20,889 nt of DNA. Source: a virus. A program made the position numbers and the translations under genes. Position 1 is the stretch's first letter, and the number at the start of each line of letters is the position of its first letter. Below, piece after piece: positions 1 to 20,889 of the stretch. The notes under the pieces were generated by a model that did no database searches, was not told the DNA's origin, and saw nothing but the letters and a program-made list of their open reading frames with translations. The stretch covers positions 1-20,889 of the IMG/VR virus record IMGVR_UViG_3300042691_033917; one strand, given 5' to 3'.

Positions 1-139
1 AAAAAAATATGGTTTAGATTTTTTTATTTCACACTGGATTGAAATGGGAAGTGGACTGCCATTTCCTCACTTCTTTCAAGTAAATAGAGATGGAATTGCC
101 AAAGGTATAGTCGTGCTCGACCTAGGAGGATTAAAATGA
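1..139 (+). CDS. C-terminal end of an unidentified protein (5' truncated by window edge)
   Basis: The frame beginning at base 2 is open for 45 codons and ends in TGA at 137-139. That stop overlaps the ATG of the next gene (ATGA), the spacing seen between genes throughout this region. The visible tail is aromatic-rich (FFISHW, FPHFF) and ends in VVLDLGGLK. I do not recognise the family. The start lies outside the window, so length and function cannot be judged. The AGGAGG inside its last codons (125-130) serves as the ribosome binding site of the downstream gene, which suggests translational coupling. Confidence 0.6.
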   Translation, partial: KKYGLDFFISHWIEMGSGLPFPHFFQVNRDGIAKGIVVLDLGGLK

Positions 140-684
140 TCACTAGTGAAAAGCAGTATAAAGAAGCAGTTAGGAAAATCGAGATGCTTGGGCTCTCTTT
201 GTCCTCTCCTAAAAAGAAAGATGTTCCTGATATTATTGAAAAAGCAGGAAGATCTCAAATATTAGAGCTGATTGAAAGCATAAAAGAAGAGATAAGAGAA
301 TTTGAAACATATAAACAAAACCTGCAACATGCCATAGAGATGGGATTAATAAATAACAAAGAGCACAACAACAGTCAGAGTAAGCTATCTTATGAGCAAA
401 GACAAGAAATAAAACAGTTGTTGTTAAATAAAACATCTCAAACTAAAATTGCAAAACAGTATAATGTATCACCAAAAACTATAACCAGAATCGCTTGTAA
501 AATGATTAAAACAGGAGAAAAACCAAGAGAAAATATAAAACTAAACTATAATGATGCCAAAACTATAAGGTTAAAACTTAATGAAGGCGCAAAATTAAAA
601 GATATTGCGAAAGAATACAATATTAGCATTGGCGCTGTATGGCTAATCAAATCAAACAGGCTTTACAATAAATTTACAGATTAA
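136..684 (+). CDS. Double helix-turn-helix DNA-binding protein
   Basis: This is a 182-residue basic protein. Residues about 1-75 are helical and charged, possibly a coiled coil. Two HTH-like segments follow. The first, at about 85-128, contains QTKIAKQYNVSPKTITRI; the second, at about 137-178, contains LKDIAKEYNISIGAVWLI. Both have the Hin/resolvase-like 'IAk.yn[vi]s..ti' pattern. The start is set by AGGAGG at 125-130. Paired HTH segments of this type occur in phage regulators and in DNA-binding parts of homing-type proteins, but no nuclease domain is visible. A palindrome and a -10 box lie just downstream (693-722), so it may regulate the genes that follow; that is inference. A second double-HTH protein is encoded at 3915-4772. 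Confidence 0.7.
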   Translation: MITSEKQYKEAVRKIEMLGLSLSSPKKKDVPDIIEKAGRSQILELIESIKEEIREFETYKQNLQHAIEMGLINNKEHNNSQSKLSYEQRQEIKQLLLNKTSQTKIAKQYNVSPKTITRIACKMIKTGEKPRENIKLNYNDAKTIRLKLNEGAKLKDIAKEYNISIGAVWLIKSNRLYNKFTD

Positions 685-692
685 CATGTTTA

Positions 693-722
693 CATGGCCC
701 AATAATAGGCCATGCTTATAAT
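693..722 (+). promoter_or_regulatory. Perfect inverted repeat overlapping the region upstream of a consensus -10 box
   Basis: CATGGCC (693-699) and GGCCATG (708-714) form a 7-bp perfect inverted repeat around an 8-base centre. A consensus TATAAT follows at 717-722. The place where a -35 box would lie is inside the repeat and does not match TTGACA, so the promoter would need an activator, or the repeat is an operator. There is no T-run after the hairpin, which argues against an intrinsic terminator. The downstream gene begins at 749 behind AAGGAG. Confidence 0.45.
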
Positions 723-748
723 GAGAGTAAATTAATAAGGAGAAATAA

Positions 749-904
749 ATGAACAACAATAATGATCTATTAACTTGGCTGGACAACATAGATGACAATT
801 ATCTATTAGATTTATCACCTGTTGATGTAAGAACTACAGTGAATGTTAATGATGATTATGACAGATACAATGATTTAGAAAATGGAGACGTTTATGAGTG
901 GTAA
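749..904 (+). CDS. Small acidic hypothetical protein (51 aa)
   Basis: The ATG at 749 lies behind a strong AAGGAG (738-743) and opens a 51-codon frame ending in TAA at 902-904. The product is acidic and Asn/Asp-rich (NNNNDLLTWL at the N terminus, NVNDDYDRYND near the C terminus). It has no cysteine and no membrane segment. It overlaps the next gene by 11 bases. Small acidic proteins in phage accessory regions often bind host proteins or mimic DNA, but nothing here identifies a target. Confidence 0.6.
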   Translation: MNNNNDLLTWLDNIDDNYLLDLSPVDVRTTVNVNDDYDRYNDLENGDVYEW

Positions 905-1082
905 ACAAATGTTATATGAATTGCTTTATGCATCATCCTTTTCGAAGGTAATGAAAAAATATGGTGTTTCATTTGAAGAATTAAACAAAAAAATTGTAGA
1001 TGAATTAGCAAGGAGAGAAAGAAATGAAAGACAGAAGACAAACTGTAATACCCAAAGAGTTATTACAAAAATACGACAATGA
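894..1082 (+). CDS. Small basic hypothetical protein (62 aa)
   Basis: ATG at 894 is preferred over the in-frame ATG at 882 because GGAG (885-888) is correctly spaced for 894. The product begins MSGKQMLYELLY and is helical. It contains FSKVMKKYGVSFEELNKKIV, a possible short HTH-like helix pair, and has a basic C terminus. It overlaps the preceding gene by 11 bases and the following one by 59, so its last part or the next start could be wrong. Confidence 0.5.
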   Translation: MSGKQMLYELLYASSFSKVMKKYGVSFEELNKKIVDELARRERNERQKTNCNTQRVITKIRQ

Positions 1083-1212
1083 GTTTCACCAAGCTATTAA
1101 TGACAAGAGAGCAAAATTAAAGCTCATTGTTAATAAAGAACTTAAACTACGTTCTATGTCATGTCAAAAGGGTGAAATTATTTCTGGCAAGTTTAATGAA
1201 TATTGGATCTAA
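1024..1212 (+). CDS. Small basic hypothetical protein (62 aa)
   Basis: ATG at 1024 follows AAGGAGAG at good spacing. The 62-residue product starts MKDRRQTVIPKELLQ and is Lys/Arg-rich, with a single Cys in its C-terminal third. It is not recognised. It overlaps the previous frame by 59 bases, more than the few bases usual here. Both frames have ribosome binding sites, so both may be translated. Confidence 0.5.
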   Translation: MKDRRQTVIPKELLQKYDNEFHQAINDKRAKLKLIVNKELKLRSMSCQKGEIISGKFNEYWI

Positions 1213-1216
1213 TATC

Positions 1217-1279
1217 ATGAACACATTTTGTAGATGGTTGTTAAGATTAATTGATTGGTTGCAGGAGAAAGTATCATGA
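1217..1279 (+). CDS. Possible 20-residue amphipathic peptide
   Basis: A 20-codon frame starts at ATG 1217, five bases after the previous stop, and ends in TGA overlapping the next ATG. The peptide has alternating hydrophobic and charged residues (CRWLLRLIDWLQ) that would form an amphipathic helix. No Shine-Dalgarno site precedes it. It may only be a coupling leader that carries ribosomes to the gene at 1276. Confidence 0.3.
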   Translation: MNTFCRWLLRLIDWLQEKVS

Positions 1280-1422
1280 AAACATTAAATAAAGCCATAC
1301 ACATACTTATAGTGATGTGTATTATTAGCACAACAACATTTGCACATGCTGCATCAGGTTGCACAACATACATGGTGTGTGATGATAAAGGCTATTGTTA
1401 TCCAACCACTGTTTGTTATTGA
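1276..1422 (+). CDS. Secreted cysteine-repeat peptide (48 aa)
   Basis: This gene is short. AGGAG at 1263-1267 positions ATG 1276; the frame ends in TGA at 1420-1422. Residues 1-26 form a Sec signal peptide: Lys near the N terminus, a hydrophobic core HILIVMCIISTTTF, and an AHA-type signal peptidase I site. The mature peptide of about 22 residues has four Cys at 29, 35, 41 and 47, exactly six apart (C-x5-C-x5-C-x5-C). In the periplasm these could form two disulfides. The family is unknown. A toxin-like, superinfection-exclusion or envelope-binding role is possible but only inferred from export and Cys pattern. Confidence 0.6.
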   Translation: MKTLNKAIHILIVMCIISTTTFAHAASGCTTYMVCDDKGYCYPTTVCY

Positions 1423-1439
1423 TTAACAGGAGACTGATT

Positions 1440-1772
1440 ATGATTAAATTACTATTAATATCTTTGTTTCTCGCTTTGCAACAAAGAAAGCATATCATAC
1501 AATTGACTCTAGGTGTGTTGTTGTTTATTGTGTTGTTTCCTGTTAATAGTGCTGTATTAGGCTCTATACAGATGTTTGATTCAGTTGCCCCCGTTAACAA
1601 CATTCAAGTGTCTACAGTTTTTGAAAGGCTAGATACTTGTATAAGCTCTACAGTTGAGGCTAGAGAGGCTTTCTTGTTTAGTAATAGGATACCACCAGAC
1701 TCACTGTTTGTTGGCTCTTGTGTGGACATAGACACATTACAGAGCCTTTATAACACTGCTGTAAGGAAATAA
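1440..1772 (+). CDS. Membrane-anchored hypothetical protein (110 aa)
   Basis: The start is ATG 1440 behind AGGAG (1428-1432); an upstream in-frame TTG at 1395 would run into the preceding peptide gene. Two hydrophobic stretches, residues 2-13 and 22-39, are separated by QQRKH. They suggest a signal anchor or helical hairpin. The remaining roughly 70 residues would be soluble, with two Cys (67 and 94) that could pair outside the cytoplasm. The family is not recognised. It follows the exported Cys-repeat peptide directly, so the two may act together at the envelope. Confidence 0.55.
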   Translation: MIKLLLISLFLALQQRKHIIQLTLGVLLFIVLFPVNSAVLGSIQMFDSVAPVNNIQVSTVFERLDTCISSTVEAREAFLFSNRIPPDSLFVGSCVDIDTLQSLYNTAVRK

Positions 1773-1776
1773 TATC

Positions 1777-1935
1777 ATGATCGATATAACCTTACCCCAT
1801 AAAGAGGAATACGCAAAGAAAGGTATAATTTTAACTGTTGTCCCTAAAACACCGAAAAGTTATTGTGTCGTTAAACTGAGAGGTATTAAAACATGGACCA
1901 CATACATACATGATTCAGGCTATTTTACTTCTTAA
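1777..1935 (+). CDS. Small hypothetical protein (52 aa)
   Basis: ATG 1777 opens a 52-codon frame ending in TAA at 1933-1935. AAGGAAA upstream is a moderate ribosome binding site. The product (start MIDITLPHKEEYAKKG) looks beta-rich, with GIILTVVP and YCVVKLRG strands, and resembles a small single-domain protein. It is not recognised. The base context AATATCATGA before its start also occurs at 1211-1220. Confidence 0.45.
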   Translation: MIDITLPHKEEYAKKGIILTVVPKTPKSYCVVKLRGIKTWTTYIHDSGYFTS

Positions 1936-1984
1936 GCATTAATAATTATGCAACAAGATAGAGATGTACTAAAGGAGTTGAGAG

Positions 1985-2200
1985 ATGAGTAAAGATGATA
2001 ATTGGGGTGTTAGTGAAGAAGATAAGCTTGAGAAAGTTAGAAAACAAGCCATTGAATCTGTGTCTAGATTGTATCCATGTTTATTAGAGGAAATATGGGA
2101 TTGGTCTAAAGGTATCTTAGGCTTTGCATTTGCTATTGGTGTTGTTGGCACTATTGGTGTATTAGTGTTAGCTTTGGCTAAATATATGGGAGTTTTGTGA
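1985..2200 (+). CDS. Tail-anchored membrane protein (71 aa)
   Basis: GGAG at 1974-1977 positions ATG 1985. Residues 1-42 are charged and helical. Residues 44-66 (GILGFAFAIGVVGTIG onward) form one transmembrane helix close to the C terminus. The topology is cytoplasmic N terminus with a C-terminal anchor. The family is unknown. Its TGA overlaps the next ATG (TGATG), implying coupled translation. Confidence 0.6.
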   Translation: MSKDDNWGVSEEDKLEKVRKQAIESVSRLYPCLLEEIWDWSKGILGFAFAIGVVGTIGVLVLALAKYMGVL

Positions 2201-2376
2201 TGAATAAAAGTAATATTAACAAAGCAATAGAAGATCTTATTAAATTTTATACACCATGCTATAAATCGAATAAAGAATCTGTTAATAAAAGAAATATCTA
2301 TAAAGGCATAATCATAGGCATGCATTTATTGAAAGAAAAACTAAAGGGGGCTTTTGATGATGAACAAAGACAATGA
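2200..2376 (+). CDS. Small basic hypothetical protein (58 aa)
   Basis: ATG 2200 overlaps the previous stop (TGATG). The 58-codon frame ends in TGA at 2374-2376. The product is Lys/Asn-rich and helical (MNKSNINKAIEDLIKFY), with a short hydrophobic stretch GIIIGMHLL. Its last codons contain the ribosome binding site of the next gene. It is not recognised. Confidence 0.5.
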   Translation: MNKSNINKAIEDLIKFYTPCYKSNKESVNKRNIYKGIIIGMHLLKEKLKGAFDDEQRQ

Positions 2377-2677
2377 TTATCCTTTGGTGTTTAAAGGTGT
2401 ATTGGTAGAAATAGATCAGTTCGGCGACTATTACATTGATGGTCAGGTGACAGCAACTAAAGATGTAATGGGTGATTGTCCATTGTTTAAGGGCACATGG
2501 TTTAATTTTGAAATTACTAATTATGACGAACTATCTCAGTTTACCAATAGTGATTTAGACAGAGAATTTAAAGCTAAGGCTATTGCCTCATTGATTGAAA
2601 TACATAACGATTGGTTAGAGCTTAGAAAACCACCTGAGCCAGTTAATCAGCAATCTTTTAGATATTGCTTTGAATAA
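2357..2677 (+). CDS. Hypothetical protein (106 aa)
   Basis: Two adjacent ATGs (2357 and 2360) follow AAAGGGGG at 2343-2350; 2357 is taken as start. The in-frame TTG at 2354 is less likely. The protein opens with a beta-rich part (YPLVFKGVLVEIDQFGDYYI) and continues into helices (FKAKAIASLIEIHNDWL). It is not recognised and carries no obvious catalytic motif. It overlaps the preceding gene by 20 bases. Confidence 0.6.
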   Translation: MMNKDNDYPLVFKGVLVEIDQFGDYYIDGQVTATKDVMGDCPLFKGTWFNFEITNYDELSQFTNSDLDREFKAKAIASLIEIHNDWLELRKPPEPVNQQSFRYCFE

Positions 2678-2688
2678 GGAGGTTGATT

Positions 2689-2892
2689 ATGATTAGTTAT
2701 TTTAATGTCTACAAGAACGAGCGCCCCTCCCCCTACACCAGTGATATTTATGAAATTTGTTTTCAAATAACTGATGGTGATTTTCAACGTATGAATGTTT
2801 CATTGTCGGGGCTGTTAGCTATAATTGAACAACTTGAAAGCACTTTGTTTGATTTAAATAAATTTTATGATAAGGAAAAGAATAATGCTTAA
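2689..2892 (+). CDS. Small hypothetical protein (67 aa)
   Basis: A strong AAGGAGG (2677-2683) sets ATG 2689 as start, not the in-frame TTG at 2683. The 67-residue product starts MISYFNVYKNERPSP. It has a beta-like first half and a helical second half (GLLAIIEQLESTLFDLNKFY). It is not recognised. Its end overlaps the next start. Confidence 0.6.
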   Translation: MISYFNVYKNERPSPYTSDIYEICFQITDGDFQRMNVSLSGLLAIIEQLESTLFDLNKFYDKEKNNA

Positions 2893-3154
2893 CAATTTAC
2901 CTGTATTCTTTGTGTCATTGGCAACTGGCAATATGCATTGGGAATATAATTTCTTGAAAAACTATTTCCCTGTTATTGAAAGGAATCACAATAATAATTG
3001 CATATTGCAGTTTGATGCCAAACAAGATAACAAACCTTTTGAATTGTTATTATTAATTCTTAAGTCATTTAAGAATTCTAAATGCATTATTGAGCATAAA
3101 GGAAAGGTTAAGGTTTTAAACTATATACAAGATAAATATGTGGAGCTGAAATGA
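2885..3154 (+). CDS. Hypothetical protein (89 aa)
   Basis: ATG 2885 is chosen because AAGGAAAAG lies at good spacing before it. The in-frame ATG at 2867 would lie deeper inside the previous gene and lacks a site. The product begins MLNNLPVFFVSLATG and has alternating hydrophobic strands and helices (FELLLLILKSFKNSKCIIEH), consistent with a small alpha/beta fold. It is not recognised. The stop overlaps the next ATG (ATGA). Confidence 0.55.
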   Translation: MLNNLPVFFVSLATGNMHWEYNFLKNYFPVIERNHNNNCILQFDAKQDNKPFELLLLILKSFKNSKCIIEHKGKVKVLNYIQDKYVELK

Positions 3155-3459
3155 TCAATAATTTTGTACCGCTTAACCCATTAGAATATTCTGAGCCTTT
3201 ACACGATATTGTGTTATTACTCAATGCATTTGTAGAAGAAGGACTTAAACTGAGGGATGAATATATGATATATTTGCATACACATAATCAGACACCTGAG
3301 CTAAAGAAGCATAAAGACAAGGTACAAATGTTGTTTGATGCATTAGTAGCTCAGCCTATGCTTAAATTAACCCCTAATCTTAAAGATTATGTTTATCAGG
3401 TGTATGATTATGTGCAAGGGTTAATGAGAGATATTGATTTGATTGAGGAATTTAGATAA
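3151..3459 (+). CDS. Helical hypothetical protein (102 aa)
   Basis: The start overlaps the previous stop (ATGA), and its TAA overlaps the next ATG (TAATG). The protein is predicted almost all-helical, with heptad-like hydrophobic spacing (HDIVLLLNAFVEEGLKLRDE; LKDYVYQVYDYVQGLMRD). It has no cysteine. It is not recognised; a small helical-bundle or binding protein is all that can be said. Confidence 0.6.
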   Translation: MINNFVPLNPLEYSEPLHDIVLLLNAFVEEGLKLRDEYMIYLHTHNQTPELKKHKDKVQMLFDALVAQPMLKLTPNLKDYVYQVYDYVQGLMRDIDLIEEFR

Positions 3460-3683
3460 TGTACAAATACTATGACACAGAAGATGAAGCAATTGGTAAT
3501 GCCTTAAAGGATTATGGATGGCAAAATGATTTTGTTGGTAAAAATTGTGAGGATTTTGGCAACGAATATTGCGCAGGGTGGGATGGGGAATCAAGAAGAT
3601 GTGAATGCGGTAACAGAAGGGTTTATTGGTGCCCAGAACAAAATGATGAAGGTAAATGGTTTGCTTTTGCGGAGGCTTGGTGA
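3459..3683 (+). CDS. Cysteine-containing, putative zinc-binding small protein (74 aa)
   Basis: The start is coupled to the previous stop (TAATG). The product has Cys at 30, 38, 48, 50 and 58, the last three in the arrangement RRCECGNRRVYWCPE. This resembles a small treble-clef or zinc-ribbon half-site. It ends in an aromatic-rich tail (KWFAFAEAW). It is not recognised; zinc binding is inferred from the Cys pattern only. Confidence 0.55.
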   Translation: MYKYYDTEDEAIGNALKDYGWQNDFVGKNCEDFGNEYCAGWDGESRRCECGNRRVYWCPEQNDEGKWFAFAEAW

Positions 3684-3928
3684 TGGACAATGAAATATAT
3701 GTGTTAAAAGGGAATGACTGCCCTCATGGATCAGAACCTTGGATTATCACAGTTTCACTAGATTTGCAATTTTGTTTAGATAAAGCGCATGAGTTTTTAG
3801 CAGGAGAATATAAAGAATATAACAACATATATGCTACAGCTTGGGTTGATGTCTATGTTGATGGAAAGTATGTTAGAACAATTAATATACTCAACACAGA
3901 GGGGATTATTGATAATGACAAACAATAA
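3683..3928 (+). CDS. Hypothetical protein (81 aa)
   Basis: ATG 3683 overlaps the preceding TGA and follows GGAGG at 3671-3675. The earlier in-frame ATG at 3656 lies inside the previous gene. The product begins MDNEIYVLKGNDCPHGSEPW and continues as beta strands (TAWVDVYVDGKYVRTINI). It looks like a small beta-sandwich or antiparallel sheet protein. It is not recognised. It overlaps the next gene by 14 bases. Confidence 0.55.
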   Translation: MDNEIYVLKGNDCPHGSEPWIITVSLDLQFCLDKAHEFLAGEYKEYNNIYATAWVDVYVDGKYVRTINILNTEGIIDNDKQ

Positions 3929-4772
3929 GTTCTATTATAGCGCTGTGGGTGAATGTAGGACGCTTGAAAGCTGGGATAAGGAGTCAGTAAGGGTATACAA
4001 AGAAATAGGCTGTGAACGCCCTGTAGACTGGTGGAATCGGTGGGTAAAGATAATGGAGATAAGCACTGTACCACCAGAGAAGAGAGTATCTAAACTATTC
4101 TTAACTAATGTAGGGGATAATTACAGAGGTAGAGGATTGTCTCAAATTATAAAAAATTCTAAAATTAGACAACAACGAAGCAAGACAGAAGCAAAAGAAC
4201 TTATTTTAGATAAGAGAACAGAAAAGCAAATTGATAACATAATGGGATGTTCTTTGGTTGTTGATAGTGATCAAAAAGATTTAACTAAATGGGTTTATCA
4301 AGGCAAAATAGAATTAAGAGAAGATTTCTCTAAACTGAACGCTAAGCCATTGATAAAAGAAATTAAGTTATTAAACAAGCAACTAAGAAAAAATATAAGA
4401 ACAATTAAATTAAAAAAAGATCCATCTAAGCAGCGTTTCAGGCTAACTAAAGAGCAACTTAACATTCTTAAAAATAAAATTAAAAGCGGGATTATTGGCC
4501 ATAGATCAGGAACTGCGCATAAAAACTCTAAACTCTCTGATAAGCAAATAAATGAAATGTTTAAATTAATAGGGGAGAAAGTTCCTTATAGGGCAATAGC
4601 AGCTAAATTAGGGATTAGTAAAGGCGCTATTGATTTTCATGTCAAAAAACATAAAACTCAAAATAACCAACAAGCACCATACATGAGCTATCGAGATTTA
4701 GCGAAGCAATTTGGTGTTGTTCCAAGCACAATATTTACCGCTGTTAAAAAGATTAAAGAGGGGATACTATGA
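3915..4772 (+). CDS. Basic DNA-binding protein with two C-terminal HTH segments
   Basis: The start is ATG 3915 behind GAGGGG (3899-3904); the long in-frame extension to 3831 would run through the previous gene. The protein has 285 residues and is strongly basic. An N-terminal domain (about 1-75) has several Trp (WDKE, VDWWNRWVK). A Lys/Arg-rich linker follows. Two HTH segments lie at the C terminus: one with PYRAIAAKLGISKGAIDFHV, one with YRDLAKQFGVVPSTIFTAV. The HTH pair resembles that of the protein at 136-684. It may be a regulator or a site-specific DNA-binding protein; no nuclease motif is visible. Confidence 0.65.
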   Translation: MTNNKFYYSAVGECRTLESWDKESVRVYKEIGCERPVDWWNRWVKIMEISTVPPEKRVSKLFLTNVGDNYRGRGLSQIIKNSKIRQQRSKTEAKELILDKRTEKQIDNIMGCSLVVDSDQKDLTKWVYQGKIELREDFSKLNAKPLIKEIKLLNKQLRKNIRTIKLKKDPSKQRFRLTKEQLNILKNKIKSGIIGHRSGTAHKNSKLSDKQINEMFKLIGEKVPYRAIAAKLGISKGAIDFHVKKHKTQNNQQAPYMSYRDLAKQFGVVPSTIFTAVKKIKEGIL

Positions 4773-5266
4773 TCAATCAAGATTACATTAAAACTTTAGA
4801 TTGTGGCATAAGAGGGATTAGGTGGGAAGAGGGTTATACAAATTACCCACTCATATTTGATATGATTTTAAACACTTTTCCAGATGATATAGATAATTTC
4901 TATTTTGATGTAAAGGTTCACATGTTAATGCCCAAACAATTCCCCTGCATCCCCAATTGGCACAGAGATTTTGTCCCCAGACCAAACGGGAAGCCGGATT
5001 TATCCTTGATTAAGCCAGAATACCCTTTGTATCTGTGGTTATCTAATCCGCCGTTAACGCAATTTGAAGATGGCAGAGAAGTACAACCACAAACATGGAT
5101 TAAATTTACTCAAGAAGACCTACATAGAGGTGTTGAAAGTACAGAGCATATTTGGAGGTTGTTTATAAGAGCAAGTCATGAAGAAATTATGCCAGAGCAC
5201 AACAAACAATTAGGAAAAGTAAGACATTCTCAGGTTTATTTAGATTCGGTTAATTTTACTTGGTAA
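4769..5266 (+). CDS. Putative 2OG-Fe(II) oxygenase-like protein (165 aa)
   Basis: The start overlaps the previous stop (ATGA). The protein is beta-rich and has the residue order of a double-stranded beta-helix dioxygenase: H65-R66-D67 in PNWHRDFVPRP (HxD), a distal His in EDLHRG (H119), and an Arg 11 residues later in HIWRLFIRAS (R130). The spacing from H to R of about 11 fits 2-oxoglutarate/Fe(II) enzymes. If correct it would hydroxylate or demethylate a protein, nucleic acid or small molecule; the substrate is unknown. No homologue could be checked, so this rests on motif spacing alone. A non-enzymatic cupin-like fold is the main alternative. Confidence 0.45.
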   Translation: MINQDYIKTLDCGIRGIRWEEGYTNYPLIFDMILNTFPDDIDNFYFDVKVHMLMPKQFPCIPNWHRDFVPRPNGKPDLSLIKPEYPLYLWLSNPPLTQFEDGREVQPQTWIKFTQEDLHRGVESTEHIWRLFIRASHEEIMPEHNKQLGKVRHSQVYLDSVNFTW

Positions 5267-5275
5267 GGAAATATT

Positions 5276-5470
5276 ATGATTTTATTCATATTTATATTGT
5301 TAATAGGGTTCAGTATAGGATGGATGTTGGCTATATGGCTATTAACCAAGGATTTAGAAGCATTAGAACAAGATTATCAGGAATCACTCAAAACAATCAA
5401 GAAGCAAGAAGATTTAATAGAAACATTGTTTAGCGAGATTGATTGGTTCTTTCACAAGTCAAGGCAATAG
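5276..5470 (+). CDS. Membrane-anchored coiled-coil protein (64 aa)
   Basis: AAGGAAAT precedes ATG 5276. Residues 2-23 (LFIFILLIGFSIGWMLAIWL) form a single transmembrane helix. Residues about 25-55 are a charged heptad-like helix (LEALEQDYQESLKTIKKQED). The layout is that of an inner-membrane spanin or a small holin-like accessory protein, but lysozyme lies 15 kb away, so a spanin role is not supported by position. Confidence 0.55.
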   Translation: MILFIFILLIGFSIGWMLAIWLLTKDLEALEQDYQESLKTIKKQEDLIETLFSEIDWFFHKSRQ

Positions 5471-5522
5471 TTAACCGCTGTAGCAGGTCAAACTGATATT
5501 ACATGCTTTAGGGGGTAGGATT

Positions 5523-5768
5523 ATGTTTACTAAGCTTAGAATTAAATTTTGTGAGAGAAAAATAAAGCAGCTAGAAGAGCTTATATGCAAAACTCAAGAG
5601 CAGATTGAGTTTCTTAATTCCAAGATGAAATATTATGATGATTATTTTTCAGAGGAGAAAGGTTTTATAAGATATTGTTTAGACCAATATGCATTTGATT
5701 TGTTTAATGAGAAACAAAAGTTAAGATATTTAACTAAAAATCTAGACACCAAACACACTGAAAAGTAA
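5523..5768 (+). CDS. Coiled-coil hypothetical protein (81 aa)
   Basis: GGGGGTAGG before ATG 5523 is a good ribosome binding site. The product begins MFTKLRIKFCERKIKQLEEL and is predicted to be one or two long helices with heptad pattern (IKQLEELICKTQEQIEFLNS). It is not recognised. Its last 27 bases overlap the 3' end of the minus-strand gene that ends at 5742, so the two operons converge with no intervening terminator. Confidence 0.6.
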   Translation: MFTKLRIKFCERKIKQLEELICKTQEQIEFLNSKMKYYDDYFSEEKGFIRYCLDQYAFDLFNEKQKLRYLTKNLDTKHTEK

Positions 5769-5975
5769 CTTTGTCACGATTTCTATGTCTTTAGGGCTTT
5801 TCCTGCATTTAACAGTGAAATCAATTTGATTAGGTTTACTATGCTTACAAGAGACAGCCATATCAATACCCATGCTTCTTAGTTCATTGATAAATTTCGT
5901 GATGTCTGGAGTCACGCCCCAAGACTTAATACCAGAGGTGTTATACTTGGGTAATGGAATTGGTAAGTTAGTCAT
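5742..5975 (-). CDS. Hypothetical protein, last gene of the minus-strand operon (77 aa)
   Basis: Read on the minus strand, ATG at 5975 follows AAAGGTG. The 77-residue product starts MTNLPIPLPKYNTSGIKSWG. It contains PDITKFINELRSMGIDMAVSC and a Lys-rich C-terminal half, a likely small alpha/beta protein. It is not recognised. About 34 bases separate it from the gene upstream in the operon. Its 3' end overlaps the convergent gene at 5523-5768. Confidence 0.55.
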   Translation of the reverse strand: MTNLPIPLPKYNTSGIKSWGVTPDITKFINELRSMGIDMAVSCKHSKPNQIDFTVKCRKSPKDIEIVTKLLFSVFGV

Positions 5976-6009
5976 AATATCACCTTTTGTTCATCATTGT
6001 TTACAGTAA

Positions 6010-6243
6010 TCATTTCACATTATACCTCAATTGTATTAATAATTTTCCATGTTTAATATCACATGATACCCTTGCTGCTGTCTTCATGTCTTGAGATTCA
6101 TACAATAGATTAGCCACAACACTAAGAGAATGTATCATCTCTTGCCCATTATCCATTTTAGAGAGCAATAGCATGGTTTCTGCGATGTCTTCAATATCAC
6201 TTTTTATGTAATCCTTGGGTGTTAGTTCTTTCTTTTTAGGCAT
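6010..6243 (-). CDS. Helical hypothetical protein (77 aa)
   Basis: The ATG at 6243 is preferred; the longer frame to 6276 begins with TTG inside the upstream gene. The product starts MPKKKELTPKDYIKSDIED and is mainly helical (IAETMLLLSKMDNGQEMIHSL), ending in a short beta-like stretch. It overlaps the upstream gene's end by eight bases. It is not recognised. Confidence 0.5.
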   Translation of the reverse strand: MPKKKELTPKDYIKSDIEDIAETMLLLSKMDNGQEMIHSLSVVANLLYESQDMKTAARVSCDIKHGKLLIQLRYNVK

Positions 6244-6457
6244 TATCTTTACACTCACACTGATACCATTCTTCAAGACAATCTGGGCAAATATATTGAG
6301 CTGTTTTAGGTATTTTTATTTCCTCATAATTATCAATCATGGCTTGGATTTTATCTAGCAACGGTTCATACATACTCCTAGGCCAATTTGCGTGATAAAA
6401 ATCAGACTCAACACATTGAGCAATTAATTCCAATTCTTCTTTAGTGAAATCATTCAT
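6236..6457 (-). CDS. Small protein with a CX2C-X6-CXC zinc-binding tail (73 aa)
   Basis: Read on the minus strand, the start at 6457 follows AAGAAGA. Residues 1-45 are acidic and helical (FTKEELELIAQCVESDF). The C terminus has Cys at 57, 60, 67 and 69 (YICPDCLEEWYQCECKD), a compact zinc-ribbon-like arrangement. Zinc binding is inferred. The function is unknown. It sits two bases from the upstream stop, in an operon with dCTP deaminase. Confidence 0.55.
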   Translation of the reverse strand: MNDFTKEELELIAQCVESDFYHANWPRSMYEPLLDKIQAMIDNYEEIKIPKTAQYICPDCLEEWYQCECKDNA

Positions 6458-6459
6458 AA

Positions 6460-6723
6460 TTATTTCTTCTTAATAGGTGTAATATTGTTTTGCTTCAATT
6501 CCTCTCGGTTCTTCTCTTTAGTATAGTCTGCAATGCTATCTTTCTGCAATTCTATTTGAAAATCTAGCTCTGTCATTACAAGATGCTCCAGCTTATCCTT
6601 AATCACACGATTAGAGGGGCATATCATATTCATTGTTTCAACAAGATTCTTTAAAGTTTGTGACCAATTAGATTCTTGTTCAGGGGCAGGGATATGTATT
6701 GTTAAATCTGGATCATTGCTCAT
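6460..6723 (-). CDS. Helical hypothetical protein (87 aa)
   Basis: Read on the minus strand, the start at 6723 follows AAGGATT. The product opens MSNDPDLTIHIPAPEQ, continues as an amphipathic helix (WSQTLKNLVETMNMIC), and ends in a very basic tail (PIKKK). It is not recognised. Its stop lies two bases before the next gene's ATG, so translation is likely coupled. Confidence 0.55.
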   Translation of the reverse strand: MSNDPDLTIHIPAPEQESNWSQTLKNLVETMNMICPSNRVIKDKLEHLVMTELDFQIELQKDSIADYTKEKNREELKQNNITPIKKK

Positions 6724-6739
6724 TGTTTAATCCTTAGAG

Positions 6740-6949
6740 TTAGTTGTATTCATAAAGATTAGCATCTTTTATAAACTCTTCTTGTTCTTTGGTTAATAAT
6801 GCTCCCCTTCCTTCTAATGCCCCTATTTTATAGCCAATTAGAGCTATAGTATGGATAATATCATAAGGGGTATAGTTTGCATAGTCATTCCACTCTTGTA
6901 ACATAATCGCCAATTCGTCGTACAACGGCAATTTTTTATACTTTGGCAT
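6740..6949 (-). CDS. Hypothetical protein (69 aa)
   Basis: The likely start is ATG at 6949 (MPKYKKLPLYDELA), because AGGGGG lies directly upstream in the minus-strand sense. The longer frame to 6991 runs deep into dCTP deaminase. It overlaps that gene by 14 bases. The product is helical, with a central Gly/Ala-rich part (TIALIGYKIGALEGRGALL) and an acidic end. It is not recognised. Confidence 0.5.
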   Translation of the reverse strand: MPKYKKLPLYDELAIMLQEWNDYANYTPYDIIHTIALIGYKIGALEGRGALLTKEQEEFIKDANLYEYN

Positions 6950-7556
6950 TGGTAATCCCCCTCTGACCATTGTATTTACCACCACGATCACTGTATGATG
7001 TTAAACAATCTTCTCCTTGAAAGAATAGCACTTGGATTATCCCTTCATTACTATAGACTTTAATAGGATGAGGAGTAGAATTAAACATCTCTATTGTTAA
7101 ATGACCTTCCCATCCAGCCTCTAGCACAGTGCTTGGGGTGTTAAGACCGCAGCGGGCATAAGTTGATTTATTAGTGGCTAATCCTGTTACATTACGTGGC
7201 ATCTTAATGTATTCAATTGATCTACCAAGAGCAAAGGAATTGGGAGGGATGATAATATAGCCCCTATTTGATACATTAAGAAAATTATATTCATCAACAT
7301 TTTTAGGATCTATTACATAGGTTCCATCAAAGCATATTTTATTTTTATATGAGCCATCTGTTGATTGCCAAACATATAAAGATGTATTTTCCCATATTTT
7401 AAATTCATCAGCTAATCTCAGGTCAACCCCATACGAACTTAGACCATAACTAATGATACGATTTCCGTTTTCTTCTTTTATTGAGGAAGTTTGGTATGGG
7501 GACAATAATTTTTTCTCTTTACATAACTTTAATATTTCACGATCAGATAAAATCAC
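6936..7556 (-). CDS. dcd: dCTP deaminase
   Basis: dCTP deaminase converts dCTP to dUTP, feeding thymidylate synthesis or altering the dCTP/dUTP pool. The 206-residue product has the family's trimeric beta-fold signatures: YGVDLRLADEF near residue 42, a conserved TNKSTYARCGL that parallels GRSSLARLGL of E. coli Dcd, and AGWEGHLTIEMFNS, whose Glu before MFN aligns with the catalytic Glu-138. Some homologues also hydrolyse dUTP; which type this is cannot be told. The start is GTG at 7556 with AAGGAG at correct spacing. It heads the minus-strand operon. A perfect hairpin lies just upstream of its ribosome binding site (7569-7584). Confidence 0.92.
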   Translation of the reverse strand: MILSDREILKLCKEKKLLSPYQTSSIKEENGNRIISYGLSSYGVDLRLADEFKIWENTSLYVWQSTDGSYKNKICFDGTYVIDPKNVDEYNFLNVSNRGYIIIPPNSFALGRSIEYIKMPRNVTGLATNKSTYARCGLNTPSTVLEAGWEGHLTIEMFNSTPHPIKVYSNEGIIQVLFFQGEDCLTSYSDRGGKYNGQRGITNAKV

Positions 7557-7568
7557 TACTTACTCCTT

Positions 7569-7614
7569 ATAGGTTAACACCTATGTTTGTGCTTCCCTCA
7601 TATGATTCGGGAAG
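7569..7614 (-). promoter_or_regulatory. Two hairpins in the leader of the dCTP deaminase operon
   Basis: ATAGGT (7569-7574) and ACCTAT (7579-7584) form a perfect 6-bp stem with a TAAC loop, directly beside the AAGGAG of dCTP deaminase. A second stem, CTTCCC (7592-7597) with GGGAAG (7609-7614), lies just upstream. They could be operators or mRNA structures that control translation or stability. No known riboswitch class is recognised. Confidence 0.4.
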
Positions 7615-7781
7615 GGATGATATCAAAACAAAAACAGAAAAAGGGTAAAAAGAAAAAATGGTGATGCTTTATGTTCCCATGTTTTTAGTGTTTTGTCAAG
7701 TGTTTTATTTGTAACAGTTTGTAACAATTGTTATTTATTAATAACTTACATATTAATTTAAAATATTTTTATGTTTGGGTA
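7615..7781. other. AT-rich divergent intergenic region
   Basis: No gene is seen here on either strand. The stretch separates the minus-strand dcd operon from the plus-strand RNA promoter. Both promoters should lie here or at its edges. A consensus -35 (TTGACA, minus strand, 7699-7694) is present, but no good -10 lies 16-18 bases from it. Runs of A/T around 7735-7770 are typical of bendable promoter DNA. Confidence 0.4.
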
Positions 7782-7810
7782 TTTACAAAAATAAAAAAGT
7801 ATGAAATAAT
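7782..7810 (+). promoter_or_regulatory. Sigma70-type promoter of the structured RNA
   Basis: TTTACA (7782-7787, 5/6 match to -35) is followed after exactly 17 bases by AATAAT (7805-7810, 5/6 match to -10). Transcription would start near 7817, just before the first pairing elements of the RNA. This is among the best promoters in the window. Confidence 0.65.
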
Positions 7811-8175
7811 GTTCTTACAGTTGAGAGTGATGTCTACTAACTGAGGCCAAGCCTGATAGGTGCTGTCACATAATTGGCCATTGATTGTGAGTGCCGAACA
7901 GTGGCAATAAATTACAGGGCATAAAAGGATCTCATGGCCTAAGTGCGGATAGGAACCTTACATAGTATAACGGCAAGACTGTAGCCGCACTCGCCGTGAC
8001 AGCTTGGAGAGACAAGCAATTAATTTGATGGTTTAGAACTGATAGGGTGATCCGGACACGTGGGAACGTTGCACTTAGAAACCCACTAAGCGAATAAATG
8101 GGGAAAGATTCCGGACGAAGCATAGATGTTCTCTATGTGGTGCAAAAGCCAACAGAAATGTGGTGTCCTAGAGGT

Positions 8176-8289
8176 TCTAATTTGTTTAGGGTCTATAGTT
8201 CGATAATCAGAATACCGTGCCGATGACGATCGGGAAGCGCACGGAGACGCTGGGTTGTGTGTCCAGCTAGACTCTAATTTGTTTAGGGT
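8176..8289 (+). repeat. Exact 17-bp direct repeat joining the two tRNA-like domains (copies 8176-8192 and 8273-8289)
   Basis: TCTAATTTGTTTAGGGT occurs at 8176-8192 and again at 8273-8289, 97 bases apart. Each copy covers an 11-base linker plus the first bases of a cloverleaf, so the unit of duplication is linker plus cloverleaf. This suggests tandem duplication followed by divergence of the cloverleaf interior while the linker stayed identical. Confidence 0.75.
8189..8274 (+). ncRNA. tRNA-like cloverleaf domain 1 inside the structured RNA
   Basis: The stems follow tRNA order and spacing. Acceptor: GGGTCTA 8189-8195 with TAGACTC 8268-8274 (one G-U). Then T and A as positions 8 and 9. D-arm: GTTC/GAAT with an 8-base loop (8198-8213). 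An extended arm sits in the anticodon position: CCGTGC 8215-8220 with GCACGG 8239-8244, plus an inner CGAT/ATCG. A 4-base variable region follows, then T-stem GCTGG/CCAGC (8249-8267). The T-loop is GTTGTGTGT (9 bases), not TTCRANY, and no CCA follows. Sixteen of the first 26 bases match the phage's own tRNA-Trp, including GTCTATAG. Probably a tRNA-derived structural module, not a working tRNA. Confidence 0.5.
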
Positions 8290-8363
8290 TTGTAGCTTAA
8301 TGTAAAGCCCTGCATTGTTGGCAGGAAGATGTTGGTAGGGCTGTAGTTAATCCAACCAAACCC
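8286..8363 (+). ncRNA. tRNA-like cloverleaf domain 2 inside the structured RNA
   Basis: Acceptor: GGGTTTG 8286-8292 with CAAACCC 8357-8363, perfect; with flanking bases 8282-8285 and 8364-8367 it reaches 11 bp. T and A occupy positions 8 and 9. D-arm: GCTT/AAGC with a 6-base loop (8295-8308). Anticodon-like arm: CCTGC ATTGTTG GCAGG (8309-8325), exactly 5 bp and 7 bases; formally the triplet would read TGT, but the loop ends TTG and lacks the usual purine at 37. Variable region: AAGAT. T-stem: GTTGG/CCAAC (8331-8356), enclosing a 16-base loop instead of the 7-base T-loop. No CCA end. AGCCCT 8306-8311 could pair with AGGGCT 8337-8342 in that loop, which would make a pseudoknot. Likely a degenerate or repurposed tRNA. 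Confidence 0.5.
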
Positions 8364-8421
8364 TAAAAGTGGGTTTTAAATTAAAGGTACACTGCAACTC
8401 AGATCCGTTAGCAACCTTCGA

Positions 8422-8446
8422 GCAGGTGTGAGGCCTGCATTATTTT
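8422..8446 (+). terminator. Terminator-like hairpin at the 3' end of the structured RNA
   Basis: GCAGG (8422-8426) and CCTGC (8434-8438) form a 5-bp GC-rich stem with a 7-base loop, followed by ATTATTTT. The stem is short for an intrinsic terminator, so partial read-through into the gene at 8461 is likely. Confidence 0.4.
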
Positions 8447-8460
8447 AAGAGGTTAGTAAA

Positions 8461-8697
8461 ATGAAATATACTCGTATCAGACTTGTTGTTATTGAACCCG
8501 GTGAGCATAACAAAGGTGAGACAGGGATAAGAGTTATTGATCATAAGCACCCTTCTGCTGTTAGTGAAGATGAGGGCAAGATGCGAGATTATTACAATTC
8601 TGTACTGAGAGACTATAGAAATGAAGGGTACACAATAGTCTCTCATTCAATGAAAGAAATCACCAGAGAAGAATATTATACCAATAATTACTTTTAG
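8461..8697 (+). CDS. Hypothetical protein upstream of the primase-helicase (78 aa)
   Basis: ATG 8461 follows AAGAGG at 8447-8452. The product begins MKYTRIRLVVIEPGEHNKGE, is beta-rich at first and then helical and charged (GKMRDYYNSVLRDYRNEGY). Its stop lies 11 bases before the primase-helicase start, so the two are probably co-transcribed, possibly by read-through from the RNA promoter. It is not recognised. Confidence 0.6.
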   Translation: MKYTRIRLVVIEPGEHNKGETGIRVIDHKHPSAVSEDEGKMRDYYNSVLRDYRNEGYTIVSHSMKEITREEYYTNNYF

Positions 8698-8708
8698 TAA
8701 GGTAAATC

Positions 8709-11345
8709 ATGAGTGATGCTTCTGTTATTAGCAAAACTAAATGTCCTGCTTGTGCTGCCAAAGGGCTAGATTATGATGACGATAATCTTATTAACTATGA
8801 CAATGGCACATCACATTGCTTTGCCTGTGGTTATGATGATCAAGGTAAACAGTCTGCTCCAGTTTCTGAATTAATAGCAGGACCTCTTGCAGATTTATCT
8901 CGTACTCGTGGTATTAAAAAGGAAGCGACAGAAAAATATCGAGTAAGAGAAAAAATTTATACAGGTTATGTTTCTAAGAAGCAATATGTCACAAATGAAT
9001 TGATTTATATTTTCCCTTACACAGAGAATGGTGTGGTTGTAGCACAAAAATTAAGAAGTGCTGTTAATAAGAAAGTCATGGGGAAAAGAGGTAAGACTAA
9101 AGGCAATAGGTTTTTTGGACAAGATAAATTTGAACCTTCAAAGCAGTGGCCTATTATAATAGTGGCCGGTGAGTTTGATGCACTTGCCTCTTATCAAATG
9201 ACAGGTGTCCCCACAGTTAGTTTACCTGATGGTATTGATTCATGTGTCAGAGTAATTACTGAAAATATGACATGGCTTTCTCAATGGAAAGAGGTGATTA
9301 TATCATTCGACAATTCACCAAATGAGCAGAGTTATGTAGAAAAAGTAATTCCACTGTTTGAGCCGGGATTTGCCAGAAACATGACATTTGAATTGAATGA
9401 TGCTAATGACATGCTCAGGGCGAACAAAACTGAAGAGTATAAAAAGGCGCTGTGGAATGCTCAAAAGATTAAGCCTAAGTCTGTTGTTTCCTTTCTTGAT
9501 ATCATTGATGAATTATGCGTACAAGTTGAATGGGGATCGCCCTGGCCGTGGAAATACATGGATTTGGTGACTTATGGCATAAGAAAGAAAGAAGTTACAC
9601 TAATTAGCGCCGATACTGGGATAGGTAAAGAGCAGCCTATGTCTGCTTTGATTTCTACACCAAATGGATGGAAAGAGATGGGGTCTTTGCGGGTTGGGGA
9701 CATAATTCATGGCCAGACAGGGACAACTAAAGTTGTAAAAATCTTCCCCCAAGGGGTTAAGCCTGTTTATAGATTGGTATTATCTGACGGTAGATCCTGC
9801 GAAGCGGGCTTAGAGCACTTGTGGAAAACTTATTCTCGAGATCAGATTTATAAAAATAAACGTGATGGAAAAGATTTACATTCAATAAGAACCACAGCGC
9901 AGATGTTGGACATGCATTTGGATAATATTTATTTACCTAACTGCAATGCAGTTGAATACAGTGATAAAAATTTAATTATCCCCCCCTACTCATTGGGTGT
10001 TTTAATTGGTGATGGATGTTTGACATGCCCGGGTTTATCTATTAGTTCATCAGAGATAGATATTATTGAAGCAGTTTCAAGTGATTTGGGGTTGGCATTT
10101 ACTAAAAACCCACTAAATTTTACTTATACTTTTTTGACGAAAGGGGCCAATACAGTTTATAAGAAATATATTAATGATATAGGATTGAATGTTAAGTCTC
10201 ATGAAAAGTTTATCCCTAATGAATATTTGCAGAGCAGTGTTAATCAAAGGCTGTCCCTATTACAGGGGTTATTTGATACTGATGGTTCTGTGTCACCTTC
10301 GGGTTCATTTTCATATAGCACTACTAGCTCCAGATTAGCGAAAGATGTTGTTGAGTTGGCTAGGAGTCTAGGGATAATTACTAAAATAAAAAAAGAAAAC
10401 AGAAATAAATACAAATCTGGTGTTTGTTTCATTATTCGTTTTATTACTAATAAAATCATTTTTACATCAAGGAAGCACGCTCAACGGTATAAAAGATATA
10501 CTGATCGAATTAAAAACAGGTCTTATAGTCATGACCACGTTTCGATTAAGTCAATTGAATATATTCGAGATGAGGAATCACAGTGTATTGTAGTGGACAG
10601 TCCTGACCATTTATATTTAACTAATGATTATATAGTTACTCACAATACAGCATGGGCTTACAATGTTGTTGCTAATTGGCTAATGAATGGTCAAGCTTGT
10701 GCTCACTTTGATCTGGAGAGATCTAAGCAGGAGTCTGGTCAAAGATCATTGGGTTTAATAATGGGTGAACCAATTCACTTGCCTGATTATGCTGATTTTA
10801 ATAAAGAGAGGATACGGCAAAAGGCCGAAGAAATTGGTGATTCTATGCACCTTTACGATGTTAGTTCAGGGCTGTTGGATTTAGAGTCTGTATTATCCAG
10901 TATGAGATATTTAAGGAAAGCACACAATGTGACACTGTTTGTTATTGATAATCTTTTAGCTCTTGCGTCTTATATTGGCGGTACAGGTGCTTCACATGAA
11001 TTTGCTAGTAAAGCCATAGGCAGGGTCAAACATGTCACTAATGAACTGGATGTCCATACAATTGTATTAAACCATGTTATTAAGGATATCACAGGCGATG
11101 ACGCAAATAATTGGCAAACTGGAAGACTACCAACTATTGATCACATTTATGGTGGTAAAGCTACGGCTGCGTTGGCCGACAATCTCTTGGTGGCTGCTAG
11201 GGATGTGCAGAATTCTGACCCAAGTATTAGAGAGACATTATTAATACAACCATTGAAATCTAAGTTTCATTCAAAAGAAACAGGAAAAGTGTTCAGGAAT
11301 TATTTAGATCATAAAACCGGGAGGTTAGTTGAGTTTAAGGGTTGA
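8709..11345 (+). CDS. T7-type primase-helicase interrupted by an intein
   Basis: The 878-residue precursor contains a 539-residue extein, close in length to T7 gp4. An N-terminal zinc ribbon (C12, C15, C37, C40) and a TOPRIM region (AGEFDA with E155; D201 in SFDNSP) form the primase half. The helicase half holds Walker A GIGK-T split by the intein after K307, Walker B-like LFVIDNLLALAS, and later motifs (TIVLNHVIKD, GGKATAALADN). It would unwind the fork and may prime lagging-strand synthesis. Oddly, the second Asp of the TOPRIM DxD is Ser203, so primase activity may be lost or altered. Function depends on intein splicing, because Walker A is broken until then. AAGG sits upstream of ATG 8709. 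Confidence 0.9.
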   Translation: MSDASVISKTKCPACAAKGLDYDDDNLINYDNGTSHCFACGYDDQGKQSAPVSELIAGPLADLSRTRGIKKEATEKYRVREKIYTGYVSKKQYVTNELIYIFPYTENGVVVAQKLRSAVNKKVMGKRGKTKGNRFFGQDKFEPSKQWPIIIVAGEFDALASYQMTGVPTVSLPDGIDSCVRVITENMTWLSQWKEVIISFDNSPNEQSYVEKVIPLFEPGFARNMTFELNDANDMLRANKTEEYKKALWNAQKIKPKSVVSFLDIIDELCVQVEWGSPWPWKYMDLVTYGIRKKEVTLISADTGIGKEQPMSALISTPNGWKEMGSLRVGDIIHGQTGTTKVVKIFPQGVKPVYRLVLSDGRSCEAGLEHLWKTYSRDQIYKNKRDGKDLHSIRTTAQMLDMHLDNIYLPNCNAVEYSDKNLIIPPYSLGVLIGDGCLTCPGLSISSSEIDIIEAVSSDLGLAFTKNPLNFTYTFLTKGANTVYKKYINDIGLNVKSHEKFIPNEYLQSSVNQRLSLLQGLFDTDGSVSPSGSFSYSTTSSRLAKDVVELARSLGIITKIKKENRNKYKSGVCFIIRFITNKIIFTSRKHAQRYKRYTDRIKNRSYSHDHVSIKSIEYIRDEESQCIVVDSPDHLYLTNDYIVTHNTAWAYNVVANWLMNGQACAHFDLERSKQESGQRSLGLIMGEPIHLPDYADFNKERIRQKAEEIGDSMHLYDVSSGLLDLESVLSSMRYLRKAHNVTLFVIDNLLALASYIGGTGASHEFASKAIGRVKHVTNELDVHTIVLNHVIKDITGDDANNWQTGRLPTIDHIYGGKATAALADNLLVAARDVQNSDPSIRETLLIQPLKSKFHSKETGKVFRNYLDHKTGRLVEFKG
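9630..10646 (+). mobile_element. Class 3-like intein with LAGLIDADG homing endonuclease
   Basis: The 339-residue insert (precursor residues 308-646) lies between Lys and Thr of the helicase Walker A box; removing it restores GIGKT exactly. It starts EQPMSALISTPNGW, with no Cys or Ser nucleophile at position 1. It carries the WCT set of class 3 inteins: Trp372 in EHLWKT (block B), Cys626 in SQCIVVDSP (block F) and Thr644 in IVTHN (block G). It ends His-Asn followed by Thr+1. Two dodecapeptide motifs, LGVLIGDG (429-436) and LLQGLFDTDG (517-526), mark a DOD-type homing endonuclease with an acidic residue in each. It is expected to excise itself and to cut intein-less alleles at this site. Confidence 0.9.
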
Positions 11346-11370
11346 CAATTTATCTTAATTATGAGACAAT
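11342..11370 (+). promoter_or_regulatory. Promoter of the SSB-like gene
   Basis: A consensus -35 TTGACA (11342-11347) overlaps the stop codon of the primase-helicase. GACAAT (11365-11370, 4/6 match) follows at 17 bases. Transcription would start near 11377, leaving a leader of about 40 bases. This would let SSB be made at higher level than the helicase. Confidence 0.55.
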
Positions 11371-11419
11371 AGTGGTTCAATGTTGATAGACAGATTAAAT
11401 AATCAGAGGAAACATTAAA

Positions 11420-12130
11420 ATGAGCAATGATTTGGGAGTTACATCAACTGGCGGTAAATCTTATCCTGTGTTAGAAGCTAAAGACTATGATGCTGTAGTG
11501 CATGGAATTGTTAGTCTGGGCAGGCATCCTGTCGAATACCAAGGAACCAAGAAAGAGCCCCAAGTATTTTTAAGGATTATTGTGGAGCTTCCAGAGGTTG
11601 TTAGAGAAGATGGAACAACCGCCACAACAGGAAAAAAGATTAAGGTCACTAATAGCGTTGATAAAGGGAACTTTGCTAAGTTCTTAACGGCATTGGGTGA
11701 GAAAGTGACAGAAGCTAATATTGAAAGTTATTTTTCTAACAACGCTCAAAAAGGTTTATTAGGGAAAGCTGTGGTAGTGACAGTGGAGCAATGGGAAAGC
11801 GATACTGGAACGGCTGCTAGCATCAAAGAGTTTACCAAATTAGACCCAAGATTGCCTAAACCACAAGCTAAAAGAGAAACATTCTTTTTTAACCCTTTAT
11901 CACCTGATTTAAAAGTGTTTAAAGAGAATCTTACATTCAGAACTAAACAAGAGGTTATGTCAGCCTTAAATGCTAATCAATTTCCAGCAGAGCTCCACCA
12001 AGCGTGGAAAGAGGCTCAAGCGGAGAACGAGCAAAAGAAAACTAACAATCAGCAAACTGAAACGACTACGGCTGCGCCAGAATATTATAATGGCGATGAG
12101 CCACCATTTGATGTTGAGTCATTTGGGTAA
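11420..12130 (+). CDS. Putative phage single-stranded DNA-binding protein
   Basis: This 236-residue protein starts MSNDLGVTSTGGKSYPVLEA. The N-terminal half (about 15-140) is beta-rich and resembles the OB-fold domains of phage SSB-like proteins (DAVVHGIVSLGRHPVEYQG, KKIKVTNSVDKGNFAKFL). The end is a low-complexity Gln/Thr linker and an acidic tail, GDEPPFDVESFG, similar in style to the C-terminal tails through which SSBs contact polymerase and helicase. It lies between primase-helicase and DNA polymerase and has its own promoter. No sequence signature is decisive, so the call rests on fold impression, tail and context. Confidence 0.6.
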   Translation: MSNDLGVTSTGGKSYPVLEAKDYDAVVHGIVSLGRHPVEYQGTKKEPQVFLRIIVELPEVVREDGTTATTGKKIKVTNSVDKGNFAKFLTALGEKVTEANIESYFSNNAQKGLLGKAVVVTVEQWESDTGTAASIKEFTKLDPRLPKPQAKRETFFFNPLSPDLKVFKENLTFRTKQEVMSALNANQFPAELHQAWKEAQAENEQKKTNNQQTETTTAAPEYYNGDEPPFDVESFG

Positions 12131-12145
12131 ATAGGTTCTTTATAT

Positions 12146-12204
12146 GAAAACTGTTTAAGTTTTCTTACTTGGCATGGATGTCTGGCAGGATGCCACCTTT
12201 ATTT
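12146..12204 (+). terminator. Two hairpins between the SSB-like gene and tRNA-Trp, with a T-rich tract
   Basis: GAAAACT (12146-12152) pairs with AGTTTTC (12158-12164) around a 5-base loop. TGGCAT (12170-12175) pairs with ATGCCA (12190-12195), and CCTTTATTTTTAT follows. Together they could terminate SSB transcription or guide tRNA processing. The first repeat resembles the one in the promoter at 12625-12653. Confidence 0.4.
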
Positions 12205-12206
12205 TT

Positions 12207-12282
12207 ATGTCTATAGCTCAATTGGTAGAGCAGCAGTCTCCAAAACTGTAGGTTGGGGGTTCGAATCCCTCTAGGCATACCA
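12207..12282 (+). tRNA. trnW: tRNA-Trp (anticodon CCA)
   Basis: A complete cloverleaf. Acceptor ATGTCTA/TAGGCAT with one U-G pair; T8 and A9; D-arm GCTC/GAGC with loop AATTGGTA; anticodon arm GCAGT CTCCAAA ACTGT with CCA at 34-36; variable AGGTT; T-arm GGGGG TTCGAAT CCCTC; A73 and an encoded CCA end. It reads UGG. UGA is used as a stop in this phage, so no recoding is implied. A phage tRNA-Trp may offset limiting or cleaved host tRNA. Confidence 0.95.
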
Positions 12283-12299
12283 TTTCGAGATTATATATT

Positions 12300-12551
12300 A
12301 TGAAACCAGTTAAATTAGTCAATTCTTATGTGTATGTGGTGTTAGAATATCATTCAGAAACAACTGACCCCAGAGTGCATGGGGTTTATATTAATAAAGA
12401 AGAAGCAGATGGAAAAAGAGATAGGCTTTTGTTTGGTAAAACAAAGGATCTTATTCATACTCCAGCTACAGCTAAAAACTATGTTGCTGTTCTTAAGAAA
12501 CCTCTTAAGGGTAAAGAACGTGACGTAGGGGATTTCTTGACTGGTTCTTGA
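12300..12551 (+). CDS. Hypothetical protein (83 aa)
   Basis: ATG 12300 lies 18 bases after the tRNA, with no clear Shine-Dalgarno site. The product begins MKPVKLVNSYVYVVLEYHSE, is beta-rich, and contains GVYINKEEADGKRDRLLF, a pattern common in small phage proteins that report conditions on one residue per strand. Its C terminus is Lys-rich. It is not recognised. Confidence 0.5.
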   Translation: MKPVKLVNSYVYVVLEYHSETTDPRVHGVYINKEEADGKRDRLLFGKTKDLIHTPATAKNYVAVLKKPLKGKERDVGDFLTGS

Positions 12552-12624
12552 TTTTAAGCCTGTTTTGTATGGGACATAATTTTTAAAACAATTAAAAAAC
12601 AATAGGTTAAGTTAATTTTGTTTC

Positions 12625-12653
12625 TTGACTGAAAACTTAAAGAAAGTTTTAAT
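12625..12653 (+). promoter_or_regulatory. Sigma70-type promoter with an inverted repeat in its spacer
   Basis: TTGACT (12625-12630) and TTTAAT (12648-12653), each 5/6 to consensus, are separated by exactly 17 bases. The spacer holds the inverted repeat AAAACTT-N5-AAGTTTT (12632-12650), a possible operator. The predicted start near 12660 is only about three bases before ATG 12663, which would give an almost leaderless message that still encodes the polymerase with its own ribosome site. Confidence 0.5.
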
Positions 12654-12662
12654 GAGGCTGAA

Positions 12663-12848
12663 ATGAGTGATGATAACACTATTGATCCAAAAGAATGGCC
12701 TTTTGTTGAAAAATATGTGGAAGTGCGATATAACCTAGAGTTTAATCCAATACTAGATAAATATAATTTATCAAGAAAAGAAATATTGGAGTTTAACCGA
12801 GCAGTGCTTACAGTAATACGACAATTTATTAAGGCAGGTTATAAATAA
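12663..12848 (+). CDS. Small hypothetical protein preceding DNA polymerase (61 aa)
   Basis: ATG 12663 follows GAGG (12654-12657). The product starts MSDDNTIDPKEWPFVEKYVE and is helical, with a possible HTH-like part (PILDKYNLSRKEILEF). The stop TAA abuts the polymerase ATG directly, so translation of the two is coupled. It is not recognised. Confidence 0.6.
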   Translation: MSDDNTIDPKEWPFVEKYVEVRYNLEFNPILDKYNLSRKEILEFNRAVLTVIRQFIKAGYK

Positions 12849-14696
12849 ATGCGCTCAATATTATTTGATACTGAAGCCAATGGATTATTGCCGACTGTAA
12901 CTAAAATATGGTGCAGTTGTGCACAAGATTTACAAACCAGAGAGTGGTTTAAATTTACACCCGATACAGTACACCTGTTGCCAGAGTTATTGCAAAAATA
13001 CGACATTTGTATAGGACATAATATTGTTGGTTACGATTTTCCTTTGCTTAAAAAAATGTACGGATTCGAATATAAAGGTATTATGTTTGACACATTGATT
13101 GCTTCACGCGTCTTATTTCCTGATATTGGCAAACATGGCTTAGATGATTGGGGCAAGAGAGTTGGTATTAATAAACCTAAGATTGATGATTGGTCGTATT
13201 ATGATGAAGATAAGCTTAATCGTTGTGTAGAAGATGTTAAGATTAACTTTAAGGTATATGAAAGAATAATGGATCTTATCAATAAATATTCTATTCGCAA
13301 TTCGCGAATCTCGTATAACTCTATGTTGCAGTGGATGTTCTTTGAACGCAAGATGACAGAGAATCTTGATCAACAAGAGGCTAATGGCTGGTATTTTGAT
13401 ATTGATGAATGTTATAGATTAATAGAATGGCTAGAGCCACAGATTAAAGAAACTGAGAATATTATTATTCCTAAACTTCCACCAGTTTATGCTAATTCAT
13501 GGCGAAAGAAATCTACAGTTAAGCCATTTAAGAAGGATGGATCATTTACTGAATCCGTAATTAGATACACACCTGATGATCAGATTGATAATGTTGTGGG
13601 TGAATTTTGTAGGATACAGTTCAGGCCAATGAAGTTGAACGATTGGGAGTTTCTTAAAAATTATCTACTTAAATTGGGGTGGATTCCCCAGAAATGGAAT
13701 TATCAAGAAGATAAGTTTGGAAAGCCTATTAAAGATCCTAATACTAAGCAACCTATTAAAACATCCCCTAAATTACCAAAAGGTGATGAATGGGATTTAG
13801 TTGCTGATATGGCGCATAACAGTGACTTAAAACTGTTTGCTCAATATAATAAAATGTGTCATAGGATAAATATTCTTAAGGGCTATGCCGAGAATTGCAG
13901 AGGGGATCATAGAATACCGGCAGTATGCATAAGCCCTGATCAAGTCACTCAAAGATGTAGCCCAAAAATAGTGGCTAATGTTCCTAGGGCAGACGGCAAG
14001 AGCTATCTTGGCAAAGAAATGAGGGGATTGTTTCAGGCGGCACCCGGCAGAATATTGGTTGGGTGTGATGCTGATTCATTAGAGGCTCGGATAACTGCTC
14101 ATTTTATTTACCCTTATGATAAAACTCTTTCTGATATGTTGATTAGTGGTGACATACATGAGATTAATGTAGAGAAATATAATAAATATAACATTAAAGA
14201 CAGGGGCACAGCTAAAGGAATGCTTTATGCGCTTCTCTATGGCGCTCAAATAGCAAAGCTTATGGAAATATTTAGTTTAAGTGAGAAGCAAGCCAGAGAG
14301 CTGTATGAGGCTTTTTGGGGTGAATATATTGGTGTTTTGAAGTTTAGGCAAGAGGTTGAGGCAGAATATAAGAAATATGGCTATATTGTGGGGATTGATG
14401 GCAGGCCATTGACTGTTCGCTATAAGCATGCTGCTATTAATACTAAGATTCAGTCGTGTGGAGCATTAACAATGAAATTAGCGTATTGTATTTTTGCCAA
14501 GAAAATAAGAGAAATGGACTGTAAGCTTATAGGGTTTTTTCACGACGAGATAGATTCAGAGTGCCATATTAATCTGCCGGAACAGGTTGGAGAGATGACA
14601 GCGGGATCAATGACAGAGGCAGGGAAACAGTTTAAATTGAATGTGCCTATCACGGGCAGCTATAAGATAGGTATGTCGTGGAAGGAGATTCATTAA
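12849..14696 (+). CDS. Family A DNA polymerase with 3'-5' exonuclease domain
   Basis: At 615 residues it is shorter than T7 gp5 (704). The proofreading domain shows D7-T8-E9 (Exo I), HNIVGYDFPLL with D63 (Exo II) and CVEDV with D129 (Exo III); the Tyr usually four residues before that Asp is Arg125. The polymerase domain has motif A VGCDADSLEAR (D407), motif B AKGMLYALLYG (K456, Y460, Y464) and motif C HDE (565-567). It replicates the phage genome with the primase-helicase and the candidate SSB. AAGGCAGG at 12833-12840 is its ribosome site. Polymerases of 2-aminoadenine phages (DpoZ) belong to this family too, but no single residue here proves that type. Confidence 0.95.
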   Translation: MRSILFDTEANGLLPTVTKIWCSCAQDLQTREWFKFTPDTVHLLPELLQKYDICIGHNIVGYDFPLLKKMYGFEYKGIMFDTLIASRVLFPDIGKHGLDDWGKRVGINKPKIDDWSYYDEDKLNRCVEDVKINFKVYERIMDLINKYSIRNSRISYNSMLQWMFFERKMTENLDQQEANGWYFDIDECYRLIEWLEPQIKETENIIIPKLPPVYANSWRKKSTVKPFKKDGSFTESVIRYTPDDQIDNVVGEFCRIQFRPMKLNDWEFLKNYLLKLGWIPQKWNYQEDKFGKPIKDPNTKQPIKTSPKLPKGDEWDLVADMAHNSDLKLFAQYNKMCHRINILKGYAENCRGDHRIPAVCISPDQVTQRCSPKIVANVPRADGKSYLGKEMRGLFQAAPGRILVGCDADSLEARITAHFIYPYDKTLSDMLISGDIHEINVEKYNKYNIKDRGTAKGMLYALLYGAQIAKLMEIFSLSEKQARELYEAFWGEYIGVLKFRQEVEAEYKKYGYIVGIDGRPLTVRYKHAAINTKIQSCGALTMKLAYCIFAKKIREMDCKLIGFFHDEIDSECHINLPEQVGEMTAGSMTEAGKQFKLNVPITGSYKIGMSWKEIH

Positions 14697-14917
14697 TGAA
14701 GAAACCAAAAGATTTATTAATGTTAATAGCAGTGTTATTGGTAGGAGTAATATTAGGGTTACAAGTTAAAGTTGTTAGCGCAGAGAGAAGCCCTAAATTA
14801 ATAAAATGTTTGACAGATTGTGAAGATAAGTATTATAACGATGCGCATAATTATGGATTGGGAATTGCTCTTTATAAGCTAGATATTTGCCGTTCGCGTT
14901 GTTTTGGGGATGAATAA
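14696..14917 (+). CDS. Exported twin-CX3C peptide (73 aa)
   Basis: ATG 14696 overlaps the polymerase stop (TAATG), with GGAG (14684-14687) upstream; the in-frame ATG at 14678 lies before that site. Residues 1-29 form a signal peptide or anchor: KKPK, then LLMLIAVLLVGVILGL, then a VSA-type cleavage site. The mature part has two CX3C pairs (C38/C42 and C65/C69) joined by a helix-prone stretch. This layout folds elsewhere into a disulfide-stapled helical hairpin. The family is unknown. Position next to an exported metalloprotease suggests envelope function. Confidence 0.65.
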   Translation: MKKPKDLLMLIAVLLVGVILGLQVKVVSAERSPKLIKCLTDCEDKYYNDAHNYGLGIALYKLDICRSRCFGDE

Positions 14918-15387
14918 TGAAAGAATTAAAATTACTTATTGTTGCATTAATAGTGTTAATTGGTGCAATATTTTCATTTAACAAAGCTTTTGGGATGACA
15001 TTTAAACAAGCACAATCAATCTATTATCAAGTAGCACATAAAAATCTCTTTACCGTCCCGCCATTTAAATATGATCCTACATCTGATATTGATGCTTATT
15101 GGACTGGTTATTATGTTGTTGTTACTCAAGGATTATTAGACAGTGTTAGAAACAATAATGAAATGGCTGTTATATTAGGGCATGAATTGGGGCATTATCA
15201 ACAAGCGCATTGGAGTGATAGCAAAACAAATGAATTGTTAGCAGACAGATTAGGATTTACATTTGCAGTTAAGGCTGGATATAGTGGATGTAAAGGTATG
15301 AGATGGATCTTAAGAAATGGTTATGAGAACAGCGATCATCCTAGTGGTAGGGACAGATATAACAGATTGTGTGGGGGTAAGAGATAA
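14917..15387 (+). CDS. Membrane-anchored or secreted M48-like zinc metalloprotease
   Basis: 156 residues, start coupled to the previous stop (TAATG). Residues 5-26 are a hydrophobic signal or anchor (LLIVALIVLIGAIFSF). The catalytic HELGH at 89-93 provides two zinc ligands and the general-base Glu90. NELLAD at 105-110 supplies the third ligand Glu106, as in M48 peptidases. VVVTQGLL ahead of the motif is the usual substrate-edge strand. It would act outside the cytoplasm, perhaps on envelope proteins during lysis or exclusion; no substrate is indicated. A related protein is encoded at 16496-17041. Both are shorter than cellular M48 enzymes and lack their extra membrane helices. Confidence 0.8.
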   Translation: MKELKLLIVALIVLIGAIFSFNKAFGMTFKQAQSIYYQVAHKNLFTVPPFKYDPTSDIDAYWTGYYVVVTQGLLDSVRNNNEMAVILGHELGHYQQAHWSDSKTNELLADRLGFTFAVKAGYSGCKGMRWILRNGYENSDHPSGRDRYNRLCGGKR

Positions 15388-15554
15388 TGAAGCTTGATTA
15401 TGCTAATATGACACCCTATACCCGTAAATTAATTTTAGATTTTACTTATAAAATTTTGCACGGTGAAGAGCGGCACAGACAATGGCTGCTTAAAGCAGCA
15501 GAAAACTATGTTGCAGGTAAAGAAGTTAATGACAATAATCCATATACTAAATAA
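15387..15554 (+). CDS. Small hypothetical protein (55 aa)
   Basis: The start overlaps the protease stop (TAATG), and the frame ends in TAA at 15552-15554. The product starts MKLDYANMTPYTRKLILDF and is helical and basic (GEERHRQWLLKAAENYVAG). It fills the gap between the first metalloprotease and the exonuclease. It is not recognised. Confidence 0.6.
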   Translation: MKLDYANMTPYTRKLILDFTYKILHGEERHRQWLLKAAENYVAGKEVNDNNPYTK

Positions 15555-15567
15555 GGGTATTTAATAA

Positions 15568-16506
15568 ATGCTTACAGGTATTTGTGAATCAGACGAACTA
15601 ATCATGGCTGCATGCACAGCAGTCAATAAGCATGGCTACAGGGTTGTAACATCTAAAGGTAATCTGTATATGCCTTTTAAGGACTTAAGAAAGCCAAGGT
15701 TGAAGAAACCATTGTTAGAATGGCTAGCCAAGAAGGGCAAGTCTCATTTGCAGATTGAAGAATATAACCAATGTGATAACTTAAATGGTGCTCTATGGCA
15801 GCTAAAGAAGACAATAGGGCGCTGGTACAGGTTAACAGGATGTGATATTATACAGTTTTGGTTAGGCCCGACAGATGGCTCTAATTTTAGATTTAAAAGT
15901 GCCGTAACATTGCCGTACAAAGGACACAGGAAAGAGAAGCCAGAAATATGGGGTGCTGTGAGAGAATATCTAATAAATGTGTATGGTGCTCAGGTTATAC
16001 ATGGATATGAATGTGACGATATTTTAGGTATGAATGGGGATAAATCGCCGACACCTGCAAACGTTTTGCCTCCACCTCCGGAGACTATCCTTATACATAA
16101 AGATAAAGACATATTTATGGTTCCGGGTTGGCATTTTAATACACAGACAGAGGAATTTGAATATGTTGACAGATTTGGCAAATTATGGCTTAATGATAGT
16201 GGAAAGCTTAAGGGCAGGGGTATAATGTTCTTCTATGCTCAATTATTGATGGGGGATGCTACAGATAATATACCTTCACTTAAGAAAGGTAAATATGGGG
16301 ATAAGACAGTATATAAACTATTAGCTGATTTGAAAACAGAAGAGGAATTATTAATGGCAGTTATGTACGAATATAAAAAAGTTATGGGGGATAATTGGAG
16401 AGAAAGATTATTAGAACAGGCAGATTTAGTTTGGATATGCCAAGAAAAGGGGGTTCATGGCAGCCATTATATTTTAGATAAACTAGGGGAACTTGATGTT
16501 AGATAA
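15568..16506 (+). CDS. 5'-3' exonuclease (FEN/T7 gp6-like)
   Basis: The 312-residue protein has acidic metal-binding clusters in FEN-family order: ESD at 7-9, YECDD (E148, D150, D151), HKDKD (D179, D181) and LLMGDATDNIPS (D230, D233). The last is followed by a helix-three-turn-helix (KKGKYGDKTVYKLL) that grips DNA. YKGHR at 117-121 matches the conserved helical-arch basic motif. It would remove RNA primers or 5' flaps and help degrade host DNA to nucleotides. A Pro-rich insert (PPPPET, about 168-173) lies between acidic clusters. It overlaps the next gene by 11 bases. Confidence 0.88.
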   Translation: MLTGICESDELIMAACTAVNKHGYRVVTSKGNLYMPFKDLRKPRLKKPLLEWLAKKGKSHLQIEEYNQCDNLNGALWQLKKTIGRWYRLTGCDIIQFWLGPTDGSNFRFKSAVTLPYKGHRKEKPEIWGAVREYLINVYGAQVIHGYECDDILGMNGDKSPTPANVLPPPPETILIHKDKDIFMVPGWHFNTQTEEFEYVDRFGKLWLNDSGKLKGRGIMFFYAQLLMGDATDNIPSLKKGKYGDKTVYKLLADLKTEEELLMAVMYEYKKVMGDNWRERLLEQADLVWICQEKGVHGSHYILDKLGELDVR

Positions 16507-17041
16507 AATAACTTATGTTGCACGTTTAGTGTTGTTGTTTTTAACTGGGGTGTTAGTAGGATTAATGTTAGCAGCATTGACCAGTGTTAAACAACATACC
16601 ACACAACTCACTTCCAAAGATGCATTAGAGATATTCAAGGAATTTAAGAAATATACAGGTGCTCCTGATATTATTCCCTCTTTATCCATTCAAGATGACA
16701 GTGTGGTTAACGCTTATGCATCCAGTAATGAGATTATTGTTACTACAGGAATGCTTAACTTTTGCAAGTCTAAAGATGAATTAGCAGCTATTATAGGCCA
16801 TGAAATGGGGCATGTTATTATGAACCATGTTAATGGAGCTAGGGCTGTTGATCAACGTCTGGATGAAGCTAATAGTGATAAGTTTGGTATTTACTTGATG
16901 CTTCGAGCCAATTATAACGTTTGTGATGCTAGAAAGATATGGCTGAGATTAAGAGAAGAAGAAGGGGATAATACGATAACCAAATCTCACCCTGATTATA
17001 GTTTTAGAGAATGGTCATTAACCTTTCCACAATGTGAATAA
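16496..17041 (+). CDS. Second membrane-anchored M48-like zinc metalloprotease
   Basis: ATG 16496 is preferred over the TTG at 16493, with AGGGG just upstream. 181 residues: N-terminal transmembrane segment 8-29 (VARLVLLFLTGVLVGLML), then a protease domain with IVTTGML, HEMGH (102-106, catalytic Glu103) and DEANSD with third ligand Glu124. The layout aligns with the protease at 14917 (shared 'VvTxGlL...GHExGH...E..sD+.G'). The two are divergent paralogues on either side of the exonuclease. The C-terminal part after the ligand (SHPDYSFREW) matches a SDHPSGRDRY stretch in the other copy. The role is unknown. Confidence 0.8.
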   Translation: MLDKITYVARLVLLFLTGVLVGLMLAALTSVKQHTTQLTSKDALEIFKEFKKYTGAPDIIPSLSIQDDSVVNAYASSNEIIVTTGMLNFCKSKDELAAIIGHEMGHVIMNHVNGARAVDQRLDEANSDKFGIYLMLRANYNVCDARKIWLRLREEEGDNTITKSHPDYSFREWSLTFPQCE

Positions 17042-17051
17042 GGAGCTAATA

Positions 17052-17246
17052 ATGGATATACATGTATTATTGATTTGTGGAATATTTTTAATGCCTGTAG
17101 CTGTTATTTTAGCTATGGGTGCATTCTGGGTTTATATATGGGTTAAAGAGCAATTCGGCCTTGGCAAAAATTATTATTTATTTGTTGATGATAAATCGGG
17201 CGATTTAATAAAAAAGGGAATTAAAAAGAAATGCCAAGAGGAATAA
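17052..17246 (+). CDS. Small membrane protein (64 aa)
   Basis: AAGGAG (17040-17045) sets ATG 17052; an in-frame GTG at 17034 precedes that site. Residues 5-32 (LLICGIFLMPVAVILAMG onward) form one long or two short transmembrane helices. A basic cytoplasmic tail follows (KKGIKKKCQEE). It is not recognised. It follows the second metalloprotease and overlaps the HNH gene by 16 bases. Confidence 0.6.
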   Translation: MDIHVLLICGIFLMPVAVILAMGAFWVYIWVKEQFGLGKNYYLFVDDKSGDLIKKGIKKKCQEE

Positions 17247-17584
17247 AAACAAGAAACACAGGACGCTGGACTGAGGCTTATTTCTGGGGGCAGTTTAGAA
17301 GCTGCCTGCGTAAGATGAGCATGTATTGGCGTACAGGTGAAGATTATCTATTTAGTATTAGAAGAGCTAATACAGGGACAGGGCGGCACAGGTTTGAATA
17401 CCCCTGTGAAATGTGTGGTCAATGGTTTGATAGGAAGCAAATAGAGCTTGATCACAAAGTACCTGTTGGTTCTCTTAAATGTGTAGAAGATTTGCCGGGA
17501 TTTTTCACAAGACTGTTTGTAGAGATCGATGGATGGCAGAGTCTATGTCATGAATGTCACCAGAAGAAGACACATGGAGAATAG
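17231..17584 (+). CDS. HNH endonuclease
   Basis: 117 residues with a zinc-stapled HNH fold: CEMC (59-62) and CHEC (106-109) bind structural zinc. IELDHKVPVG (Asp74-His75) is the HNH beta-strand with the general-base His, and HQKKTHGE closes the alpha-metal helix. The basic N terminus (PRGIKTRNTGRW) may contact DNA. Such free-standing phage HNH enzymes act in recombination, packaging or homing. This one lies in the replication block, so recombination or homing is more likely than packaging. Confidence 0.85.
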   Translation: MPRGIKTRNTGRWTEAYFWGQFRSCLRKMSMYWRTGEDYLFSIRRANTGTGRHRFEYPCEMCGQWFDRKQIELDHKVPVGSLKCVEDLPGFFTRLFVEIDGWQSLCHECHQKKTHGE

Positions 17585-17587
17585 ATT

Positions 17588-17860
17588 ATGAAAAAGATTG
17601 ATATTCAAAAAGAGATTTTAAAACTCGCTCAAGATAAAATAAATGAAGAATATGAGAGATTTGGTAAATTGCTAAAACAATTAGAGTACAACAATACCCA
17701 TTATAACAGTACGGATTATTTTGTTATAAAAGAAATAAAAGATAATGCTAATCTTAAAGCCTATAGTGATGGTCTTTTAGTTGCTATGGATTGTGTTGCA
17801 TTGGTTTATTATAATCTTAAAGATAAAGAGCAGCCTATTGACAATTCTACAGATTCATGA
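17588..17860 (+). CDS. Hypothetical protein (90 aa)
   Basis: GGAG upstream of ATG 17588. The product starts MKKIDIQKEILKLAQDKINE and is helical, with a coiled-coil-like first half and a hydrophobic stretch LLVAMDCVALVYYNL near the end. It is not recognised. It follows the HNH gene by three bases. Confidence 0.6.
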   Translation: MKKIDIQKEILKLAQDKINEEYERFGKLLKQLEYNNTHYNSTDYFVIKEIKDNANLKAYSDGLLVAMDCVALVYYNLKDKEQPIDNSTDS

Positions 17861-17872
17861 GAGAATATCCAT

Positions 17873-18178
17873 ATGATACTTACAGACGATATTATCAAAT
17901 TTACTCATACATTATTCCCACAACAAAATTGTGTTGGGGAAGCCTTATTTTGGCTAGCAGGGATAACTCAAGCTGTATTGGATTTAGATCACCCTGATAC
18001 AGATATAAGAAAAGATGCGGAACAATATTTAACATCTGATTTGATCAAATATCATTGTGCATTGATTAACTGTGATTATGACCAAATGAAACATTGTTTT
18101 AATTTGCCATACATGAGATTGTGGGTTAAGAACTTAAGACGTAGAGAGAAATATATTGCTGGGAGAAATAAGCCATGA
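17873..18178 (+). CDS. Hypothetical protein (101 aa)
   Basis: ATG 17873 follows GAGAA. The product starts MILTDDIIKFTHTLFPQQNC and is helical. It contains GEALFWLAGITQAVLDLDH and ends in a basic patch (KNLRRREKYIAGRNK). Several Cys and His are scattered (HCALINCDYDQMKHC), which could bind metal, but no known motif fits. The stop overlaps the YopX gene start (ATGA). Confidence 0.6.
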   Translation: MILTDDIIKFTHTLFPQQNCVGEALFWLAGITQAVLDLDHPDTDIRKDAEQYLTSDLIKYHCALINCDYDQMKHCFNLPYMRLWVKNLRRREKYIAGRNKP

Positions 18179-18606
18179 GCAGAGAGATTGAGTTTAGGGT
18201 GTGGAATAAAAAAGGCAACTATTTTATAGATCCAGAAGATAATTTTTTATCTCTAAACGGTGTTTTATTTGAGAACACTGAAATATTTACTTTTGCTTTA
18301 GGTGAACTGTCTAAAAAGGATTTCATCATCGAACAGTTTACTGGCCTTAAGGATAAGAACGGAACTAAGATATTTGAAGGGGATATATTAACTTTCCCCA
18401 ATGATGGCTATGATCCAAGTGAGGGGGAATCCCCTGTGTTTTTAGCAGGAATAAGATGGGATGAAAAATATTTAACATGGGAAATTTATGATGAAGATGT
18501 TGGTGAAATAGAGTCGTTGTGGGAATATTTAGATGAAAATAATAATGTAGAAGGCGAAGTAATAGGTAATATACATGAGAATCCAGAATTGTTGGAGAAA
18601 GAATAA
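18175..18606 (+). CDS. YopX-family protein
   Basis: 143 residues. The N terminus REIEFRVWNKKGNYF, the central QFTGLKDKNGTKIFEGDIL and the C-terminal VIGNIHENPELLEKE are the hallmark segments of the phage YopX family (found in SPbeta and many other phages). The family is small, beta-barrel-like and of unknown biochemical role. It lies in a run of overlapping genes (ATGA at the start, TAATG at the end). Confidence 0.93.
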   Translation: MSREIEFRVWNKKGNYFIDPEDNFLSLNGVLFENTEIFTFALGELSKKDFIIEQFTGLKDKNGTKIFEGDILTFPNDGYDPSEGESPVFLAGIRWDEKYLTWEIYDEDVGEIESLWEYLDENNNVEGEVIGNIHENPELLEKE

Positions 18607-18914
18607 TGCGTGATTTTGGAGAATGGATGAATTCAATGGCCAATTCAATAGAAGATGCCTCAGAATTTTCTAAAGATATGCCATCTAATGCCACTAACAA
18701 TAACAATGTTATGCAGGATTGTTGGTATAAAGCTATCCAATCAGCGCCTATTCCTGTACAGACAGAGGATGATGTTAAAGAATTCTTAGATGTATTTACA
18801 GAGGCATTCTACGATTATATTGATTGGAACACATGGAATGATGCCGATTCAGATAAAGAGGCTGTAGAGTATTTTACTAATCTTAAGAATAAAATATTTG
18901 GGATTAAAGAATGA
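18606..18914 (+). CDS. Acidic hypothetical protein (102 aa)
   Basis: The start overlaps the YopX stop (TAATG). The product starts MRDFGEWMNSMANSIEDASE and is strongly acidic, with an Asn run (NATNNNN) between two helical parts (VKEFLDVFTEAFYDYIDW). It is not recognised. Acidic proteins of this size sometimes mimic DNA or inhibit host nucleases, but that is speculation. It overlaps the HD gene by four bases. Confidence 0.6.
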   Translation: MRDFGEWMNSMANSIEDASEFSKDMPSNATNNNNVMQDCWYKAIQSAPIPVQTEDDVKEFLDVFTEAFYDYIDWNTWNDADSDKEAVEYFTNLKNKIFGIKE

Positions 18915-19498
18915 AATCTAATTATTTCTGTATGAACTCAGGACAAGAGATCTATATAGATAGATTCTCTGCTGATATGGTTAACATTAATGACATAGCT
19001 CACCATTTATCCAAGATTCAGCGATATGGTGGTGCTCAAGAATTAACTATGCATTATTCTGTAGCACAGCATAGCATATTAATGGCTGAATGGTGTTACA
19101 AGTTTTATGAGGATGTAGAATTAGTTAAACTAGCATTATTACATGATGCGTCAGAGGCGTACTTAGGGGATGTTAATTCTATTCTTAAACGTATGCTGCC
19201 TGATTACATGGCTATTGAAGAGAGGGTGCAAGATGTCATATTAAAGAAATATCTAGGAGAGGATTATTCTTTAGAGTGGTATTCAGTAATTCATGCTTTG
19301 GATAAAACTATTTTGGTGAACGAGGCTAAAGCATTATTCCCTTTACATATACAAAAGAAATATATTGATGTTAAATGCAGGGGGATTGAAGGAATACCTG
19401 TTAATCCTTACAGAGATCCGGAAGCTGTTAAGAGAGAGTTTCTAGAGTGGTGTAATAAATTGGGGATTAAAGATAATGGTCAGAGTCAAAGCAAATAA
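18911..19498 (+). CDS. HD-domain phosphohydrolase (YfbR/DatZ-like)
   Basis: 195 residues with the HD superfamily metal centre: H54 (YSVAQHS), H78-D79 and E82 (LLHDASEAYLGDV) and D131 (IHALDKTILVNEA). HDASE...GD is typical of YfbR-type 5'-deoxynucleotidases and of DatZ-like dATP triphosphohydrolases. It likely removes phosphate(s) from a deoxynucleotide. The next gene is a dATP/dGTP diphosphohydrolase-type protein, and in 2-aminoadenine phages an HD enzyme removes dATP so that dZTP is used. That specific role is only a possibility here. It overlaps both neighbours. Confidence 0.85.
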   Translation: MKSNYFCMNSGQEIYIDRFSADMVNINDIAHHLSKIQRYGGAQELTMHYSVAQHSILMAEWCYKFYEDVELVKLALLHDASEAYLGDVNSILKRMLPDYMAIEERVQDVILKKYLGEDYSLEWYSVIHALDKTILVNEAKALFPLHIQKKYIDVKCRGIEGIPVNPYRDPEAVKREFLEWCNKLGIKDNGQSQSK

Positions 19499-19928
19499 AG
19501 AGTTATATAAACAATACACAGATAAGACAGAAAGTGCACCAAAACGAAATTATAAAGGTATTGACCCCAAAGAATCATTAGCCTCTAAGAAATATTGTTT
19601 TGACAGCATTCCCATTACAGCTACATTACATTTATCCAAGGGCAACAGCCACGGCGGTTTTAAGTATGGCATATATAATTGGCTAGAATTGCCTGATAAC
19701 AGTATGTCTATGATGACCTATATTAATGCTATACATAGGCATTGGTTGTTGCTTAAAGCTGGGCAGGATTTGACTAGCGACGCTCAGGTGCATCATCTAG
19801 CTGCTATTATGGCTGGGTGTGCTGTGGCATTAGATGCAATAACTTTTGGTAAGATGAAAGATGATAGGATTAAGCTGTCACCAGAACAAATAGAGATACT
19901 GGAGGAGATGATAAACAATGAAGATTGA
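19476..19928 (+). CDS. dATP/dGTP diphosphohydrolase-type protein (DUF5664, MazZ-like)
   Basis: 150 residues. GGFKYGIYNW (60-69), AIHRHW (85-90), GQD (96-98) and HHLAAIMAG (106-114) match the helical N-terminal domain of phage dATP/dGTP diphosphohydrolases of the MazG/HisE-like group. The enzyme would convert dATP or dGTP to the monophosphate. It starts inside the HD gene (23-base overlap), so the two are expressed together and likely act in one pathway. In Z-DNA phages MazZ turns dGTP to dGMP, the substrate of PurZ. PurZ is not in this window. Confidence 0.75.
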   Translation: MVRVKANKELYKQYTDKTESAPKRNYKGIDPKESLASKKYCFDSIPITATLHLSKGNSHGGFKYGIYNWLELPDNSMSMMTYINAIHRHWLLLKAGQDLTSDAQVHHLAAIMAGCAVALDAITFGKMKDDRIKLSPEQIEILEEMINNED

Positions 19929-20022
19929 GTTAAATAATTCACAAATTAATACAATAATTGAGTGTTTAACTGATGCATGGGGCAGCATCGCGAGTTTTCT
20001 AGTCGCAGGGGATCCAAAATGA
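19918..20022 (+). CDS. Very small protein (34 aa)
   Basis: ATG 19918 follows GGAGGAG (19901-19907). The 34-codon frame overlaps the previous stop by 11 bases and the next start by four (ATGA). The product starts MKIELNNSQINTIIECL and ends in VAGDPK. Its tight fit between two genes, plus a good ribosome site, suggests it is real. It is not recognised. Confidence 0.45.
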   Translation: MKIELNNSQINTIIECLTDAWGSIASFLVAGDPK

Positions 20023-20168
20023 GCAGATTAAAAGACGAGCAATTATTAGATCACGAAATATACAATATTAACGATATTCATGAACCAACGTTTCGTAAAA
20101 AAGCCCAAGAGGTGTTTGATCGGCTTGACAAACTATTAGAGGAATCTGATGATGAACTGGCTAACTAG
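20019..20168 (+). CDS. Small acidic protein (49 aa)
   Basis: ATG 20019 is chosen because AGGGG lies just upstream; the in-frame ATG at 19977 has no such site. The product starts MSRLKDEQLLDHEIYN and ends in an acidic helix (FDRLDKLLEESDDELAN). It overlaps the lysozyme gene by 20 bases. It is not recognised. Confidence 0.55.
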   Translation: MSRLKDEQLLDHEIYNINDIHEPTFRKKAQEVFDRLDKLLEESDDELAN

Positions 20169-20853
20169 AGTACTAAACGAATTAATAACAAAGATAGTAA
20201 AAAAAGAGACAACTGTAAGTAGCTCGGAAGTGAATCAGCTTCCGAGACCTTCAGAGCCAGTAGAAATATACATAGAGCCTAGGAATCCAGAGCCAATCTC
20301 AGATGGTTTAATGCACATGTCATTAGATGGTAAGATTGAATTAATTGGTCATGAAGGTATTTGCCTACAACTATATCTAGATTCTGTAGGTGTACGAACT
20401 ATTGGTGCAGGAGCTACAGTGACAGAAATACCAAACATTAATTCTTTACCTTGGTCATATACAATCACAATGAAAGAAGCATTAGAATTGTTTGATAAAT
20501 CATTAGCTAAATATGAGAATGCTGTCAGAAAGGCTCTTAATAAGCCGGTTAAACAAACTCAATTTGATGCGTTAGTCAGTTGGGCTTACAATGTTGGCGT
20601 TGGTTGGGCGCCTAAAGCTACAGTGATAAAATTACTTAATCAGGGTGTAACAGATAAAACACGATTAAGGAATGCTTTAATGCAATACAACAAGCCCCCA
20701 GAAATTAAAGGCAGGAGAGCCAAAGAGGCCAAACTGTTAACTGACGGTGTTTACAGTAATGGTGGTAAAGCTTTAGTATTTCCTGTTAATCCAAAAACAC
20801 ATAAACCGATATACAATAAAGGGAAACAAGTTACTGTTAAGGAATTGTTATGA
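20149..20853 (+). CDS. GH24 (T4-type) lysozyme / endolysin
   Basis: 234 residues. The muramidase domain starts near residue 62 with the catalytic set E69-x8-D78-x5-T84 (IGHEGICLQLYLDSVGVRT), the same spacing as E11/D20/T26 of T4 lysozyme. Residues 117-165 supply the second lobe (QTQFDALVSWAYNVGVGW). It cleaves peptidoglycan to release progeny. Unlike T4 lysozyme, an N-terminal extension of about 60 residues (basic helix, then Pro/Glu-rich linker) precedes the domain. It could be a membrane tether or regulatory segment but is not clearly a signal peptide. Two ATGs (20149 and 20152) could start it. Confidence 0.93.
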   Translation: MMNWLTRVLNELITKIVKKETTVSSSEVNQLPRPSEPVEIYIEPRNPEPISDGLMHMSLDGKIELIGHEGICLQLYLDSVGVRTIGAGATVTEIPNINSLPWSYTITMKEALELFDKSLAKYENAVRKALNKPVKQTQFDALVSWAYNVGVGWAPKATVIKLLNQGVTDKTRLRNALMQYNKPPEIKGRRAKEAKLLTDGVYSNGGKALVFPVNPKTHKPIYNKGKQVTVKELL

Positions 20854-20889
20854 CAACAATTTGCTACGATGGTGTATACATAGCCGCTG
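20850..20889 (+). CDS. Start of a possible HslV/proteasome-like protein (3' truncated)
   Basis: ATG 20850 overlaps the lysozyme stop (ATGA), with AAGGA upstream. Thirteen codons are visible, MTTICYDGVYIAA. Met-Thr-Thr followed by I-x-YDG and I/LAA resembles the N terminus of HslV-like Ntn hydrolases carried by phages (MTTIAYDG..LAA), where the Thr after Met is the nucleophile. Too little is visible for certainty. Confidence 0.35.
   Translation, partial: MTTICYDGVYIAA

Follow-up and report, generated by a model that had tools for sequence, protein, structure and literature searches.

RNA plant viruses carry tRNA-like structures, a form of viral tRNA mimicry, and tRNA clusters are frequent in phages. 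Among the large non-coding RNAs of phages, the linker region of GOLLD sometimes contains real tRNAs (PMC12286853). The locus described here lies in a 20,889-base virus record of a metagenomic phage, the whole of which was analysed and is referred to as the window. Two consecutive cloverleaves with the junction spacing of tRNA occupy the 3′ end of the non-coding stretch from approximately 7817 to 8446. A promoter match and a terminator-like hairpin bound this stretch, so both cloverleaves probably belong to a single larger RNA.

As judged from gene content, the replication module of the window is T7-like or Zobellviridae-like and comprises a dCTP deaminase on the minus strand together with primase-helicase, family A polymerase, exonuclease, nucleotide phosphatase and endolysin genes, and the proteins of the nearest relatives are approximately 30–37% identical to those of the window. 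An intein (approximately 9630 to 10650) interrupts the Walker A motif of the primase-helicase between GK and T, and Pfam assigns it a LAGLIDADG homing endonuclease domain. Neither Cys nor Ser stands at its first position, and its W, C and T positions suggest that it may be a class 3 intein. Two M48 metallopeptidase-like genes (14917 to 15387 and 16493 to 17041, Pfam) are also present.

The leftward dCTP deaminase gene is separated from a rightward gene at 8461 by 900 bases without a credible gene. The rightward gene (8461 to 8697, 78 residues), directly 3′ of the putative terminator, had no match in PHROGs or Pfam. The AT-rich part from 7600 to 7810 ends in a putative sigma-70-like promoter (7782 to 7810, plus strand; TTTACA-17-AATAAT with TG before the −10), called by its consensus match alone (10/12) where 3.7 sites this good are expected in the region, and from this match an RNA start would be expected near 7817. 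From there the G+C content climbs to approximately 44%, compared with 29–38% in the flanks of 7817 to 8446, and no credible ORF was found in this stretch on either strand. It ends in a putative intrinsic terminator (GCAGGTGTGAGGCCTGC ATTATTTT; 8422 to 8446, plus strand) made up of a hairpin and a T-rich tail. We infer a transcription unit from the promoter and terminator matches, and the simplest reading is a single non-coding RNA of approximately 630 nt on the plus strand, from 7817 to about 8446, with a mildly low overall folding energy (z approximately −2).

The 3′ part of this putative RNA contains a 17-nt exact repeat, with the first copy (TCTAATTTGTTTAGGGT) at 8176 to 8192 and the second at 8273 to 8289, both on the plus strand, for which the chance expectation is 0.02 and which widens to 23 nt at 91% with a period of 97. 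An earlier note on this DNA had claimed both the exact repeat and its period, and had placed the same 11-base linker before each domain; the linker is indeed repeated, but the acceptor helices extend into it (10 and 11 bp) and leave only UUUG between the modules, the stretch from 8180 to 8367 running helix-UUUG-helix-UUUG-helix. Domain 1 (8186 to 8277, core 8189 to 8274, plus strand), recognised by the tRNA-spacing descriptor specified below, is predicted to consist of an acceptor-like helix of 10 bp (8186-8195/8268-8277), a D-like arm (8198-8201/8210-8213) with an 8-nt loop, a long bulged hairpin (8215-8244) in place of the anticodon arm, and a T-like arm of 5 bp (8249-8253/8263-8267) with a 9-nt loop, for which an alternative of 6 bp with a 7-nt loop is the minimum free energy form. 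Domain 2 (8282 to 8367, core 8286 to 8363, plus strand), recognised by the descriptor and by the Rfam tRNA model, has a predicted acceptor-like helix of 11 bp (8282-8292/8357-8367), a D arm (8295-8298/8305-8308) with a 6-nt loop, an anticodon arm (8309-8313/8321-8325) with the 7-nt loop AUUGUUG including U33, and a T stem of 5 bp (8331-8335/8352-8356) with a 16-nt loop; it retains U8, A9, A14, A15, A21 and U48. The acceptor pairs given previously (8189-8195/8268-8274 and 8286-8292/8357-8363), the T stems of 5 bp (9-base and 16-base loops) and the missing CCA were all found again; the anticodon-like arm of domain 1, however, is the long bulged hairpin and has no anticodon loop. In both domains pairing includes the base that follows the acceptor, and the absence of a free acceptor end speaks against work as a tRNA and for a built-in module.

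The neutral descriptor was defined as a 7-bp acceptor, 2 nt, a 4-bp D stem, 0–1 nt, a 5-bp stem, 3–6 nt, a 5-bp T stem and 0 nt, with loop ranges that were widened after a first run had overlooked domain 1. On both strands of the window it gave three matches, namely domain 1, domain 2 and a tRNA-Trp gene, and T8 and A9, not demanded by the descriptor, are present in all three. Dinucleotide shuffles of 7817-8448 gave no match (0/10,000), and the tRNA spacing of the two tandem cloverleaves, noticed in the first reading as being in tRNA order with T8 and A9, is beyond chance. Applied to other loci, mostly phage DNA with a few bacterial contigs and approximately 5.8 Mb of strand in total, the descriptor recovered mainly real tRNAs and low-complexity DNA; cloverleaf matches in other loci, such as L123, were rejected as AT-rich chance. 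Each domain alone adopts the cloverleaf in minimum free energy folding. The descriptor was written for tRNA spacing because some three-arm junction also appears in 4% of shuffles, cloverleaf shape by itself being cheap; it is the tRNA junction spacing, and not the shape, that is the rare feature.

Competing folds were also predicted. The strands of the acceptors can swap because these are duplicated, and the full-length minimum free energy fold does so at −188.6 kcal/mol, compared with −186.8 kcal/mol when both cloverleaves are enforced, a lead of 1.8 kcal/mol that is within model error. Prefixes ending at 8367 and 8380, taken as a proxy for folding during transcription, form both cloverleaves unconstrained. 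In domain 2, AGCCCU at 8306-8311 (D and anticodon stems) can pair with AGGGCU at 8337-8342 (long T loop), and the model favours this hairpin over the inner arms, giving the cloverleaf arms P of approximately 0.15; such a hairpin could serve as a switch. A further domain preceding the cloverleaves (8033 to 8180, plus strand) would be closed by 8033-8046/8167-8180, and its hairpin loop AAACCCA (8079-8085) is complementary to 8370-8376, just 3′ of domain 2. A long-range pseudoknot between 8079-8087 and 8368-8376 is possible, this 9-nt complement being by estimate not beyond chance in 630 nt.

The Rfam tRNA model covered the full length of domain 2 and scored it at 33.6 bits, where the cut-off is 29 (E 4.6e-5, counting all families). 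This match appears only with permissive filters and is lost under default filters; by its score domain 2 is a probable tRNA relative. The same check failed for domain 1, which gave no match at E up to 10, and its relatedness is deduced from identities that stay in register with tRNA-Trp and domain 2. The yardstick was a functional-looking tRNA-Trp(CCA) located outside the RNA at 12207 to 12282 (plus strand). When its first 26 bases were slid along the RNA, a comparison that makes no use of structure, the best register was 8189, the start of domain 1, with the 16/26 identities counted earlier, and the start of domain 2 (8286) tied for second. The in-register score was matched by 2/20,000 shuffles for domain 1 (26 bases) and by 7/20,000 for domain 2 (16 bases); register is what counts, since unrelated places elsewhere in the window also reach 16–17/26. 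End-to-end alignment of the two domains beats 1999/2000 shuffles and, without the first 10 nt, has a score reached by 23/2000, the alignment score being partly a consequence of pairing with the shared 5′ strand. In a structure-set alignment, on which the count depends, all 24 of the 24 compared stem pairs are intact in both copies (8 double changes, 2 single, 0 broken). Since the start of tRNA-Trp is matched in register at the beginning of both domains, they probably descend from a tRNA gene that was then duplicated in tandem. The tRNA model and the in-register identity support the proposal that these duplicated tRNA descendants form part of a larger putative RNA.

As read here, neither domain can be a working bacterial tRNA, because CCA, the T-loop motif (TTCRA) and the D-loop GG are missing from both, as is an anticodon loop from domain 1. 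By established tRNA biology, acceptor ends locked in helices of 10–11 bp would argue against RNase P cleavage, CCA addition and charging. ARAGORN at relaxed settings gave nonsense output on both strands and was discarded as evidence.

We see roughly an even chance that a duplicated former phage tRNA gene has become two modules of a separately transcribed phage RNA of approximately 630 nt. The gene would have been duplicated in tandem together with its linker, and both copies turned into modules of the larger RNA, whose separate transcription would start at a host-type promoter and stop at an intrinsic terminator. The tRNA fold would have been retained as a compact four-way junction and the translation parts lost, that is the CCA end, the T-loop motif, the D-loop GG and the anticodon loop of domain 1, and with its lengthened acceptor stem each module would form a closed strut, joined to the next by UUUG. 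We infer a structural role: most likely the cloverleaves serve a large phage RNA as closed building blocks.

A tRNA fold retained despite the lost translation parts would also suit a tRNA mimic, a decoy that binds a host tRNA-handling enzyme (defence nuclease, synthetase or modification enzyme) and so spares the real tRNAs, and U8, A9, A14, A15, A21 and U48, retained in domain 2, and its 7-nt loop with U33 point the same way. Hosts are on record as attacking tRNAs, to which phages respond with altered tRNAs, but the known phage answers are resistant tRNAs and not baits (PMC11455837). Domain 1, with its anticodon region replaced by a bulged hairpin, would serve poorly as bait for anticodon nucleases; neither domain has the elbow contacts between D-loop GG and T loop, the ends are buried in long helices, and we consider a decoy unlikely. 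That the domains are decaying tRNA genes, left over without function from a small tRNA cluster and transcribed as part of a leader, is rather improbable. The tRNA-Trp lies 3.8 kb away, phages frequently have such clusters and pseudogenes typically lose T loop and CCA, but decay would break stems, and every compared pair is intact in both copies despite many base changes, in helices that were even lengthened by linker bases. There is a slim chance that the cloverleaves are processing signals at which RNase P or RNase E would cut to separate parts of the transcript: acceptor and T stems stack gap-free in both domains, which is the shape of an RNase P substrate, but pairing runs across the expected cleavage site in both, and neither CCA nor a standard T loop is present. 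A DNA-level element, the folded strand of a replication origin between divergent operons, is highly improbable, for although the AT-rich divergent intergenic stretch 7600-7810 adjoins and the primase-helicase lies 250 nt downstream, in-register tRNA identity is not expected of an origin, and promoter and terminator matches frame the stretch as RNA.

No Rfam family other than tRNA matched the RNA even at E 5, the GOLLD and ROOL models gave no match at the gathering cut-off or at E up to 5, and a tmRNA, with its alanine-identity tRNA-like end and tag reading frame, was found neither by ARAGORN nor by Rfam; a group I/II intron and RNase P RNA were rejected, being without Rfam support. In blastn searches of the region, phages matched in AT-rich promoter stretches alone and plasmids not at all, and single domains gave chance matches in phages. 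Exact linker, hairpin and repeat patterns gave chance matches in viral contigs, inside coding or unrelated DNA where checked, and in genome contigs, as judged by blastn alone. Among the matches listed for primase and polymerase relatives (all approximately 30% identical), the RNA was not matched by nhmmer or blastn, and 58 records searched for the RNA yielded no relative (best E 0.006, 22 nt). In the large non-coding gaps of five relatives, tRNA was the only family matched, apart from two sub-threshold microRNA-model matches. As the collections searched yielded no relative of the RNA among the matches listed, there is no between-phage covariation. Tandem tRNA-derived modules in a phage RNA are not described in the literature searched, which largely excludes subscription journals.

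The case is known from one genome fragment, and a new class of large phage RNA that has adopted duplicated tRNA genes as building blocks is put forward as a tentative proposal, at well below even chances. If true, it would let one path to the large structured RNAs of phages be retraced; with both the ancestral tRNA gene and the successive changes still legible (duplication in tandem, translation parts lost, stem lengthened), the origin of GOLLD/ROOL-like RNAs would become testable, and the tRNA shape points to specific partners for testing.

Like tmRNA, the predicted RNA has a tRNA-like part inside a larger RNA, but it has no charged end. With the tRNA-like structures of plant viruses it shares a tRNA-shaped part that is no tRNA in a viral RNA, whereas here these parts are internal and tandem, in a DNA phage, of likely tRNA-gene descent and without an acceptor end. 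Compared with tRNA itself (RF00005), stem order, junction spacing, U8 and A9 are alike in both domains and domain 2, under permissive filters, is above the family cut-off; both differ in lacking CCA, T-loop motif and D-loop GG, and domain 1 is below detection and has no anticodon loop. Nearest in kind appear to be GOLLD and ROOL, RNAs that assemble into homo-oligomers and are alike in setting and not in sequence: there is no sequence or covariance match to the RNA predicted here. The likeness lies in a large phage-borne non-coding RNA of elaborate predicted structure in a phage with tRNA genes (PMC12286853), and the difference in the tRNA-derived parts, which would here be non-functional and built in as modules.
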